From the NCBI RefSeq assembly GCF_007097395.1, contig NZ_VKDC01000005.1, positions 186,001 to 250,000 on the forward strand: a stretch of DNA of 64,000 bases, in the 5' to 3' direction. Under the pieces are notes generated by a model. It ran no database searches, had not been told where the DNA came from, and saw only the letters and a list, made by a program, of their open reading frames with translations. This document shows, one piece after another, positions 1 through 64,000 of the stretch. The position numbers and the translations under genes are program-made. Numbering within the stretch: position 1 is the stretch's first letter; each line of letters starts with the position of its first letter. This DNA is from Fulvivirga sp. M361. Lineage in GTDB: Bacteria; Bacteroidota; Bacteroidia; Cytophagales; Cyclobacteriaceae.

Positions 1-2089
1 TAACATTAATGAACGGTTTAAAACCAATCATAGGTGAAGTATTGACAGCCGTAGCATGATCTTTATGGTTCTTTGGTTTATTGTAATGCCGGACAGTTTT
101 ACCATTGCCTGTTTCTATTACCTCAATCCTCGTATAACCGATCTGGCTACCCTCAAGATTGGAAAGCGGAAAGTAGCTATTGGAAGAACGTAAGGTAAAG
201 TGGTCCCACTTCTCAAACTCCGTTAAAGCAGTGGCAAAATGAGCGTAGCGTACTGAGACATCCGATATCCATGAGTAGCTGGTAGGAGTGGCAAATGAAA
301 GGCTACTTACAGACACTCCGGATGAGGTATTATTCTCGTTATTATACACATAGGTCCTCTCCAACAAAACATCTCCCTCACTGCTTTTTTTACTCAGTTT
401 CCCAATTCTTAAGCCTCCTCCTGTAATATCCTGTCCTGATCTCAAATCATAATACTCATTGGGTTCATAAGTCAACGTCATTTTCCCTCCTGTAGGATAG
501 GTTATTTCCTCTAATGCTCTGGCTTTTAATGAGGTGATGTCAACCGTTCTGTCACTTCCCGTCAAAGTGTATTCCTGCCCTGAAAAGGTTCCTGCAGGCA
601 AGCGGTGAAGCCGGTAATAATTCGTAACATCTGTAGGATAGACATAGATCTTAGGTATCAAATTATTCGATTTGGTACAAGCATAGCCCCAAAGATCCTG
701 TTGAACCGAATTTTTTGCAGGCAGCGGGGTATTGTTATACTTGAACTGGTATCTTTTATCATTGTCCTGGAGCAGATCAAGGAATAGCCGCCCCTCCCGG
801 TAAGATGTTTTGAATACAATATTATTTATTTTATCCCCACTATTATTGGTCCGCTTGATGTTATAGATACGGTAAGCGCCGTTAAGATCTGTTCTTGGAA
901 GCAGCCCTAAGGTAACATGGCCTGACGGGAAAGTGACCTTCTTGAGGTAATGGGTCATAATGGCATGTTGTATGCTCTTCGTTTTGTCCCACTGGCTACC
1001 GTTAACACTGACATGAGGTAAATTTGCGGAGAGTTGTTTTGTTCGGAATTGTCCTACTTCGTAGTCCGTTTCCAAAGGCGCTTCCGGGGAAAAATACTCA
1101 AACGTTATTTCCCGTCCTTTCACAGTCTTTATCTTAGTCAAAAACCAGCCGGTGGTAAATGTCTTACTGATAGGCGCCTGTGTCCTTGTAACTTGCACCG
1201 GTGGAAAATGGACCGGTCCGATCACCCATGATGAAGTGGAATAAAAATCTGTGGATACCGTGGTGGTTTCCCTCTTGTCATCATACCCGAAGTAATACTT
1301 ATTCCCACCCTGATCGGTCACGACAAATTGCAATATGTTCATACTATTCGCTCCGCCTTTAACCAGCGTTATGTCATAGTATTCGGGGCTATTCAGCAGT
1401 CTGGGTTCTCCGTCAGCCCCCAAAATGAACTTGATATTCATTTCACCTACGTTCAAATAAAAAATATCCGGTTCAGTATCGTAAATTCTCTTCGGATAGT
1501 TGTTGGCATAAGGAGTATAGGAATCAAACAAAAAATGCGGACGGTCGCCTTTGAGTGTTCTCAAAGCAATGGCTGCATTTTTCTCAGGGGACAAACCCCA
1601 TGGCTGGTCTGTGGCCTCCTTAAAATCCGCATTAGTGATCTCAGGAAAGTTACTGATACGCCCAGGGTCCTTCAGCCATCCCCATTCTGTAATATGTGTG
1701 CTACCAAAAACCCCGGTTTCATTGAATGCCACGGTATACTCAAGCTTGACATCATCCGGAACACCCCGAACGGACCGGGTAATGCTGCCTCCCATAGCCA
1801 GGCTCCAGCCCAGCCCGGCCCATGTAGCGTCCTGGTTCACTTTTATCCCACCTGTATGGTAGTATAAGGACGTTGGCAAGGTATATCCTCCGGCAGTAAC
1901 GTCAAACAAAGGTATCTTTACCGGAACCACACCATTTTGATCCACCAGCTCAAAGTCTGAATATTTACTCAACTCGGCCAGTTTGGGTGAAGGGGCCGCA
2001 GGGATATCATAGTCGTTTTGGCTTTTTAGATTGGAATGGGCCAGTAGAAATATTAAGATCAAAAAAAGAGGTGATTTGGAGGTTTTCAT
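1..2089 (-). CDS. RHS-family secreted protein, N-terminal part (cut by window start)
   Basis: The reading frame opens with ATG at 2087-2089 and stays open to base 1, so about 696 residues are visible and the C-terminus lies outside the window. It begins with a signal peptide (MKTSKSPLFLILIFLL, ending near SNLKSQ). Around residue 93 it has the motif WAGLGWSLAMGGSITR, which is the hallmark of the N-terminal part of Bacteroidota RHS/YD-repeat proteins (usually GLGWSLNAGGxITR). Further on are many short Tyr/Asp-rich strand repeats typical of the RHS shell, for example near LTYEPNEYYDLRSG. It lies downstream of and co-oriented with the complete RHS gene at 2621-8893, 207 bases after the intervening small membrane gene. 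The family forms a hollow shell that often carries a variable C-terminal toxin or enzyme; that part is not visible here. Family call is firm, function is not. Confidence 0.85.
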   Translation of the reverse strand, partial: MKTSKSPLFLILIFLLAHSNLKSQNDYDIPAAPSPKLAELSKYSDFELVDQNGVVPVKIPLFDVTAGGYTLPTSLYYHTGGIKVNQDATWAGLGWSLAMGGSITRSVRGVPDDVKLEYTVAFNETGVFGSTHITEWGWLKDPGRISNFPEITNADFKEATDQPWGLSPEKNAAIALRTLKGDRPHFLFDSYTPYANNYPKRIYDTEPDIFYLNVGEMNIKFILGADGEPRLLNSPEYYDITLVKGGANSMNILQFVVTDQGGNKYYFGYDDKRETTTVSTDFYSTSSWVIGPVHFPPVQVTRTQAPISKTFTTGWFLTKIKTVKGREITFEYFSPEAPLETDYEVGQFRTKQLSANLPHVSVNGSQWDKTKSIQHAIMTHYLKKVTFPSGHVTLGLLPRTDLNGAYRIYNIKRTNNSGDKINNIVFKTSYREGRLFLDLLQDNDKRYQFKYNNTPLPAKNSVQQDLWGYACTKSNNLIPKIYVYPTDVTNYYRLHRLPAGTFSGQEYTLTGSDRTVDITSLKARALEEITYPTGGKMTLTYEPNEYYDLRSGQDITGGGLRIGKLSKKSSEGDVLLERTYVYNNENNTSSGVSVSSLSFATPTSYSWISDVSVRYAHFATALTEFEKWDHFTLRSSNSYFPLSNLEGSQIGYTRIEVIETGNGKTVRHYNKPKNHKDHATAVNTSPMIGFKPFINV

Positions 2090-2296
2090 GATTTGGTAGT
2101 AGTTTATTTCACACAAAATTTAACAGCATTGATATGCACTTCTGTATGTAACCATCAGTATTGATATATTCAATCATATTATTCATAATGAATCAAACAA
2201 ATCTCTTGTAAATACAATCGTTAAATCCGGTTTTATTTTCAATATAACCAGCTTTTTACCGAGTTAAGCTGGAATTCTCAAAGGACACTTATTTTA

Positions 2297-2608
2297 TCAT
2301 AGGCCTCTTAAATCTAATATTGGGACAGATATAAATAGTAATAATAAAAACAGAAGCCATCTAATAATCTTATGTTTAACTGACAAGAGCAAAAAAAACA
2401 CAATGACTCCAAGTAAAATCAAAAAAAACATTTGAACTAAAAATGAATTCTGAAAACCTAGAATTTCCCTTAAATAAATGTAAAACAGCATATCAAAACT
2501 GACCCAAATGTGTCTTAAGCTATGGCTAACACCAAACATCACAGCATTTATAATTACAAATACTATTGTAAAATAGAGATTAGTTCTGTCAGCTATTAAA
2601 TATTTCAT
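2297..2608 (-). CDS. Small membrane protein, candidate immunity partner of the RHS protein
   Basis: This 103-residue protein is almost entirely hydrophobic. Three membrane segments can be seen, roughly residues 10-30, 52-76 and 80-98, separated by short charged loops (SVKHKIIRW). No known family is recognised. Its ATG lies only 12 bases after the stop of the 2090-residue RHS protein, on the same strand, the usual place for an immunity gene behind a polymorphic RHS effector. Small polytopic membrane proteins are a common form of immunity protein, but nothing in the sequence proves the role. It could equally be an unrelated small membrane protein. Confidence 0.6.
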   Translation of the reverse strand: MKYLIADRTNLYFTIVFVIINAVMFGVSHSLRHIWVSFDMLFYIYLREILGFQNSFLVQMFFLILLGVIVFFLLLSVKHKIIRWLLFLLLLFISVPILDLRGL

Positions 2609-2620
2609 GTTGGCTAAGTC

Positions 2621-5600
2621 TTATTGCTCCTTCAATGTATTTACCTTTTTTTGAACGTCCTTAATCAAGTTATCAAGTCTTTTCATTTTGTTTTCTACTT
2701 CTTCAAGCTTTTGCTTTCTCACGACACTTTTATATTCAGACTTATCATCTTGCCCTATAGCACTCCAAGGCAATTCAGCCTCTCCTCCTGATAGTTCTAT
2801 CAACGATTTTGCAAATCCATTTGAATTAGGCCCTAAAGCATCATAGTCTGGCAAGTTTGGATAATCCGTATTATCATCTTCATCAATCACTCTCTGCTGA
2901 AAAAAGTCAAAGTATTCCAAAATCGAATTTTCAAAACTAAAATCCCCTTCTGGGCTGTTTTCAGGTCGTATAATAATACCTTCTTCTACTCCTGATCTTC
3001 CATCTAAATTATTTTTTGAATAATTAGCTATACTTGGAATCCCTGTCCTCGTATTCTCAGGCCCTCCTAGTTCCATAATTTTATCAACTTTATCTGTTTT
3101 AACCCTTAAAAAAGCATGCCTCGCAATAGGTATCCCAGCACGAACTATTTGATTCGTAAATATCCAGACACTATCACCATTTATATCAATGTACTTTACT
3201 GGATTGTTTACGACATATTGATAAGGGGTTAAGTCTAAATATTTTTCGCTAAACCTATCCTGAACCGGGAATCTCCCAATTTCCGGAAAGTACATCCTTG
3301 CCCCATAATCCATCCAACCTAAATCCAGTTCATCCTGAAGCTCTTTTCCATTAAAGGTAAAGTCATTTTTCAAACTTGTGACACGCCTATAACCATCATC
3401 AAAACTCAACCCAAACGGATAATAATCATCCCTCTGGATCACCACAGTCTCATTTACCCGTATCTCCAGGTCATCAAAAAACACATTACTCAAAGACCCT
3501 TCATTGCTGACGTAGATCAATACATACCCATTACCGGGAGCCTCAAAATCCGTGATCTGCAAGAGATCAAAAGGGTCTTTTACCGCGTCCCCTACTACAG
3601 TTTCATCAGCATCATGTGCGATCTGATCATACGCAAAGGTTACATCTTTCACCAGGTCGATCTCCTCTGCATCCGGTAAGAAGATCAGGTTCAGAAAAGC
3701 TTTGGGGGCAGCAGAATTATTGTAAGGAAACCCAGTGGAGCCGATGAGAGGCCCACTACTGAAGTTACCGTTAATAGTACCCACTCCATTATCTGTGAGA
3801 CCTTTAGCGCTGCCGGTAAAAGCATTGACCAGGGCGGCCGCCAGGCCTATGACCGGAACACCAGGATCAGCAGTAGCATTTACATATTTGGCAAAAACCT
3901 CACAATTGATCTTATCTCCTTTTCCTACAGGCAGGGCAATAGCACTACCGATCTGATGATTGGGAGAACTTTTCAGTACCTGGGCATTGGAATAGGGGGT
4001 ACTGTTAGCATAGGTGCCTTCCGTATGGTTAAACTCTTCCATGCTTAACACCGAAACATCCTCAAAAATAGCTATGTCATCTACGTTATCAGGATCATTT
4101 TCATAGTTTAGTTCAAAAATGATCTCTTTTGGGCGGGTAGTAAAGGTAAGCCGTACGTTACCCAGGTGATCTTTCAGGTGGTATTGATAATCAAAATTTC
4201 CGGTCGTAGCATCGGGTACAATGCGCCCTTCTTCATGCTGTATCAGCTGAAGCTCATTATTTTCGTAGATGAATTCACCCATATAATCCGTCCTTTTGAT
4301 GCGTGTACCTACCGTATCATACACCTCCTGTACCAGCTTAACTCCCGAAGCATCGTAAAGGTAGCTCAGGTAGCTGCCGTCGGCCTTGGTAACCGTCTTG
4401 GGCAGGTTCAGGTGGTTATAGTCAATGCCGGTGATATCTTTGTTTTGGTCCCGGGTCATATTTCCGTTATCATCATAGCGATAATCTCCATTAGCGTCAG
4501 TGCCTGTATGACCATTAACAAACCCTTTGGCTCCTCCGATCGCATCTTCTACACGCTGCAATATATTACCACTATAGGTGTACGTCAACTCGTCCATGGT
4601 TCCATTTCCGTCGTTGCGGGTGAGATACTTTATGTTGCCATTTAAGTCATACCCCTTTATTGTGGGGGTACCAATATTAACGTCGTAGTCTGAATTATTC
4701 GCACTTCCTACCACCAGGTGGTCCGCTTTTTCCAGGCGATTGAGCGGGTCGTACGTATAGGAGTAAGCTCTTTGACCTGCTCCGGGTTCGTTACTCCACT
4801 TGATGGCGCTGATATTACCGTTGTAAGCAGGTGTTGACACAACGCCGCTCAGGCTGTTGTTATACCCTAACTCCATGCCCCAATGGTCATCGGTGTCATC
4901 ATTAATAGCAGCGTCAATGGTCAATTGGCTGTTGTTTATGCTTGTCAGCCAACCACGAATGTTGTAGCGATAATCTACGGATTGCCGGAAGGCAATTTCA
5001 TCTTCCGAGTGAAGGTTCATTTCTACCAACTCTCCTAACTCGTTGTATACATTGCGTGCCAATAGCACGCGTCCCTGGCTAATTCCATTCTTCTTCAATT
5101 CATGCCAGGTATCTACCAGGCGGCCTGTATGATCATAGTCAAAGGTCCTGATGATGGAGTGGTTATTATGCCTGGTTTCAGTCGCTACTATATTCCCGAC
5201 GAAATCATAACGGTTGGTCACGATATCCGTTGTGTTCAACAGGTTTTCATTTTGTGATTGGATCACCCGGTAACGGTCATCATAGTAAGTTACCTGTTCC
5301 ATCCACTCATTGCCTGTTCCCAGCACTTTGGTCTTGATACCGGTAACCTGACCTTTGACTGTTATAAAAGCCGAAGTATGGTCAAGAGATGGCAAAAAAC
5401 TATAGGAATTGGCATGTGGAAATGTATAATCATCATAGTAAGTTATCACTAAATACGCATTAACATCCGTAAGCTGTGGGAAACTTTTGTTGTCATAGCC
5501 ATGCACCACCGATCCGCGGCTTTCAAACCATGCCCGCCCTGTAGTCAGGTTGTTGTAATACTGGTTGACCCAATCTCTCATGGTTTGCCGGGTGGTGTGT

Positions 5601-8600
5601 ACCGCATCCGCGTATATTCCTGTAGCTACCGGCCTGTTCAATACGTCGTATTTGGTAAACAGCCATTGATCATTATTGCGTTGATTACCATCCTGGGTGA
5701 GTACAAGCCGGTCCCTGTTGTCATATACCATGTATACCGGTTTGGCCCCCGGGACCTGCTTTTCTACCATCCGCCGTCGCCCATCATAAGTATACAAAAA
5801 GGCCCATCGGTCCATGAGACCTGTACCAGGTGTGTAAGGAAAAGTTACCGGGGCACCTATCTCAAGCACCGCCTCCGGAGGGAAAACATAGCGTAAATTA
5901 CCCAGATCATCGAAAACGTAGTAAGTATCGGCCCATTGACCTAATACATACACACCTGAAGAAGGGCTGACCACTGCCTGCACCCTTTTCAAAATCACAT
6001 TTTCCTTTTTATCTGTAAATTCAATTACTGCTCTACCTTCTTCGTCAGTGGTGACGGTTTTAGTTAACTGACCGGTGGGATAATAGCCTGTTGCTTTCAA
6101 TTGATCAGCCGGGTCAATAGTCCAAAGCAAAACCCGGTCATTTCCACTGTTTACCTCATAACTGTAATGGATCACTTTATCTGTCGTAACAGCCGCATTA
6201 GGATGCGGCTGCCATGCCGTACCAGCAGCGCCTTGCTGCAAAACCCGGTTTAATGGCGATGGTTCGAAAATCTTTTCAGCCCAGGGCTTAGTGTCTTGGG
6301 CCACTTTATCTGCATTTTGATAGAAGCCTGCTTGTTTTGTTAAGGCCCCGGTATGTAGATAACCTGGGGTCGCAGTAGTTGCTGTAGCTGAATAGGACAG
6401 GTACTCTATTTTTTGTCTGCCCAGGGCATCATATGTGATAGGCTCTACTATATCCTTTTTACTTGGGGAAGATTGTTGTAAAACCTTTTGCAGGGGTCTT
6501 CCCAGGTCATCCAGGTAAGTCCATGTATCACTTTTCTTATCTACAGGAAGACCACCTACCAGGGATACCTCTGTTATGCCGGGTATACGGACCAACTCTT
6601 CATGAACAAAATTCTCACAGTTAGAAACGGCGGTGACCATTACTTCCGAAAAATCACTCACGCAGCCATTGGAATAGGTCCCCTTCACTTTGTAAAGGCC
6701 TAGTACATCTAATTCGTTTATTGTAATACTTAAATTGGAATTGGTGGCTCCGGAAATGGGGTCTCCTGCTGAATTGTACCATTGTACACTTGCGTATTCC
6801 CCTTGAGCATCTAGTGCAACCGTTCCCACTCCACAGCGATTGACCAAGCCGGTCACTTCCGGAGGGGTAGAGATCAACGAGCTTATACTGACTTTTCGTT
6901 TCGGGCTTTCGCAGAATATATTATTGCCCACCAGGACTTGTTGTTCAAAAGACACGTAATAGTCCATGTCTTTCTCAATCAGCCCTGTAGTAAATTGTGC
7001 GTTAGTGGCCCCTGGTATGGGTTCACTTCCCATATACCATTGGTAAGTACCATCTGCTCCTCCTCCACTTGCAGTCAAGGTTGTGCTACTGCCAGCGCAA
7101 ACTTCCGTATTTCCTGTGATAGTGGAAATACCTCTTAAAACATGAAGCCTTACATTGGAATAGTCAGTGTAACAACCTGACCCCGCTTCACCTTGAACAT
7201 AATAAATAGAAGGCTCAGGGTGATCATTCCCATCATTTTGATAAAAATCGGTTACCGTAAAGTCACCATGACTGTTAATGGCGATACTCCTGAAATCATC
7301 TCCGTTACCCTCATAAAGCGTATAAGTCGCAACATCACCGGAGCTTTGTGTAGTGATATGAGCTGTCCCGTTTTCACAGCTATAACCGGTGGCAGACACA
7401 GTAGGTTTACTACCTATTTGTGCCACTATACTGACCCTGTCAGTACGACAATTGTAACCGGCAGAAGGATCACGAATCGCTACCCAATACTCTTTATCTT
7501 GCTCCAGGGGAGGAGTTGTGTACGAACCCCAGAAATCATTTTGAGTGATTAATAAAACGTGCTCCGCAGTTTGACCAGTTGCTGTAGTATACCATTCCAT
7601 GTAGTAATCACCGTCTGTGCTATAAGGATAAGACACATTAATATTTACGGTAGACCAAGGACCGCCACATGCATTTCCTTGAGATAATATGGGTAAATGT
7701 TGTAACTTTTTGGTAATATTAGCGCTAACGGAATAGCCGCTCCAACATCCATAACTATTCTGAACCTTGACTTTATAAGAAGTCAGGTTTGCACTACTGG
7801 TAGAAAAAGAATTAAGGCTGGTAGCGTCTAAAAGGTTATTATTTTGATCATACCATTGGTATTGGGAAAACTCGGTACTATTATTGGTAGAAAGGGTAAC
7901 ATTGGCAGATCCACACACGGTTTTATTGAGGGGAGTTGGCGGAGTGGACGACTGGATAGTCACCGGTACCCGTTTTTTGGGACTTTCACACCATATTTCG
8001 TCGTCTCCCGAAAAATAAGCTTGAACCCGGTATGTTACGTAGTAATCTGTACTCACAACAAGTGCATCAGTATTATATTGGTTACCTGTCGCTCCTGAAA
8101 TCAATTGGGTTCCTTTATACCACCGATAATTCCCGTTGCTTCCTCCACTTGCCGTCAATGTTGTACTTGAGCCAGAACATATATTTGTAGTACCGGAAAC
8201 GATAGGGGCATGCGGTCTCAAAATATGTATAGGAACATTTGAATAGTGACTATAGCATCCCGAACTGTTTTTTCCTCTTACATAATATTCCGATGGCTCA
8301 GGATAAGTCGTCGGTGTACTTTCGTAAAAATTAGTTAGTTCAAATTCACCCGTCGTATTACTGCCTATTTGATTGTAAGTATTCCCTTGTTTTATATACA
8401 AATAGTACCTGGAGATGCTTGACGGGCTAGTTGCTCTAATAGTAGCATTCCCATAGGTGCATGAATAACCTCTTGCCGAAGCGGTCAGTGTGCTGGATGG
8501 ACTTATCGTTATTTCTTTTTTCCCCGATTCACACCCACCGCTACTGTTATAAAAGCTCACGCCAAAAGTAGTGGTTGATGTGAGGGTAGTAGAATAGTAC

Positions 8601-8893
8601 CCCGCCCCTGATTCTGAGGGACTTTGGCCGAGATATCCCCAGTTTCCGGCCGGATACTTTTTGTACCATTTGAAGAACGAAGCATATCCGGAATGATCAT
8701 ATGCTGTCATATTCGCCGTATTCCCCAGACACCCTGCCCCACCTTGCACTTCCAAGGCATACGAGCTACACTGCCCATAGGTGTCGAAACTAAGGATAAA
8801 TGCAACCATGAAAGGGAGCATAACGATTAGAAAATCTTTTTTCGAAAAAACAGGATTTCTTTTTTGACTTAAGGGATAAGATGGGGGATTCAT
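2621..8893 (-). CDS. Secreted RHS-repeat protein with Ig-like N-terminal half and a possible papain-fold C-terminal domain
   Basis: A 2090-residue exported protein. A signal segment (about residues 20-41, ending SFDTYG) is followed by tandem Ig/PKD-like domains to about residue 755; these repeat patterns such as CSGSSTTLTASGG then YRWYKG and a pair of cysteines. From about 760 comes a DUF6443-like start (TYLDDLGRPLQKVLQQ), then YD/RHS repeats to about 1560, and the RHS-associated core: YYPFGLSFDDGYRR near 1824, GKELQDELDLGWMDYGARMY, and YQYVVNNPVKYIDINGD near 1896. The last 190 residues differ from the core and contain RHAFLRV and, near 2030, LGPNSNGFAKSLIEL. A His followed by GPNSNxF resembles permuted papain-like families such as DUF3750, which is inference. 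A Lys/Glu-rich coiled tail ends the protein. The gene is directly followed by a small membrane gene. Whether this is a toxin or a surface protein cannot be decided from sequence alone. Confidence 0.88.
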   Translation of the reverse strand: MNPPSYPLSQKRNPVFSKKDFLIVMLPFMVAFILSFDTYGQCSSYALEVQGGAGCLGNTANMTAYDHSGYASFFKWYKKYPAGNWGYLGQSPSESGAGYYSTTLTSTTTFGVSFYNSSGGCESGKKEITISPSSTLTASARGYSCTYGNATIRATSPSSISRYYLYIKQGNTYNQIGSNTTGEFELTNFYESTPTTYPEPSEYYVRGKNSSGCYSHYSNVPIHILRPHAPIVSGTTNICSGSSTTLTASGGSNGNYRWYKGTQLISGATGNQYNTDALVVSTDYYVTYRVQAYFSGDDEIWCESPKKRVPVTIQSSTPPTPLNKTVCGSANVTLSTNNSTEFSQYQWYDQNNNLLDATSLNSFSTSSANLTSYKVKVQNSYGCWSGYSVSANITKKLQHLPILSQGNACGGPWSTVNINVSYPYSTDGDYYMEWYTTATGQTAEHVLLITQNDFWGSYTTPPLEQDKEYWVAIRDPSAGYNCRTDRVSIVAQIGSKPTVSATGYSCENGTAHITTQSSGDVATYTLYEGNGDDFRSIAINSHGDFTVTDFYQNDGNDHPEPSIYYVQGEAGSGCYTDYSNVRLHVLRGISTITGNTEVCAGSSTTLTASGGGADGTYQWYMGSEPIPGATNAQFTTGLIEKDMDYYVSFEQQVLVGNNIFCESPKRKVSISSLISTPPEVTGLVNRCGVGTVALDAQGEYASVQWYNSAGDPISGATNSNLSITINELDVLGLYKVKGTYSNGCVSDFSEVMVTAVSNCENFVHEELVRIPGITEVSLVGGLPVDKKSDTWTYLDDLGRPLQKVLQQSSPSKKDIVEPITYDALGRQKIEYLSYSATATTATPGYLHTGALTKQAGFYQNADKVAQDTKPWAEKIFEPSPLNRVLQQGAAGTAWQPHPNAAVTTDKVIHYSYEVNSGNDRVLLWTIDPADQLKATGYYPTGQLTKTVTTDEEGRAVIEFTDKKENVILKRVQAVVSPSSGVYVLGQWADTYYVFDDLGNLRYVFPPEAVLEIGAPVTFPYTPGTGLMDRWAFLYTYDGRRRMVEKQVPGAKPVYMVYDNRDRLVLTQDGNQRNNDQWLFTKYDVLNRPVATGIYADAVHTTRQTMRDWVNQYYNNLTTGRAWFESRGSVVHGYDNKSFPQLTDVNAYLVITYYDDYTFPHANSYSFLPSLDHTSAFITVKGQVTGIKTKVLGTGNEWMEQVTYYDDRYRVIQSQNENLLNTTDIVTNRYDFVGNIVATETRHNNHSIIRTFDYDHTGRLVDTWHELKKNGISQGRVLLARNVYNELGELVEMNLHSEDEIAFRQSVDYRYNIRGWLTSINNSQLTIDAAINDDTDDHWGMELGYNNSLSGVVSTPAYNGNISAIKWSNEPGAGQRAYSYTYDPLNRLEKADHLVVGSANNSDYDVNIGTPTIKGYDLNGNIKYLTRNDGNGTMDELTYTYSGNILQRVEDAIGGAKGFVNGHTGTDANGDYRYDDNGNMTRDQNKDITGIDYNHLNLPKTVTKADGSYLSYLYDASGVKLVQEVYDTVGTRIKRTDYMGEFIYENNELQLIQHEEGRIVPDATTGNFDYQYHLKDHLGNVRLTFTTRPKEIIFELNYENDPDNVDDIAIFEDVSVLSMEEFNHTEGTYANSTPYSNAQVLKSSPNHQIGSAIALPVGKGDKINCEVFAKYVNATADPGVPVIGLAAALVNAFTGSAKGLTDNGVGTINGNFSSGPLIGSTGFPYNNSAAPKAFLNLIFLPDAEEIDLVKDVTFAYDQIAHDADETVVGDAVKDPFDLLQITDFEAPGNGYVLIYVSNEGSLSNVFFDDLEIRVNETVVIQRDDYYPFGLSFDDGYRRVTSLKNDFTFNGKELQDELDLGWMDYGARMYFPEIGRFPVQDRFSEKYLDLTPYQYVVNNPVKYIDINGDSVWIFTNQIVRAGIPIARHAFLRVKTDKVDKIMELGGPENTRTGIPSIANYSKNNLDGRSGVEEGIIIRPENSPEGDFSFENSILEYFDFFQQRVIDEDDNTDYPNLPDYDALGPNSNGFAKSLIELSGGEAELPWSAIGQDDKSEYKSVVRKQKLEEVENKMKRLDNLIKDVQKKVNTLKEQ

Positions 8894-9633
8894 TGATGTT
8901 TATCGTCAGGACGGTTTAAAGGTGAGTTAAGGTTCCAATACACTATTTATGCAAAATAATATTGAGAAAATGAATATTATCCGGCACTTCAACCGTCCAC
9001 TATGACAACATCACTCATCCTGAAATCACGAATAACTAAGCAGTAAATTGCAGATAAAATAGAGGGAAGTCAAACTAGAGACACCATCTAATCATATCAG
9101 GAGGGTAATGAATATACAACTATGAAAACTGCACATTTAATTATTTAGAAAATAAAGTCATTTATTACAATTTTTCATCTTTGCAAGTAGTTAGAGCCCG
9201 CAATTTGTTTTGATTTTAAAGGACATGTTAAGTCCATGATCTTATTCAAATTACACTTAGAGCATGGTTACCTGATAAGCTGCACAAATAGCTAAGATTT
9301 AAAACAAAATCTAAACAATTATTTATTTGAGAGAGAAATTTTACAAAAAAGCACTTTTGTATGTTTTTATCTTAAGTAGAGTTTTTTGGGTGAGATTTCT
9401 TTTTTGAAAAACAGTTATCCAATATCAATTACAACTTCTGAGCACGTAAAATCAGTTAAAAAAGTACAAGCATAAGTAGGTAAGAAACTATTCATAATAT
9501 TCTCTGAGGTATTTGTAACTATGATCGTTTGTGTTAATAAAGGCCAATTACCTATTTTTTTATCCATCTTATTTACTCCCGGCTTAATATTAACCTTGTA
9601 AGGTAACTCTTTAACTATCTCAATTATAGAGTA
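8894..9633. other. AT-rich intergenic region, one weak small ORF
   Basis: About 740 AT-rich bases between two minus-strand genes. No RNA gene or repeat is seen. On the minus strand the frame of the DUF1835 gene stays open past its TGA for 72 codons, to a TAA at 9415-9417. Inside this stretch an ATG at 9565-9567 opens a 50-codon ORF beginning MDKKIGNWPLLTQ. No family is recognised and it may be chance. The part from 8894 to about 9400 presumably carries the promoter of the RHS gene, but no clear TAnnTTTG box was found there. Confidence 0.4.
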
Positions 9634-10383
9634 TCAACGGTTGTTTTTCACTTCGTCAAATAGTCTCTTCACCTGTAAATCACCAAAACCGTAAATGGCT
9701 TCTCGCTTACTGAATTCCCTGAACACCGGTCCAAATTCTTCGGTTTCAAGGTCTTTCATTATTTGAATAAGAGACTGACCTGGCCTTCCTAAACTTCCTT
9801 CCGTTGGAATTCGCTCCATATGTGCCCGAACAGCGGCAAGTATAAAAGGATACTTACTTTCAAGCTCTTCTGCTATTTCCAATAGTTTTTTGGTATCGTT
9901 GTGTTGATAGAACTTCCAAAGATCAGCCAGTTGATCGAGCTCTGTCAGCAAAATCCGGTTCTCATAAATTGAAATTAACATTGACTCGGTCAGGCCAGCA
10001 AATCCATATGGGCCATGCTTTTCAGGTCTTACTAAGAATATTGAATTGTGCTTTTCAAACAGACGTATAAGATGTACCATAAACCAAAAGTTCACCTGAC
10101 AAAATAAGTCATCTTCAAACCAAAGGTTGACCTCAGCTCCCTGCGGTATATTCAGGACTTTTTGAAATTCAGTTACAACCTTCCTATGGTAATCCTGTTC
10201 AGAACATTCTCCATAACTCTCGTTCAGAAATTTAGCTCTTGTGGTGTATAATTCATTCAAATTATCCCCTTTAACACTGCCCTCTACAAGACATTCGCGA
10301 GTAACAATGATCTCTCCCTGGATCGCCTTTGGAAACTGATCTTTTAGTGCGTCTCCGTTCAGTATATGATATTGTTCTTTCAT
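9634..10383 (-). CDS. DUF1835 domain-containing protein
   Basis: A 249-residue cytoplasmic protein without signal peptide or membrane segments. The N-terminus (YHILNGDALKDQFP, then GEIIVTRECLVEGSVKGD) and the motif NLWFEDDLFCQVNFWF near residue 95 are the signature of the DUF1835 family, whose biochemical role is unknown. The C-terminal part (GSLGRPGQSLIQIMKDLETEEFG, quoted in pieces: GRPGQSLIQI and FGPVFREFSK) is the usual helical region of these proteins. It stands alone, with gaps of several hundred bases on both sides, and nothing in the neighbourhood suggests a partner. Confidence 0.85.
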   Translation of the reverse strand: MKEQYHILNGDALKDQFPKAIQGEIIVTRECLVEGSVKGDNLNELYTTRAKFLNESYGECSEQDYHRKVVTEFQKVLNIPQGAEVNLWFEDDLFCQVNFWFMVHLIRLFEKHNSIFLVRPEKHGPYGFAGLTESMLISIYENRILLTELDQLADLWKFYQHNDTKKLLEIAEELESKYPFILAAVRAHMERIPTEGSLGRPGQSLIQIMKDLETEEFGPVFREFSKREAIYGFGDLQVKRLFDEVKNNR

Positions 10384-10799
10384 TCAATAAGTATATATGT
10401 CATCCCATATTACAAATAGGAAACTACTGCACGGACCTCCTATCCGTCACGAAGCTCATCATGACGAACTTCGACGTAGAGCCAAGTGAATTCATTTGCC
10501 AATTGTTGGACATGAACCAAGTCGATTTAAGTTATGCGATAGGGATACTGCCACAGTGGTGATCTCCCGGGCAATGAAGATAAAAATTTAAAGCATATAA
10601 TGGGCAGTCTTTCTGCCAACAATTACATGAAAAATGTGCTGCATTTCTCTTGTTCAAAGAGGTCTCTATAGTTTTTAGCGCTAAACCCATTCTAAAACCT
10701 CACAAAGGCAGTGATTTGATTAGTTTGTTCAATAAACATTTATTAACCCTGGTTAGCAGCACCTTATACAACCAGCTTCAGTGGTTTTATATATGTGAG
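10384..10799. other. Intergenic region without a supported gene
   Basis: About 416 bases between the DUF1835 gene and the end of the polysaccharide-utilisation operon. A short plus-strand frame (ATG near 10461 to TGA at 10560-10562) gives a 33-residue peptide starting MTNFDVEPSEF, with no recognisable relatives and no clear start region. No terminator hairpin with a T-tract was seen for the operon ending at 10800. Confidence 0.35.
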
Positions 10800-11654
10800 T
10801 TACGGAATCAATATGCCCTTTTGCACTTTGCTGATGTACTGTTTCAAAACCAGTTCAGGTTCATTGGTAGTTATATAATCAAAACCTTTCTCCAAGCACC
10901 AATTAATATCACTGCTATCATTTACCGTCCAGACATTAAGAGAAATATTGTTTTCCCTGGCCATTTCAATCCAGTCAGGATGTTTTTTATAAATAGGAAA
11001 AGGGTAATCAGCCCCATTGATACCGTCAATCTTTAGTTCTGAAGGAGACCTGTCACCTTTTAAGTATTGGGTATGTGCATTAGAATTAATGGCCTCAATT
11101 TTCTTTAAAATGTTATAGTCAAAGCTGATATAGGCCATCATATGTGTTGCATTTAGTGCTTCTACCAGCTCAAGTACTTTAACGGCCATCGCCTGCCCGC
11201 GACCTTTTGTAGCGGAAGGCTTTATTTCGCATATCAATCGGGTAGTTACGTTTTGCTTCATCCCTGCCATAATATAACTCCGTAAAGTGGGTAGGGCCTC
11301 TCCATTGGAAAGTGGAAAGGCCACCAATTCATCATAGGCTACCTTTTCAATGGTCATGCCTTCATAGTTTGGATCATGGGTAACGATCAATGAATCATCT
11401 GCCGTCATTCTAACATCGAATTCTGACCCGGTACATTGGAGTGCAATGGCTTTACGAAGCGCTGCGATAGAGTTTTCCGGCAGACCTCCTGATTTCCAGG
11501 CACCCCGATGGGCAATTACTACATTGTCCGAAAAGGAAACGCTGTTCATTTTTGGTCCGCAAGAGATTAAGTGAATAAAAAACAATAGCCAAATAATACA
11601 CCCTTTAGTAATGCCTGCTCCGGTTGCAAATTTCAGTTGGTTCATTAATTTCAT
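10800..11654 (-). CDS. Glycerophosphodiester phosphodiesterase (GDPD) lipoprotein
   Basis: 284 residues with a lipoprotein signal (hydrophobic IIWLLFFIHLISC, lipobox LISC at about residue 32), so it is probably anchored in the periplasm or on the surface. GDPD enzymes hydrolyse glycerophosphodiesters to glycerol-3-phosphate and an alcohol. The family motif HR-ExD-HD is complete: AHRGAW near 48, SEFDVRM near 79, THDPNY near 93, with the metal-binding Glu in LICEIKP near 143 and the late VWTVND motif near 243. Its start overlaps the stop of the GDPD-GH16 fusion gene by four bases, so the two are translationally coupled, and it is the last gene of the SusC/SusD operon. It is a close paralogue of the GDPD half of that neighbour and the one with an intact active site. 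Confidence 0.92.
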   Translation of the reverse strand: MKLMNQLKFATGAGITKGCIIWLLFFIHLISCGPKMNSVSFSDNVVIAHRGAWKSGGLPENSIAALRKAIALQCTGSEFDVRMTADDSLIVTHDPNYEGMTIEKVAYDELVAFPLSNGEALPTLRSYIMAGMKQNVTTRLICEIKPSATKGRGQAMAVKVLELVEALNATHMMAYISFDYNILKKIEAINSNAHTQYLKGDRSPSELKIDGINGADYPFPIYKKHPDWIEMARENNISLNVWTVNDSSDINWCLEKGFDYITTNEPELVLKQYISKVQKGILIP

Positions 11655-13258
11655 TTTCTCTGGTATACCCTCACATAATCAACGGCCATGCGCTGAGGAA
11701 AAATGGTATCGTCCACTCCTTCCCGACCTCCGAGCATCCCTCCAACAGCTATGTTAAGTTTCAGGTGAAAGGGTTGATTAAATGGCCATTCAGCTTCTGT
11801 TTCATGCCTGTTTTCAAAATGATGATAGACCATATCATCCAGTAAAAAATCTATCCTATCCTCCGACCAATCAATGGCATAGGTATGGAAATCATCATAG
11901 GGCTTTTCTATGAAAATGGTTTTACCTACCTGGGTACCCTTCATGTGGTTAAAAGCTGTGGTATGAACCGTGCCAAAAATGGAGTCTTTTTTGAAGCCCA
12001 CATGCTCCATAATATCGATTTCTCCACATTCAGGCCATCCCACCCGTCCCCAGTTTTCACCTAGCATCCAAACAGCCGGCCATAACCCCACACCCTTAGG
12101 CAATTTTGCTCTCACTTCAATTTTACCATATGTCCATTCTGCGAGATCTTTGGTAGTAAGGCTTGATGATGTATAATGCGCATATTCCCGGTTATTCTGC
12201 CAGTTTTTTGCCTCTTTAGAAACATAAGCATCGTTTTTAATACGTTCCTTATGGCTTTCAAGGATCAGTAGCCCAGCTTCCACCCTGGCGTTTTCAGAAC
12301 GACCGGTGTAATACTGATCTTCCACGTTTCGTATGAATCCGATTTCATAGCCCCACTTTGTACTATCTGGTTTACCGGGTTGATCAAACTCATCGCTCCA
12401 AACCAGCTCCCAACCGGAGGTAACAGAAGATACTGATATCCTTTTAGAAAGCAATTCGGGTTCATCCGTTGATATGTAATCCAATTGGTTAGCAATCAGC
12501 CAGTCCATGTCATGGATGTGGTTTACTGTACCGGAATTCAGTAATACGTTATGCATTTTTGCAGCTATGATACGCTCAGGATGTTTCCTCAGGCTCTGAT
12601 AACGATAGTTAACGCCGGTTATACCATCTACTCTTAACCGTTCAGGAGATCTATCACCCCCCAAATATTGCACTTGTGCATTGGGATATACAGCAATAAC
12701 CTTTTTGAGAGCATCATAATCAAAGCTAATAAATACCATAATGGACTCAACCCGAAGTTTTTTTATAAGGTCCAGGATCTTTTCAGTCATGTTTAGCGTA
12801 CGTTTCTTACTGATCTCTGAGGATTTTATTTCACAAAATAGCTTTGTAGTACTATTCTCTGTCGTACCTGCAAGAATATACTCTTTTAGCGTAGGTAGTT
12901 TTTCGCCATTTCCAAGTTCAATCCTGGCCAGTGATCCATAGTCCGTCTTTTCTATGGGCATTTTATGATAATTCGGCCCATGGGTAACGACCAGTGAGTC
13001 GTCAGCGGTCATGTTAACGTCAAACTCAGAACCTGCATACCCGGAAGCTATCGCTTCTCTGAGAGAAGCGATAGAGTTCTGCGGATGGCCCTGGGACTTC
13101 CATGCCCCACGATGCGCAACGACCTTTACCCCGGTTGATGTCTTCTTTTGCTCCTGGCCCTGATGTGTGCAGAAACAAAAGAAAAGCATCATACATATCC
13201 CTGCAAGTCCATATAGGCATTTATCTAAACAATACATAAATGAATCAATACCCGTCAT
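11651..13258 (-). CDS. Fusion of a GDPD domain and a GH16 beta-glucanase (laminarinase-like)
   Basis: 535 residues. A hydrophobic N-terminus (LYGLAGICMMLFFCFC) looks like a lipoprotein signal. Residues about 46-275 are a GDPD domain: AHRGAWKSQGHPQNS, SEFDVNM, FCEIKSS. The HD of the motif reads HG (THGPNY), and the late VWTVN motif reads NSGTVN, so catalysis may be weakened. Residues about 280-535 are GH16: WELVWSDEFDQPGKPDSTKW, GLWPAVWMLGENWG and the catalytic GEIDIMEHVG near 415, typical of laminarinase-like beta-1,3(4)-glucanases. The ATG overlaps the end of susD by 14 bases and its stop overlaps the next GDPD gene by four. A single polypeptide that could bind or split a phosphodiester and cut the glucan backbone is unusual. 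Substrate is inferred, not shown. Confidence 0.9.
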   Translation of the reverse strand: MTGIDSFMYCLDKCLYGLAGICMMLFFCFCTHQGQEQKKTSTGVKVVAHRGAWKSQGHPQNSIASLREAIASGYAGSEFDVNMTADDSLVVTHGPNYHKMPIEKTDYGSLARIELGNGEKLPTLKEYILAGTTENSTTKLFCEIKSSEISKKRTLNMTEKILDLIKKLRVESIMVFISFDYDALKKVIAVYPNAQVQYLGGDRSPERLRVDGITGVNYRYQSLRKHPERIIAAKMHNVLLNSGTVNHIHDMDWLIANQLDYISTDEPELLSKRISVSSVTSGWELVWSDEFDQPGKPDSTKWGYEIGFIRNVEDQYYTGRSENARVEAGLLILESHKERIKNDAYVSKEAKNWQNNREYAHYTSSSLTTKDLAEWTYGKIEVRAKLPKGVGLWPAVWMLGENWGRVGWPECGEIDIMEHVGFKKDSIFGTVHTTAFNHMKGTQVGKTIFIEKPYDDFHTYAIDWSEDRIDFLLDDMVYHHFENRHETEAEWPFNQPFHLKLNIAVGGMLGGREGVDDTIFPQRMAVDYVRVYQRK

Positions 13259-14900
13259 TTTGAGGATAATTAGGACCTAAAAGATTGATCTCTCCCAATG
13301 GTATGACCCAGTTCTCCATATGTGGTTTCATCACACTTCTGGCGTCATTTCTGTAGGGCAATGGTTTTTCCGGGGTGTTTTCGGCCCCTCCGTCCGTCGA
13401 GTTTTGCGGGCTAAGATCTCCAGGCATTCCATAACCAGCATGATCAACAATGTAATCAGTGAGTCTTCCGGTTCTTTTGAGCATATACCAACGACGACCT
13501 TCAAAAGCAAGCTCCCGGGCCTGTTCATCCAGTATCAACTCCAGGTCAATTCTATCTACCGATGCCGTACCAGCCCTGTTTCTCACAGTGTTTAACTGAG
13601 CTATGGCGAGGTCGTTATTAGTCAATCGCATATTGGCCTCAGCAGCATAGAGGTAGGTTTCCGCCAGTCGGTAGATCATGATATTCTTCGTCTGGTTATT
13701 CACCGTAGGGATTCCGTCATCTGGAAAGTATTTCTTGCAGCCTGCATTCAACCGGATAAAAAAGAAATTTCTATCTGACGCCTTTTCAGCAAACTCCTGC
13801 CATACCGGGTGAACAATTTTGGTGCCTAAGGCAATACCTTCCGGGACAGTAGCAGCATCGTTGTAAATATAATCCTGGATATAATAAGACCCTTTGATTC
13901 GCGTATCGTTTGGGTCTTCGTTCAGCAGATCCCTCAGGTAATTGTTCAGGGTGAGCCACCCAAAACCACGACCACCCTGCTCTATGGAGTATTTTGAGCC
14001 TGGTATTTTCTCTGCATAATTGGGCATCAGATTAAAATTGATCCTGTTGGGGCCTCCGTTAACTTCCCGTTTAAATTGTATTGCCCAAAGTGTTTCCGAA
14101 TGGTTCAGATCACCTTTGAATACCAACCCTGTCTGATCTATAAGGCTATAAAATTCAGAGTTGATGATCGCTTCTGATTGTGTCTTGGCCTCTACCCAAT
14201 CCTGTTGCCATAGAGCTACTTCAGCTTTTACATGTCTTGCCGTAGCCTGGGTTATCCTTCCAAATTCCTCTGTTTCCCATGAAAGGTTATCTATTGCAAA
14301 AGTGAGATCCTCATTGATCAGTTCATAGACCTGTGCCTTAGGAGTTTTATCAAGGATAATATCCAGGGCATTTTGTGGTGTCGTAGACTCGGTCGTTACA
14401 TAGATATTGTTGAATAGTTTATACAACACGAACACTGAATTAGCTCTGAAAAACCTAGCTTCTGCTATAACCTGTGCCCTTCTCTCCTCTTCTATATCAG
14501 CTATATTTTCTGCAGCCTGAATAATCGCATTGGCCCGATCGATGATCCGGTAATACGTTCTCCAATAATCACCGTATACTCCGCTATTTTCCACGGTAGT
14601 CCCGTTTCGCATTCTGCCATACCTGGATATTTCTCCTCCACGAGGTATCGTCAGGTCATCTTTGGCGTCTATGACAAGCGGGTTAGAGCCATTATTTACA
14701 TTGGTTCTCTCCCAAAATTCTCGCTGAAAATTGTAGAGTGCCACCACACCCGCTTCAAGACCATCTGCCGTATTGTATACAAAATCAGCGGTAAACTCTG
14801 ATGTAGGCTTTTCCTCCAGGTAGTCTTCACAGGATGCGAATAAAACGACTACCAGGAAAAGAGGGGAAATCAGTTTAAAATGATGTATTAATATTTTCAT
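13245..14900 (-). CDS. susD: SusD/RagB-family nutrient-binding lipoprotein
   Basis: 551 residues with lipobox FASC at about residue 24 followed by EDYLEEKPTSEF, the standard mature start of SusD proteins, which sit on the outer face of the outer membrane and hand glycans to SusC. The N-terminal helical TPR region (DYWRTYYRIIDRANAII, VIAEARFFRANSVFVLY) and the C-terminal RagB signature (MIYRLAETYLYAAEA, ELAFEGRRWYMLKRTG) are both present, so the protein is complete. It follows susC by 27 bases and overlaps the fusion enzyme gene. susD is used in the family sense only; the glycan is not known. Confidence 0.95.
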   Translation of the reverse strand: MKILIHHFKLISPLFLVVVLFASCEDYLEEKPTSEFTADFVYNTADGLEAGVVALYNFQREFWERTNVNNGSNPLVIDAKDDLTIPRGGEISRYGRMRNGTTVENSGVYGDYWRTYYRIIDRANAIIQAAENIADIEEERRAQVIAEARFFRANSVFVLYKLFNNIYVTTESTTPQNALDIILDKTPKAQVYELINEDLTFAIDNLSWETEEFGRITQATARHVKAEVALWQQDWVEAKTQSEAIINSEFYSLIDQTGLVFKGDLNHSETLWAIQFKREVNGGPNRINFNLMPNYAEKIPGSKYSIEQGGRGFGWLTLNNYLRDLLNEDPNDTRIKGSYYIQDYIYNDAATVPEGIALGTKIVHPVWQEFAEKASDRNFFFIRLNAGCKKYFPDDGIPTVNNQTKNIMIYRLAETYLYAAEANMRLTNNDLAIAQLNTVRNRAGTASVDRIDLELILDEQARELAFEGRRWYMLKRTGRLTDYIVDHAGYGMPGDLSPQNSTDGGAENTPEKPLPYRNDARSVMKPHMENWVIPLGEINLLGPNYPQNDGY

Positions 14901-14927
14901 TGTTATTAAATTTTTAGTTTGAGGATC

Positions 14928-17900
14928 TTATAGACTGAGCCTGACACCAAGGGTCATGGACTTTGTATCAGGAAAATCCCCGGGATTATTCTCCGGACTA
15001 TATGATTTGTAATCCGTGATCGTAAATAGATTAGAAGCAGTGATGTATACTCTGGCACCACTCATTTTCAGTTTAGTCAGTACCTGCTGCGACAGATCAT
15101 AGGATAATGAGAGTGTACGTAATCTCACGTAAGAGGCATCGGATACTCCCAGCGAACTAATATTAGCAGGAGCACCTCCAAAATTGGGACGTGGATGGGT
15201 GTTAGAGGGGTTTTCAGGAGTCCAATAGTTCACCTTAATACCATTTCTTACTGATTGCAGTGTCCCTCCCTGGTTAAAGCTTGACAAATAAGGATTGAAC
15301 CGTGTAGCACCTTCCACAATGTACAGGTCAGCCAATAATTCAAAATTCTTATACCTCAAAGTAGAAGATATAGATGCGAACCAGTCAGGGTCTCTACCGA
15401 TCACCACATTGTCATCGTCATCAATTACGCCATCTCCGTTAACATCTTTCAATCGGATGGAACCGGCCGTCAACGTAGTTTCACTTTGGAATGGTGTCAC
15501 CGTATCTCCCAATGTACCTTGAGCTGAGGCCAGCGCTTCTTCATCTGTTTGGAAAATACCATCGAATATATAGGTGCGAAGAACGTTGATCGGTTGCCCG
15601 ACAAATCTTCTTTTACCCAGATCATCTTTAGGCTCACCCTCTACATCTACGATACCTGTTTGTATGATCTCGTTTTTGTTCTTAGTGAATACCGTGGTAA
15701 TGTTCCAGCTGAAATCCTTACTTTTTAAGACATCTCCGGAGAATAATAACTCCACACCACTGTTCCTACTTTCTCCACCATTGGTAATGGTCGAACTAAA
15801 ACCTGATGTTCCTCCCAGCGAAATATCGGTAAGCAGATCGGTTGTTTCTGTTCTGTAATATTCGACTGACCCGGAAACCCTGTTATCAAACACCCCAAAG
15901 TCCAACCCCAGGTTTAATGTGGTAGAAGTTTCCCAGGACAGGTTAGGATTAGGCAGTTGCCCGCCGGGTAAACTTCCGCCTACCAGGCCCCCGCCAAATA
16001 TGTACGGATAATTACCCACTACCCCCAAGGTAGTATAAGGATCAAGCGATTGATTGCCCACTGAACCGTAGCTTGCCCTGATCTTCAATTGATCAATGGC
16101 CTTTAGCCCTCCTAAAAAAGATTCTCTATGCAGTTGCCACGCTAGTGAAACAGCTGGAAAAAAGCCCCATTTGTTGTTTTCAGCAAAAACAGAGGCCCCG
16201 TCTTTTCGTGCGGTTACTGTAAGCAAATACTTATCCAACAGGTTATACCTGACCCTTCCGAGAAATGAAACCAACCTGTATCGTTCGTTTACTCTTTCTG
16301 TATTAAAGTTGAGAGCGCCCGTTATCCCATCAAAACCCAGCACATCATTTCCAAAACCCGTTCCGTTAGAAATCGTTTCAGAGGTGTTTCTCTGGTTGAT
16401 GGATTGTACGAGAGTCACGTCTATCTTATGTATATCCTGTAGCTGTCCATGATAATTCAAGATGTTCTCGACCAGGTATTCTTCTCTTAGGATGTTACTG
16501 ACCCTGGCAGACCCATTGGTAGCCTCGCCCTGGGTGTGTGCGCTGGTAAAATAGCGACCACCATCTACCATTCGCCTGCTCAATAATGTATTCAGTTTAT
16601 AAGAAAAGTTTTTTGATAATTCGTAATTGGTGACCAGGTTAATATTGTACAAATTGGTTTTCACCTTGTTATCCGATTCCCGGATATTCCACAAAGGATT
16701 TATGGAACTGCTACTGGCATTAGCGCCTGCCAGGTTCCTTATCATATTCCCATCTTGATCATTGGGCCCTGTAAAAGGGGAAATAGTGATAAAATCCAGG
16801 CTTGACGATTCTCTTCGCTGCTCATCCGTACTAAAATTCATATTAGCTTCCAGGTAAGCTCTATCGTTTATCACCTGCTCCATGTTCAACCTTATACTAC
16901 CTCGACGATACCCGGAAGAAGGAATGAGCCCGGTTTGGTCAAATAAATTGACGCTGGCATACATTTTCGTGTTTTCTGTACCACCGTTCAGGCTCAGCGT
17001 GTGATTATTGATGACACCTCTTCTCAGCACTATATCTTCCCAATCGGCATAGTCTCCCGCAATAAAATTTAAATACTCCGGCGCCATATCGCTCCCGCCG
17101 AAATTGGTAATATCATCACTATATTCCTGCACGCCATTTTCTATGGGATTCGTAGTGCGTACAGCTTCTCTTCTCAGCTGAGCAAACTCCTCAGCACTGT
17201 ACAGATCAAAATTTTTGGAAAGCGTCTGTACCGTGGCATATGAATTCAAGGCTACTGTCATCTTACCAGACCTGGCCCTTTGAGTAGTAATAAGCACTAC
17301 TCCATTGGAAGCCCTTGCACCATAAACGGCCTGGGCAGAAGCATCTTTAAGTACTTCTATGGAAACAATATCATCAGGGTTTACATCATTGATATCTTCT
17401 ATGGGGAAGCCATCCAGTACAATCAATGGCGCATTACCGCCTGTAATAGAATTCCGCCCTCGTATCAGTATATCCGAAGTTCCACCCGGTCGTGCAGAAC
17501 CCAGGGTAACCTGCACGCCAGGAGCCTGTCCTCGTATCATTTCAGAAATGTTCGTGTTGGGAATGGCCAATGCCTTATCCATCTCAACCTTAGCAACAGA
17601 GCCGGATACATCACTCCTTTTCTGTATACCATATCCAACGACTACTATTTCACCCAATTGGCTCGCATCGCTCTGCATAACGACAACTAATTCCGTGGTT
17701 GAGGTCAATGGCACTTCCTGCGTCCTGAAACCTATATAGCTGACTGTCAAACTAGTTGCATTATCAGGCACCGAAAGGGTAAAATTCCCATCTGCATCTG
17801 TTGATGTACCGTTGGTGGTGCCACTAAGTAGTACCGACGCGCCGGGAAGTGGGTCTCCCAGTTCATCCAGCACCCGCCCTTTGATTTGCCTTTCTACTTT

Positions 17901-18293
17901 TTTAGTTAAGTTCTTTGGAAGATCAGCTTCTTTTTTTCGTGCTCTTCTTACGGATATGTTTTGATTAATGATCTTAAATTCCAAACCACTTTCCCTGGCT
18001 ATTTGATCTAATAGACTGGAAAGGATTATCTCATTGTAATCAAGCGTATATTTTTTTTTATCCTCCAATAGCTCTTTCGGATATGAAAACACAAAATCAG
18101 TCTGTTTTTTGATTACATCAAAAACCTCTTCCAGAGGCACTCTACTTACATGAATACTAATTTTCTCATTCCCATCTCTTTGATCCGTCAACCTCACAGC
18201 GTGCGCCGCATGACTGGATAGGTAAAAGAAAACCATCAGGCATGTCATACTTTGTGACAGGCTAATGGAGCTTTTTATTATCTTTGAGTACAT
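14928..18293 (-). CDS. susC: SusC/RagA-family TonB-dependent outer-membrane transporter with STN domain
   Basis: 1121 residues. After a signal peptide (about residues 1-33) comes a secretin/TonB N-terminal (STN) domain with VPLEEVFDVIKKQTDFVFSY and ILSSLLDQIARESGLEF. This domain is the signalling part that contacts a FecR anti-sigma factor. A CarboxypepD_reg-like domain follows (RQIKGRVLDELGDPLPGAS, about 134-210), then the plug with the SusC signature (MIRGQAPGVQVTLGSARPGG, ILIRGRNSITGGNAPLIVLD) and a 22-strand-type barrel ending TKSMTLGVRLSL. An STN-bearing SusC matches the sigma/FecR pair encoded just upstream. It imports the oligosaccharides bound by the SusD partner. Substrate specificity cannot be read from the sequence. 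Confidence 0.95.
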   Translation of the reverse strand: MYSKIIKSSISLSQSMTCLMVFFYLSSHAAHAVRLTDQRDGNEKISIHVSRVPLEEVFDVIKKQTDFVFSYPKELLEDKKKYTLDYNEIILSSLLDQIARESGLEFKIINQNISVRRARKKEADLPKNLTKKVERQIKGRVLDELGDPLPGASVLLSGTTNGTSTDADGNFTLSVPDNATSLTVSYIGFRTQEVPLTSTTELVVVMQSDASQLGEIVVVGYGIQKRSDVSGSVAKVEMDKALAIPNTNISEMIRGQAPGVQVTLGSARPGGTSDILIRGRNSITGGNAPLIVLDGFPIEDINDVNPDDIVSIEVLKDASAQAVYGARASNGVVLITTQRARSGKMTVALNSYATVQTLSKNFDLYSAEEFAQLRREAVRTTNPIENGVQEYSDDITNFGGSDMAPEYLNFIAGDYADWEDIVLRRGVINNHTLSLNGGTENTKMYASVNLFDQTGLIPSSGYRRGSIRLNMEQVINDRAYLEANMNFSTDEQRRESSSLDFITISPFTGPNDQDGNMIRNLAGANASSSSINPLWNIRESDNKVKTNLYNINLVTNYELSKNFSYKLNTLLSRRMVDGGRYFTSAHTQGEATNGSARVSNILREEYLVENILNYHGQLQDIHKIDVTLVQSINQRNTSETISNGTGFGNDVLGFDGITGALNFNTERVNERYRLVSFLGRVRYNLLDKYLLTVTARKDGASVFAENNKWGFFPAVSLAWQLHRESFLGGLKAIDQLKIRASYGSVGNQSLDPYTTLGVVGNYPYIFGGGLVGGSLPGGQLPNPNLSWETSTTLNLGLDFGVFDNRVSGSVEYYRTETTDLLTDISLGGTSGFSSTITNGGESRNSGVELLFSGDVLKSKDFSWNITTVFTKNKNEIIQTGIVDVEGEPKDDLGKRRFVGQPINVLRTYIFDGIFQTDEEALASAQGTLGDTVTPFQSETTLTAGSIRLKDVNGDGVIDDDDNVVIGRDPDWFASISSTLRYKNFELLADLYIVEGATRFNPYLSSFNQGGTLQSVRNGIKVNYWTPENPSNTHPRPNFGGAPANISSLGVSDASYVRLRTLSLSYDLSQQVLTKLKMSGARVYITASNLFTITDYKSYSPENNPGDFPDTKSMTLGVRLSL

Positions 18294-18417
18294 TTTAAAA
18301 ATCTTTTTATTAAGGTTTTTTAAGGCCCTTGGTTGTTAGAGCAGCCAGGGGCTTCGTGTTTTAGTTCTTCTTAACTTGGTTATTGATTGTATAGGTTTTG
18401 TTTACATAGGCGTTATT

Positions 18418-19431
18418 TTAGTTACATTCTTTTCCGGTTATTTTTATTTTCTTGTCAGTGACCCTTTCAAACTTTAGTGCGGTTATAAAAGAGAGATTTT
18501 CTAATATATTGGTCAATTCGTCTCTTCTAAATTCTCCATTGATGACACAGTTGCCATGAAGGTCATTCTCAAACTCAAATTCAACATGATAGAGTCTGCT
18601 CAATTTCTTAACTGCTTCTGCTATGGTAACATTCTCCAAAACAATCAAACCGTCTTTCCATCCTAAATAGCTGCTAAGTGAAACTTGTCTCTTAGCAATA
18701 GATCCTGTCTCTTTGTGAAAAACCGCCTGATATTCGGGGAGCAGGAATACTTCCTCATGATTTCCCAAAGTGGTTTCAGATGAGTTATCACTCTCAGAAG
18801 ATCGTCTGACTTTCACCTTACCTGTGGCTACGGTTACTTTTATGTTTCCATCTTCCGGATATGCCTGAATATTGAAGGACGTACCTAACACTTCCGTACT
18901 AAGACCCTGTGTTTTTATAATAAAGGGCTTGTCGGCATCTTTAGCTACATTAAAAAAAGCTTCTCCTTCAAGAAGCACTTTTCTTTCTGCACTACTAAAT
19001 TCCTCCGGAAACTGTATAGAGCTTTCTGCATTTAACTGAACCACAGAGCCATCGCCAAGGGTTATTTTCAGCTGCTGCCCCCTCTCTGTTTCCTTTGTCA
19101 CATAAGTGACTTGCGGCTCTGGGTTATAAAAATGAAAGGTGCCATAACCTATGCCAATAAATAGCGCTAAAGAAGCTGCCACTTTCCATAAAGCGAACCG
19201 TGAACCTTCTTTACCTTTAGTTTCACCTTCCGATTGCTGTGTATCGATTTGACTATTGATACGCTTCAGCAACTTGATTTTGGTTTCTTCTTCTTCGGAC
19301 AGGTCCCATTGCAAAGTGATATCAGCTACCTGAACATCCTGGCAAAATTGGATGATAAGTTTCTCCTCCCCTGGTGTACATTCTCCGCGATTATACTTAT
19401 CAGTCAGAATCAGGAATTCATTTTTTGTCAT
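18418..19431 (-). CDS. FecR-family anti-sigma factor
   Basis: 337 residues with the usual FecR layout: a cytoplasmic N-terminal part (MTKNEFLILTDKYNRGEC), one membrane segment at about 82-102 (ALWKVAASLALFIGIGYGTF), a periplasmic FecR domain (ETERGQQLKITLGDGSVVQL, LEGEAFFNVAKDADKPF, VLGTSFNIQAY) and a C-terminal DUF4974 domain (FEFENDLHGNCVINGEF). In such systems substrate arriving at the SusC STN domain is sensed by FecR, which then frees the ECF sigma factor. It lies between the sigma gene (gap 105 bases) and susC (gap 124 bases) on the same strand. Confidence 0.94.
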   Translation of the reverse strand: MTKNEFLILTDKYNRGECTPGEEKLIIQFCQDVQVADITLQWDLSEEEETKIKLLKRINSQIDTQQSEGETKGKEGSRFALWKVAASLALFIGIGYGTFHFYNPEPQVTYVTKETERGQQLKITLGDGSVVQLNAESSIQFPEEFSSAERKVLLEGEAFFNVAKDADKPFIIKTQGLSTEVLGTSFNIQAYPEDGNIKVTVATGKVKVRRSSESDNSSETTLGNHEEVFLLPEYQAVFHKETGSIAKRQVSLSSYLGWKDGLIVLENVTIAEAVKKLSRLYHVEFEFENDLHGNCVINGEFRRDELTNILENLSFITALKFERVTDKKIKITGKECN

Positions 19432-19536
19432 ACAAATAGGTTATACAGCTAAGACGCGTTCAGCCCATTTGACTCACATACAAAAAGGATCTTTTTATTA
19501 AGCTTAACGTAGCGGTAACTTTTACTACTTCTTTAT

Positions 19537-20127
19537 TTAACCCAGAAGGGAGAAAATAGTAGTGAAGAAAATGATGAGAGAGCTTTTGTTCAAATACTTT
19601 CGCAGATGCTTAAGCGCTAATGAGAGCTGATTTTCTACAGACCTGTTCGAAATACCTAAGTTTTCTGATATTTCTACAATAGATAGCTGCTCAAACCTGC
19701 TCATATGGAATATTTCTTTGCAGCGGGGAGGAAGATAATCTGTAGCAAGTTCAATTTCTTTTTTCAGATCATGCCATTGCAGCTGTTGTTCAGCTTTAGG
19801 AGGGAGAGATAGGCTTTCAATAAGCTTTTCCTGAAAATCCGTGAACTTTGTTTTTCTAATCAGACTGATTGCTTTGTTTCTTGTAGCAGAAAATAAATAG
19901 GTCTCCAACATTGTGATCTTTGTGATCTCACGGTTTTCCCAAATTTTTAGAAACACATCCTGAAGCACATCTTCCGTCAGGCCCGGGCATCTTAGAATAT
20001 TAAAGGCATAACCATAAAGTCGTTTCCAATAGCGATCATATACCTGGTTGAAAGCAACACGATTTCCCTGGGCGAGCAGCGCCACAAGCTTGGCATCAGG
20101 TATGGTATTTCTATCGGATCCTTCCAT
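19537..20127 (-). CDS. ECF RNA polymerase sigma factor (FecI-like)
   Basis: 196 residues. Region 2 spans about 20-90 (FNQVYDRYWKRLYGYAFNIL, EDVLQDVFLKIWENRE, YLFSATRNKAISLIR) and region 4 about 120-178 (YLPPRCKEIFHMSRFEQLSI, EISENLGISNRSVENQLSLA). A short hydrophobic C-terminal tail (LIIFFTTIFSLLG) is common in Bacteroidota FecI-type factors. As first gene of the cluster with FecR and an STN-type SusC, it most likely activates the operon when glycan is transported. A possible promoter box lies just upstream. Confidence 0.94.
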   Translation of the reverse strand: MEGSDRNTIPDAKLVALLAQGNRVAFNQVYDRYWKRLYGYAFNILRCPGLTEDVLQDVFLKIWENREITKITMLETYLFSATRNKAISLIRKTKFTDFQEKLIESLSLPPKAEQQLQWHDLKKEIELATDYLPPRCKEIFHMSRFEQLSIVEISENLGISNRSVENQLSLALKHLRKYLNKSSLIIFFTTIFSLLG

Positions 20128-20144
20128 CTCACTACAAGGAATTT

Positions 20145-20152
20145 CAAAACTA
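20145..20152 (-). promoter_or_regulatory. Candidate -7 box for the ECF sigma gene
   Basis: On the minus strand the bases read TAGTTTTG, a full match to the Bacteroidota -7 consensus TAnnTTTG, 17 bases before the sigma factor ATG. No convincing -33 TTTG partner was found at the usual distance, and the implied leader would be short, so this is a candidate only. Confidence 0.35.
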
Positions 20153-20520
20153 AAAAATAGAACTCACTGAAATTAAAGCAGTTTCATTAAGTAATCATTA
20201 AGTTTTATAAGACTCCTGGTTTTGCATGTTTCGGAAATTCTCAGGTTAAAATCTTGCTTTATGCTTTTATAATCTAATTGAGTATAATCTACTCTGATTA
20301 TCTTTTAAATCGATTGAAAGATAAGTATAAAGCAATTTTTATCGTTCTAAAAACCTCATCCTTAATTTAATAAAAAAAGCCAGGTTATACATAAACTCAA
20401 ACACTATGACAAACTCATCACATTGTCAATCATCCATTTAAGTTGAGTATTTTCTTAAAAAGCAGCTCAATACAATGATCATTTATCATGCCTGACGAAT
20501 AATACTATTACTGCATTTTA
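20153..20520. other. Intergenic region between divergent units
   Basis: About 370 AT-rich bases between the sigma factor gene and the T9SS-protein remnant. No open frame of interest, no RNA gene and no clear hairpin terminator were seen. It should contain the rest of the promoter region of the sigma/FecR/Sus operon. Confidence 0.4.
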
Positions 20521-21053
20521 TTGATAATAATATATGCACATGAAGTCAGGTCTATCTCTCATGCTACCATTATTAAATTTATGGTCCATCATATCATTGG
20601 TACAGGAACAAATTCAGAATATGTACTAGGAAGTGTTGGTGCTCCTCTTCCTGTAGAGTTATCGGGCTTCTCGGCTAAAAACACACCCTTTGGCGTTAAT
20701 TTGAGTTGGCAAACTACAACCTATTGGATAACCACCCCGGAAATGGTCATAAAAACTATTATAGATTAACCCAGGTAGATTATAATGGACAAAGTGAGCA
20801 ATTTGATATTATAACGATAGATGTTAATATACAGGTTGATCATGTTCCTTTTGTCTATCCTATGCCAGCAACTAATGTCATCAATATCGTAATGACTAAC
20901 GATGCAGCCTTAAGTATCCTGAATGTTAATGGCCTGAAGTTATCAAACCACTCACTCAAAAAGGGTAAAAATAACGTGAATATCTCGGGTTTAACGAAAG
21001 GTGTTTATTCACTAAATATCGCGGGTAAAAACTCGAAACTAATTGCAGAGTAG
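20521..21053 (+). pseudogene. Remnant of a T9SS-exported surface protein (C-terminal part, frameshifted and internally deleted)
   Basis: Two overlapping frames together spell the end of a typical Bacteroidota exported protein. The first frame (to about 20769) contains GAPLPVELSGFSAKNTPFGV then NLSWQTT, the standard segment that precedes the C-terminal sorting domain. The second frame (about 20706-21053) contains HKNYYRLTQVDYNGQSEQFD and then a T9SS type-A-like tail with VYPMPATNVINI and GLTKGVYSLNI. In intact relatives some 30-50 residues separate NLSWQT from KNYYRL; here they are missing and the frame changes near 20725. No 5' part of the gene is recognisable. This is decayed debris, not a working gene, and the original product cannot be named. 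Confidence 0.7.
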
Positions 21054-21056
21054 ATA

Positions 21057-21640
21057 TAGGCTTTCACCCACGTAACGTTAACTCCGGTAAGGCTATTGCA
21101 ATCGCTATCATTCTTCTAACTCTCTGGTGACTCGAAATGCCTTAGAACAGAACTCGCCATTAATCCTTGGTTAGACAAAGGCCACTTAATTATGGAATAT
21201 TGATACCATCAGGCCTTGAACTTATTAACCAGGGCAGATCCTGTTTTCAATCTGACCACAGTGTAGATGAATATCCAACCGCAGGAAAAACATCAATTTC
21301 ATACATGGCGACAAAATGGGATGAAATCAACTAAAATGAGTTAAAAATAAAAAATAAGCCCTCAAACTTGCTTGGCTTATCAGCATAAATAATTGTTCGC
21401 TTATACGGCATTCACGCTCTTTCAATGTACAACTTTTTGATAATCAAATACAAGAATTTCACACATAAGGAAGAAGGCTCATCAACAAGCTCTTATCAAA
21501 ATCAAGCAACATAAAAACATGTTCTGAATCCATAGAATAAGCATTTTTCAGCATTGTCCATAAAATTGTCCATTGTTCAAAAAAGGTTTATCGACAGGAT
21601 ATTTTGACTTTTGGTTGAATTTAGTTGAACTAGGAATTTT
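21057..21640. other. Intergenic region upstream of the surface-protein cluster
   Basis: About 580 bases between the decayed T9SS gene and the outer-membrane barrel gene. Short coding-like stretches without starts occur around 21195-21330 in two frames, including LELINQGRSCFQSDHSVDE, but no family is recognised. The promoter of the downstream five-gene cluster should lie near its end. No hairpin terminator was identified. Confidence 0.35.
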
Positions 21641-23365
21641 TTGAAGAATTTATATTTTTTGGCATTTCTTTTCTTAGGATTCTCACTACAAAGCCAGGAC
21701 CTGGAAACAGTGGTTGAAGATACTAAAGCTAAGGTAACGGGCTTTTGGGACGGTATAAAGAATGCAAAGCGCTTTGATCTTAAAGGTTCTGCCAACCTCT
21801 CAGGTCAATATTATACGGTAGATGGCATTGAGCCACGGTTCGACCCTTTTGTTTATACTTACGGAGGCAATGCAGACTTTTACCTCTACGGTATTCATAT
21901 CCCCACTACCTTTTCCATCAGTAGTCTTACAAGTCGGTTAGGTCAGCAATTCAATCGGTTTGGCGCCAGTCCCAACTATCGGTGGATCCGGCTACATGGA
22001 GGATATCGTATGATGGACTTCTCCAGCTACACATTTTCAGGTGTGACCTTTTTAGGGGGTGGCATAGAGTTAACCCCAGGCAAATTCCATTTTTCTGCCT
22101 TCTATGGCCGGTTAAGAAAAGAAGTATCCGGAGACATCACCTCTGGCGGTCAAACCTTTTTTCTACCTTCTTTCAGACGTAATGGATACGGGTTCAAAAC
22201 AGGGTATGATGATGGTAGGAAAAATATAAACCTGATCTTTCTGAAAGTCCAGGACGAAGAGAACTCCATAACTATACCGGAAGACGGTTCATTGCTACCC
22301 CAGGATAATCTGGTGTTGAGTCTGCAAGGTGGGATCGCACTCTTCGACCGAATACAGCTTAAAGGAGAACTTGCTAACAGTATTTTGAATAGAAATAAGC
22401 TGGCGCCCGAAATTAAGTTAGACCATTATCGTATCTACAACCAATTCGGAAGCATTTTCCAACCCACGAGTTCTACCGAGATCAACAATGCATTCAATAC
22501 TTCGGTCAACTATGCTTTCGGCAACTACACTATAGGGGCTACTTACGAATACATTGATCCCGGGTACACCTCATTGGGCACCTTTTTTATCAATAATGAC
22601 CTGGAGCGGTATACTATTGATTTCAGTGGTTCTTTATGGAAAGGTAAAATGAGTTTTTCCGGAAATGGTGGTAAGCAAAGCAATAACCTGGAAGACAATA
22701 ATGCGGATAAGATAGTAAGAAACGCCATCTCCGGCAGTTTTAATCTCAACCCTGTCCCTTCGCTGAATATCTCAGGTAATTATTCCAATTACACCACACT
22801 CCAGGAATTTTTAATTGACTCGGAGTTAGATACGCTGGACTTCGTGCAGGTCAATAATAGCTACCAGGCATCTATCGCATACGGCTATGCCGTGGGAACC
22901 TGGCGTCATAATATATCCCTTAATGGCAACTATCAAACCGATGTTACCACCCCGGAAGCTCCTGATACACCGGATGAGCGAAGTTTTATTCAAAATGCCA
23001 CCATCGCTTATCAACTAAAATACCGGCCTGCGAATCTATCCATTGTATTCGCTTACAATTTTAATGATTCCGATTTTGGAGCTACTCAAACAAGACGGGG
23101 GGGACCCTCCTTACGGGTAAGCAAGTTACTACTAAAAAAGAAACTGAAGCTCAATTTGAGTCACGCTTACTTCAATAATGACCAGCAGGGAAGCACCATC
23201 AATGGTATCCAAAACGCCCGACTGGGAGCAAACTATACAATCAGTAAAATGCACCTCTTAAAATTAGACTCCACGATGATTATCAGAAATCATAAGTCCG
23301 ACGTAGTCCGGGGAGACTCTTTCACGGAGGTGATCACAAGACTGAGCTACAACTTTAGATTTTAG
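21641..23365 (+). CDS. Outer-membrane beta-barrel protein, unknown function
   Basis: 574 residues. The start is TTG at 21641: an in-frame stop lies at 21626-21628, no ATG precedes the signal peptide, AGGA sits seven bases upstream, and the peptide from this TTG (MKNLYFLAFLFLGFSLQSQ) is a good signal sequence. The rest alternates polar and hydrophobic residues in short strands and ends in an aromatic (RLSYNFRF), the classic C-terminal strand of an outer-membrane barrel. No specific family is recognised. It is the first of five co-oriented genes for exported proteins and ends six bases before the next ATG. It may act as the membrane anchor or channel of that set, which is inference. Confidence 0.75.
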   Translation: MKNLYFLAFLFLGFSLQSQDLETVVEDTKAKVTGFWDGIKNAKRFDLKGSANLSGQYYTVDGIEPRFDPFVYTYGGNADFYLYGIHIPTTFSISSLTSRLGQQFNRFGASPNYRWIRLHGGYRMMDFSSYTFSGVTFLGGGIELTPGKFHFSAFYGRLRKEVSGDITSGGQTFFLPSFRRNGYGFKTGYDDGRKNINLIFLKVQDEENSITIPEDGSLLPQDNLVLSLQGGIALFDRIQLKGELANSILNRNKLAPEIKLDHYRIYNQFGSIFQPTSSTEINNAFNTSVNYAFGNYTIGATYEYIDPGYTSLGTFFINNDLERYTIDFSGSLWKGKMSFSGNGGKQSNNLEDNNADKIVRNAISGSFNLNPVPSLNISGNYSNYTTLQEFLIDSELDTLDFVQVNNSYQASIAYGYAVGTWRHNISLNGNYQTDVTTPEAPDTPDERSFIQNATIAYQLKYRPANLSIVFAYNFNDSDFGATQTRRGGPSLRVSKLLLKKKLKLNLSHAYFNNDQQGSTINGIQNARLGANYTISKMHLLKLDSTMIIRNHKSDVVRGDSFTEVITRLSYNFRF

Positions 23366-23371
23366 CAATCA

Positions 23372-26300
23372 ATGAAGAGTATCTATTTGAAATACAATTT
23401 CATTACTACCCTACTCATCTTATTATTGAGTAGCAATACCCTGGCTCAAACCTCCAGGTTCCCAATAAGTGTATCTTTTAATGTGCCGCTACCACATCAG
23501 CAATCTTTGATCGGATATGTGGCTTCTGAAGGACGTCTCAACGCTTCATTACAATTTAATGGCAATGCCAATCAATGGGATACCCGTCTGAGGTTAACCA
23601 TAGAAGGGATAACCAACAATGTCAGAATTCAAACAGATCCAAATACATTCATCGAGCCGTTAAGACTGAATCAGTTTGAGCTTACCAGTCTTAGCACCGC
23701 AGACCTCACTCCTTATTTTGATTATGCGAATGCCGTATACAAAGGAATATCCGCCAGGAACCTGGAAAGTAACGGCGGAGCGCTACCGGAAGGAATGTAC
23801 CGATTTTGCCTTGAAGCACTTGATAATCGCACGCTTACGCCGTTGAGTAACCAGGTTTGTGCAAATGTGAATATCATTGTCCGGCAGCCTCCCCTGCTCA
23901 ACAGGCCCACTTGTGGTGAAGTGATCAAATTCTCACAGCAGCAAAATTTCTCTTTGAGCTGGGGGTCGGTACCCGGAATTAGTGACTATCGTTTGACAAT
24001 AGCCGAGGTTTTGGAAGGTCGCACGCCGATGGATGCTTTGGAAGTCAACAATCCAAACATGGAGACCTTCGAGGTAATGGGCAACTTCTTCCAAATTCCC
24101 CAGGACGCCTTTCTCCGGCTGAAACAAGGGCACCAATATGTATATCGTGTACGCGCCGTAGATCCATTAGAACAAACCAACCTTTTCAACGATGGGTTGA
24201 GCACTATTTGTACGTTCCAGTATGGGTATAAAGTAGATGGTTCATTGACGCTGACTGAACCTGCAAATCAAGAAGTTATTCCTCCGGTGGCATCCACCGT
24301 TTTTAAATGGAGCAGTCCAAACAACCTCAGCAAGCAACAACAACTCAACTATCGTATAAGAATTGTAGCAATAGAAGAAGGAGATGACCCTGATGATGCG
24401 ATTCAAAACAATACTACAGTATACGCAGACAGCACACGATATACCAATGGTTCTTCGGAATGGAGCATGCGCCTTAGAGAATCCCTGGTACCGGAGAAAA
24501 AATATGCCTGGCAGGTAAAAGCTTTTACAGAAGGTATTGAGATCGCTGCCAGTGAGGTCAGGACCTTTGAAACCTCCCCACTCATCTCAGAGGTACACGC
24601 CGGCAAACATGTTATTGCCATTACCACGCTTGAGGAAGGCACAACATTCTCCAATTTTTCAGGAAAAGGAACACTCATCCTGGATGCTGACAGTAACCGG
24701 TACGAGGTATCATTTGCTAACCTGGAAGTGCAGCTCTATTCAGGAAGGATAATTCTGAAAAATGGGACTATAACGTATGATCTGCCTGAAGAATTTGAAG
24801 ATATTTCACTAACGCCCAAAGAAGCTAAAAATGCTGAGGCCATATTCTACCCCGAGAAAGTCCAATTGGATAAGTATGCACTACAAATATTCGGGCAAGT
24901 GCGATGGGACCTGCCATTCCTAATGAATGAGGGATCAAAGCAAGATATCTCTTCTAAAAAGATATGGGCAAATTACGACGAACTAAGAATCAATGACAAA
25001 TTTCCCCTCGAATCAGGGAACTACTTCAATTTCCTGGACCCTTATGACCTACGATTACTGCTTTTAGAGGACAAGGCGGACTTTTTAGTAAGCAATAATA
25101 CTTATCAACAGCGCTTTTTTGGCCAGTTCATACTCCCTGGTGCCATTGATGGCAATGAGATGGATAGCGTTAGTTTCCAGTTTCGGAATTTCAACCAGCT
25201 TTTCTACAATCGTATGGAAGAAAATGCCAGCAACGGACTTGCACTCTCTTCAAACGCTAAATTTCATCTGGTTCCTAAAATCACAGTGTTTGATCTTGAT
25301 GATGGTCAGTCTCCGGGCATCCGATCATCAGATCAAATATGGAAGGGGGTTTATTTTGAGCAATATGATGTGGTATTGGAGAAAAAATTTGACAGCAATC
25401 ATTTCGTATTACCTGAGACCATCACACACCCCATCGTCCAGGGGCAATCGACTGACCACGAAGCAGAAGTATCTACCAGTGGTTTGCAGTTTAGAATGAA
25501 GCTGTCCTATGATTCATCAGACCTGGTAACGTTCAATACATTCGGCGGTCATCTGCGACAGGTTGAGTTTTCCATTGTGGATAATTTGATTGAAAAAGGC
25601 CTTTTTGAAGCTTCTATCCACGTTCCTTTTATCCGTGATGAAGTGATCGACTGTGAAGTCACCTTGACGGACGAGGGGTTCGAAAATGACCAATTGCAGA
25701 CAGATCTGTCATTTCATACCATCGCTTTTGGAGACAAGACTTCAGACGACCGATTCCATGCTTCTGCCACACTCATTGAGACGCCCTATTTCGACGCTTT
25801 CAATGCGCTTAAAACAGACCTGGATTTTCGATGGGACCATTTTGAGATTACCCTTGATGATGTTACAGACCTTAAGATCTGGGGAAATGGAAAGGTGGGT
25901 TTCAACACACCCGGAGGTAGGTATCAGCTAGATGAATACGTGGTAGCGCGACTGGACCAATATGAGATCACCGTTTTTGACCTTGGTTTCGAGCTCTACA
26001 AATCTATCTATGCCGCTTCCACAGGTTACCAGATCTCTTTCGGTGAAGATATCACCGGTAGAAATGGCAATCCTGTAGCATCGGAATTCATCACGGCCCG
26101 GGGTTTTGACCGGCCCAGGTACCAAAGCTCAACAGGATCTGATCCCGGGGCCCTGGAAAATCCTGCTGAAGTTCAGCAGCCATCATTAATTGGTGAGGAC
26201 AGAACGGACCTTAACGACAGGCGAAAAATACTGGACAATCAAACATCACATTGGGGAAACTTCACAGAAGGGAACGATAGCTTTTACAACCATCATAAAG

Positions 26301-29215
26301 CCGGGGAAGGCGCTATGAAAAATTTTAGCGTTGAGCCCTATTCCTCTTTCTACTTCAAGATGAACCTATTGGTAATTATCGCTGAGTTCAGTGGCTTCAG
26401 GGTAAAAGATGATCCTGAATGGGGGGATTGTACAACAGGATTTGGTTCTGCCCTGATCCGGTTCCCATTTGAATACAATGGTAGCGCAAAAATCACCCTG
26501 GGAAAGACAACAGGTGATGACCCGTTCAACTACTGGATGTTTGATGTCTCTTACGGTATGGGAGAGTTTGCCAACATAACGAATCCCATAGATGATATGA
26601 TCTACAAAAAGTTAAACTCATCAGATAAAGATAACTATGGGATAGGTCAGAGAGTAAATGCTGCCGAACATTTGGAATATGAAAAACAGGAGGAGCTTGA
26701 AAGACTGATAGAAGAGCAAGAAGATGACATCAATATGTCAAAATTAAGGGAGAAGGAGGATGCAATGGCAAAAGCACAACAAGAACTTGATTTGCTCAGG
26801 GACAAATCTACAGATAGAGAATATCAGCAAGCAAAAGATGCTTATGAAAATGCGGATCGAGTATTAGAAGAGAGAATAAAGGAATTAGAGGCTCCATATA
26901 CGGAGCTTAAAAAGGAAATTGACCACCTGCAAAAAGAGAGTATTGACAAAAAAAAGGCTTTTGATGAAGCTAAGCAAAGACTCAAAGATCATGGCAATAT
27001 GCTTGTTAAAAACCCTAAGCTGCGACAGTTGCAGGAGAAAGCAAACATGCATAAGGAGAAAGGAGAAAAAGCGGAACTTGCTGCAGTAAAGAGGGAATAT
27101 AAGCAAATATTGGAAGGGCTTCAGGACCATTCTCATAAAAAAGATTATGAAGAAAAAAAGCGTGCTTATGAGCAAAATGAGGCAACAATAATCGAGAAAA
27201 AAAAGAAGTTAAAAAAGACTGCTACTGCTCGGTTTAAACGAGAAATCGACTACCTGAAAAAAGATAGAAACAAGAAAAGAGATTATTTCAAAGTTGCAGC
27301 TAACAGAAAAAATCAAAGAAGGGAAATAAAAAAGGTCACTACGATCGATGCGCTGGAAGAAAAAGTTGCCAGGCTTAAAAAACAAGTAAAAAAAGAGAAT
27401 GACCGGTTATCTCCAGAAGACCTGGATGACCTAAAAAAACTTAAATCCAAAGAGTTGGAACTTGAAAAAGAGCAAAAAAAATATAATGACTTCATAAAAG
27501 CGAACAAGCATATTGTAGAAAAAGAAGAGAAGTTAGAAAAGGACGTGAAAGAGATACCAAAGCTGATTGATCGCAATAAGATAGATATTGTTGTAAACGA
27601 CAGTATGTTGAAAACAGCTAGACAAAACAAAGCCAATAACGAGGAAATAGCTGAATTGCTTTCAAGGAGGTCTGCATTGCAGGAAAAGCACGAGAACCTA
27701 ACCAAAAAGATGAATGATGCAAATGCTTTATTAAATGAACACAATAAATGGAAGGGAGTAGCTTTATACAACGCAAAAGAACGATTAAGAAAAAAAACAG
27801 AAAATATCCGGAATGAGATAGACAAAATAAAGGCAAAAAGAACCCAAGAATGGAGTAATCGAAAGCCGGAAAAAAGTGCATTCCTGGATAAAAAATCAAA
27901 AGAATTATCTAAAATAAAAACTTACGTAGAAGACCGAGAGACTATATCAGAGCGTGATACTGATCCGGATAAGGTAGGTGCTCTTTATAAAAATACAGCC
28001 AAAAGATTAGCAGGTAGCCAGAAAAATGCCTTGACCGACCAGCTTAAGGGTACGGCGAAAAACTTCCGAAAAAGGCCTAATTCAGCAATGTTCCCAAATG
28101 TTATTGTTCGCAAAGAAATGACTGGGGTCAGAAAAGCGCTTTTAGATGGAATCCCTATGGGGCCCATCACAATGACCGGGGGAATGGTCCGGGTATTCAA
28201 ACACATGAACTACGACCTGGATGATGATACCAAAAAACTAATAGATACTTACAACGGAGCAACAGGTACAGACAATACTGAAGATGCAAAAGCCCTGGCT
28301 GACTTACTTCGTCAAAGTACAGTAAGTAACGCAATGGCCGGTTCAACTTTAGGCACATCAACGGATAACAGTGTCGTTTTCAAGCCTGACCGAAATGTAA
28401 TTGGAGGAATGACTGTGGCTACGTCCATTATAGATACACCCACTTTTGGCGCCACCTTTAGTGGAACAGCCACACTTGATGTGGGTTTTGGCGAGTCCGG
28501 TTTCTTTCGCCTGGATACTTCCATGGATCTATTTAACATGAGAACCATAAGCCGGGTGGTAGACTATTCTATGTTTCAATCCAGGGCAACCGCATTTTTT
28601 TCCTGGGATAAGAAAGGGTTAAAAACAGGCGCTCTGACCGCCGACTTCGTCACAGGGTCTAACGTTTTATGTGGGGAAGGGGACCTGGCTTTTCTCTATT
28701 ACCGTGAATCGGACTTTCATAATGTCATTTTGGAAGTAGGAAAACCGGATAAAAGAGTGTACCTGCTACCCGGATGCTTGGGAATGAGATGGTCCACCTA
28801 CTTCAAGTATTCAAAACTACGTGCAGGCACGGATCTCGAATTACATTTAGCAGCAGGCCTGGGAGCAGAATTCAGAACGCCCCAGATCAATCTACAGGTT
28901 GTGGTGGTAAAAGGCCGCGCCAAGGCTTTTATCGACCTCGGCCTCATTGTTGGCGCAGAGATCAACCCTAAGTTCCGGTTCACCAAAGTAGGAGGCTTTT
29001 TGGAAGGTAATATCGGTGCATACATCGACTACGAAGTGCCGGTTGCCGGTAAATATGGTACGCTTACAATAGCTGAATTCTATGCGTTGGCCAGGATATT
29101 AGGGACCTGGCCTGAAGATAAGCCTATGAACGTTGAGGCTGACGTGTTAGTACGATTCAAAGTGATAGGGATGAGTAAGGAGATCACATTCAACTATAAG
29201 AAGGAAATAGGATAA
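23372..29215 (+). CDS. Giant TANFOR-like secreted protein with a central coiled coil
   Basis: 1947 residues. A signal peptide (ends SSNTLAQ) is followed by a domain of about 150 residues resembling the TANFOR domain of Bacteroidota (FPISVSFNVPLPHQQSL, LPEGMYRFCLEALDNRT, NRPTCGEVIKF). Two fibronectin-III-like segments follow (about 170-390; FSLSWGSVPGISDYRLTI, STVFKWSSPNN). Residues about 400-1090 are beta-rich. Residues about 1090-1530 are a highly charged Lys/Glu coiled coil with A-rich codons, quite unlike the flanks. The last 400 residues are beta-rich again (GATFSGTATLDVGFGESGFF). Its stop codon overlaps the ATG of the fibronectin-III gene by one base. It is probably a cell-surface structural protein; no enzymatic motif was found. 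No C-terminal T9SS tail of type A is evident. Confidence 0.75.
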   Translation: MKSIYLKYNFITTLLILLLSSNTLAQTSRFPISVSFNVPLPHQQSLIGYVASEGRLNASLQFNGNANQWDTRLRLTIEGITNNVRIQTDPNTFIEPLRLNQFELTSLSTADLTPYFDYANAVYKGISARNLESNGGALPEGMYRFCLEALDNRTLTPLSNQVCANVNIIVRQPPLLNRPTCGEVIKFSQQQNFSLSWGSVPGISDYRLTIAEVLEGRTPMDALEVNNPNMETFEVMGNFFQIPQDAFLRLKQGHQYVYRVRAVDPLEQTNLFNDGLSTICTFQYGYKVDGSLTLTEPANQEVIPPVASTVFKWSSPNNLSKQQQLNYRIRIVAIEEGDDPDDAIQNNTTVYADSTRYTNGSSEWSMRLRESLVPEKKYAWQVKAFTEGIEIAASEVRTFETSPLISEVHAGKHVIAITTLEEGTTFSNFSGKGTLILDADSNRYEVSFANLEVQLYSGRIILKNGTITYDLPEEFEDISLTPKEAKNAEAIFYPEKVQLDKYALQIFGQVRWDLPFLMNEGSKQDISSKKIWANYDELRINDKFPLESGNYFNFLDPYDLRLLLLEDKADFLVSNNTYQQRFFGQFILPGAIDGNEMDSVSFQFRNFNQLFYNRMEENASNGLALSSNAKFHLVPKITVFDLDDGQSPGIRSSDQIWKGVYFEQYDVVLEKKFDSNHFVLPETITHPIVQGQSTDHEAEVSTSGLQFRMKLSYDSSDLVTFNTFGGHLRQVEFSIVDNLIEKGLFEASIHVPFIRDEVIDCEVTLTDEGFENDQLQTDLSFHTIAFGDKTSDDRFHASATLIETPYFDAFNALKTDLDFRWDHFEITLDDVTDLKIWGNGKVGFNTPGGRYQLDEYVVARLDQYEITVFDLGFELYKSIYAASTGYQISFGEDITGRNGNPVASEFITARGFDRPRYQSSTGSDPGALENPAEVQQPSLIGEDRTDLNDRRKILDNQTSHWGNFTEGNDSFYNHHKAGEGAMKNFSVEPYSSFYFKMNLLVIIAEFSGFRVKDDPEWGDCTTGFGSALIRFPFEYNGSAKITLGKTTGDDPFNYWMFDVSYGMGEFANITNPIDDMIYKKLNSSDKDNYGIGQRVNAAEHLEYEKQEELERLIEEQEDDINMSKLREKEDAMAKAQQELDLLRDKSTDREYQQAKDAYENADRVLEERIKELEAPYTELKKEIDHLQKESIDKKKAFDEAKQRLKDHGNMLVKNPKLRQLQEKANMHKEKGEKAELAAVKREYKQILEGLQDHSHKKDYEEKKRAYEQNEATIIEKKKKLKKTATARFKREIDYLKKDRNKKRDYFKVAANRKNQRREIKKVTTIDALEEKVARLKKQVKKENDRLSPEDLDDLKKLKSKELELEKEQKKYNDFIKANKHIVEKEEKLEKDVKEIPKLIDRNKIDIVVNDSMLKTARQNKANNEEIAELLSRRSALQEKHENLTKKMNDANALLNEHNKWKGVALYNAKERLRKKTENIRNEIDKIKAKRTQEWSNRKPEKSAFLDKKSKELSKIKTYVEDRETISERDTDPDKVGALYKNTAKRLAGSQKNALTDQLKGTAKNFRKRPNSAMFPNVIVRKEMTGVRKALLDGIPMGPITMTGGMVRVFKHMNYDLDDDTKKLIDTYNGATGTDNTEDAKALADLLRQSTVSNAMAGSTLGTSTDNSVVFKPDRNVIGGMTVATSIIDTPTFGATFSGTATLDVGFGESGFFRLDTSMDLFNMRTISRVVDYSMFQSRATAFFSWDKKGLKTGALTADFVTGSNVLCGEGDLAFLYYRESDFHNVILEVGKPDKRVYLLPGCLGMRWSTYFKYSKLRAGTDLELHLAAGLGAEFRTPQINLQVVVVKGRAKAFIDLGLIVGAEINPKFRFTKVGGFLEGNIGAYIDYEVPVAGKYGTLTIAEFYALARILGTWPEDKPMNVEADVLVRFKVIGMSKEITFNYKKEIG

Positions 29216-31194
29216 TGAAAAGAAGGCATTGGATAACAATGGGTCTATTGGGTATCACATGTTGCGGGCTGGCGCAAGATAACAAACAACTGTTGATCAC
29301 ATCAGCAGAACATCCGGTAAAAGGTCAACTGGTGACCCGGTTAAAATGGCTGGTTAACGACTTTGACCTTTCCAAAGAGTACCATGTATTTCGCAGACTT
29401 TCAGGCGCTAAGAAATGGGACATGCTCACCGAAACCCCGGTGAAGTACAAAGACTTTCAGCTCACTCCTTTTTTGGCCAATGATAGTAAGATCCGGCATT
29501 ATTTAAACTTACTACAAAGTATCCACGGGCCTATGCCGGACCTTATTCAGTTCGGACTGATGGTAAAAGTGCTTGAAGAAAATGAATTCGCGAAGTACCT
29601 GGGCATTGCCTTTGATGATAGTACTGCGGTGCCAGGTTCAGTTTACGATTATAAAGTCACGGAGCTAATTGCTAAAAAATCAGGAAAGAAAAAGAACAAT
29701 GATTTACTCCAGTTACTTAGTTATGACTCCAAACAGGCAGCCATCCCCGATCCACCCCAGTCCATCGTCTTTGAAGAGCTGGAAAAAGAAGTGGAGTTCT
29801 ACTGGCAACCTGAGCCGGACAGGTACTTTGGGGTCAACCTGTATCGTGCCGTCAAGGGCGAAGACACCCTTAAAATAAACAAAGACATTATTATCCCTGT
29901 ACAATCGAAAAATGCAGAAGGTTTTTTTGACTATCCTGATGTAATGTATGCTGATTCCTCTTTAATTCCCGGGATCACCTATCACTATCACCTTGCAGCC
30001 ATTGACTTTTTTGGTATTGAATCTACCCCGAGTCAATCTTTCGAAGTCACCTTAACGGATAAAATCCCTCCAAAACCCCCAAAATTAGAGAAGTTGGTGC
30101 CTTATCCGGATGGCCGGGTGGAGATCGCCTGGACTGCCAATGAAGAACCTGATCTTAATGGATTCAGACTTTACCGGTTCAACAGCCTGAACGACTCCGT
30201 CAGTCATCTTTTAACCCCCAAACCTATCACAAACCCTTCCTTCCAGGACCTGCTGACCAGGTCCGGTGTTTATCGCTACCAGGTGGTAGCAGAAGACCTT
30301 TCAGGCAATATCAGTGAATCACCCATCGAAATGGTCCACCTCAAAGACAAGATCCCACCTGTACGGGTTTCCAGTTTCACAGCAACGCTGGACTCTGTGT
30401 TTGTAACGATGCACTGGGAGGCTTCACCGTCTGAAGATGTGTGGGGCTACCGGGTTTATCGTTCCGCTTTTGGCCGGAATGAAAATCATTTTTCACTCAT
30501 CACTGACGGGATCATTAGGGGTCAAAGTCATACAGATACACTTCCCAGTCATGTGAAAAGTGAATTTACCTACAGAGTAGTGGCATTGGATACTTCCATG
30601 AACTCAAGTGAGGGCGCCTATGCAACACTTGCCTTACCAGATTACCGGGCGCCGGGCACTCCGGCCATCATAGGGATCCGGGAAAACATGAAAAAATATA
30701 CCTTGACCTGGAGAGCGCGAAGAGAGCGGGATTTAGCACAGTATACGGTCTATTATCGAGCTCCGGAAGGAGACTGGGAAAACGTCGGTACGTACAAAAA
30801 CACCGAGTATCCCATCCCGGATGAAATGGAGCAGGGTGACTTCAGGCTTACTGCTACGGATGAAAGCGGGAACGAGTCCCCTCCATCCGATGTCATTTCG
30901 TTTCATCGCCCGGAAACCAGGGACAACATCATTTATAAACAGTTTGACGTCATTCCCGAAGAGAACGGTATCCGGTTACGATGGTCTACTAATAACGAAA
31001 CCTCGATGAAGGGACATGCCATCTACAGAAAGGCTGTCAATGGCAATTATGAAAGAGTATCTGAACTAATTACCGAAAACAATTTCCTGGATACCCCTAA
31101 AACCGGGAATACCTATTCTTACCAGCTCAGGGGATATACGAAGTCAGGGAAGATCATTCAATCCATTGAAAAAACATCACATTCTAACTATTGA
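29215..31194 (+). CDS. Secreted fibronectin type III repeat protein
   Basis: 659 residues with a signal peptide (MKRRHWITMGLLGITCCGLAQ). At least four fibronectin-III-like domains are visible from about residue 180 onward; each has the Trp/Leu/Tyr pattern, for example VEIAWTANEEPDLNGFRLYR, VTMHWEASPSEDVWGYRVYR, YTLTWRARRERDLAQYTVYY and LRWSTNNETSMKGHAIYR. No catalytic domain or sorting tail was recognised. The gene is coupled to the upstream giant gene by a TAATG overlap and ends three bases before the next ATG. Such proteins usually mediate protein or glycan contacts at the surface. It may bind the neighbouring giant protein; this is inference from gene order. Confidence 0.82.
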   Translation: MKRRHWITMGLLGITCCGLAQDNKQLLITSAEHPVKGQLVTRLKWLVNDFDLSKEYHVFRRLSGAKKWDMLTETPVKYKDFQLTPFLANDSKIRHYLNLLQSIHGPMPDLIQFGLMVKVLEENEFAKYLGIAFDDSTAVPGSVYDYKVTELIAKKSGKKKNNDLLQLLSYDSKQAAIPDPPQSIVFEELEKEVEFYWQPEPDRYFGVNLYRAVKGEDTLKINKDIIIPVQSKNAEGFFDYPDVMYADSSLIPGITYHYHLAAIDFFGIESTPSQSFEVTLTDKIPPKPPKLEKLVPYPDGRVEIAWTANEEPDLNGFRLYRFNSLNDSVSHLLTPKPITNPSFQDLLTRSGVYRYQVVAEDLSGNISESPIEMVHLKDKIPPVRVSSFTATLDSVFVTMHWEASPSEDVWGYRVYRSAFGRNENHFSLITDGIIRGQSHTDTLPSHVKSEFTYRVVALDTSMNSSEGAYATLALPDYRAPGTPAIIGIRENMKKYTLTWRARRERDLAQYTVYYRAPEGDWENVGTYKNTEYPIPDEMEQGDFRLTATDESGNESPPSDVISFHRPETRDNIIYKQFDVIPEENGIRLRWSTNNETSMKGHAIYRKAVNGNYERVSELITENNFLDTPKTGNTYSYQLRGYTKSGKIIQSIEKTSHSNY

Positions 31195-31197
31195 AAC

Positions 31198-32277
31198 ATG
31201 AAAAAGATAAGTTGCTTCCTGCTCACGTTTTTCGCCTGTTCGGCTTACGCACAGGTATTCATTGGTACCACAAGAGGTATTCCTGAAGATTGGGCTTCAT
31301 TACAGTTGGAAAGAAGCGCTGTTACCAAGGCTTTTGTACCGTCCGGGGGAAATGAGCAGTGGATCTTAAGTTTACGGGATACGCATCAGTTTCCAACCAT
31401 CACATCGCCCAACCTGGGAGGTTTGCTGATGTATAATACGGATGCTTCTTATTTCAACTTTTGGGACCACAATGCTAAACGATATAGAATCCTCAACCCA
31501 TGGGTGGTAAGCTGGCGTGATGCGACGGATGTGATCTCCGGAAATATCGCTCATTTCCATCATCTCTCAAACCCTAAGATCGGAATAGGTACAGATACAC
31601 CTGAAAATACCCTGGAAATAGCAGGTGAAATGGTAATAGGCAGGGGGTATACCAATCGTAATGAGACTGCTCCTGAAAATGGGTTAAAGGTGGAGGGTGA
31701 GATACAGGGCATAGGAATGACCCCGCCCGGCGGAGTGATCATGTTCCATGGCACCACTTCCGGAAAATTTGATGGTTCCGGGCTTGGTATTGAAGGCACC
31801 CCTTACGAAGGCTGGGCACTATGTAACAGTAAGAATAATACACCTGATTTGCAGGGCCGTTTTATAGTAGGAACGGGATCCAATGGCAGCAATGCATATG
31901 CGCTGGATGACCAGGGAGGAGAAGATGAAGTGACCCTGGGTATAGATCAAATGCCAAGTCATAATCATGGCGACCAAGGCAGCAATTTAACATCTTCGAC
32001 CAGGGATCATACTCACTATGTAGCACGGAATGCAGAAAGCCAACAATCTTTAAGCATAAATATTTATGGGCCTAAGACATTAAGCGCAGAGGGGTCGAGG
32101 ACCGGCCCGAATCAAGACTGGAATTACCAATTAAACAGACGTGACGAAGTTGCAAATGTAGGAAGGTCTAGCCCTGCAGGTGGTCATAGCCACATCATTG
32201 AGGAAAGAGGAGGAGGACTAGCCCATGAAAACCGGCCCACGTACTATGCGCTGGCTTATATTATGCGACTGAAGTAA
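31198..32277 (+). CDS. Secreted protein with phage-tail-collar (tail fiber) domain
   Basis: 359 residues with signal peptide (MKKISCFLLTFFACSAYAQ). The N-terminal 160 residues contain elements seen in Bacteroidota secreted proteins (SPNLGGLLMYNTDASYFNFW, IGIGTDTPENTLEIAGEM). The second half is a phage tail collar domain: GGVIMFHGTTSG, YEGWALCNSKNNTPDLQGRF, VTLGIDQMPSHNHG and the end ENRPTYYALAYIMRLK, which match the conserved GWxLCdG, PDLrGRFivG, mPsHnH and NrPpyyaLaYiik motifs. Collar-domain proteins with signal peptides occur in Bacteroidota chromosomes outside prophages. No other phage gene is nearby, so this is a domesticated domain and not a prophage remnant. It is likely to sit at the cell surface with the products of its neighbours. 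Confidence 0.88.
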   Translation: MKKISCFLLTFFACSAYAQVFIGTTRGIPEDWASLQLERSAVTKAFVPSGGNEQWILSLRDTHQFPTITSPNLGGLLMYNTDASYFNFWDHNAKRYRILNPWVVSWRDATDVISGNIAHFHHLSNPKIGIGTDTPENTLEIAGEMVIGRGYTNRNETAPENGLKVEGEIQGIGMTPPGGVIMFHGTTSGKFDGSGLGIEGTPYEGWALCNSKNNTPDLQGRFIVGTGSNGSNAYALDDQGGEDEVTLGIDQMPSHNHGDQGSNLTSSTRDHTHYVARNAESQQSLSINIYGPKTLSAEGSRTGPNQDWNYQLNRRDEVANVGRSSPAGGHSHIIEERGGGLAHENRPTYYALAYIMRLK

Positions 32278-32363
32278 AAAGTAAGCTCATGGTTGAGAGA
32301 TGAACAGCGTGGAGCTCAGCAAAGAAGACAAACACGCACATAGAAAAATAAGGAGCTAAAAAA

Positions 32364-35300
32364 ATGAAGATGAAAACTATTATACTGTACCTGGTATCAT
32401 TCATCACATTTCACATTGTGACGGCACAGGAAGGCGGTCAGGTGATGGTAGGGAATGCCTCCCAGGCGGGGGTTATTGCCGTCAAAGAAGGGTTCTTCAA
32501 TATCGATGGAAATCTCGAAATAACCCAAGGTATACTTGACGGAAACGGGACGATCACTTTGGATCAGGACCTGGTGAACCAGTCTCCGGGAGACTTGACA
32601 AACAAAGGTTCTGTCACACTATTTCTCAATGGCGATAAGGCGCAGTTTATCCGACCTGTCACACACCCGATACGATTTAGAAAAGTTATTGTCAAGAACG
32701 GAACCGATTCAGTGCGAATCGTCAAAGGACAATTTCATGTATTCGATTCCCTGGTTTTTGAAACAGGAAATCTTTTTCTTGATACGGCTACACTGGTGCT
32801 CGATTCGGAAGCTCCTCCTGCTGCTCCTATCCTTATGGGAAGCATCATCAATGAGCGTGTGAAAAGCCGAATTATTCCTACCCGGAGGGATAGCATTGTT
32901 TTCGATCACTTTCTCACCGGCACAGAGTTAAATAACCTGAATCCCGGGAACCTGGGTATTACCATGACTGCCACTACCTCGCTCACCTCAATCGTAAGAA
33001 AGCATACGCCCTCCGACCTGGAAAATTCGAGTATTTCAAGATCCTATCAATTGTTTAATGCTTCGCCCGCATCAGGTACCTATGATTTGGCCTTACACTA
33101 TTTTGAAAACATTGAATCTTCATTTTTTCCTAAAAAGTCGGTACAGTTTACCGGTAGTAGCGATAAGATCATCCGACTTCCTGAAGTTGCGTCTGGCATT
33201 TTGGCGAATAGTTACACCATAGAAGTAAGGCTGAGATCGGAAGACCTGTCCGGAAGATCATTTTTAGTACTTAAAGATAACGTCTTTTTAATGGGTATTG
33301 CAGCCGGCACGAATACTCCTGAATTGGTACATATTGACGAAAATAAGCGACACTTTATCACCGGCACCTCTTATGATCTGGGAGATGGGCTTTCTCATCT
33401 TTTGACCGCACGCTATGATGCTGTCTTACGCGAGCTATCACTCTTTATAGATGGTGTATTAGTCGCGAAAGAGACCGAAGTATCACCTGCTAAATATATC
33501 AATGACGATCGCATCCGTTTAGGGCAGCAATACCGGGGTAACTTATCAGAAGCAAGGTTTTGGAGCACGGCCCTGGAGGATCACACCATCAGGGCTAATG
33601 CCCTTAAGTTCCTCAGCGGGTCTGAACCTGGGTTATTTGCTTATTACGATTTTGAAGGAGATGAAACGGTCCTGGAAGATAAGGGGGGAGATCTTGATGG
33701 CGAGTTTTTCGATGGTTTGCAAAACAACTGGATAACAGACACCACGGCGGTTCCGTCTTCTTTATTAACTGCCTGGCAAAAAAACGACTCTCCGGCTTAT
33801 GTTAACCGGGGGGGTGAATATTCAGGGGATCCGAGCAGGATCCGCACAACGGGAGAAGGCGATGTACTTGGTAAATGGACTGCAAGTTACTGCACTCCCC
33901 CTCCTCTAACGATCAGTGACTACACCATTTGCAATGGTAACACAGTAAGATTGACCGTAGAAGAAACCAACTACACTTCTTATACCTGGTATATTGGCGA
34001 TTCACTCGTGAGGAAAGGCACTGACCCTTTTTATGAATTTATTCCAAAAAATGATCTAACACGGGTAAATGTACGGGTTATAGACGATAAAAATTGTGAT
34101 AATAGCGCGGTCAGTACGATCAAATTTTTCGATGATCCTGAGCTATTGATCTCTGAGCTATCAGGTAGTGATACCTTAGCCATCGCAAACAAGACCACCA
34201 GTTTCTGTCCCGGATCAGCTAGTATGTTATTTGGCGGAGATTGGTCTTCTTATCGTTGGACTTACCATTCGTTTGATTTCATCCCTGCTGTCGAGGGCCT
34301 GGGAACACAAGCAAATGTTTTAGCGGACAAGGCAGGAAATTATGTTCTTACTGTAGCCAATATCCACGGGTGTGAGACGACGGATACGGTTGTGGTCTTT
34401 GAGCGCGCAAGACCTGCCTTTACTCTTCAAGATTCCAAAATTTGCCAGGGTGACAGTGCGTTATTTTCAACGAGCCTGAGCAGCGCTGATTTTAACTTTA
34501 AATGGGAATTACAGGGCCAGATAGTTTCTACCAAATCGGAATTCTATGCATTGAACGAAGGAAATTATACCTTAACAGTAACGAATGCATTAAGTTGCAC
34601 TACGATAGATACTGCAGAACTAACTTTTTTTGAGCCTGCCAAGCTCGATTTAGTCCGTGATTCTGTTGCTTTTTGCAGAGGTACCGCTGCTCTTCTCGAA
34701 GTAGCTAACCCTATTGCTGGCTACACTTATGAGTGGTATGATGGGGCAAACAATTTCTTACAAAATAGTGCACAAGTAGTGATTAGCAATGCGGGTATAT
34801 ATCATGTTCAGGCAACGTCCTCCTTTAACCTTGGCGGCTGTACTACAAGCAAAGAAATCGCCACCTATGCATTGAATTTACCCTCTTTCGAATTACCAGA
34901 TACGGTAGCCTTTTGCGGTCAAACCACAATTTCCATAAAAAACGACTTTGATCAGTATACCTGGCTTAATCAAAAAAACCGGTTTGTGGCGAGTACTACC
35001 AACATACTCACGACAGGCACACATGGTATCTATGAGGTAACTGCGATCAATTCCCTGGGATGTAGCAGCACACAAGAGATACTGTTAATCCCCGACCCTG
35101 TTCTGGGATGTGTCGCCAATGATTCAGTTTCAATATGTACAGCCAGCGCCGATTTTCCTATACAAGATCAATATATAAAATGCAGTGAGGAAGTGCTTTC
35201 CTTTACACTTGATCCGAGCTTTCAAAATGTGACCTGGTTTGACACTAATTATAGAGTCTTAAGTACAGGGAATAATTGGAATCTAACAAATGCCGGCAGG

Positions 35301-36335
35301 TATTCCGTATCCGTGACTACAGACAGTTGTGCCATTTTAAAAGACTTTGAAATCAGCTTTTTTGATCAACCTGTATCTAATCTCACTTCCTTTATTTCTT
35401 CCTGTGACCAGGAAGTGGTACTGGGTGAAGGACTTCGTGAATTAAACCCCGGAGCAACCATTCGCTGGCAGGAAGAGGCCAGCGGAGATCTGTTGACGGT
35501 CACAGAATCCGGCACCTATACCGTCCGGATCGAAACAGAGGATAAATGCATCCAAACGTTTGAGACAGAAGTGGCCTTAAGGACTACGGACCTCATCCAA
35601 CTGCCTGAAGCCATCAACATCAATTGTGAAGGGATCACACTTGACCCGGGAAACCTTGGATTTTCATACACCTGGTCGGACGGTAGCAACAACCAAAATT
35701 TATTCGTAGATAATTCCGGTATTTATTCTGTTGAGGTAGTTTCAGAGTTTGGATGCGTGGATTTCAGGGAAGTAAACGTCATATTGAATCCCCCTACAGA
35801 TTCTGCTTTCTTTTTAGGAGTGCTGGAAGCATTTGTGAGTGATACCATCTTTTTCATAGGCCTGCCCACCAGTGAGCCGAACTGGTATTCATGGGATTTT
35901 GGTGATGGCAACGGCAGTGATGAAATAATTCCCGCCCATATCTACACTGATTCCGGCCGCTATGAAATAAGACTTACTACCGAATTTGAAAATGGATGTA
36001 TCGATGAGTATGCTTACCCAATAGATATATTGCCTCTCCCCTTTAATCCAAAAGGAGGAAGGCCCGGAACTTTAGTGGTTGAAAATATCCTGGAATTTTC
36101 TGTTTCACCTAATCCGACCGAAAGCAAACTTCTGGCTAAAGTTGTTTTTAATGAAAAGACCTCAGGAGTTTTAGAGCTAATTTCCGGTCACAACAGCGTC
36201 ATTGACGTTCGTTCGTTAGAGAACAATACAGATTTTGTAGAAATGTTTGACCTTACACCGATGGCATCAGGTGTATACATTCTGAGGTTAATAATAGAAG
36301 ATGAAAGCAGGAGCCTTCGGGTGGTTAAGCTTTAA
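32364..36335 (+). CDS. T9SS-exported adhesin-like protein with LamG, Ig/PKD domains
   Basis: 1323 residues. GGAG lies 10 bases before the ATG; a second ATG two codons later is also possible. After the signal peptide (ends HIVTAQ) comes a beta-rich region, then a LamG/concanavalin-like domain at about 255-435 (SVQFTGSSDKIIRLPEV, LSLFIDGVLVAKETE, GLFAYYDFEGDETV). From about 510 to 1160 several Cys-containing Ig/PKD-like repeats follow (ICNGNTVRLTV, YTWYIGDSLV, ICQGDSALFST). A PKD domain with YSWDFGDGNGSDE is near 1175. The C-terminal 75 residues are a T9SS type A sorting domain (FSVSPNPTESKLLAKV, MASGVYILRL). The architecture suggests a surface or released adhesin. It closes the five-gene cluster. 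Confidence 0.87.
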   Translation: MKMKTIILYLVSFITFHIVTAQEGGQVMVGNASQAGVIAVKEGFFNIDGNLEITQGILDGNGTITLDQDLVNQSPGDLTNKGSVTLFLNGDKAQFIRPVTHPIRFRKVIVKNGTDSVRIVKGQFHVFDSLVFETGNLFLDTATLVLDSEAPPAAPILMGSIINERVKSRIIPTRRDSIVFDHFLTGTELNNLNPGNLGITMTATTSLTSIVRKHTPSDLENSSISRSYQLFNASPASGTYDLALHYFENIESSFFPKKSVQFTGSSDKIIRLPEVASGILANSYTIEVRLRSEDLSGRSFLVLKDNVFLMGIAAGTNTPELVHIDENKRHFITGTSYDLGDGLSHLLTARYDAVLRELSLFIDGVLVAKETEVSPAKYINDDRIRLGQQYRGNLSEARFWSTALEDHTIRANALKFLSGSEPGLFAYYDFEGDETVLEDKGGDLDGEFFDGLQNNWITDTTAVPSSLLTAWQKNDSPAYVNRGGEYSGDPSRIRTTGEGDVLGKWTASYCTPPPLTISDYTICNGNTVRLTVEETNYTSYTWYIGDSLVRKGTDPFYEFIPKNDLTRVNVRVIDDKNCDNSAVSTIKFFDDPELLISELSGSDTLAIANKTTSFCPGSASMLFGGDWSSYRWTYHSFDFIPAVEGLGTQANVLADKAGNYVLTVANIHGCETTDTVVVFERARPAFTLQDSKICQGDSALFSTSLSSADFNFKWELQGQIVSTKSEFYALNEGNYTLTVTNALSCTTIDTAELTFFEPAKLDLVRDSVAFCRGTAALLEVANPIAGYTYEWYDGANNFLQNSAQVVISNAGIYHVQATSSFNLGGCTTSKEIATYALNLPSFELPDTVAFCGQTTISIKNDFDQYTWLNQKNRFVASTTNILTTGTHGIYEVTAINSLGCSSTQEILLIPDPVLGCVANDSVSICTASADFPIQDQYIKCSEEVLSFTLDPSFQNVTWFDTNYRVLSTGNNWNLTNAGRYSVSVTTDSCAILKDFEISFFDQPVSNLTSFISSCDQEVVLGEGLRELNPGATIRWQEEASGDLLTVTESGTYTVRIETEDKCIQTFETEVALRTTDLIQLPEAININCEGITLDPGNLGFSYTWSDGSNNQNLFVDNSGIYSVEVVSEFGCVDFREVNVILNPPTDSAFFLGVLEAFVSDTIFFIGLPTSEPNWYSWDFGDGNGSDEIIPAHIYTDSGRYEIRLTTEFENGCIDEYAYPIDILPLPFNPKGGRPGTLVVENILEFSVSPNPTESKLLAKVVFNEKTSGVLELISGHNSVIDVRSLENNTDFVEMFDLTPMASGVYILRLIIEDESRSLRVVKL

Positions 36336-36424
36336 AAGCTCGAATCATTGGGAGTGATAAAGAAAAGTTGATGCTGTTTTCTATAGTTAATGAATAGCTT
36401 CAGCGTGACCCGGAAAAACTCCTT

Positions 36425-37264
36425 TTAACCTCCCACCTGCTCCCGGTACCTTTTTCGAAAATCAAGGGGTGAATATCCCTTATATTTTTTGAACTGCTTG
36501 AAAAAGAAAGGTAAGCTCTCATAACCACAAGAATACCCTATCTCCGCCACCTGTTGGTCCGTTTCTATCAGTAACCTCCCTGCCCTGTTGACCCGATATT
36601 CATTGAGGAAAGAGAAAAATGGCTTTTGCATTCTCTTACTAAAAAAACGTGAGAAAGATTCATTGGTCATACTTAGCAAGGTAGCCATTTGCGCTAAAGT
36701 GATCCTTTCCTGAAAGTGGGCGCTCAGGTACTGATGTATAAGATCAAGCCTGTCATTTGTTCTTTTTGATGTATCAATTTGATAACTGGCGCTTGCCAGT
36801 AGTTGATAATTTTTAGATTGGGTGAGTTGATGTAAGAGGCTAATAAACCGGGTAAATCTCAAAAAAGGTTCCCTGGTCAATACAAGTTGCAGAAATACCT
36901 CTTTCAGGTCTTCTGAAAATCTGACGCCTCGCTGCGACAATGTTAATAGATGATGGATAGCGTTGAACTCCGGGATCTTGGGTAACGCACTGCCCTGCCA
37001 TTGGATGACAACAGACTTTGCTCCATTACTTGATGCGCTGGTTCTCCAGCAGTGCGGAAGTCCGGTACCTAACAAAACCATATCCCCGGGCGCATAAGCG
37101 CTCACGTCATTACCCACATATCGCATCCCTATTCCTTTAAGAATTAGTGTTAGTTCATATTCCGGATGATAATGCCAGGGGGCATTAAAAGTTTTGTCCT
37201 CATAGATGAATGCTGTAATAGCCTCTTCATCTCCACTATATACCTTTTCAAAAACTGCCTTCAA
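36425..37264 (-). CDS. AraC-family transcriptional regulator with cupin sensor domain
   Basis: 279 residues. The N-terminal cupin domain (NAPWHYHPEYELTLILKGIG, AYAPGDMVLLGTGLPHCW, about 25-85) is of the kind that binds a small ligand, often a sugar. The C-terminal 100 residues hold two helix-turn-helix units (ERITLAQMATLLSMTNESFS and VAEIGYSCGYESLPFFFKQF then KYKGYSPLDFRK). It is divergent from the dioxygenase-dehydrogenase-esterase-GH2 operon, with 134 bases between the two starts, so it most likely controls that operon and itself from the shared region. The inducer is unknown. Confidence 0.93.
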   Translation of the reverse strand: MKAVFEKVYSGDEEAITAFIYEDKTFNAPWHYHPEYELTLILKGIGMRYVGNDVSAYAPGDMVLLGTGLPHCWRTSASSNGAKSVVIQWQGSALPKIPEFNAIHHLLTLSQRGVRFSEDLKEVFLQLVLTREPFLRFTRFISLLHQLTQSKNYQLLASASYQIDTSKRTNDRLDLIHQYLSAHFQERITLAQMATLLSMTNESFSRFFSKRMQKPFFSFLNEYRVNRAGRLLIETDQQVAEIGYSCGYESLPFFFKQFKKYKGYSPLDFRKRYREQVGG

Positions 37265-37354
37265 AGTTCCTTTTTTAGCATCTTTAAAACTGAATCGTCA
37301 AATAAATGCTAAAATAGTTTACTTTTTTAACAAAATAGGAAAATCACTCCTCAA

Positions 37355-37372
37355 AAAGAGGCGCTAATTTTG
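37355..37372 (+). promoter_or_regulatory. Candidate promoter of the dioxygenase operon
   Basis: TAATTTTG at 37365-37372 matches the Bacteroidota -7 consensus TAnnTTTG, 26 bases before the PhyH-family ATG. Just upstream a small inverted repeat CCTC-aaaaa-GAGG (about 37349-37361) lies where an activator or repressor could bind. No strong -33 TTTG is present, which would fit a promoter that needs the divergent AraC protein. This reading is inference. Confidence 0.4.
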
Positions 37373-37398
37373 ATGATCCAATAAACAGTAATTTCAAT

Positions 37399-38295
37399 AT
37401 GAAGTTAAAAAGCGATCTCTCTTTGCATCATGAACTGGTAAGTGACCTCTTTCCTAAATTATCAGCAAAAGAAACCTGGGAAACCTATAAACTACCGGAT
37501 GAACAGGTAGCGCATTTCAATGAATTTGGCTACCTCCATAATGTAAAGCTACTGGAAGAAAACCAGGTCGATCATCTTAAACAAGAGTTAGATGAGATCA
37601 TGGATCCTGATCATCCGCGACATCACCTTTTTTATGAATTCCATACCAATGAATCTGAAGATCCAAATTCGGTCTTGTTCCATTCCCTGGGGCACTGGCG
37701 CATCACCAGGGCTTTTCACGATATTCTATGGAACCCACGATTTGTAGTCGCTGCTTCTCAACTTCTTGGTAACAAAGCAGTGAGGTTCTGGCATGATCAA
37801 CTGTTTTGTAAGCCTGCGCATCATGGAGGGGTTGTGGCCTGGCACCAGGATTACAGCTACTGGACACGGACATCTCCCATGCAACATCTGACGTGCTGGG
37901 TGGGTCTTGATGATGCAAATACCGATAACGGCTGTTTGCATTACATACCGAAAAGCCATCACTGGGGCTTACTGGACAAACCTAACCTGGCCGGTGATAT
38001 GGAAAAGCTTAATGACTACCTGACCGACGATCAAAAGGAGACTTTCAAAGACAAAGTAGCCATAGAAATGCCCAAAGGCTACGGTTCTTTCCATCATCCG
38101 CTTTTAGTCCATGGTTCATATGAAAACAGGTCAGAAAGGTCGAGAAAGGCTTTTGTGCTTAATGTCTTTGCAGACGGGACCTTGTCTGACTCCGATGAGA
38201 TCCTATTGAAGGGGGTACCCACTATCAAAAAGGGCGGAAAAATGGAAGGCCAATATTTCCCGCTTCTCTTCGACCCAAAAGACATCCAAAATTAA
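37399..38295 (+). CDS. Phytanoyl-CoA dioxygenase (PhyH)-family Fe(II)/2-oxoglutarate oxygenase
   Basis: 298 residues, cytoplasmic (no signal peptide). PhyH-family enzymes use Fe(II), O2 and 2-oxoglutarate to hydroxylate or oxidatively remove groups from small molecules. The iron-binding HxD is in VVAWHQDYSYWTRTSPM near residue 150, the distal His in HHPLLVHGSYENRSERSRKA near 235, followed by the Arg expected to hold 2-oxoglutarate. The loop NTDNGCLHYIPKSHHWG is also typical. It is the first gene of an operon and its stop is two bases before the alcohol dehydrogenase ATG. The substrate is unknown; neighbours point to a sugar-derived compound. See the findings for the demethylation hypothesis. 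Confidence 0.9.
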   Translation: MKLKSDLSLHHELVSDLFPKLSAKETWETYKLPDEQVAHFNEFGYLHNVKLLEENQVDHLKQELDEIMDPDHPRHHLFYEFHTNESEDPNSVLFHSLGHWRITRAFHDILWNPRFVVAASQLLGNKAVRFWHDQLFCKPAHHGGVVAWHQDYSYWTRTSPMQHLTCWVGLDDANTDNGCLHYIPKSHHWGLLDKPNLAGDMEKLNDYLTDDQKETFKDKVAIEMPKGYGSFHHPLLVHGSYENRSERSRKAFVLNVFADGTLSDSDEILLKGVPTIKKGGKMEGQYFPLLFDPKDIQN

Positions 38296-38297
38296 TA

Positions 38298-39416
38298 ATG
38301 AGCATTGTTTGTAAGGCAGCCATTGCCTATGGAGATGGTCAATATGGCATTGAAAAAATAGAGGTAGGTCAACCCAAGGAAGATGAGGTACTGGTAAAAG
38401 TGAAAGCAGCTGGCTTATGCCATACAGATCATGACTCCCTGACCTGGGGTAAGCCTGTGGTACTAGGGCATGAAGGTTCCGGGATAGTAGAGAAGGCAGG
38501 AAGTGAAGTAATCGGATTGGAAGAAGGTGATGCGGTTATTTTGAACTGGGCCACTCCATGTTACCAATGTCATCCATGTCAGCACGGGTATCAAAACCTC
38601 TGCCAAAATAATTCCCCGGTAGTAGCCGGTGCCAATGGTTTCACTCCGGGACATGCACATATAGAGGGTACTACCTGGAAGGGTGAATCAATCGAGCGAT
38701 CTTTCAATATTGGAACGCTTTCAGAGTATACACTGGTCAAAAGTTCTGCTCTGGTAAAAAATCACAGCAAAAAGCTTCCTTTTGATGCAGCAAGCATCCT
38801 CAGCTGCGGGGTGATGACAGGGTATGGTTCAGTAGTGAATTCCGCAAAGTTTATCACCGGATCATCAGCGGTAGTTTTAGGAACCGGAGGCGTGGGGTTG
38901 AGTGTGATCCAGGGGGCTAAAATATCGGGTGCCTCGATGATCATTGCCATTGATATTAATGAAAACAGGCTTAAGCTTGCTGCTCAATTTGGGGCCACTC
39001 ATACCATCCTGGCTGAAAAAGAGGATACAGGGTTGCTAAAGGCAGCCGAAAAGGTAAAACAACTCACAGGCGGTTTTGGCGCTGACTATGCTTTTGAATG
39101 CACCGCCGTCTCCACACTTGGAGCAGCACCCCTCGCCATGATCAGAAATGCCGGTACGGCTGTGCAGGTAAGTGGTATTGAAGAAGAGATCACCATCGAC
39201 ATGCGCTTGTTCGAATGGGACAAAACCTATATCAATCCTCTATACGGAAAATGCAACCCACAGGTAGATTTCCCAAAACTTGTCGACCTGTATGACCGGG
39301 GCCTTTTGAAACTGGAAGAAATGATCACGAGAACTTATCACCTGGACCAACTTCCCGATGCTTTCGAAGACATGTTATCAGGTAAAAACGCTAAAGGAGT
39401 GATTTCCTTTCCATAA
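38298..39416 (+). CDS. Zinc-dependent alcohol dehydrogenase, class III/formaldehyde-dehydrogenase-like
   Basis: 372 residues of the medium-chain dehydrogenase family. The catalytic zinc ligand Cys41 is in AAGLCHTDHDSL, the GHE of GHEGSGIVE is at 57-59, and the structural-zinc cysteines 88, 91, 94 and 102 (CYQCHPCQHGYQNLC) have normal spacing. The cofactor fold shows VLGTGGVGLSVIQGAKISGA, and IIAIDINENRLKLAAQFGA suggests NAD(H). LSCGVMTGYGSVVNSAKF closely follows the class III, mycothiol- and NDMA-dependent formaldehyde dehydrogenase pattern. It lies between an oxygenase and an esterase gene with gaps of two and one bases. It may oxidise an alcohol or thiol adduct of an aldehyde released by the oxygenase, which is inference. 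Confidence 0.92.
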   Translation: MSIVCKAAIAYGDGQYGIEKIEVGQPKEDEVLVKVKAAGLCHTDHDSLTWGKPVVLGHEGSGIVEKAGSEVIGLEEGDAVILNWATPCYQCHPCQHGYQNLCQNNSPVVAGANGFTPGHAHIEGTTWKGESIERSFNIGTLSEYTLVKSSALVKNHSKKLPFDAASILSCGVMTGYGSVVNSAKFITGSSAVVLGTGGVGLSVIQGAKISGASMIIAIDINENRLKLAAQFGATHTILAEKEDTGLLKAAEKVKQLTGGFGADYAFECTAVSTLGAAPLAMIRNAGTAVQVSGIEEEITIDMRLFEWDKTYINPLYGKCNPQVDFPKLVDLYDRGLLKLEEMITRTYHLDQLPDAFEDMLSGKNAKGVISFP

Positions 39417-39417
39417 G

Positions 39418-40226
39418 ATGAAACGATTTAGAACCACAGAAATATCCGATCCTAATTTCGAGAATGATAATCTGCGATTCATAACGGTTAAGACAGCCCA
39501 TTTAAAAGGGCGCGGTGACATATGTGTATTTGTACCTGACGTCCCGGATACAACTGATCTTCCTATTGTTATTTTACTGCATGGTGTCTATGGAAGCGCC
39601 TGGGTATGGTCACAAAAGGGAGGCGCCCATGTAACGGCTGCCAGCCTGATAGAAGAAAAAGAAATTAAGCCCATGATCCTTGCTATGCCATCGGACGGGC
39701 TTTGGGGGGATGGTTCCGCTTACCTTCCACATCACCAGTATGACTTCGAACAATGGATTGTTTCCGAGTACCGGATGCCATTATCGAAAATATACCGCAA
39801 GCCTCGTCCAACTCTCAACTTTTTATCTCCGGGCTTTCTATGGGCGGTTTCGGAGCGCTAAGGCTCGGTACAAAGTATAGTTCTCGTTTCAGCGGGATAT
39901 CCGCTCACTCGTCCATTACCTCCCCCGACCAGCTCCCTCTTTTTGTGGAAGAGCCATTGGAAGGGTATGAACAATCTTCAAAATCATCTGAAGATATCCT
40001 GGATAATATGTTGCGCAATAAAGGCTCCCTCCCTCCTATTCGATTTGACTGTGGCAAAGACGACCTCCTTATTGAACACAATCGTACTCTACATCAAAAA
40101 ATGAAAGATGAACAAATTCCACATTCCTATTTTGAGTTTCCAGGGAAACATGAATGGAGTTACTGGATTAAGCATCTTAAAGACACGTTACTTTTTTTCG
40201 ATCAAATACTACGTAAATCCACCTAA
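39418..40226 (+). pseudogene. Esterase-D/S-formylglutathione-hydrolase-like esterase, broken by one frameshift
   Basis: An alpha/beta-hydrolase esterase (PF00756-like) split into two frames. The first frame (39418 to about 39768) gives the N-terminal half: LPIVILLHGVYGSAWVW, PMILAMPSDGLWGDGSAYLP, YDFEQWIVSE. The second frame (from about 39768 to 40226) continues without loss: VPDAIIENIPQ, the nucleophile elbow GLSMGGFGALRLG, RFDCGKDDLLIEHNRTLHQ with the acid Asp, and FPGKHEWSYW with the catalytic His. The break is at GAGTACCGG (39766-39774), where one missing base, as in GAGGTACCG, would restore one protein of about 269 residues. Everything else is conserved, so the shift is either very recent or a sequencing error. 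The start is one base after the dehydrogenase stop. Confidence 0.85.
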
Positions 40227-40238
40227 TCCATCCAAGAA

Positions 40239-42758
40239 ATGAAGAAATTGATAGTTATTACCTGTTGCCTTGCCTTTTTACTTTCAGGATGTCAAAAACC
40301 TACTTCCAGGGAAGTTCAGGATTTCAACTTCGACTGGCGGTTCCACCTTGGAGAAGCGGTTGAAAAAGAAATGTTAAATCAGCCGGATAACTACTCATGG
40401 AAAGAGGTAAGACTTCCCCACGATTGGAGTAGCGAATCTTCGTTTACCCAAGTTGAAACGGGTTCATCTACCGGGTTCCTGCCCGCCGGAATAGGTTGGT
40501 ACAAGAAAGATTTTTCCATTTCTGAAGAGGATAAAGGCAAAGTAGTCTCCATAGAATTTGATGGCGTTTATAATAACGCCCAGGTATGGATCAATGGAAC
40601 TTCCCTTGGTGAACGCCCTTATGGTTACAGCAGCTTTAGTCATGATTTAACACCTTACCTCAACGTGGGAGACGTACAAAACACGCTTTTGGTAAAAGTA
40701 GACCACTCCAATTACCTGGATTCAAGGTGGTATACCGGGTCAGGAATATACCGTGATGTCAGACTGGTAAAAAGATCAAACGTTCATATACCTCAGTGGG
40801 GTGTCTTTGTTACTACTCCAAACATCAATGCTGAGCAAGCCTCCGTCGCGGTAACGATAGATTTGGCTAAGTACGACAATGGGCCGGCTGAAATAGCGCT
40901 TAAAGGAAGTATCTTTTCCCAGGGTGGAGCTCCGGTAACTTCCTTAGAGCAAAATGCCACCGTCGACAGTTCCGGAAAAGTCAGCCTGGAATTCACCATT
41001 AATGATCCCATACGCTGGGACATTTCCGCTCCTCATCTCTATACGTTGAAATTAGAGCTGATGCAAGACGGTCATGTGATCGATGAAGAAATCCAAACCT
41101 TCGGGATTAGGACCGCCCGATTTGATGCTGACAAAGGGTTCTTCCTCAATGAGAAAAATATAAAATTAAAGGGGGTGAACCTGCACCATGCAGCCGGAGC
41201 GGTAGGTTCAGCCGTACCTGTTGATGTATGGCGGCGGCGGTTTGAAAAACTGAAAAGTATCGGCTGTAATGCCATCCGGACAGCGCATAATCCTGTCGAC
41301 CCGAAATTCCTCGATCTTTGTGATGAAATGGGGTTTTTGGTCATTAATGAATTCTTTGATGAATGGAACATCCCTAAAGAAAAAAGCCTCCATAAACTGG
41401 GAGACAACCTGGCGCCGGATGAGGTGACCCATGGCTACAGTGAGCAATTTGACAAATGGGCAGAACGTGACCTGAAAGATTGTATGCGAAGAGATAGAAA
41501 CCATCCTTCTATTATCCTTTGGAGCATTGGCAATGAAATAGAATGGACACATCCCTATTACTCACAAGCTTATGAAGTGGTTAACGGAAAGCAGGAATAT
41601 TATCAATTCCAGCCCAGTTTTGACTCCATGAAAATAAAAAAGGCGTTGGATGAAATTACCGGAGGAAAAGACTCCCTTTTACAAATTGCTAAAAAACTCG
41701 TCAATTGGGTAAAAGAGATGGACACAACAAGACCTGTCACTGCCGGGAACGTATTGCCATCCGTTGGCCTGGCCAGCGGCTATGGTCAATCAGTCGATGT
41801 ACTGGGCTTCAACTACAGGGCCACAGAATACGACGGCGCACATGCCACCTATCCCGACCTGCTGATCTATGGTTCTGAAAATTGGGGGGCCTGGAGTGAA
41901 TGGAAAAATTGTATCGATCGTGATTTTGTAGCAGGTATATTCTGTTGGACAGGATTTGCCTATGCCGGCGAATCCGGCCCCTGGCCACTCAAAGGGCTTA
42001 ATATTTCTTTCTTTGACTTTGCCGGATTTAAAACTCCCAGAGGACATTTCTTTGAAACATTGTGGAAAGAAGAGCCTCATGTCTACATGGGCACCACTCC
42101 GGAAGACGAATCTGAGTTTAGCTATGATCCAAAAACCGGTTTTTCAGTGGAATACAAAGACGAATGGATCAGAAGATGGGCCTGGTATGATATCTACGAC
42201 AAGTGGCAATACGAAACCAAAGAAAACATCATCGTACAAGTTTATTCTAACTGTGAGGAAAATGAACTTTTCTTAAATGGAGAGAGTCTTGGCAGAAAAC
42301 CGCTTGTAGATTTTAAAGAAGATAACATTATCAAATGGATCGTACCTTATGAAGCCGGCACACTGAAGGTAGTGGGATATCAAAATGGAAAAGAGGTAGC
42401 TGACTATTCGCTAAGCACCACATCTGAAATTACCGATATCGACTTATCGGTAGACAAAACCGTTCTTAAGGCCAATCATTATGATGTGGTCCATGTAGAA
42501 GCAAGGCTCAGGGATAAAAATGGTGTTTTGGTCACACATGCCCCTACACTGGTCCACTTTGAAGTGGATGGTGACATGAGACTCTTAGGTATTGACAATG
42601 GATCAGCCTCCAATGTACAGAATTACAAAGCTTACCAATGTGAATCGCATAATGGAAAAGTGCTTTTAATGTTGCAGGCGAACGGTACAGCTGGTGAGGT
42701 GAAAATTATAGCTAAAGCGAATAGTATCCGCTCAGAAGTGACGCTTCAAATTGAGTAG
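40239..42758 (+). CDS. GH2-family beta-galactosidase-like lipoprotein
   Basis: 839 residues with lipobox LLSGC at about residue 18, so it is lipid-anchored in the cell envelope. The GH2 sandwich domain (RFHLGEAVEKEML, VRLPHDWSSES, GIGWYKKDFSIS, NNAQVWINGTSLGERPYGYS, SGIYRDVRLVK) leads into the barrel with KGVNLHHAAGAVG, IRTAHNP and the acid/base Glu in ILWSIGNEIEW. The likely nucleophile is the Glu of LLIYGSENWGAW. C-terminal beta domains follow (NELFLNGESLGRK). GH2 enzymes remove terminal beta-galactose and related sugars from oligosaccharides. It is the last gene of the AraC-linked operon, 12 bases after the esterase. Given the agarase-like GH16 13 kb away, an agar- or porphyran-type galactan is plausible but unproven. 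Confidence 0.9.
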   Translation: MKKLIVITCCLAFLLSGCQKPTSREVQDFNFDWRFHLGEAVEKEMLNQPDNYSWKEVRLPHDWSSESSFTQVETGSSTGFLPAGIGWYKKDFSISEEDKGKVVSIEFDGVYNNAQVWINGTSLGERPYGYSSFSHDLTPYLNVGDVQNTLLVKVDHSNYLDSRWYTGSGIYRDVRLVKRSNVHIPQWGVFVTTPNINAEQASVAVTIDLAKYDNGPAEIALKGSIFSQGGAPVTSLEQNATVDSSGKVSLEFTINDPIRWDISAPHLYTLKLELMQDGHVIDEEIQTFGIRTARFDADKGFFLNEKNIKLKGVNLHHAAGAVGSAVPVDVWRRRFEKLKSIGCNAIRTAHNPVDPKFLDLCDEMGFLVINEFFDEWNIPKEKSLHKLGDNLAPDEVTHGYSEQFDKWAERDLKDCMRRDRNHPSIILWSIGNEIEWTHPYYSQAYEVVNGKQEYYQFQPSFDSMKIKKALDEITGGKDSLLQIAKKLVNWVKEMDTTRPVTAGNVLPSVGLASGYGQSVDVLGFNYRATEYDGAHATYPDLLIYGSENWGAWSEWKNCIDRDFVAGIFCWTGFAYAGESGPWPLKGLNISFFDFAGFKTPRGHFFETLWKEEPHVYMGTTPEDESEFSYDPKTGFSVEYKDEWIRRWAWYDIYDKWQYETKENIIVQVYSNCEENELFLNGESLGRKPLVDFKEDNIIKWIVPYEAGTLKVVGYQNGKEVADYSLSTTSEITDIDLSVDKTVLKANHYDVVHVEARLRDKNGVLVTHAPTLVHFEVDGDMRLLGIDNGSASNVQNYKAYQCESHNGKVLLMLQANGTAGEVKIIAKANSIRSEVTLQIE

Positions 42759-43222
42759 TAGGTAATTAGATCGATATTTATACAGCTGTAACTATTTTTT
42801 GATCACAGTAGATCTTGAAAAGTGAGTTCGGCAGATTTGCCAGTAACACTGGTTATTACTTCAGCGGCATCCGAAGAAAGCATTAGCTCATGGGTTTAAC
42901 CTGAAACCATAGCTTTTCATTTTGGATTACTTAAATGTTTTTTGAAAAACTTAATGGTCAGGGTTCCGTTTTCTCCACTTCTCTTATTCTTTAGCCAGAC
43001 CATAGTATTACCCGATATTGGAAGAAAACAAATCACTCGATTTTACGTATAATAGTATAACTATATTAAGAGAAAGCAATACTATTGAATTAACATGACC
43101 TATTCATTCTATGATCTTAATTCTCCCAGTCAATTTAAAAATGAGACAGGGAAAGTGCTTGAGCGGGGATGAAAGGCAGTTAAAACATTTTTTAGATTTA
43201 ATATCTTTAAATTCTTAACACT
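42759..43222. other. Intergenic region with small coding-like fragments
   Basis: About 460 bases. On the minus strand a fragment between two stops (42917-43042) reads like a C-terminus, with ISGNTMVWLKNKRSGENG then TLTIKFFKKH, but the family is not recognised. On the plus strand an ATG at 43095 opens a 25-codon frame (MTYSFYDLNSPSQFKNE). Both may be debris. No clear terminator follows the GH2 gene. Confidence 0.35.
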
Positions 43223-43483
43223 ATGAACAGGTTATTTTCAAAAATGGTAGATAAATTTCATCGGATAGACCAGCTCATTCGTATGAAAGCAACCGGTCAA
43301 CCCAATGAACTGGCTCGAAAACTAAGCGTATCACCAAGTACCGTTTATGAATACATGGATGTTATGAAGAACGTCCTGGCTGCACCTGTAAGATATTGTA
43401 AAGTAAGACGTTCTTATGTCTATGATAAGAACGGCAAGTTGCATTTAGGCTTTAAGAATGAACAGTGGACTGCGAAACAATAA
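43223..43483 (+). CDS. Small helix-turn-helix DNA-binding protein
   Basis: 86 residues. Residues 10-50 form a winged-helix-type HTH (FHRIDQLIRMKATGQPNELA, KLSVSPSTVYEYMDVMK) of the HTH_11/DeoR-like kind, followed by a short basic strand region (RYCKVRRSYVYDKNGKLHLG). Stand-alone proteins of this size and type are common in Bacteroidota, often near mobile or variable loci; their targets are unknown. It is a single gene with no operon partner. A TATCTTTA element lies about 25 bases upstream, close to the -7 consensus. Confidence 0.75.
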   Translation: MNRLFSKMVDKFHRIDQLIRMKATGQPNELARKLSVSPSTVYEYMDVMKNVLAAPVRYCKVRRSYVYDKNGKLHLGFKNEQWTAKQ

Positions 43484-43586
43484 ATCGTTTTGAGGTATCA
43501 ACCATAAAGTAGTAATCTTACGTTAGCAACTTGGTTGATGTCTTATTTGATCTATTACCTCTTTGATAAAAGGCTCAATATTCAAT

Positions 43587-44333
43587 TTAATCTTCCAAAA
43601 ATGAGACCTTTCCGGTATCCATGTCGTAGACCGCTCCTAAAATCTCTATTTCACCATTATCGTGCATTTCCTTTAGGACAGCGCTTTTTTCCTTGGTCTG
43701 ACGCATATTGCTTCTGACATTACTTTCACAAACGAGATGGACAAATTCCGCATTCTTAGAAGTTCTTTCACCTGCATAATCCACCATTTCAACCGCCGGT
43801 TTAATTTTGCTTAGCATCGGAGTAATATTGCCCAGTTTTACATCATCTATTGCAGCTTTGACTGCTCCACAGTGTTCATGCCCCATGATCAAAATGAGCT
43901 TCGATCCAGAAACTTTACAAGCAAATTCCATACTTCCCAATATGTCCTCATTCACAAAATTACCTGCCACTCTCGCAACAAAAATATCGCCTATCCCTCT
44001 GTCAAAAACATCCTCTACAGGCACTCGACTATCTACACATGACAGAACAATAGCTTTGGGATACTGAGCGTGTGTACTTCGTCTTACTTGTTCCGAATGG
44101 TCTCTTGCCGTTAGATCGTTATTCATAAAGCGTTGGTTGCCTTCTTTAAAAAGACTAATAACCTCGTCAGGTGTTAACCTGGCCTGCTCTTCTTCCGTAA
44201 GAACTTTTTCTACCAACGGTTCGATATCAGAAGGTACTGTAAATGTGGTCTCTGCCGACTTATCTGAGCTGTTGCCCTGGTTATTACAAGCAACGAGGTT
44301 TGCCGCTATGCACAAAAAAAGAATTGCTTTCAT
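43587..44333 (-). CDS. Beta-class carbonic anhydrase, lipoprotein
   Basis: 248 residues. The beta-carbonic anhydrase zinc site is complete: LSCVDSRVPVEDVF (Cys and Asp-Arg pair, near residue 98) and MGHEHCGAVKAAI (His and Cys, near 150). The enzyme interconverts CO2 and bicarbonate. A lipoprotein signal (MKAILFLCIAANLVACNN, lipobox LVAC) and a 60-residue spacer place it in the envelope, unlike the better-known cytoplasmic enzymes. It stands alone, with a decayed gene upstream. Confidence 0.93.
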   Translation of the reverse strand: MKAILFLCIAANLVACNNQGNSSDKSAETTFTVPSDIEPLVEKVLTEEEQARLTPDEVISLFKEGNQRFMNNDLTARDHSEQVRRSTHAQYPKAIVLSCVDSRVPVEDVFDRGIGDIFVARVAGNFVNEDILGSMEFACKVSGSKLILIMGHEHCGAVKAAIDDVKLGNITPMLSKIKPAVEMVDYAGERTSKNAEFVHLVCESNVRSNMRQTKEKSAVLKEMHDNGEIEILGAVYDMDTGKVSFLED

Positions 44334-44404
44334 ACCGTTAAGTCAAAGGTTGATAAATGCGATAAGATTGATTTGATCATGGTTACTATTAGGTAAAAAT
44401 TGGT

Positions 44405-44533
44405 TCATGTAGCCGTTTCCAGCCTTACGTTCTTATTGGTTTTATACCCAAATGCACTATCTAACCGGTTCCGGTCAAAGACTTTATCCCTTGTATTTAG
44501 GAATATTTCATTGTACGAAGACAAGTCAAGCAT
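44405..44533 (-). pseudogene. C-terminal remnant of a DUF2490-type outer-membrane protein
   Basis: In the gap between the carbonic anhydrase and the small lipoprotein, the minus strand encodes a 42-residue stretch including YNEIFLNTRDKVFDRNRL and GYKTNKNVRLET, ending at TGA (44405-44407). This strongly resembles the last strands of DUF2490 barrel proteins of Bacteroidota (NEIF, FDxNR, GY then LRLE). No N-terminal part is present, so it is a decayed remnant. The match is from memory of the family and should be checked by profile search. Confidence 0.45.
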
Positions 44534-44554
44534 CTTGGTTAAATGCACCTGTAA

Positions 44555-44818
44555 CTAATTACTTAAAATAGAGTCCAGTACTGAAGATCTACTTTCAATG
44601 ATAGAATCCAGCATATTTATTTTCTTCATCTCTTTATTAATGATGGAATCCAGTCGTTCTACCCTATTCATTTCAAAATTGATCAATGAGTCCGCCTTTT
44701 CGACCTTATCGTTGAGTAACTTCCATTTTTCATCTGCTTGTTCTCTCATCTCTGAACAACTTATGAGTCCAATGGCGCAAATGGTAAGAAGCATAAGTAA
44801 GCGGGTTTGTTGTTTCAT
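44555..44818 (-). CDS. Small coiled-coil lipoprotein
   Basis: The ATG at 44818 is chosen because it gives a proper lipoprotein signal, MKQQTRLLMLLTICAIGLISC, with lipobox LISC; an ATG 30 bases further upstream would add ten residues that do not fit a signal peptide. The mature part of about 66 residues is a continuous heptad helix with repeated LDSII units (VEKADSLINFEMNRVERLDS, KINMLDSIIESR, LDSILSN). It resembles in form short murein-lipoprotein-like coiled coils, but no family is recognised. No operon partner is seen. Confidence 0.6.
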   Translation of the reverse strand: MKQQTRLLMLLTICAIGLISCSEMREQADEKWKLLNDKVEKADSLINFEMNRVERLDSIINKEMKKINMLDSIIESRSSVLDSILSN

Positions 44819-44848
44819 TATTGCTTGGTTTAATGTTTGACAATTCAT

Positions 44849-45253
44849 AGTTGAACAGACCTATAGAACATATTTTAGTGAAACCTGCCCCTAACGGTAG
44901 GTGCAAGATCTTCGTGAAACTGATAAAGTAAATAATTCGGGCTTTGACTCATGAAAGAGAAATTGAGAAAACCGGAAATGATTAATGTCAATGTCATTTT
45001 CATTGTCACAAGACTTTTTTAAACCTTACTTTGTCAGTTCTGCTACAAGGATAGTCTGCGTTACTCGTATTATACCGGAGTGACGGTCGTTTACCTATTA
45101 TCGGTCAAAAAAGATGTTTATGGCAGGAACAGGCCCAAGGGCCCAACATAAGCCAGGACGCTGTACTTATGAGGTGGAAGCATTAAAAGAAAACTTACAG
45201 AACATCAACCGATTGTTAAATACGATCTGTCATGTTTATTGAAAACACCACTC
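44849..45253. other. Intergenic region, one weak small ORF
   Basis: About 400 bases. A plus-strand frame from ATG 45114 to TGA 45242 gives 42 residues (including RCTYEVEALKENLQNINRLL) with no recognised relatives. The rest shows no coding signal. The promoter of the small lipoprotein gene should lie at the left end. Confidence 0.35.
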
Positions 45254-45284
45254 ACAATCATCCATTCACTGAATGAATGATTGT
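45254..45284 (-). terminator. Long palindrome behind the VOC gene, possible terminator
   Basis: A 31-base near-perfect palindrome (arms ACAATCATCCATTCA and TGAATGAATGATTGT around one central C, one mismatched pair) begins 27 bases after the VOC gene stop. It can form a long stem on either strand. There is no strong T-tract directly after it on the minus strand, so a terminator or RNA-stabilising role is likely but not certain; a protein-binding site is also possible. Confidence 0.45.
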
Positions 45285-45310
45285 AACATTTGATTTTAGG
45301 GATCAACTGG

Positions 45311-45697
45311 CTAACCGAACCTCTCAACCGTTATGATGTATCCATTATTATCCTTCATGGAGAATTGTGTCGCACCGCATGGCGTTAGATGTGGATGATC
45401 CAGCAATTCACATGCCTCTGATACTTTATTATAAAAACCGGTCAAATCCTCCACCTGTAAGCATATGGCTATGCTGCCACCAATGGGGTGATCTTTCATG
45501 AAATCCACCTCTTTTTTTAACCGCTGTTCCTCTTTGAAGGAAACATAGAAACCCTTCATCTCCAATTTAGCCCAATACATCTTACCCTCCTCTTCCTCAC
45601 TCACGAGCAGTTCAAAACCCAATGTGCTTTGATAAAATTCAACGGTCTCCGCCACATCCCGGACTATCAGTTCAATGGCTATTTGATTGACTTTCAT
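45311..45697 (-). CDS. VOC-superfamily (glyoxalase-like) protein
   Basis: About 128 residues from the ATG at 45697 (KVNQIAIELIVRDVAETVEF). An upstream ATG at 45718 would add seven residues but lies inside a hairpin, and the VOC fold normally begins at the chosen Met. Two beta-alpha-beta modules are visible: IAIELIVRDVAETVEFYQST then LGFEL, and GGSIAICLQVEDLTGFYNKV then YIITVERFG. VOC proteins include glyoxalases, dioxygenases and antibiotic-binding proteins; metal ligands are not clear enough here to choose. A perfect inverted repeat overlaps the start region. Confidence 0.85.
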   Translation of the reverse strand: MKVNQIAIELIVRDVAETVEFYQSTLGFELLVSEEEEGKMYWAKLEMKGFYVSFKEEQRLKKEVDFMKDHPIGGSIAICLQVEDLTGFYNKVSEACELLDHPHLTPCGATQFSMKDNNGYIITVERFG

Positions 45698-45731
45698 TTT
45701 CCGTAAGTTTTGCATCACAACTTACGGAAAA
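45697..45731 (-). promoter_or_regulatory. Perfect 13-base inverted repeat at the VOC gene start
   Basis: Arms TTTTCCGTAAGTT (45697-45709) and AACTTACGGAAAA (45719-45731) are exact reverse complements around a 9-base spacer. The repeat covers the leader just before the VOC ATG at 45697. It could be an operator, or a hairpin that controls translation by covering the ribosome-binding region. Confidence 0.55.
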
Positions 45732-45758
45732 ACGAAGGAATGCGGAAGGCTGACACGC

Positions 45759-46685
45759 TTATTTCATCCCTATATCCGGTACTTTATTATTTTCAATATC
45801 CCACCCTGCCCGTTTTGCACCTGCCTGGTAAGCACTCTCTAAAAACTGAAGCAATACCTCTTTTGGGTCATCCGCTTTTCTAATATCATTATACATCAGC
45901 AAAGCCATAGGGCTACCATTGCTATCTATCCATTGCGCCGCTTCAGGCTGCAGGGGCTCCCGGTCGATTCCCTCCGGAGAAGGGAAAGTATAAGAGTAAA
46001 AGGCAGGTGAACGCACCTCTTTATCTCCAGCCCAAAACCCAAAACTGATCACCTCATGAGAATAGGCGTCCCGGTCTGCGATACTACCCGCCGTCATTTC
46101 CGGGCCTTTTTTGCCGGAAAACCGTGTAACTGCCAAATCCATATGATGCCAGTACAGATGTACCGGACATGTTTTGCTGTAGGACCTGCCACTGAACTCT
46201 TTGAACACCTGGTCTACCTGGATGAGTACTTGCCAGAAACGGTGTACATATTCCTTATCATAGCTGTGATATTCCGTACACTGATCAAAAGGGACCGTAT
46301 CCGACAGATCATAGGGTACTGCTTTGATCTCAACCTCGATGGAAAGATCAACCAGGGCATCCTGCAATTGTTTGTAAAAACCTGCAACAGACAAACCGTC
46401 CTCCAGGTTGAACGTTCGCATCTCTCCTTTGCTGGTATGTATCTGCAACTCGTGATGAATGAAATCAAACTGAATTTCAAAGGTAAACGCATCATACGAT
46501 ATGGCATTGGTAGTCAACCCCCTACTATTGACATACAGTGTGATATACCACCAATGGTTCTTTCTCGGCATCAATGCCAGCCTGATCTTGCCTATGATCT
46601 GGATGTAGCGGTGTAACGTTTCCTTGGTAGTTTCCCAAGCTTCAAGTGGTAGCTCCGGAAATAAGTCTGTTCCTTTATTATTCAT
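45759..46685 (-). CDS. DUF5996 family protein
   Basis: 308 residues, cytoplasmic. The sequence has the pattern of DUF5996 proteins: LPLEAWETTKETLHRYIQII, RLALMPRKNHWWYITLYVN, then TFEIQFDFIHHELQI and, in the second half, CPVHLYWHHMDLAVTRFSGK then SHEVISFGFWAGD. The role of the family is not known. It lies 61 bases upstream of the VOC gene's leader hairpin on the same strand and could be co-transcribed with it. Confidence 0.85.
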   Translation of the reverse strand: MNNKGTDLFPELPLEAWETTKETLHRYIQIIGKIRLALMPRKNHWWYITLYVNSRGLTTNAISYDAFTFEIQFDFIHHELQIHTSKGEMRTFNLEDGLSVAGFYKQLQDALVDLSIEVEIKAVPYDLSDTVPFDQCTEYHSYDKEYVHRFWQVLIQVDQVFKEFSGRSYSKTCPVHLYWHHMDLAVTRFSGKKGPEMTAGSIADRDAYSHEVISFGFWAGDKEVRSPAFYSYTFPSPEGIDREPLQPEAAQWIDSNGSPMALLMYNDIRKADDPKEVLLQFLESAYQAGAKRAGWDIENNKVPDIGMK

Positions 46686-46778
46686 GGTTGTTTTGCTGGT
46701 TTTCTTTTATTACCTAATGAATACTATCGGTTTTTGTTCCCGGTTTAAGAATTAGCTTTGATTTAAAAGGCGTAAAAT

Positions 46779-47918
46779 TTAGCGTATTTCATATCTTTCG
46801 ATTTTTTCATCATCTATTAATACAAAACCATCCAAACCTACTTTCAATTGGATTCGAGCTAATGTTGGAGCCAGCTCCTTGCTGAAAACGGAATGTCCTT
46901 TATCATTAAAAGCAAAGATTTGACTATTATACTTAGTATGCCTTGGTAGCAAAGTCCCCTTTTTCGCTATTCCCATTACCACCACTATGGTTGGATTCCC
47001 TCCTTTTGTAGTTTTCAGTTGTATAGGTCTTGGATATAGATTTTCTGCATTGATTTTTTCTTGAGGATAAAAGCTCTTTATAGGTTTCACCCAGTTAATC
47101 TCTCCACTTAAAGGATTCAGACAAACCAACTCATCTCCCGTTATTACAGATAAAATACCATGCGAAACAGCAATGTCTTTTCTTGGTAGCAGAATTTTTT
47201 TACTCCATATTAAATCTCCGTCATTGTTAATGTAGGATAGATTGGATTGCCCGTAAACTATGAAACCTTCCTGAAATGACTTTATTAAGCTTGGTACATA
47301 ATTAAAGCTCATCTTACATTCTCTGATCACATTCATATCCAGGTCTAAAACCGTTATCATGGTAACTTTTTCAGAATTAGAGCTTAAAAGAATAATTCTT
47401 TTAGAGTTACCTGAATATTCTGCATGTTCAAACCCATATTCACCGAAAGGTTTCAATATCTTTTGGTGAACAAGGTTGTTTGAATAGATTTTAACACTTC
47501 TTCCAAATAGCGCATACTCATCTGAGACTATGACCCAACCATTTTCAAGTATTTTAAAGCTTTCCTTGTGTAACAACTCTATTTCTGCCGCATTAGAAAT
47601 TTCCCTATTAAGTGAATACATCCTAACAGCTGTACTTTGCTGACTTGGGGTAGTCGTCAATATTTTTCCACCTATTGTTTCAACAATTTTCTCTCCGCTA
47701 CTAAGATCATAATGATGTCCACTACTGGAGATTATTCTTGATCCACCATGACCATCATCTGAATTTTGAAAATAATCACTGCTTACAGTAAAAACTTTCT
47801 GTGAATTAAATGATTTATCTATATCCTTGACTTCTATTCTTTCGACTTGTTGCCCATACAGAAAGCTATTAAGCAACAGGAATAACAGCATTATTCTAAT
47901 CTTAACAACCGTATTCAT
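46779..47918 (-). CDS. Secreted beta-propeller-like protein, unknown function
   Basis: 379 residues with a signal peptide (MLLFLLLNSFLYGQ). The body consists of repeated four-strand-like units with patterns such as KIYSNNLVHQKIL, ISYINNDGDLIWSKKI-like strands (seen as LSYINNDGDLIWSKK) and LVCLNPLSGEINWVKPI, resembling PQQ/WD-type propellers. No catalytic motif is seen. No sorting tail is evident. It stands alone, with 93 bases to the DUF5996 gene downstream. A binding or scaffold role is possible; no family was recognised with certainty. Confidence 0.65.
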   Translation of the reverse strand: MNTVVKIRIMLLFLLLNSFLYGQQVERIEVKDIDKSFNSQKVFTVSSDYFQNSDDGHGGSRIISSSGHHYDLSSGEKIVETIGGKILTTTPSQQSTAVRMYSLNREISNAAEIELLHKESFKILENGWVIVSDEYALFGRSVKIYSNNLVHQKILKPFGEYGFEHAEYSGNSKRIILLSSNSEKVTMITVLDLDMNVIRECKMSFNYVPSLIKSFQEGFIVYGQSNLSYINNDGDLIWSKKILLPRKDIAVSHGILSVITGDELVCLNPLSGEINWVKPIKSFYPQEKINAENLYPRPIQLKTTKGGNPTIVVVMGIAKKGTLLPRHTKYNSQIFAFNDKGHSVFSKELAPTLARIQLKVGLDGFVLIDDEKIERYEIR

Positions 47919-48200
47919 TCAGTATGCATATTTAAATGGTTACTTATTAAACCAAAGCCTTATTTAAACATCCATAGCATCGTCTAAAATCATTCCAAAA
48001 GAAGTTTCAACGTATCAATTCTTCTTTCAAATTTCTGCAATAAACTACCTTACCTCACCTAAGTTCTTTTAGTTCTTTCTGTCTGCTAATTATAAAAAGC
48101 ATCAACTAATCTACTTTTCCCCTCATCCTTTAGATTTTAGATAAGTTCAAAACTTCACAGTCTTAAAAGGTAAAGCTCTGCAAATTATTGCATATTCATG

Positions 48201-48545
48201 TCAATCATAAAGGCCCATTGCCAAATCAAAAATAGTATGTATCGTTTTGATCGGTAAATCCTTTTTTGGATCAATGAACAGCAATTTCACAAATGTACGA
48301 TTACCTCGGATCAACTCAGGGTGATCAATGTCCCTGCCCTTGCCAATGGCAATATAGGGATGCTGTGTTTTTTTGTCGACCCAGAGATAACAGAAGATAT
48401 GATTTCTATATAGAAAACACGGCAACCGGTATTTCCATACCGGCTCAAATGACTGATTATAATTAAGAATACTATCTCTTAATGCAAGCAGGCAACTTTT
48501 GACCGGCTCTTCTTTTTCCAAATAAAAGTTATCGATGTCCCTCAA
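48201..48545 (-). CDS. DUF1801 domain-containing protein
   Basis: 114 residues. The features of the DUF1801 (YdhG-like) family are present: NFYLEKEEPVKSCLLALRDS, FEPVWKYRLPCFLYRNHIFC, LWVDKKTQHPYIAIGKG. The family is small, cytoplasmic and of unknown biochemical role. No clear operon partner. Confidence 0.85.
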   Translation of the reverse strand: MRDIDNFYLEKEEPVKSCLLALRDSILNYNQSFEPVWKYRLPCFLYRNHIFCYLWVDKKTQHPYIAIGKGRDIDHPELIRGNRTFVKLLFIDPKKDLPIKTIHTIFDLAMGLYD

Positions 48546-48629
48546 TATGACAGTTTATTTAAAAAGACTTGATGACACTCATCTGTTGATCAAATATATG
48601 GCCTTTGTCCATCGGGAATCCTACATACA

Positions 48630-49775
48630 TCATTCCAGTTCCTCCCACCACGGATGTATTACGTCATTCACTGCACTGTCGAGTACTATCTCTGCCCCTA
48701 TTTCCGGAACAAGAGTAGGTATGCCAAGCTCTTTTGCTTTCCTGGTAACACGCTCTACCGGGTCCGTCCAGGTATGAAAAGCGAGTTTAAAGGCCCCCCA
48801 ATGTATGGGCATGATCAGGTTTGCCTTAAGATCTACCCCAGCCCGGGCAGTTTCCTCGGGCATCATATGGATCTCACTCCACTGTTCATTGTATTGACCA
48901 CATTCTAACATAGCGAAGTCAAAAGGACCATATTTTTCACCAATAGCTTTAAAATGTTCGCCGTAACCGGAGTCTCCACTAAAGTAAATATTGTCTTTTT
49001 CCGATCGGATGATCCATGAACTCCATAGTGTGGCATTACGGTCTGCTACTCCACGGCCGGAAAAGTGTTGAGCAGGTGCGCATACAAGGCGCAGCCCTTC
49101 ATAATCCACTTCTTCCCACCAGTCAAGTTCAGTAATATCATTTCTACTTATTCCCCATTCTGTCAAATGACTTCCAACTCCCAAGGGAGTATAAAAAGCT
49201 TTTACCTTATCTTTTAATTTCAGGATTGACCCATAATCGAGATGGTCGTAATGATCATGAGAAAGAATGACCAGATCAATTTGTGGCAATTGTTCGATCT
49301 CGATAGGTAATGTCTTGCTAAAACGTGGTGAGCCCAGTTTCGGGTGGGGGGCGGGTACATTACCTAACATCGGATCAATAAGGATGTTTTTCTTATTGAT
49401 TTGGAGTAAAAATGTAGAATGCCCAAACCATATCAGCCGTGGTTTTTCGAAATCGTAATTGACAATAGTCAGTGAATCTATTCTTTGAGTAGGAATATCT
49501 TTTTCGGGAATAGTATTAGGTTGGCTACTGAAATATTTAACAATGCCAGTGATGTAATCTCCAAAACCCATTTTCATTTCCACGTCAAGAAGGTTTGTGA
49601 ACTTACCCTCTTTATAATTCGAAGACCTGGCATACTCCTCTTTTTGCTCCGCTGAGACCTTACCTCCAAACTGAGGACTCAGGTTGACAAATAAAATACC
49701 CACTATGATGAGCAGGGCTATTATACCCCCTACAATAAAAAATACCATTTTAACTATTCTCTTTACTTTATGCAT
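48630..49775 (-). CDS. Membrane-anchored metallo-beta-lactamase-fold hydrolase (NAPE-PLD-like)
   Basis: 381 residues. An N-terminal membrane segment (VKMVFFIVGGIIALLIIVGI then LFVN) anchors the enzyme. The metal site is in LVILSHDHYDHLDYGSI (HxHxDH, near residue 172), with further ligands in APAQHFSGRG, IYFSGDSGYGEHF and LIMPIHWGAF. RLIWFGHSTFLLQI and GNVPAPHPKLGSPRF then match the PF12706 group, which includes NAPE-hydrolysing phospholipase D and L-ascorbate-lactonase-like enzymes. The exact substrate is unknown; phospholipid-like phosphodiesters are a possibility. Follows the DUF2911/TPR gene by 83 bases. Confidence 0.9.
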   Translation of the reverse strand: MHKVKRIVKMVFFIVGGIIALLIIVGILFVNLSPQFGGKVSAEQKEEYARSSNYKEGKFTNLLDVEMKMGFGDYITGIVKYFSSQPNTIPEKDIPTQRIDSLTIVNYDFEKPRLIWFGHSTFLLQINKKNILIDPMLGNVPAPHPKLGSPRFSKTLPIEIEQLPQIDLVILSHDHYDHLDYGSILKLKDKVKAFYTPLGVGSHLTEWGISRNDITELDWWEEVDYEGLRLVCAPAQHFSGRGVADRNATLWSSWIIRSEKDNIYFSGDSGYGEHFKAIGEKYGPFDFAMLECGQYNEQWSEIHMMPEETARAGVDLKANLIMPIHWGAFKLAFHTWTDPVERVTRKAKELGIPTLVPEIGAEIVLDSAVNDVIHPWWEELE

Positions 49776-49858
49776 AAAAAAGATCCAATATTACCCCTAT
49801 CATCGGTCTGTTCATCTAACGGATCGAACATTTCTTTTCCTACAAGTCCATGATTACT

Positions 49859-50911
49859 TTAAAGTGAGGCTATGCTTTGTTTTACCTGTTCCTTTCTTCC
49901 TTCCGGAGCATACTTCAAGGCTGTTTCAAAGGCTTTTAGCGCTGCTTTCTTGTTATTCATTGCTTGCAGAGCGTTACCGCGATTAAAATGTGCCCGCCAA
50001 TAGGTCTTATTTTTCTCCAGGGCTTTTCCGAATACGTATTCTGCCTGCTCGAAGTTTTTCTCACGAAGTAACCTTCTGCCATAGCGCTCCAGGTATATAT
50101 CACTCCCTACTTCTATGGCCCTGTTCATGGCCTGTTGGGCTCCTTTCTCATCACCTGATTGCCGTAGCAATTTTGCTTTTACATCCCAGTTAGAGAAATT
50201 CTCGCGGAGTTCAATAGATCGCTCCACCCACTGGATAGCCTCTTTTGTATTGATCTTGTACGTAGCACAATAATCTGCGGCCTGACACCAGCTAAACCAT
50301 TCCCAATAGGCGTCGGAGCGTAGTTGCTTTCGGATATGGTCCAGCGCAATATCATCGATGGCCAGGCTCAGGTCGAACCCGGCACGTTTGTCACCCCAGC
50401 TTAACAGGACAGAAGCCTGACCACGTTCACGTTTATGAAAGTCAAAACTCAGCCAATCCCGAGGTTCAGGGGCATCTTCTACAGGTACGGTCACTCGAAT
50501 AGCATCTTCCTGTTCATCATAAAAATAACTTCCCCAAGAGGTATGGTTTTTTGAAAAAATAAACGTCCATTGGTCTTTTTCAGGAAGCAGATGCAATCCA
50601 TAGGTACCGGCAGAAAGTTCCTTTCCCTCAATCTTCACATCATGGGTAATGGTAAATAGTGTGTTCTCATTGGCACCCGCACGCCATACTTTTCCATAAG
50701 GCACCAGGCTCCCCCAGACCTCCCGCCCCCTCGTTCCGGGACTGTGATAGCTAATGGTGATATCTGTGTAACCAATACGTTGTACAACCGTTGATTGCTG
50801 GCTTTTATCAGGTAAGGTGATGGAATTATGGATATTAAAATGCTGCGCATTGGCTTCCATAACAAAAAGCGAAAGTAGCAGAACGGGTATCCTGAACAGA
50901 AAGTCCTTCAT
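49859..50911 (-). CDS. Secreted DUF2911 protein with TPR repeats
   Basis: 350 residues from the ATG at 50911, chosen because it gives a signal peptide (MKDFLFRIPVLLLSLFVMEA then NAQ); an ATG 69 bases upstream would bury that signal. Residues about 25-180 are DUF2911: IGYTDITISYHSPGTRGREV, YGKVWRAGANENTLFT, GTYGLHLLPEKDQWTFIFSK. The C-terminal half holds TPR-like helices (WDVKAKLLRQSGDEKGAQQA, AHFNRGNALQAMNNKKAALK). The function is unknown; family members are periplasmic or secreted in Bacteroidota. It lies 77 bases downstream of a lipoprotein gene. Confidence 0.88.
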   Translation of the reverse strand: MKDFLFRIPVLLLSLFVMEANAQHFNIHNSITLPDKSQQSTVVQRIGYTDITISYHSPGTRGREVWGSLVPYGKVWRAGANENTLFTITHDVKIEGKELSAGTYGLHLLPEKDQWTFIFSKNHTSWGSYFYDEQEDAIRVTVPVEDAPEPRDWLSFDFHKRERGQASVLLSWGDKRAGFDLSLAIDDIALDHIRKQLRSDAYWEWFSWCQAADYCATYKINTKEAIQWVERSIELRENFSNWDVKAKLLRQSGDEKGAQQAMNRAIEVGSDIYLERYGRRLLREKNFEQAEYVFGKALEKNKTYWRAHFNRGNALQAMNNKKAALKAFETALKYAPEGRKEQVKQSIASL

Positions 50912-50988
50912 ATGAGCTGTTATTTTAGTTTGACTTGCAAATTGGTTATTAAAAGACAAGAAAGGGAAAATCAATTTCAAAATATAGA

Positions 50989-51741
50989 TTAAGGCGTATT
51001 AAACTCTTTTTCTATGAATAGATTCACCCAGTTATCCTCACTTACCCCCATCATAGTAAAAGTATAATTGGCATTAGGTTTCAATATGGGGACGGATGTG
51101 GTATCTGTGATGTTTAACACTACATTACTCAGGTCGTAAAAAGTAAATTCTTTGTCAAAAGTATACGTGCCGGAGATCAGGTTATTTTTTTCATCGGAAA
51201 TGACCTGGAAATAGATCACATTTTCCTCGATCGATCCATCCTCCCAGCTGAAAGAAGGCGAAGTCCCATTCTCTGAAACCATGACCAAAGATTCGTTCAA
51301 TTCGGTTGGCTTAACAGTCGTTTTCAACCTGATGGGCGTGCAAACGTGTAACTTGCCAGGTGTTTTAAAGCTAACGACACCCATTCTTTCACCTGTAAAG
51401 GGTGTGTTGTTAAACTTCCATAAGTAGCCATTAAAAACCGGATCATCGGTCAGGTCTTTGACCACATATTTAGAAAAATCCATAGAATCTGCAATATTCT
51501 CAGCTTCAAAGTACCTGAAGTCTGTTGCCCCGGTGACCGGATAAAAGAAAACAGAGGTTGGTGTATCATCCTGTCCAAATAAACCATCCTCTTTTCCACC
51601 CGCACAGGCGATGAGGTCTGTTAACTGCAGGGAACTGTTTAGCAGTATGTAATCTGCCAGGATATTTTCCTGTAAAAACGCTTCATCCTTTTGGCAAGAC
51701 GAAAGCATCAAAACCATTCCCAGAAAAACAGCTCCTTTCAT
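50989..51741 (-). CDS. Hypothetical lipoprotein
   Basis: 250 residues with lipobox LSSC at about residue 16 (MKGAVFLGMVLMLSSCQKD). The mature protein is beta-rich (VFFYPVTGATDFRYFEAENI, FSWEDGSIEENVIYFQVISD, NYTFTMMGVSEDNW). No known family is recognised. It is followed by the DUF2911 gene on the same strand with 77 bases between, and divergent from the HTCS gene. Confidence 0.7.
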   Translation of the reverse strand: MKGAVFLGMVLMLSSCQKDEAFLQENILADYILLNSSLQLTDLIACAGGKEDGLFGQDDTPTSVFFYPVTGATDFRYFEAENIADSMDFSKYVVKDLTDDPVFNGYLWKFNNTPFTGERMGVVSFKTPGKLHVCTPIRLKTTVKPTELNESLVMVSENGTSPSFSWEDGSIEENVIYFQVISDEKNNLISGTYTFDKEFTFYDLSNVVLNITDTTSVPILKPNANYTFTMMGVSEDNWVNLFIEKEFNTP

Positions 51742-52095
51742 CCAGTGAAGAACGTGAAAATATTGGTATAGTTATGCAGAAGGGCTGATTTTAGTGAGCA
51801 AAGTGTCAGCCATAAACTCTTTTTAAACAGGTGGTTGATTAGTTCAGCTACCTGAAAATCATAGAATGAATGGGAGAACAGACCCGTGAGGTTTAAAGTG
51901 TTCTTTATTTTAATCCAGTCAGAAATAGTCCCTTCATTTCAATAACTACATTTAAGGGTTGCTCAACGAGTCATTCTGCATAGTAAAGGTTAATTCTTAA
52001 TCTCCCTTCAACTTTATTGTATAGCACATGAGTTATTTCTAACTTCTGACATCGTATAAGTGTGCCCGGTAATTTTTTTACAATGAACCTAAATA
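51742..52095. other. Divergent intergenic region
   Basis: About 350 bases between the hypothetical lipoprotein (minus) and the HTCS regulator (plus). It should contain promoters for both. No exact TAnnTTTG box at a convincing place and no RNA gene was found. An ATG at 52083 lies just before the HTCS frame but in another frame. Confidence 0.4.
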
Positions 52096-55000
52096 TTGTT
52101 GTTTTCCTTAAAAACTATAGTTTTCCTTTTTTTTGGCCTTGTCCAACTCCGTTACGCACCGGCTCAACAGAATGAAATCCAGTTTTCAAGGTATACCACG
52201 TTAGAAGGGCTTTCCGAAAATTACGTTAACTGTATATTTCAGGATTCACGGGGCTTTATTTGGATAGGCACAAACGATGGTTTAAACCGATTCGACGGGT
52301 ATAATTTCAAAACATACCGGTATAAACCGAATGATCCTGATGGTATAAGCACCAATCTCATCAACACCTTAACAGAAGATCAGGAAGGTAATCTATGGAT
52401 AGGGACCACTAACGAAGGGCTTTGCAGGCTGGATACGAAAAGGGAGGTATTTACTTACTACAGGAATACCCGGGAGAGCCCTGATCTGCTAACGAAGAAT
52501 GCCGCCAGGATCCTCATCACAGATAAAAACAATAATATCTGGATGGGTAATTCTCTTGGGTTACATTTTTTGAAAAAAAGCCAATCTCAATCAGATACCA
52601 GTACTGTACTGTATATAAAAAAAATGCTCTATAGCAGAGGGGTCGTGGACATTCGAACGATTGCAGAAGATGGTCAAAATATTTGGGTAGGCGCCCGGTC
52701 CGGTCTTTTCACGCTCCCTGTTCTATCGAATAACATCCCTGAAAAAATAGTATCCATTAAACAGGAAGAAGGGGCAACAAGTAATTTTGTCCTGGACATA
52801 GTCCCTGTTAAAAACGGGTTGATCATAGCATACGGACACGGGATCTATAAATTCCGTTTTAACAGCCCCTCCAGGACATCCGGAACATTCAAAAGAATAT
52901 CAGATATCTATTCAAATGACTTGTTATTAAGTTCAGACAATTCATTGTGGTGTGCTACGAATGACGGACTTTATTCATTGAGACTCGATACAGGCAATGA
53001 CAAGGTGATCAACACGATTAAATACAGTAGTAATGAGCATTCTAATAGTCTGAGTAATAATGTCATTACTAGTCTTTTTCAAGATAGGTCAGGGCTGATA
53101 TGGATAGGAACCAATGGCGGGGGTGTTAATGTACTTAACACAAATAAAAAGAAGTTCAGACACTATACCAGTTCAAAACATCCCGGATCACTTTCTACCA
53201 ACATTATCCGGTCACTTTATGAAGATAGCCATCATAATTTGTATATAGGGACAAATGAAGGTATATATAATTTCCTCCCTCATTCCGCAAAAAATAATTA
53301 TCAGACCGGGTTCCGGCACTATAGTATAAAAGCCCAGACCACTGACCAGCGGGAAGTTTATTGCTTTTCAGAAACTACCAACAACACGAACGAAAAAACA
53401 ATATGGATAGGGTCAGGATTTCCTCAAACCATAGTTTCTATCCCATTTGACCAATTAATACAGGGAGAAGAAACCTTAACACATCACAATTTTGTAGATC
53501 ATTCGGTATTCTCGCTTCTTATGGATAAAGACAATAATTTATGGGTGGGTACCTATCTTGATGGCCTCTATAAAATATCCAATCCCGGACGGAAACAAAC
53601 GATCGAACATTTCCGATCGGATATGGAACATTCGATAGCATCGGATATTGTACGCAGTATTTATGAAGATAAAACGGGAAATATCTGGATAGGTACGGAC
53701 AACGGGCTGAGTAAATTACCCACACAAGAGAAAAGAAAAAGCAAGCCTAAAATCATTACATACACCTATCAGCCAGAGGACCTAAAATCCCTTAGTCATA
53801 GCTATATTCTTTCGTTGTATGAAAGTAAAAGAGGAGAAATGTGGGTGGGCACGATGGGAGGAGGACTTAATAAGGTAATCAAGGGAGTTAATGCCGACAG
53901 TGATACTTTCATATCCTATGACACAGAAGATGGCTTACCAAACAATGTGATCAAAGGCATTCTGGAAGATGACATGGGCAATCTATGGATCTCAAGCAAT
54001 AAAGGTATTTCCAAGTTCAACCCATCCACCCTTGATATCAAAAATTATGACATTTTCGATGGGCTACAGGACTTCGAATTTATGGAAGCCGCTGCCTGTA
54101 AACGCTACGATGGAGAAATGTTGTTCGGAGGGATTAACGGGATCAATGCATTTTATCCAGACCAAATTATAGACGATACCTCTAAGGTTAAAATAGTTTT
54201 AACCGATTTTCAGCTATCACACCGATCTGTTCCGGTTGGTAAAAAAATTAACGGTAGAGTTGTTCTTGATCAGTTGATCACAGCAACCAGACATATCGTG
54301 CTCAATCATGATCAAAACAGCTTCGCGATTACTTTTGCCGCTTTGCACTATGTGGCCCCTAAAAAAAATCAATACGCCTATAAACTGGAAGGTTTTGATA
54401 AGGCATGGGTGAAAGTAAACGCGTTGAACAGAGTGGCGGAATATACCAACTTAAGTTCAGGTGATTATGTTTTCAAAGTGAAAGCCACAAATAACGATGG
54501 TATCTGGACCGATCAGCCCAGGGTGCTGTATATTTCTATTACCAAACCCATTTTTTTAACCTCATGGGCCATTTTTCTATACAGTATTTTGTTATTGGCT
54601 TTCTTCTGGTTCTTAAGAAAGTACTCAGTCATTCGAAATAATAAAAAGAACGAACTGCTCATGGCCCGTTTCGAAAAGGAGAAACTCGATGAGCTGACAA
54701 AGCTGAAATTCAACTTTTTTACTAATATCTCGCATGAGTTTAAAACCCCGTTATCACTGATCATAGGGTATCATGAAAAGTTGCAACGAAGCTGGGATAC
54801 AATCTCCAAAGAAAAAATAAAGGCGGACATTGATATCATCCAAAGAAATTCCAATGTTCTTCTGCGTCTGATCCATCAGCTGATGGATTTCAGGAAACTG
54901 GAAGAGGGGAAAATGAAAGTGAGTGTAGAAAAAAATGATATTGTAAGTTTCGTATCAAAAATCCATGAGTCATTCGATGTAATGGCAAAGCAAAAGAATA

Positions 55001-56277
55001 TTAAAGCCACGCTCATTACTTCATCCCAGACACTATCCATCTATTTCGATAAGGAGAAAACGGAGAAGATCATATATAACCTGCTATCCAATGCATTTAA
55101 ATACACTCCGAAAAACGAAAGCGTAGAAACAAGAATTATCGAAGAAGAAGATCAGGTAGTTATAAAGATTACGGACACAGGTATTGGCATCCCGAAAGAA
55201 ATGCAAAGTCATCTCTTTGAGAGGTTTTATCAGGGCGCTCATTTAAGGCACAATTTAGCCGGAAGTATGGCGGGCACAGGTATTGGACTTGCGCTGGCTA
55301 AAGAGTTGGTTGAAATTCAGGGGGGAGAGATCTATTTTACCAGTAAAGAAGGAAGCGGGACTAGCCTGTCCGTAGTTTTTCCTAAAGGGATGTACCACCT
55401 CCATGAAGATCAGATAGCGGACACTCCAGGCGCATGGATCAATGGATACAAAAGCTATAATACTGAGAGGATGGAAGCTATTTCCACCCATAGAACTGCC
55501 CCTCTAAAGGCAAAAACCAGTATCAATGTTTTAATGGTGGATGATGAGGCAGACATCATACATTTAGTGAAGGAAAGCCTGCCTGCTAATTTCGTTGTCA
55601 AAGAAGCAGAAAATGGTTCAGAGGCTTTTTCTATTTGCCTTTCTCACCCTCCTGACTTGGTGGTCAGTGATATTATGATGCCCGTAATGGATGGTTATGA
55701 ACTGTGCCATACCATTAAAAATGATCCTCGCACAAGCCACATACCTATTATATTACTTACGGCAAAAGACTCATCAGAAGGTAGGATACGAGGGTATACG
55801 GAAGGGGCTGACGGGTATATCAATAAGCCTTTTAGTTTAGAAGAACTGACCGTGCATATCTTATCTGTCATCGATTCAAGAAACAAAATAAGACGAAAGT
55901 TCAAGGAAAAGAAAACCATCAATCCTGATGAGCTGGATATTACAAACCTGGATAAAAAATTCATCAAACAGGTGTCCGACTATGTGGAAAGTAACCTTTC
56001 AAACCCTGACCTTTCGGTCGAACAGTTAGTAAACCATTTCAAAATATCGGATGTTACACTTAATAAAAAGCTCAGATCCCTTACCGGAAAAACCGCCAGT
56101 AACTTTATCCGGTCAATGCGTTTAAAGAGGGCATTGTACCTGCTACAAAACGAAACGCTGACCGTTTCCGAAATTACCTACAAAGTCGGATTTAATGATC
56201 TTAAGTATTTCAGAGAATGCTTCAAAAAAGAATTCTCCATTAACCCCAGCGACACCCGAAGGCAAAACACTCAATGA
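52096..56277 (+). CDS. Hybrid two-component system sensor/regulator (HTCS)
   Basis: About 1393 residues, all modules in one chain. After a signal peptide come two-component-regulator propeller repeats (FIWIGTNDGLNRFDG, NLWIGTTNEGLCRLD and more, to about 690), a Y_Y_Y domain (YKLEGFDKAWVKVNALN, about 690-815), a membrane segment near 816-838, HisKA with NISHEFKTPLSLIIGY near 878, HATPase (ITDTGIGIPKEMQ, GTGIGLALAKELV), a receiver with VVSDIMMPVMDG near 1190 and a C-terminal AraC HTH (VNHFKISDVTLNKKLRSLTG, ITYKVGFNDLKYFRECFKKE). HTCS proteins sense oligosaccharides in the periplasm and activate nearby glycan genes, here presumably the two exported proteins downstream. No in-frame ATG exists before the signal peptide; the start is TTG at 52096, or the out-of-frame ATG at 52083 if one A in the run at 52110-52114 is extra. 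Confidence 0.93.
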   Translation: MLFSLKTIVFLFFGLVQLRYAPAQQNEIQFSRYTTLEGLSENYVNCIFQDSRGFIWIGTNDGLNRFDGYNFKTYRYKPNDPDGISTNLINTLTEDQEGNLWIGTTNEGLCRLDTKREVFTYYRNTRESPDLLTKNAARILITDKNNNIWMGNSLGLHFLKKSQSQSDTSTVLYIKKMLYSRGVVDIRTIAEDGQNIWVGARSGLFTLPVLSNNIPEKIVSIKQEEGATSNFVLDIVPVKNGLIIAYGHGIYKFRFNSPSRTSGTFKRISDIYSNDLLLSSDNSLWCATNDGLYSLRLDTGNDKVINTIKYSSNEHSNSLSNNVITSLFQDRSGLIWIGTNGGGVNVLNTNKKKFRHYTSSKHPGSLSTNIIRSLYEDSHHNLYIGTNEGIYNFLPHSAKNNYQTGFRHYSIKAQTTDQREVYCFSETTNNTNEKTIWIGSGFPQTIVSIPFDQLIQGEETLTHHNFVDHSVFSLLMDKDNNLWVGTYLDGLYKISNPGRKQTIEHFRSDMEHSIASDIVRSIYEDKTGNIWIGTDNGLSKLPTQEKRKSKPKIITYTYQPEDLKSLSHSYILSLYESKRGEMWVGTMGGGLNKVIKGVNADSDTFISYDTEDGLPNNVIKGILEDDMGNLWISSNKGISKFNPSTLDIKNYDIFDGLQDFEFMEAAACKRYDGEMLFGGINGINAFYPDQIIDDTSKVKIVLTDFQLSHRSVPVGKKINGRVVLDQLITATRHIVLNHDQNSFAITFAALHYVAPKKNQYAYKLEGFDKAWVKVNALNRVAEYTNLSSGDYVFKVKATNNDGIWTDQPRVLYISITKPIFLTSWAIFLYSILLLAFFWFLRKYSVIRNNKKNELLMARFEKEKLDELTKLKFNFFTNISHEFKTPLSLIIGYHEKLQRSWDTISKEKIKADIDIIQRNSNVLLRLIHQLMDFRKLEEGKMKVSVEKNDIVSFVSKIHESFDVMAKQKNIKATLITSSQTLSIYFDKEKTEKIIYNLLSNAFKYTPKNESVETRIIEEEDQVVIKITDTGIGIPKEMQSHLFERFYQGAHLRHNLAGSMAGTGIGLALAKELVEIQGGEIYFTSKEGSGTSLSVVFPKGMYHLHEDQIADTPGAWINGYKSYNTERMEAISTHRTAPLKAKTSINVLMVDDEADIIHLVKESLPANFVVKEAENGSEAFSICLSHPPDLVVSDIMMPVMDGYELCHTIKNDPRTSHIPIILLTAKDSSEGRIRGYTEGADGYINKPFSLEELTVHILSVIDSRNKIRRKFKEKKTINPDELDITNLDKKFIKQVSDYVESNLSNPDLSVEQLVNHFKISDVTLNKKLRSLTGKTASNFIRSMRLKRALYLLQNETLTVSEITYKVGFNDLKYFRECFKKEFSINPSDTRRQNTQ

Positions 56278-56369
56278 TCATCTAAGGGGGTGATATCATA
56301 TCCCCTCATACTTCGGAAATACACCACAAATCTTAGGATTTACCACTCAAATTAAGAGATTCTAAGAAA

Positions 56370-56377
56370 TACCTTTG
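56370..56377 (+). promoter_or_regulatory. Candidate -7 box for the GH16/CBM6 gene
   Basis: TACCTTTG is an exact TAnnTTTG match, 123 bases before the GH16 ATG. No good -33 element is present, as is common for activator-dependent promoters. A long leader would result. Candidate only. Confidence 0.35.
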
Positions 56378-56499
56378 ATATATAAGGAAGTCAGAAATGT
56401 GATCCGTGGTACCTGCATCTAATGTCAATTTAATCGGCCTGTACCTTTTCAGATCATTCCGTACTCCCTTAGATAAAATCAAATCCAAACCAACACATT

Positions 56500-58446
56500 A
56501 TGAAAGCACAAAAACTATTATTATTGAGCGCATGTGCATTATTGACCACTTCACTGGTCTTTGCACAACCCACCTTCCAAAGCGGCCAGGACCCCAAACC
56601 GGCAGGCAAAAAGTGGGAAAAGATACAGAACATGTCTGACGAGTTTAATGGCTCCTCTCTGGACGGATCGAAATGGGCAAAATCAGATCCCCAATGGGCG
56701 GGACGGGTTCCTGGAAAATTTAAAGAGAATACTATCGTAGTAGGTGGCGGCGACCTTAAAGTCACGAATTACAAGTTATCATCTCCCGAAGGCAGTTACA
56801 CACATGCCTGTGGTTTGATAAGGTCTCTTGCCAAAAATACGTATGGTTACTATGAGACCAGGATGAAAGCCAGCAGGACCTTTATGTCATCCACGTTCTG
56901 GCTTTTTAACAAGAGAAATGAAGGTTCCGGCTGTGATGTAAGGACGACAGAACTGGATATTACAGAAACCGTAGGATTTAATTCCAATGGGGCCAGCTGG
57001 GTGGACACTAACATACGAAGTATGAACTCAAATACGCACAGCAGAGGCACCACATGCAGTAGCACTCCTGTAGGGCAACAAGGGAACAAAGCGGCCCTGG
57101 GAGGCCAGTCCTGGCAGGATTACCACGTCTATGGCGTATGGTGGAAGAGTAAAACCGAATTATTGTTTTACCTGGACGGGCAATTCAAATATCAGATAAC
57201 ACCTCCCGCTGATTTTAACCTTCCGATGTATTTACGCATGGTGACTGAAACCTATGACTGGAACCCGGTACCACCTGATGGTGGAATGACAGGTTCAGCG
57301 GACTCGCGTACCACTTATTACGATTGGACAAGGTCCTGGAGACTGGTAGATGACAATAACCCCAACCCAGGCAACACTACCGTAAATTGTACAAGCCTAC
57401 CCTCTTCCCTAACGTCAGGGACCTCTATCACCGCCTCAGTAGACTATACCACAGACCAGTCCAGGGACGTAGTGATCGAGTTATGGAACTCAGGCTGGTT
57501 AGGACAGGGTAAAACTACCGTAAATGCCGGATCAGGTACGGCTAATGTAACGATCAACCTGTCCAATGCTCCTGCTGCCGGATCAAACTACCTGTTAAAA
57601 GCCAGCATACGTCCTGTAGGCGCTCCATGGCAGCAAAACATTGACGCCTGCAACAAAAGCAATATAACTGTTACCACTGGAGGAAGCGCCAACCAGGCTC
57701 CCTATGGTGGAACTGCCAGGACATTACCCGGATCAGTAGAAGCAGAACATTTCGATACAGGTGGGCAGGGAGTAGCTTATAATGATACTGGCGCCAACAA
57801 TATAGGTGGAAGTTTCAGGACATCCGAGGGAGTGGATATCACTTCGCTTGCTGCAGGAGGACATACAGTCGGATGGACTGCCAACGGTGAATGGCTTGAA
57901 TATACCGTCAACTTTAACGTTAGCCAGGACTATGATTTCTTCCCAAGTGTATCCTCTCCATCCTCATCCGGAAGGCTCAGGATCTTGATTGACGGGGTAG
58001 CCCAAACCGGCGATCTGACTGTTCCTAACACAGGAAGCTACAATACCTACCAGGTGATGCATGTCAGAAACATCAATGTATCTGCAGGAACGCATGTGGT
58101 GAGAATGGAAATCGTAAACAGTGGGTTTAATTTAAACAGCTGGGCGGCCTGGAAAGCACAGTTTCCTGCTGCCAGGACCATCGGAGACCTGGAAGAGCAA
58201 ATAAGTGGTCCTGCGGATATGAAAAACATAAACGTTTATCCTAACCCTTTCTCTTCCGGCAACTTAACCATTGTCCCGAGAAGCAATCAACCCGGTGTAA
58301 TCCAAATTTTCAGCTTACAGGGAAAGCAAATCTTTGAAAGAAATATCCAGGGAAATTCTATTGAGATCACCCGGGATGTTTTTAACGCCAGTGGTATCTA
58401 CATCATAAAAGTAAATGACCTCAGGCAAAAACTCATCGTGCATTGA
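56500..58446 (+). CDS. Secreted GH16 enzyme (agarase/galactanase-like) with CBM6 and T9SS tail
   Basis: 648 residues. Signal peptide to about 22 (SLVFAQ). GH16 domain about 40-285: MSDEFNGSSLDGSKWAKSD, MKASRTFMSSTFWLFNKR, catalytic TTELDITETVG near 150 (E-x-D-x-x-E) and the end YYDWTRSWRLV. The catalytic motif and the MSSTFWL element are closer to beta-agarase/porphyranase-type GH16 than to laminarinase. A beta-sandwich domain (about 292-395; VVIELWNSGWLGQGKTTV) and CBM6 (about 403-555; VEAEHFDTGGQGVAYND, TANGEWLEYTVNF) follow. The last 70 residues are a T9SS type A sorting domain (YPNPFSSGNLTIVPR, NASGIYIIKV). The enzyme should cut a galactan outside the cell. It follows the HTCS gene, its likely activator. 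Its C-terminal half is nearly identical to that of the next gene. Confidence 0.9.
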   Translation: MKAQKLLLLSACALLTTSLVFAQPTFQSGQDPKPAGKKWEKIQNMSDEFNGSSLDGSKWAKSDPQWAGRVPGKFKENTIVVGGGDLKVTNYKLSSPEGSYTHACGLIRSLAKNTYGYYETRMKASRTFMSSTFWLFNKRNEGSGCDVRTTELDITETVGFNSNGASWVDTNIRSMNSNTHSRGTTCSSTPVGQQGNKAALGGQSWQDYHVYGVWWKSKTELLFYLDGQFKYQITPPADFNLPMYLRMVTETYDWNPVPPDGGMTGSADSRTTYYDWTRSWRLVDDNNPNPGNTTVNCTSLPSSLTSGTSITASVDYTTDQSRDVVIELWNSGWLGQGKTTVNAGSGTANVTINLSNAPAAGSNYLLKASIRPVGAPWQQNIDACNKSNITVTTGGSANQAPYGGTARTLPGSVEAEHFDTGGQGVAYNDTGANNIGGSFRTSEGVDITSLAAGGHTVGWTANGEWLEYTVNFNVSQDYDFFPSVSSPSSSGRLRILIDGVAQTGDLTVPNTGSYNTYQVMHVRNINVSAGTHVVRMEIVNSGFNLNSWAAWKAQFPAARTIGDLEEQISGPADMKNINVYPNPFSSGNLTIVPRSNQPGVIQIFSLQGKQIFERNIQGNSIEITRDVFNASGIYIIKVNDLRQKLIVH

Positions 58447-58451
58447 TCAGG
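57355..58451 (+). repeat. Direct repeat, copy 1 (1.1 kb, C-terminal modules)
   Basis: This segment of the GH16 gene (linker, beta-sandwich, CBM6 and T9SS tail, through the stop codon) recurs at about 59506-60600 in the next gene. Most bases are identical, including long stretches over CBM6 with only a few silent differences. Confidence 0.9.
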
Positions 58452-58471
58452 TGTTACCATTAGTTTTCATG

Positions 58472-58500
58472 AACCCCATGAAATTAGTGTTCATGGGGTT
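58472..58500 (+). terminator. Hairpin after the GH16/CBM6 gene
   Basis: Perfect 11-base arms AACCCCATGAA (58472-58482) and TTCATGGGGTT (58490-58500) with a 7-base loop, 25 bases after the stop. Only a weak T-run follows on the plus strand, so termination may be partial and some transcripts could continue into the next gene. Confidence 0.65.
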
Positions 58501-58663
58501 TACACCCGCTAATTAATATGTTAGAATAGAAGGCATACGACTCATCCCCTTTTCATTATCGCAAGAATAATTCGGTTGCAAAGAACAGGAAGAGGCTTTT
58601 TGATTTATCGAAAAGAACGCTGGAAGTCTGACTTCAACTTTTTAAAACCAAACCATATTTAAA

Positions 58664-60595
58664 ATGAAAGTACAAGATTCAACCCCTAAACGGATATTGG
58701 TGATGTTAGCCTTTATCCTGGCTTTATCACCCAACCTTATGTATGCACAGCTATGGCAGGGAAACGGTCGGATAGCGGTCAGCTCTGACGGCAATCAGCA
58801 CGATAGCGATGATTGGGCAGCAACGGCTGTTACCCTGGCCATTATTGGTAACCGACAGCTGCAGGACAAATTAGTCCATTATGATTATGCCAATCATGTA
58901 TGGAATAATAATACGCTTTTTGAGACTAACATCGAGGAAAGTGCATTGGGCGCTGCACAACGTTTTGGTTTCGATCAATCTAAGTTCTTCAATGCCTATC
59001 GAAACCAAACCGCGGCTATCAACAGTATAAAAAATGCTGTTAATGCCTCCTCAGCAAATAACAGGCTCTATTTCATCCTGGCCGGGCCTATGGAGGTCCC
59101 GTATCAGGGGATACTGGCCGCTGATGCCAACAAAAGGCAGTACGTTACCTGCATCTCTCACTCTACATGGAATGATCACCATGGCGATTGTGACGATGGC
59201 AGAGATTGGACCGAATGCCACCCCGGATCACATCATAAGCCTGATATTGAGGCATTGGGTGTGACATGGGTAGGTATATCAGACCAAAATACCAACAAGT
59301 TCAATACAGGCAGTATGGCTTCATGGAATTTCCTGAATACGTTAAATGGGACCTATGATGCAGCTTATGAATGGACCTACACCAGGGTAGACCTCGCTTA
59401 TACCACCGGCGATGCTTCAGATTGCGGAATAGCATACTATCTTTTTACGGGTGACCAGAACGGAAACACGACCAAGCTGGAAAATTTCATGAAGACTCCT
59501 GTTTCAAATCCCAACCCAAGCAATGCTACTGTAAATTGTACGACCCTGCCCTCTTCCCTAACGTCAGGGACCTCTATCACTGCCTCCGTAGACTATACCG
59601 CAGACCAGTCCAGGGACGTAGTGATCGAGTTATGGAACTCCGGCTGGTTAGGACAGGGTAAAACTACCGTAAATGCCGGATCAGGTACGGCCAACATCAT
59701 CATTAATCTGTCCAATGCACCGGCTGCCGGATCAAACTATCTGTTAAAAGCCAGTATACGTCCCGTAGGCGCCTCATGGCAGCAAAATATTGATGCCTGC
59801 AACAAAAACAACATAACCGTTACTACCGGAGGAAGCGCCAACCAGGCTCCCTATGGTGGAACTGCCAGGACATTACCCGGATCAGTAGAAGCAGAACATT
59901 TCGATACAGGTGGGCAGGGAGTAGCTTATAATGATACAGGCGCCAACAATATAGGTGGAAGTTTCAGGACATCCGAGGGAGTGGATATCACGTCGCTTGC
60001 TGCAGGAGGACATACCGTTGGGTGGACTGCCAACGGAGAGTGGCTTGAATATACCGTCAACTTTAACGTTAGCCAGGACTATGATTTCTTCCCCAGTGTG
60101 TCCTCTCCTTCGTCATCCGGGAGGCTCAGGATCTTGATTGACGGGGTAGCCCAAACCGGCGATCTGACTGTTCCTAACACAGGAAGCTACAATACCTACC
60201 AGGTGATGCATGTCAGAAACATCAATGTATCTGCAGGAACGCATGTGGTGAGAATGGAAATCGTAAACAGTGGGTTTAATTTAAACAGCTGGGCAGCCTG
60301 GAAAGCACAGTTCCCTGCTGCAAGGACCATCGGAGATCTGGAAGAGCAAATGAGCGATCCAACAGATATGAGAAACTTCAGCGTTTATCCTAACCCTTTC
60401 TCTTCCGGCAACTTAACCATTGTCCCGAGAAGCAATCAACCCGGTGTAATCCAAATTTTCAGCTTACAGGGAAAGCGGATCTTTGAAAGAAGTACCCAGG
60501 GAAATTCCATTGAGATCACCCGGGATGTTTTTAACGCCAGCGGCATCTACATCATAAAAGTAAATGACCTCAGGCAAAAACTCATCGTGCATTGA
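58664..60595 (+). CDS. Secreted nucleoside-hydrolase-like protein with CBM6 and T9SS tail
   Basis: 643 residues. Signal peptide to about 28 (NLMYAQ). Residues about 30-285 are not GH16. They begin NGRIAVSSDGNQHDSDDWAA, an Asp-rich motif of the kind that binds calcium in nucleoside-hydrolase (and DUF1593) folds, and later show RLYFILAGPMEVPYQGI and the unusual WNDHHGDCDDGRDWTECHPG. The assignment to this fold is tentative. From about residue 281 the protein has the same beta-sandwich, CBM6 and T9SS sorting domain as the GH16 gene before it. The shared CBM6 suggests that both proteins are targeted to the same polysaccharide. It may act on a sugar bond or side group exposed by the GH16 enzyme; that is inference. 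Confidence 0.78.
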   Translation: MKVQDSTPKRILVMLAFILALSPNLMYAQLWQGNGRIAVSSDGNQHDSDDWAATAVTLAIIGNRQLQDKLVHYDYANHVWNNNTLFETNIEESALGAAQRFGFDQSKFFNAYRNQTAAINSIKNAVNASSANNRLYFILAGPMEVPYQGILAADANKRQYVTCISHSTWNDHHGDCDDGRDWTECHPGSHHKPDIEALGVTWVGISDQNTNKFNTGSMASWNFLNTLNGTYDAAYEWTYTRVDLAYTTGDASDCGIAYYLFTGDQNGNTTKLENFMKTPVSNPNPSNATVNCTTLPSSLTSGTSITASVDYTADQSRDVVIELWNSGWLGQGKTTVNAGSGTANIIINLSNAPAAGSNYLLKASIRPVGASWQQNIDACNKNNITVTTGGSANQAPYGGTARTLPGSVEAEHFDTGGQGVAYNDTGANNIGGSFRTSEGVDITSLAAGGHTVGWTANGEWLEYTVNFNVSQDYDFFPSVSSPSSSGRLRILIDGVAQTGDLTVPNTGSYNTYQVMHVRNINVSAGTHVVRMEIVNSGFNLNSWAAWKAQFPAARTIGDLEEQMSDPTDMRNFSVYPNPFSSGNLTIVPRSNQPGVIQIFSLQGKRIFERSTQGNSIEITRDVFNASGIYIIKVNDLRQKLIVH

Positions 60596-60600
60596 TCAGG
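59506..60600 (+). repeat. Direct repeat, copy 2 (1.1 kb, C-terminal modules)
   Basis: Second copy of the block at 57355-58451. The two are most alike over the CBM6 and T9SS parts; the beta-sandwich has a few more changes (for example TANVTIN against TANIIIN). The N-terminal halves of the two genes are unrelated, so the boundary marks a module swap. Confidence 0.9.
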
Positions 60601-60620
60601 AATTATAATTTGTGAACCAG

Positions 60621-60655
60621 AAGCCCTGTGAAATCAACGTTCATGGGGCTTTTTT
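60621..60655 (+). terminator. Rho-independent terminator
   Basis: Arms AAGCCCTGTGAA (60621-60632) and TTCATGGGGCTT (60640-60651) pair over 12 positions with two G-T wobbles and a 7-base loop, directly followed by a run of T to 60655. It lies 25 bases after the stop of the second CBM6 gene and closes the HTCS-linked unit. Confidence 0.85.
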
Positions 60656-60842
60656 CTATGGCTTAGCTACTAAAAAGCTTTAACAACGATAAATTAGCCG
60701 AATTAAGGTCATTCTACCATGGGCTACCTCCCCTTTTAATCTCAATGGTGGTTTCTAAGATAGACGCCCCGTACTTATCGATTAAAAGCCTGTCAGGCAA
60801 AAGTTGATCGGTTGATCCGGTGTTAGGCTATATGTTTGGTTC

Positions 60843-61433
60843 TCAGCTAAGTTGTTGTTGAACCTCTTTAAACTTAAGTATCAATTGATCGATCCTGGCA
60901 TTTTGCTTTTTGATGGTAACAGGCCTGAAATAAAACCAGTTAATTCCAATCCAAAGAGCTAGTAACAAGTAGGAAAATACAGCAGCCAGCAACGTCATTC
61001 GCTGGACATACTCCAACATGTACAGACTGATGCCGGCAGACAACAGAACAAAATATAATGAGATCAACTTTGTTTGTAAAAACTGTTGTTTCTCTTTTAG
61101 TCGTAACAATTGACTCAAATATTGACGGCTGTTCATTTCAAAGCCAACCTTTACCAGTAACGGCATCATCTGATTATAAACAAACAGGTATAAGCCTATT
61201 GCTATGAGGACCAAAACAATCCCGATTTTTGTTATAACCAATTCGGGTTGATAGTAAATCCAAATGAAGATGATGAAGGCACTGGTGAATAGTGCAACCA
61301 CATTTGCCACTATTAACTTTCTAAGATGAACGTTCTTATATTTCTTCGCTGCATTAACGATTTGTGTCACATCAGGCATTGCGCTTTCCTGATGGTGCCA
61401 AAACTCTTTCAAGTCTATATGGTCTTCACTCAT
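60843..61433 (-). CDS. Membrane protein encoded with an ECF sigma factor
   Basis: 196 residues with four membrane segments (about 41-60, 65-85, 122-140, 146-165) between a soluble N-terminus (IDLKEFWHHQESAMPDVTQI) and a basic coiled C-terminus. Its ATG overlaps the end of the sigma factor gene by eight bases. The position directly behind an ECF sigma gene fits a membrane-bound anti-sigma factor, but no known anti-sigma domain (FecR, zinc-finger) is present, so this is inference. Confidence 0.75.
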   Translation of the reverse strand: MSEDHIDLKEFWHHQESAMPDVTQIVNAAKKYKNVHLRKLIVANVVALFTSAFIIFIWIYYQPELVITKIGIVLVLIAIGLYLFVYNQMMPLLVKVGFEMNSRQYLSQLLRLKEKQQFLQTKLISLYFVLLSAGISLYMLEYVQRMTLLAAVFSYLLLALWIGINWFYFRPVTIKKQNARIDQLILKFKEVQQQLS

Positions 61434-61899
61434 GGTTCTTAAATTTTTGTAATATTTTTCGCTTTATTCTATGGATCTTCACCCTGACATTTGCTTCTGA
61501 TATACCTACGATGTTAGCTATCTCTGTCTGCCGGATATCCTCGAGCTCCAGCGAGATAATGATCCGATCTACTTCCAGTAATTCAGAGATGTATCGATAT
61601 AATATTTTTATTTTATCTTCCATCTCAATATCCACGTGTGACGTATCTTTCAGATCACATGGAATCTCTGTCTTAAGCATTTTCCCTTCTTTCTCTATTT
61701 GTCGCAAACATTGATTAGAGGCTATTCTAAATACCCATGTCCCTATAGAGGATTCATTCCTGAATTTTGGTAGTTGCTGCCAGACTTTGATGAAGGTCTC
61801 CTGGGCAAGGTCTTTGGCCATATCGTTATTATTTACATACCCCATGCATAAACGAAAGACTCTTTGCCAGTAAGCTTCAAAAACGGCCTCAAAAGTCAT
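61426..61899 (-). CDS. ECF-type RNA polymerase sigma factor
   Basis: 157 residues. Region 2 is at about 5-70 (FEAYWQRVFRLCMGYVNNND, KDLAQETFIKVWQQLPKF, SIGTWVFRIASNQCLRQIEK) and region 4 at about 100-152 (LLEVDRIIISLELEDIRQTE, IVGISEANVRVKIHRIKRKI). The start codon abuts the stop of the alpha/beta hydrolase gene upstream, and the stop overlaps the membrane protein gene, so the three are one operon. The sigma factor probably controls its own operon; its other targets are unknown. Confidence 0.92.
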   Translation of the reverse strand: MTFEAVFEAYWQRVFRLCMGYVNNNDMAKDLAQETFIKVWQQLPKFRNESSIGTWVFRIASNQCLRQIEKEGKMLKTEIPCDLKDTSHVDIEMEDKIKILYRYISELLEVDRIIISLELEDIRQTEIANIVGISEANVRVKIHRIKRKILQKFKNHE

Positions 61900-62757
61900 C
61901 TAACCTTCTTTTCGAATAAAACTGTCCAATTGATTCTTATACCAGTCCCTGTCATCATACATGATAAAGTGCAGGCCTTTCGTTGCATATTGCAGATTCA
62001 CTTCTTTTATGTGCTTAAATTGTTCTTGTATAGCTGGTTTAAAATTAACAAAGTAAGACTCCAGCAAAACCAGAACAGGACATTGAATAGCGCCTACAAC
62101 TTCACGCAGATCTGTATTAGAGTAATGACAGTACATTTGAGCAAAAGTGGTACGATCGGACTTAACAGACCAGTTCAGCACAAGGTTATGTTTCGAAGTA
62201 TCCGCAACCAGCTGGGTTATGGATTGTTTTTGTAGTTGGTAGAACTGTTCATCTGTGAAGGAAGTCATTTGAGAAATTATAGGGCTACAATCCTTATTTT
62301 CAATTGCTTTAAACGAAGGTTTGGTTAATGCAGGCAAGCATGGTAATGCATCTACAACGATTATTTTTGAAATCAATTGGGGATGATAAGCGGCTAAAGC
62401 CATTGCTATACCACCTCCCATGCTGTGGCCAATGATAATGGGCTTATCGATTTGATTTTGTTCGATAAAGTCTGCAATCCCTGTCCTCCATTTCCGAAAC
62501 GTTGGACCGGGTTGGGGAGCAACACCCGCAAAGCCAGCCATTGTCAGTGTATAGCAGGTAAAATCTTGTTCATAGTCCAACCTCGTTTCATTCCAAACAT
62601 CCCCGGAACAGGCAAAACCCGGGATGAAAATGATGGATTGGCTTCCCTTTCCTGTTTTTTGAAATTCAAAAGGATAAAGGTCATCTTGTGCGTGACCATT
62701 GATGACTATCGAGATAAAAGCAATTATTGTGATTGAAAATTTGACAAACTTTTCCAT
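61900..62757 (-). CDS. Secreted alpha/beta hydrolase
   Basis: 285 residues from the ATG at 62757, chosen since it starts a clean signal peptide (MEKFVKFSITIIAFISIVIN then GHAQ); an ATG 33 bases upstream would add eleven residues. The fold is a standard alpha/beta hydrolase: oxyanion region IIFIPGFACSGDVWNE, nucleophile IIGHSMGGGIAMALA near residue 120, and a His in YATKGLHFIMYDDRDW near the end. The substrate is unknown. It is the first gene of an operon with an ECF sigma factor and a membrane protein. Confidence 0.88.
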   Translation of the reverse strand: MEKFVKFSITIIAFISIVINGHAQDDLYPFEFQKTGKGSQSIIFIPGFACSGDVWNETRLDYEQDFTCYTLTMAGFAGVAPQPGPTFRKWRTGIADFIEQNQIDKPIIIGHSMGGGIAMALAAYHPQLISKIIVVDALPCLPALTKPSFKAIENKDCSPIISQMTSFTDEQFYQLQKQSITQLVADTSKHNLVLNWSVKSDRTTFAQMYCHYSNTDLREVVGAIQCPVLVLLESYFVNFKPAIQEQFKHIKEVNLQYATKGLHFIMYDDRDWYKNQLDSFIRKEG

Positions 62758-62846
62758 GCTGATTATTTTGTTTGTCATTGAGATACACATTTTTCAAAAA
62801 TGTTACATGACAGGTATAACTATTTAATGCTTTTTGGATCCACTCC

Positions 62847-62998
62847 TTAATCATCTAACTGAACAACATCCCGAAACTCCAATACCGGACCTTCTCTATT
62901 CCCGAATTCTGTCAACGACTTAAAACTTGCTGTAACTATACTATCTGTCAGATTTTGGTTCGCAACCCTAATAATTGTATCAAAAGGAAATTTAAATA
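62847..62998 (-). pseudogene. Coding-like fragment without start, unrecognised
   Basis: Between two stops on the minus strand about 49 codons read like a protein C-terminus (FPFDTIIRVANQNLTDSIVT then SFKSLTEFGNREGPVLEF). There is no ATG and no recognised family. It may be the end of a lost gene. Low certainty. Confidence 0.25.
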
Positions 62999-63002
62999 AT
63001 AT

Positions 63003-63040
63003 CTACTAAAAAATTAGTAGATCTACTATATTATTAGTAG
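63003..63040 (+). promoter_or_regulatory. Two tandem palindromic operators for the BlaI-type repressor
   Basis: Two 18-base palindromes lie side by side: CTACTAAAAAATTAGTAG (63003-63020) and CTACTATATTATTAGTAG (63023-63040). Their centres are 20 bases apart, two turns of the helix, and the second ends 23 bases before the repressor ATG. BlaI/MecI dimers bind short palindromes in their own promoter; ACTA-N-TAGT arms are of the expected type. Autorepression is the likely role. Confidence 0.75.
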
Positions 63041-63063
63041 AATTGATAGACTTAAGAAAACAT

Positions 63064-63444
63064 ATGGAATTAGAACTCACTAAAGCAGAAGAAAAAGCCA
63101 TGAAGATCCTCTGGTCCATCAAGAAAGGATTGATCAGAGAAGTTGTAGAAAAATACGATGATCCTAAACCAGCCTATACTACTGTAGCCACTATATTCAA
63201 GATACTCGAAAAGAAGGGTTTCGTGGGTAGAAAGCCCATCGCCAATTCGCATGAGTATTATCCTCTTGTTGAGCGGGCAGAGTATACCAATGGCTTCATG
63301 AAATCATTCATCAGAAATTATTTTTCTAACTCTTTCAAAAGTATGGTATCTGAATTCAGCAACAAGGAAGAACTTTCCACGCAGGAAATGGAGGACCTTA
63401 TTGCTCATTTTAAAAGTAAAATTGAAGATAAAAACAAAAAATGA
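63064..63444 (+). CDS. BlaI/MecI/CopY-family transcriptional repressor
   Basis: 126 residues from the ATG at 63064 (MELELTKAEEKAMKILWSIK); a TTG at 63043 would give a longer form but lies almost on the operators. The winged helix is at about 3-75 (YTTVATIFKILEKKGFVGRK) and the C-terminal dimer helices follow (FMKSFIRNYFSNSFKSMVSE). Proteins of this family repress their own operon and are cut or inactivated when the M56 membrane partner senses a signal. The gene overlaps the M56 peptidase start by four bases (ATGATG/TGA). Confidence 0.92.
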   Translation: MELELTKAEEKAMKILWSIKKGLIREVVEKYDDPKPAYTTVATIFKILEKKGFVGRKPIANSHEYYPLVERAEYTNGFMKSFIRNYFSNSFKSMVSEFSNKEELSTQEMEDLIAHFKSKIEDKNKK

Positions 63445-64000
63445 TGGAAAGCTATTTGTTGAAATCAAGTATCGCACTTATCATCCTTTACATTTTATAT
63501 CAATGGATACTAAAATATGGGTCCAATCATCAGCTCAATAGATTTATTGGTCTTTCATGCCTGATGTTTTCCGCTGGATTTTTGTTTGTTCCCTATGACC
63601 TTTTCCTGCCGGCAGTGGAATATTCCACAGCAATTTATACTGTGGTTAAAAACTCGGCTGATCTCCAGGAAGGGTTCACAAAGGTGGTTTCGGGAGAAAT
63701 TTTCAGTATTCATTTGATCATCTATTTCATGGGTGTAGGTCTGTTTTCTGTGCGTTCCCTTGTGGGACTGGTCACACTGGTCCGCCTTTACATCGGTGCT
63801 GAGAAGTCCTTTCGATGGGGATTTAAGGTAGTTAAGATAAACAGGCCAATAGCTCCATTTACTTTTTTTAATAGGTTGTTTATCGGCCAGCATAGCTTTG
63901 AAGATGAAGACATAAAAGCACTCATCATACACGAACAATATCATCGGGATCAATATCATTCTATTGACGCACTGATTACGGAAGTTTTCTCAATAATCTA
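63441..64000 (+). CDS. M56/BlaR1-type membrane peptidase, N-terminal part (cut by window end)
   Basis: The frame opens at ATG 63441 (a second ATG follows at once) and runs off the window after 186 codons. Membrane segments are seen at about 8-24, 35-55 and 95-115. The gluzincin-like zinc motif is in IIHEQYHRDQYHSIDALI (HExxH near residue 166), which is the usual M56 arrangement. With the BlaI-type repressor it forms a signal-controlled pair like BlaR1/BlaI. In Bacteroidota the C-terminal part is often a TonB or other sensor domain, which cannot be seen here. Confidence 0.9.
   Translation, partial: MMESYLLKSSIALIILYILYQWILKYGSNHQLNRFIGLSCLMFSAGFLFVPYDLFLPAVEYSTAIYTVVKNSADLQEGFTKVVSGEIFSIHLIIYFMGVGLFSVRSLVGLVTLVRLYIGAEKSFRWGFKVVKINRPIAPFTFFNRLFIGQHSFEDEDIKALIIHEQYHRDQYHSIDALITEVFSII

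What the first reader, a model, noticed from the sequence alone, without database searches (positions are those of the whole stretch)
36425..42758. Possible O-demethylation and formaldehyde-clearing module in a galactan locus, using a 2-oxoglutarate oxygenase
Seen: an AraC gene divergent from four genes with gaps of 1-12 bases: PhyH-type Fe(II)/2OG oxygenase, class-III-like zinc dehydrogenase, PF00756 esterase and GH2 lipoprotein. Known: class III alcohol dehydrogenase plus esterase D (S-formylglutathione hydrolase) is the classical formaldehyde detoxification pair, and oxidative O-demethylation releases formaldehyde. The described demethylation of 6-O-methyl-galactose in porphyran uses a cytochrome P450 system. 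Inference: here a non-haem oxygenase could remove a methyl group from a methylated sugar released by the GH2 enzyme, with the next two enzymes clearing formaldehyde. I know of no such described system.
Basis: partly seen in the sequence, partly recalled or inferred. Interest (0 to 1): 0.65.

Follow-up and report, generated by a model that had tools for sequence, protein, structure and literature searches.

The report
Iron oxygenase replacing P450 sugar demethylase
In a seaweed-degrading bacterium, an operon normally built around a cytochrome P450 that strips methyl groups from red-algal galactose instead carries an unrelated iron oxygenase under the same switch, which points to a second, undescribed way of breaking down methylated algal sugar.

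Summary
The genes are real, but the esterase is frameshifted in this assembly and the dehydrogenase is not class III. It groups with FoADH/ZoADH (PDB 8H2A/8H2B; 618, 590 bits), which lie beside the cytochrome P450 that demethylates 6-O-methyl-galactose (G6Me). Without ZoADH growth on G6Me is impaired, yet neither enzyme acted on formaldehyde (PMC10033563). Of 63 ADH loci, 29 carry the P450, 10 a close PhyH homologue, 1 both. Window and three relatives read AraC, PhyH, ADH, esterase where P450 loci read AraC, CYP, Fdx, FdR, ADH, esterase. Their AraC proteins nest among P450-locus AraC, and a 26-bp operator motif learned only from P450 loci has its best window hit just before PhyH. No P450 orthologue was found in this genome; a 6-O-methyl-porphyranase orthologue, a PorB-like porphyranase and four PF18206 domains were. 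Best reading: a self-sufficient Fe(II)/2OG oxygenase replaces the three-gene P450 system for methyl-galactose O-demethylation. The reaction is inferred, not assayed. Against: 7 of 11 sampled genomes with this PhyH lack the ADH; 2 PhyH-locus genomes also have the P450; the operator is seen at 4 of 12 PhyH loci.

The parts
36425..37264 (-). AraC-family regulator (cupin N-terminus, HTH_18), of the clade found divergent to G6Me-P450 operons
   Evidence: Pfam; quick tree: starred 26-row clade with 22 of 29 P450-locus and 4 of 4 PhyH-locus AraC
37311..37338 (+). Predicted AraC operator: two AAAATAG half-sites 21 bp apart, about 60 bp before PhyH
   Evidence: Motif learned only from P450-locus intergenics; best in the window at 26.5 bits, next 13.8. 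Strict pattern with up to 3 mismatches: 1 match in the own genome, with 0 mismatches; the reversed control also gave 1 match on each strand
37399..38295 (+). PhyH-family Fe(II)/2OG oxygenase, proposed methyl-galactose O-demethylase
   Evidence: PF05721 123.9 bits; H149, D151, H238, R249 invariant in 21 of 21 aligned homologues
38298..39416 (+). Zinc alcohol dehydrogenase of the FoADH/ZoADH type
   Evidence: 8H2A 618 bits, 8H2B 590 bits, next (class III) 206 bits
39418..39861 (+). Esterase, N-terminal part, broken by a frameshift after residue 117
   Evidence: 81% identity to residues 1-117 of the L012 esterase
39753..40226 (+). Esterase, C-terminal part in another frame, with GLSMGG serine motif
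   Evidence: PF00756 57 bits; 68% identity to residues 118-265 of the L012 esterase
40239..42758 (+). GH2 lipoprotein, beta-galactosidase of the GH2C type
   Evidence: 5T9A 742 bits, next 458; 5T9A is B. uniformis GH2C (PMC5849685)
56500..58446 (+). PorB-like GH16 porphyranase with CBM6 and sorting tail (context)
   Evidence: 3juu porphyranase B 306 bits; Pfam

Best explanation
The cluster is a variant of the marine G6Me-utilisation operon in which the three-gene P450 system (CYP, ferredoxin, ferredoxin reductase) is replaced by one PhyH-type Fe(II)/2-oxoglutarate oxygenase. GH2 releases methylated D-galactose from porphyran oligosaccharides. The oxygenase hydroxylates the O-methyl carbon using O2 and 2-oxoglutarate, and the hemiacetal falls apart to D-galactose and formaldehyde. 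The ADH and esterase, kept through the swap, act downstream on the one-carbon product or an adduct of it with an unidentified cofactor. AraC senses the sugar and acts at a 21-bp-spaced direct repeat. Shown: gene content, homology, shared regulator clade, shared operator motif, no P450 orthologue found in this assembly. Inferred: the demethylation, the substrate (G6Me most likely), the ligand and binding of AraC, the role of ADH and esterase.
For: ADH 618/590 bits to 8H2A/8H2B, FoADH/ZoADH; deleting ZoADH impairs growth on G6Me, not on galactose (PMC10033563). P450 in 29, close PhyH in 10, both in 1 of 63 ADH loci (one-sided Fisher p 0.013, not corrected for kinship or contig ends). Same position behind the divergent AraC in window, L012, L034, L096. 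On the ADH tree the PhyH label needs 6 changes among mostly P450 rows, at least 2 by starred branches. AraC of these 4 PhyH loci nest among P450-locus AraC. The operator learned from 18 P450-only intergenics (413 bits in total versus 243-251 in 5 shuffles) has its best window site before PhyH (26.5; next 13.8); 27 of 29 sites over 17 bits in 1.55 Mb of fetched loci, training loci included, lie just upstream of CYP, PhyH or ADH. No P450 orthologue here (best 78 bits, 26%; orthologues in class genomes 566-630), nor in 9 of 11 other PhyH-locus genomes. Own genome: 6-O-methyl-porphyranase orthologue (8EP4, 355 bits, key Gly kept) and 4 PF18206 domains; L012 has that porphyranase in the PhyH locus itself (8EP4, 362 bits). 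Iron and 2OG residues invariant.
Against: No activity is shown. In 395 class genomes, 7 of 11 with this PhyH have no ADH match (the ADH search scored at most 5 candidates a genome), 3 of them in the window's own family, and PhyH and ADH are adjacent in only 2. Zobellia barbeyronii (L037) and the L034 genome carry both PhyH and P450. The operator is seen at 4 of 12 PhyH loci (window, L012, L034, L096); the other 8 (L030, L036, L037, L039, L040, L050, L054, L065) have no site over 17 bits before PhyH, and in L065 PhyH lies 3.6 kb away on the other strand. In Eudoraea PhyH sits beside an HpcH aldolase and sugar-acid genes. 7 of 29 P450-locus AraC fall outside the shared clade. The esterase here is frameshifted. 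The model has low pLDDT near the iron-site loop. Completeness of the named PhyH-locus genomes was not told, and several loci end at contig ends.
Confidence: 0.66

Rival explanations
1. PhyH acts on a different porphyran- or agar-derived sugar (for example 2-O- or 4-O-methyl-galactose) under the same AraC control, and is not the functional replacement of the P450.
For: Both oxygenases coexist in L037 and in the L034 genome. In Zobellia galactanivorans loss of the P450 impairs growth on G6Me; whether that strain has this PhyH was not checked. Other PhyH members sit in different sugar loci.
Against: No P450 orthologue was found in the window genome and in 9 of 11 other PhyH-locus genomes; operator and AraC are those of P450 loci; the own genome has an enzyme for the 6-O-methyl fraction.
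Confidence: 0.23
2. ADH and esterase form a thiol-dependent formaldehyde-clearing pair with an unknown cofactor. Compatible with the best explanation rather than exclusive.
For: An esterase starts within 300 bases of the ADH end in 55 of 63 loci, with P450, with PhyH and, in L015, beside a desaturase-Rieske fusion. No hexulose-phosphate synthase over cut-off in the own genome (22 bits, cut-off 200). A 2OG oxygenase needs no NADH, so NADH supply to the oxygenase cannot be why the ADH is kept (inference).
Against: FoADH and ZoADH had no activity on formaldehyde alone or with the thiols tested. Class III ADH, mycothiol FDH and S-formylglutathione hydrolase cut-offs are not reached. The nearest solved relatives of the L012 esterase are feruloyl and other esterases. 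The pair also occurs with no oxygenase seen nearby, as in Mucilaginibacter.
Confidence: 0.4
3. PhyH is an unrelated hydroxylase, or catalytically dead like its nearest solved relative seems to be (RESC14), and its place here is chance.
For: Nearest solved structure by sequence and fold is the trypanosome RNA-editing subunit RESC14 (Z 32.0, rmsd 2.5 over 285).
Against: Iron and 2OG residues are intact in 21 of 21 homologues, whereas RESC14 shows WQQNY where PhyH has WHQDY. Adjacency recurs in two gene orders and, in four loci, under one operator.
Confidence: 0.06

Closest known systems
Cytochrome P450 G6Me demethylation operon of Formosa agariphila and Zobellia galactanivorans
   Same: Same ADH family, esterase, GH2, divergent AraC clade and operator motif in relatives of those operons (gene context in PMC10033563)
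   Different: CYP, ferredoxin and ferredoxin reductase are missing; a PhyH Fe(II)/2OG oxygenase stands in their place
FoADH / ZoADH (PDB 8H2A, 8H2B)
   Same: 371 of 372 residues aligned at 618 bits to 8H2A; Phe136 and the zinc-ligand motifs kept (motif roles recalled)
   Different: Partner oxygenase differs; activity of this ADH is untested
PhyH-fold 2OG oxygenases SnoK/SnoN, MysH, EvdO2
   Same: Fold (Z 25-27 for SnoK, SnoN and MysH, about 20 for EvdO2). That some act on sugar parts of natural products is recalled
   Different: 18-25% identity; biosynthetic, not catabolic (recalled)
Bacteroides porphyran and agarose PULs (BpGH16C, BpGH2C, B. uniformis GH2C)
   Same: GH2C-type galactosidase here; BpGH16C orthologue elsewhere in this genome; BpGH2C cleaves methylated D-galactose (PMC12316285)
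   Different: That paper says demethylation in these anaerobes is not elucidated and no gene around the loci could be suspected

Membership tests
PhyH Fe(II)/2OG oxygenases (PF05721) | Profile match above cut-off | tested here: met
   123.9 bits, cut-off 22, profile positions 1-213 of 213
PhyH Fe(II)/2OG oxygenases (PF05721) | HxD...H iron triad and 2OG-binding Arg | tested here: met
   H149, D151, H238, R249 invariant in 21 of 21 rows; their roles are recalled family knowledge
FoADH/ZoADH type (G6Me-associated ADH) | Sequence closest to 8H2A/8H2B and apart from class III | tested here: met
   618 and 590 bits, next 206
FoADH/ZoADH type (G6Me-associated ADH) | Needed for normal growth on G6Me | not testable with these tools
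   Shown for Z. galactanivorans only
Class III ADH / S-(hydroxymethyl)glutathione dehydrogenase | TIGR02818 equivalog cut-off | tested here: not met
   224.1 bits, cut-off 543.95
S-formylglutathione hydrolase (esterase D) | TIGR02821 equivalog cut-off | tested here: not met
   33.6, 42.2 and 26.3 bits for intact relatives in L012, L037, L032 and 26.8 for the window fragment; cut-off 281.7
P450 G6Me demethylation operon | CYP with ferredoxin and reductase in the locus | tested here: not met
   No P450 in the operon; own genome's best is 78 bits at 26%
P450 G6Me demethylation operon | AraC clade and operator of those loci (a feature found here, not one from the papers) | tested here: met
   21 of 29 P450 loci have a site over 17 bits before CYP, and L032 one between CYP and ADH
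GH2C-type beta-galactosidase | Closest solved relative 5T9A, well above others | tested here: met
   742 versus 458 bits; NCBIfam GalA/GalB cut-offs of 900 not reached (573, 554)

The most novel reading that the evidence does not exclude
G6Me O-demethylation has been taken over more than once by a non-haem Fe(II)/2OG oxygenase that needs no redox partners, under an unchanged AraC regulator and operator, while one ADH plus esterase pair serves P450, PhyH and perhaps a desaturase-Rieske oxygenase (L015). That pair would then be a general one-carbon clearing module with a cofactor not yet identified.
Probability: 0.48. Interest if true: 0.78.

Novelty: new variant of a known kind. Interest (0 to 1): 0.66.

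Why it matters
G6Me can make up as much as 28% of the porphyran chain (PMC10033563). A 2OG route would be a second chemical solution to the same step, would widen the set of bacteria predicted to use methylated algal galactans, and gives a one-gene tool for sugar demethylation. It also bears on an open question in print: why the ADH is required on G6Me. A 2OG oxygenase does not use NADH, so keeping the ADH beside it argues against the cofactor-recycling idea discussed in that paper and for a role after demethylation (inference).

Tried and rejected
Class III ADH plus S-formylglutathione hydrolase as the clearing pair: rejected as family membership, kept as a functional possibility. The own genome's single P450 (L003/L114) as the demethylase: 26% and 78 bits to the G6Me P450, neighbours matched none of the redox-partner clusters. 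The own genome's second PhyH hit (52 bits, partial): only its neighbours' sizes were printed, not followed. First motif runs: one search used a seed chosen by eye from P450 and PhyH sequences together, so it is biased; one search ran without a seed but held 30 coding bases on each side and found the CYP start instead; one search removed coding bases and PhyH sequences and is the one relied on. In one search the L034 site was missed in the trimmed intergenic (-2.3 bits) and appeared only in the whole-locus scan (18.5), because it overlaps the AraC ORF's annotated start; the L096 intergenic was lengthened by 48 bases past the first start codon. Of the 18 training rows L016, L023, L031 and L056 gave no site over 17 bits; among the 29 P450 loci L013, L016, L022, L023, L031, L056 and L068 lack one (L013 has 13.7 before ADH). 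Maribacter L033/L035 AraC-ADH loci score 10.5 and 6.2. Six near-copies were dropped before training. Two ADH loci (L060, L063) dropped out of the neighbour print and the ADH tree through the ORF overlap filter but count among the 63. The ADH tree (71 rows, quick method) holds L021 and its identical twin L106. The ADH scan used six peptide patterns of one protein, so it finds close relatives only. The AF2 model was used for fold only: pLDDT under 50 at 84-92 and 153-156. Literature: searches returned no paper; in the listings of 94 (14 of 14 shown) and 95 (20 of 21 shown) I saw none on a 2OG sugar demethylase; the library is open-licence PMC only. Reisky 2018 and the 2022 formaldehyde study were not read, only met as citations. 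Seen: PMC10033563 abstract, sections 20, 21, 24, part 1 of section 32 and passages; PMC12316285, PMC5849685 and PMC5385347 passages only.
Full report
WHAT IS THERE. AraC (36425-37264, minus) diverges from PhyH (37399-38295), ADH (38298-39416), an esterase starting at 39418 and GH2 (40239-42758), with gaps of 2, 1 and 12 bases. The esterase is split over two frames; its halves match residues 1-117 (81%) and 118-265 (68%) of the intact L012 esterase. Intact copies exist in relatives. Whether the frameshift is real or an assembly error cannot be told here.

WHAT THE DEHYDROGENASE IS. Its nearest solved relatives are 8H2A (618 bits) and 8H2B (590 bits); class III enzymes follow at 206. PMC10033563 names these FoADH and ZoADH, reports that they lie beside the P450 that demethylates 6-O-methyl-D-galactose (G6Me) together with redox partners and an esterase, with GH2 and GH16 in the Formosa context, that deleting the ADH impairs growth on G6Me but not on galactose, and that neither enzyme acted on formaldehyde, alone or with glutathione, mycothiol, bacillithiol, cysteine, CoA, ergothioneine or aromatic thiols. 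The class III model is far from met (224 versus 544 bits). So the ADH links the operon to methyl-galactose but not, on present evidence, to formaldehyde oxidation.

WHAT STANDS IN PLACE OF THE P450. One scan with the ADH gave 63 loci. An esterase starts within 300 bases of the ADH end in 55 of 63. P450 homologues lie in 29, close PhyH homologues (over 400 bits) in 10, distant PhyH (56-58 bits) in 3, and one locus (L037, Zobellia barbeyronii) has both P450 and close PhyH. One-sided Fisher p for so few double loci is 0.013, uncorrected for kinship and contig ends. Typical P450 loci read AraC(-), CYP, Fdx, FdR, ADH, esterase; window, L012, L034 and L096 read AraC(-), PhyH, ADH, esterase. In Marinoscillum (L032) ADH, esterase and GH2 follow each other as in the window, with the P450 on the other strand and a protein with porphyranase domains (PF18206, PF18040) in the locus.

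SHARED REGULATOR AND OPERATOR. In a quick tree of 43 AraC proteins (midpoint root), a starred 26-row clade holds 22 of 29 P450-locus and 4 of 4 PhyH-locus regulators, the latter needing 3 changes, at least 2 by starred branches. A motif was learned without a seed from 18 non-redundant intergenics of P450 loci only (total 413 bits; 5 shuffled sets gave 243-251). Its best site in the whole window is at 37314 (26.5 bits; next 13.8 among 127,950 positions), and it scores 24.7 in L012, 27.2 in L096 and 18.5 in L034. Over 1.55 Mb of fetched loci, training loci included, 29 sites pass 17 bits: 22 before CYP, 3 before PhyH, 2 before ADH, 2 elsewhere. The other 8 close-PhyH loci show no site before PhyH. 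In sequence it is two AAAATAG half-sites 21 bp apart, a spacing familiar from AraC (recalled). In the own genome the strict pattern with up to three mismatches has one match, without a mismatch; its reversed control has one on each strand, so at that tolerance the pattern alone is not rare.

RECURRENT REPLACEMENT. On a 71-row ADH tree the PhyH label needs 6 changes, at least 2 by starred branches. Window and L012 form one pair (84% ADH identity); L050/L054, L034, L096, L065 and Eudoraea lie elsewhere. The order differs in Eudoraea and Zobellia (ADH, esterase, PhyH).

GENOME CONTEXT. The own genome (97.55% complete) has one P450, 26% identical and 78 bits to the G6Me enzyme of L032, while orthologues found in 8 of 395 class genomes score 566-630 against that of L037. 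Of 11 other genomes with a close PhyH in the ADH locus, 9 have no orthologue; those of L034 and L037 do (completeness mostly not told). The own genome encodes an orthologue (C110:8202-9044) of BpGH16C (8EP4, 355 bits); numbered from its catalytic Glu145 it keeps the glycine that PMC12316285 links to acceptance of the 6-O-methyl group. It also has four PF18206 porphyranase-type domains (GH86 by recall) and, in the window, a PorB-like GH16. In L012 the BpGH16C orthologue (362 bits) lies 2.6 kb downstream of the GH2 of its PhyH operon. The window GH2 is closest to 5T9A, B. uniformis GH2C; BpGH2C cleaved methylated D-galactose off a trisaccharide.

THE OXYGENASE. H149, D151, H238 and R249 are invariant in 21 of 21 homologues. 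The AF2 model (mean pLDDT 82.5, low near the iron-site loop) matches PhyH-fold oxygenases: RESC14 Z 32.0 (rmsd 2.5, 285 aligned), SnoK 26.6, MysH 25.4; fold does not show function. RESC14 lacks the HxD motif, this protein has it. Such an enzyme needs no ferredoxin or NADH, so one gene can stand for three (inference).

AGAINST. In 395 class genomes PhyH of this clade occurs in 11, the ADH in 11, both in 4 (G000, G207, G321, G327; hypergeometric p about 1e-4, uncorrected), and they are adjacent in only 2. Seven PhyH genomes have no ADH match, among them three of the window's own family; neighbours in those examined include DUF808, ThuA, sugar isomerase-like proteins and altronate dehydratase. 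The PhyH clade is thus broader than this pathway; on its tree the ADH-near and ADH-less rows interleave (6 changes). Two PhyH-locus genomes have both oxygenases. ADH plus esterase also occur with no oxygenase seen nearby, as in Mucilaginibacter.

VERDICT. The class III formaldehyde pair is not supported as stated. In the library searched I saw no paper describing it.

Noticed in passing
window 56500-58446 and 58664-60595: Two neighbouring secreted proteins share a 95% identical C-terminal stretch of 362 residues (CBM6 and sorting tail), but their N-terminal parts do not match each other: one is PorB-like GH16, the other (about residues 1-280) matches no Pfam family and no solved structure by sequence. 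A candidate new porphyran-active domain.
   Followed up: partly
L015 853-2307: The ADH plus esterase pair lies beside a fatty-acid-desaturase and Rieske fusion protein, possibly a third oxygenase type in the same role. One locus only, short contig.
   Followed up: no
L030, L039, L040, L036: Eudoraea loci with ADH, esterase, PhyH and an HpcH/HpaI aldolase; in three of the four, altronate-dehydratase-like and mannitol-dehydrogenase-family genes lie nearby. Hints at methylated sugar acids or deoxy sugars as substrates.
   Followed up: partly
window 11651-13258: Fusion of a glycerophosphodiesterase-like domain with a glucanase/laminarinase-like GH16 beside SusC/SusD-like genes.
   Followed up: partly
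window 39418-40226: Esterase frameshift in an otherwise well-conserved operon: recent decay or assembly error.
   Followed up: partly
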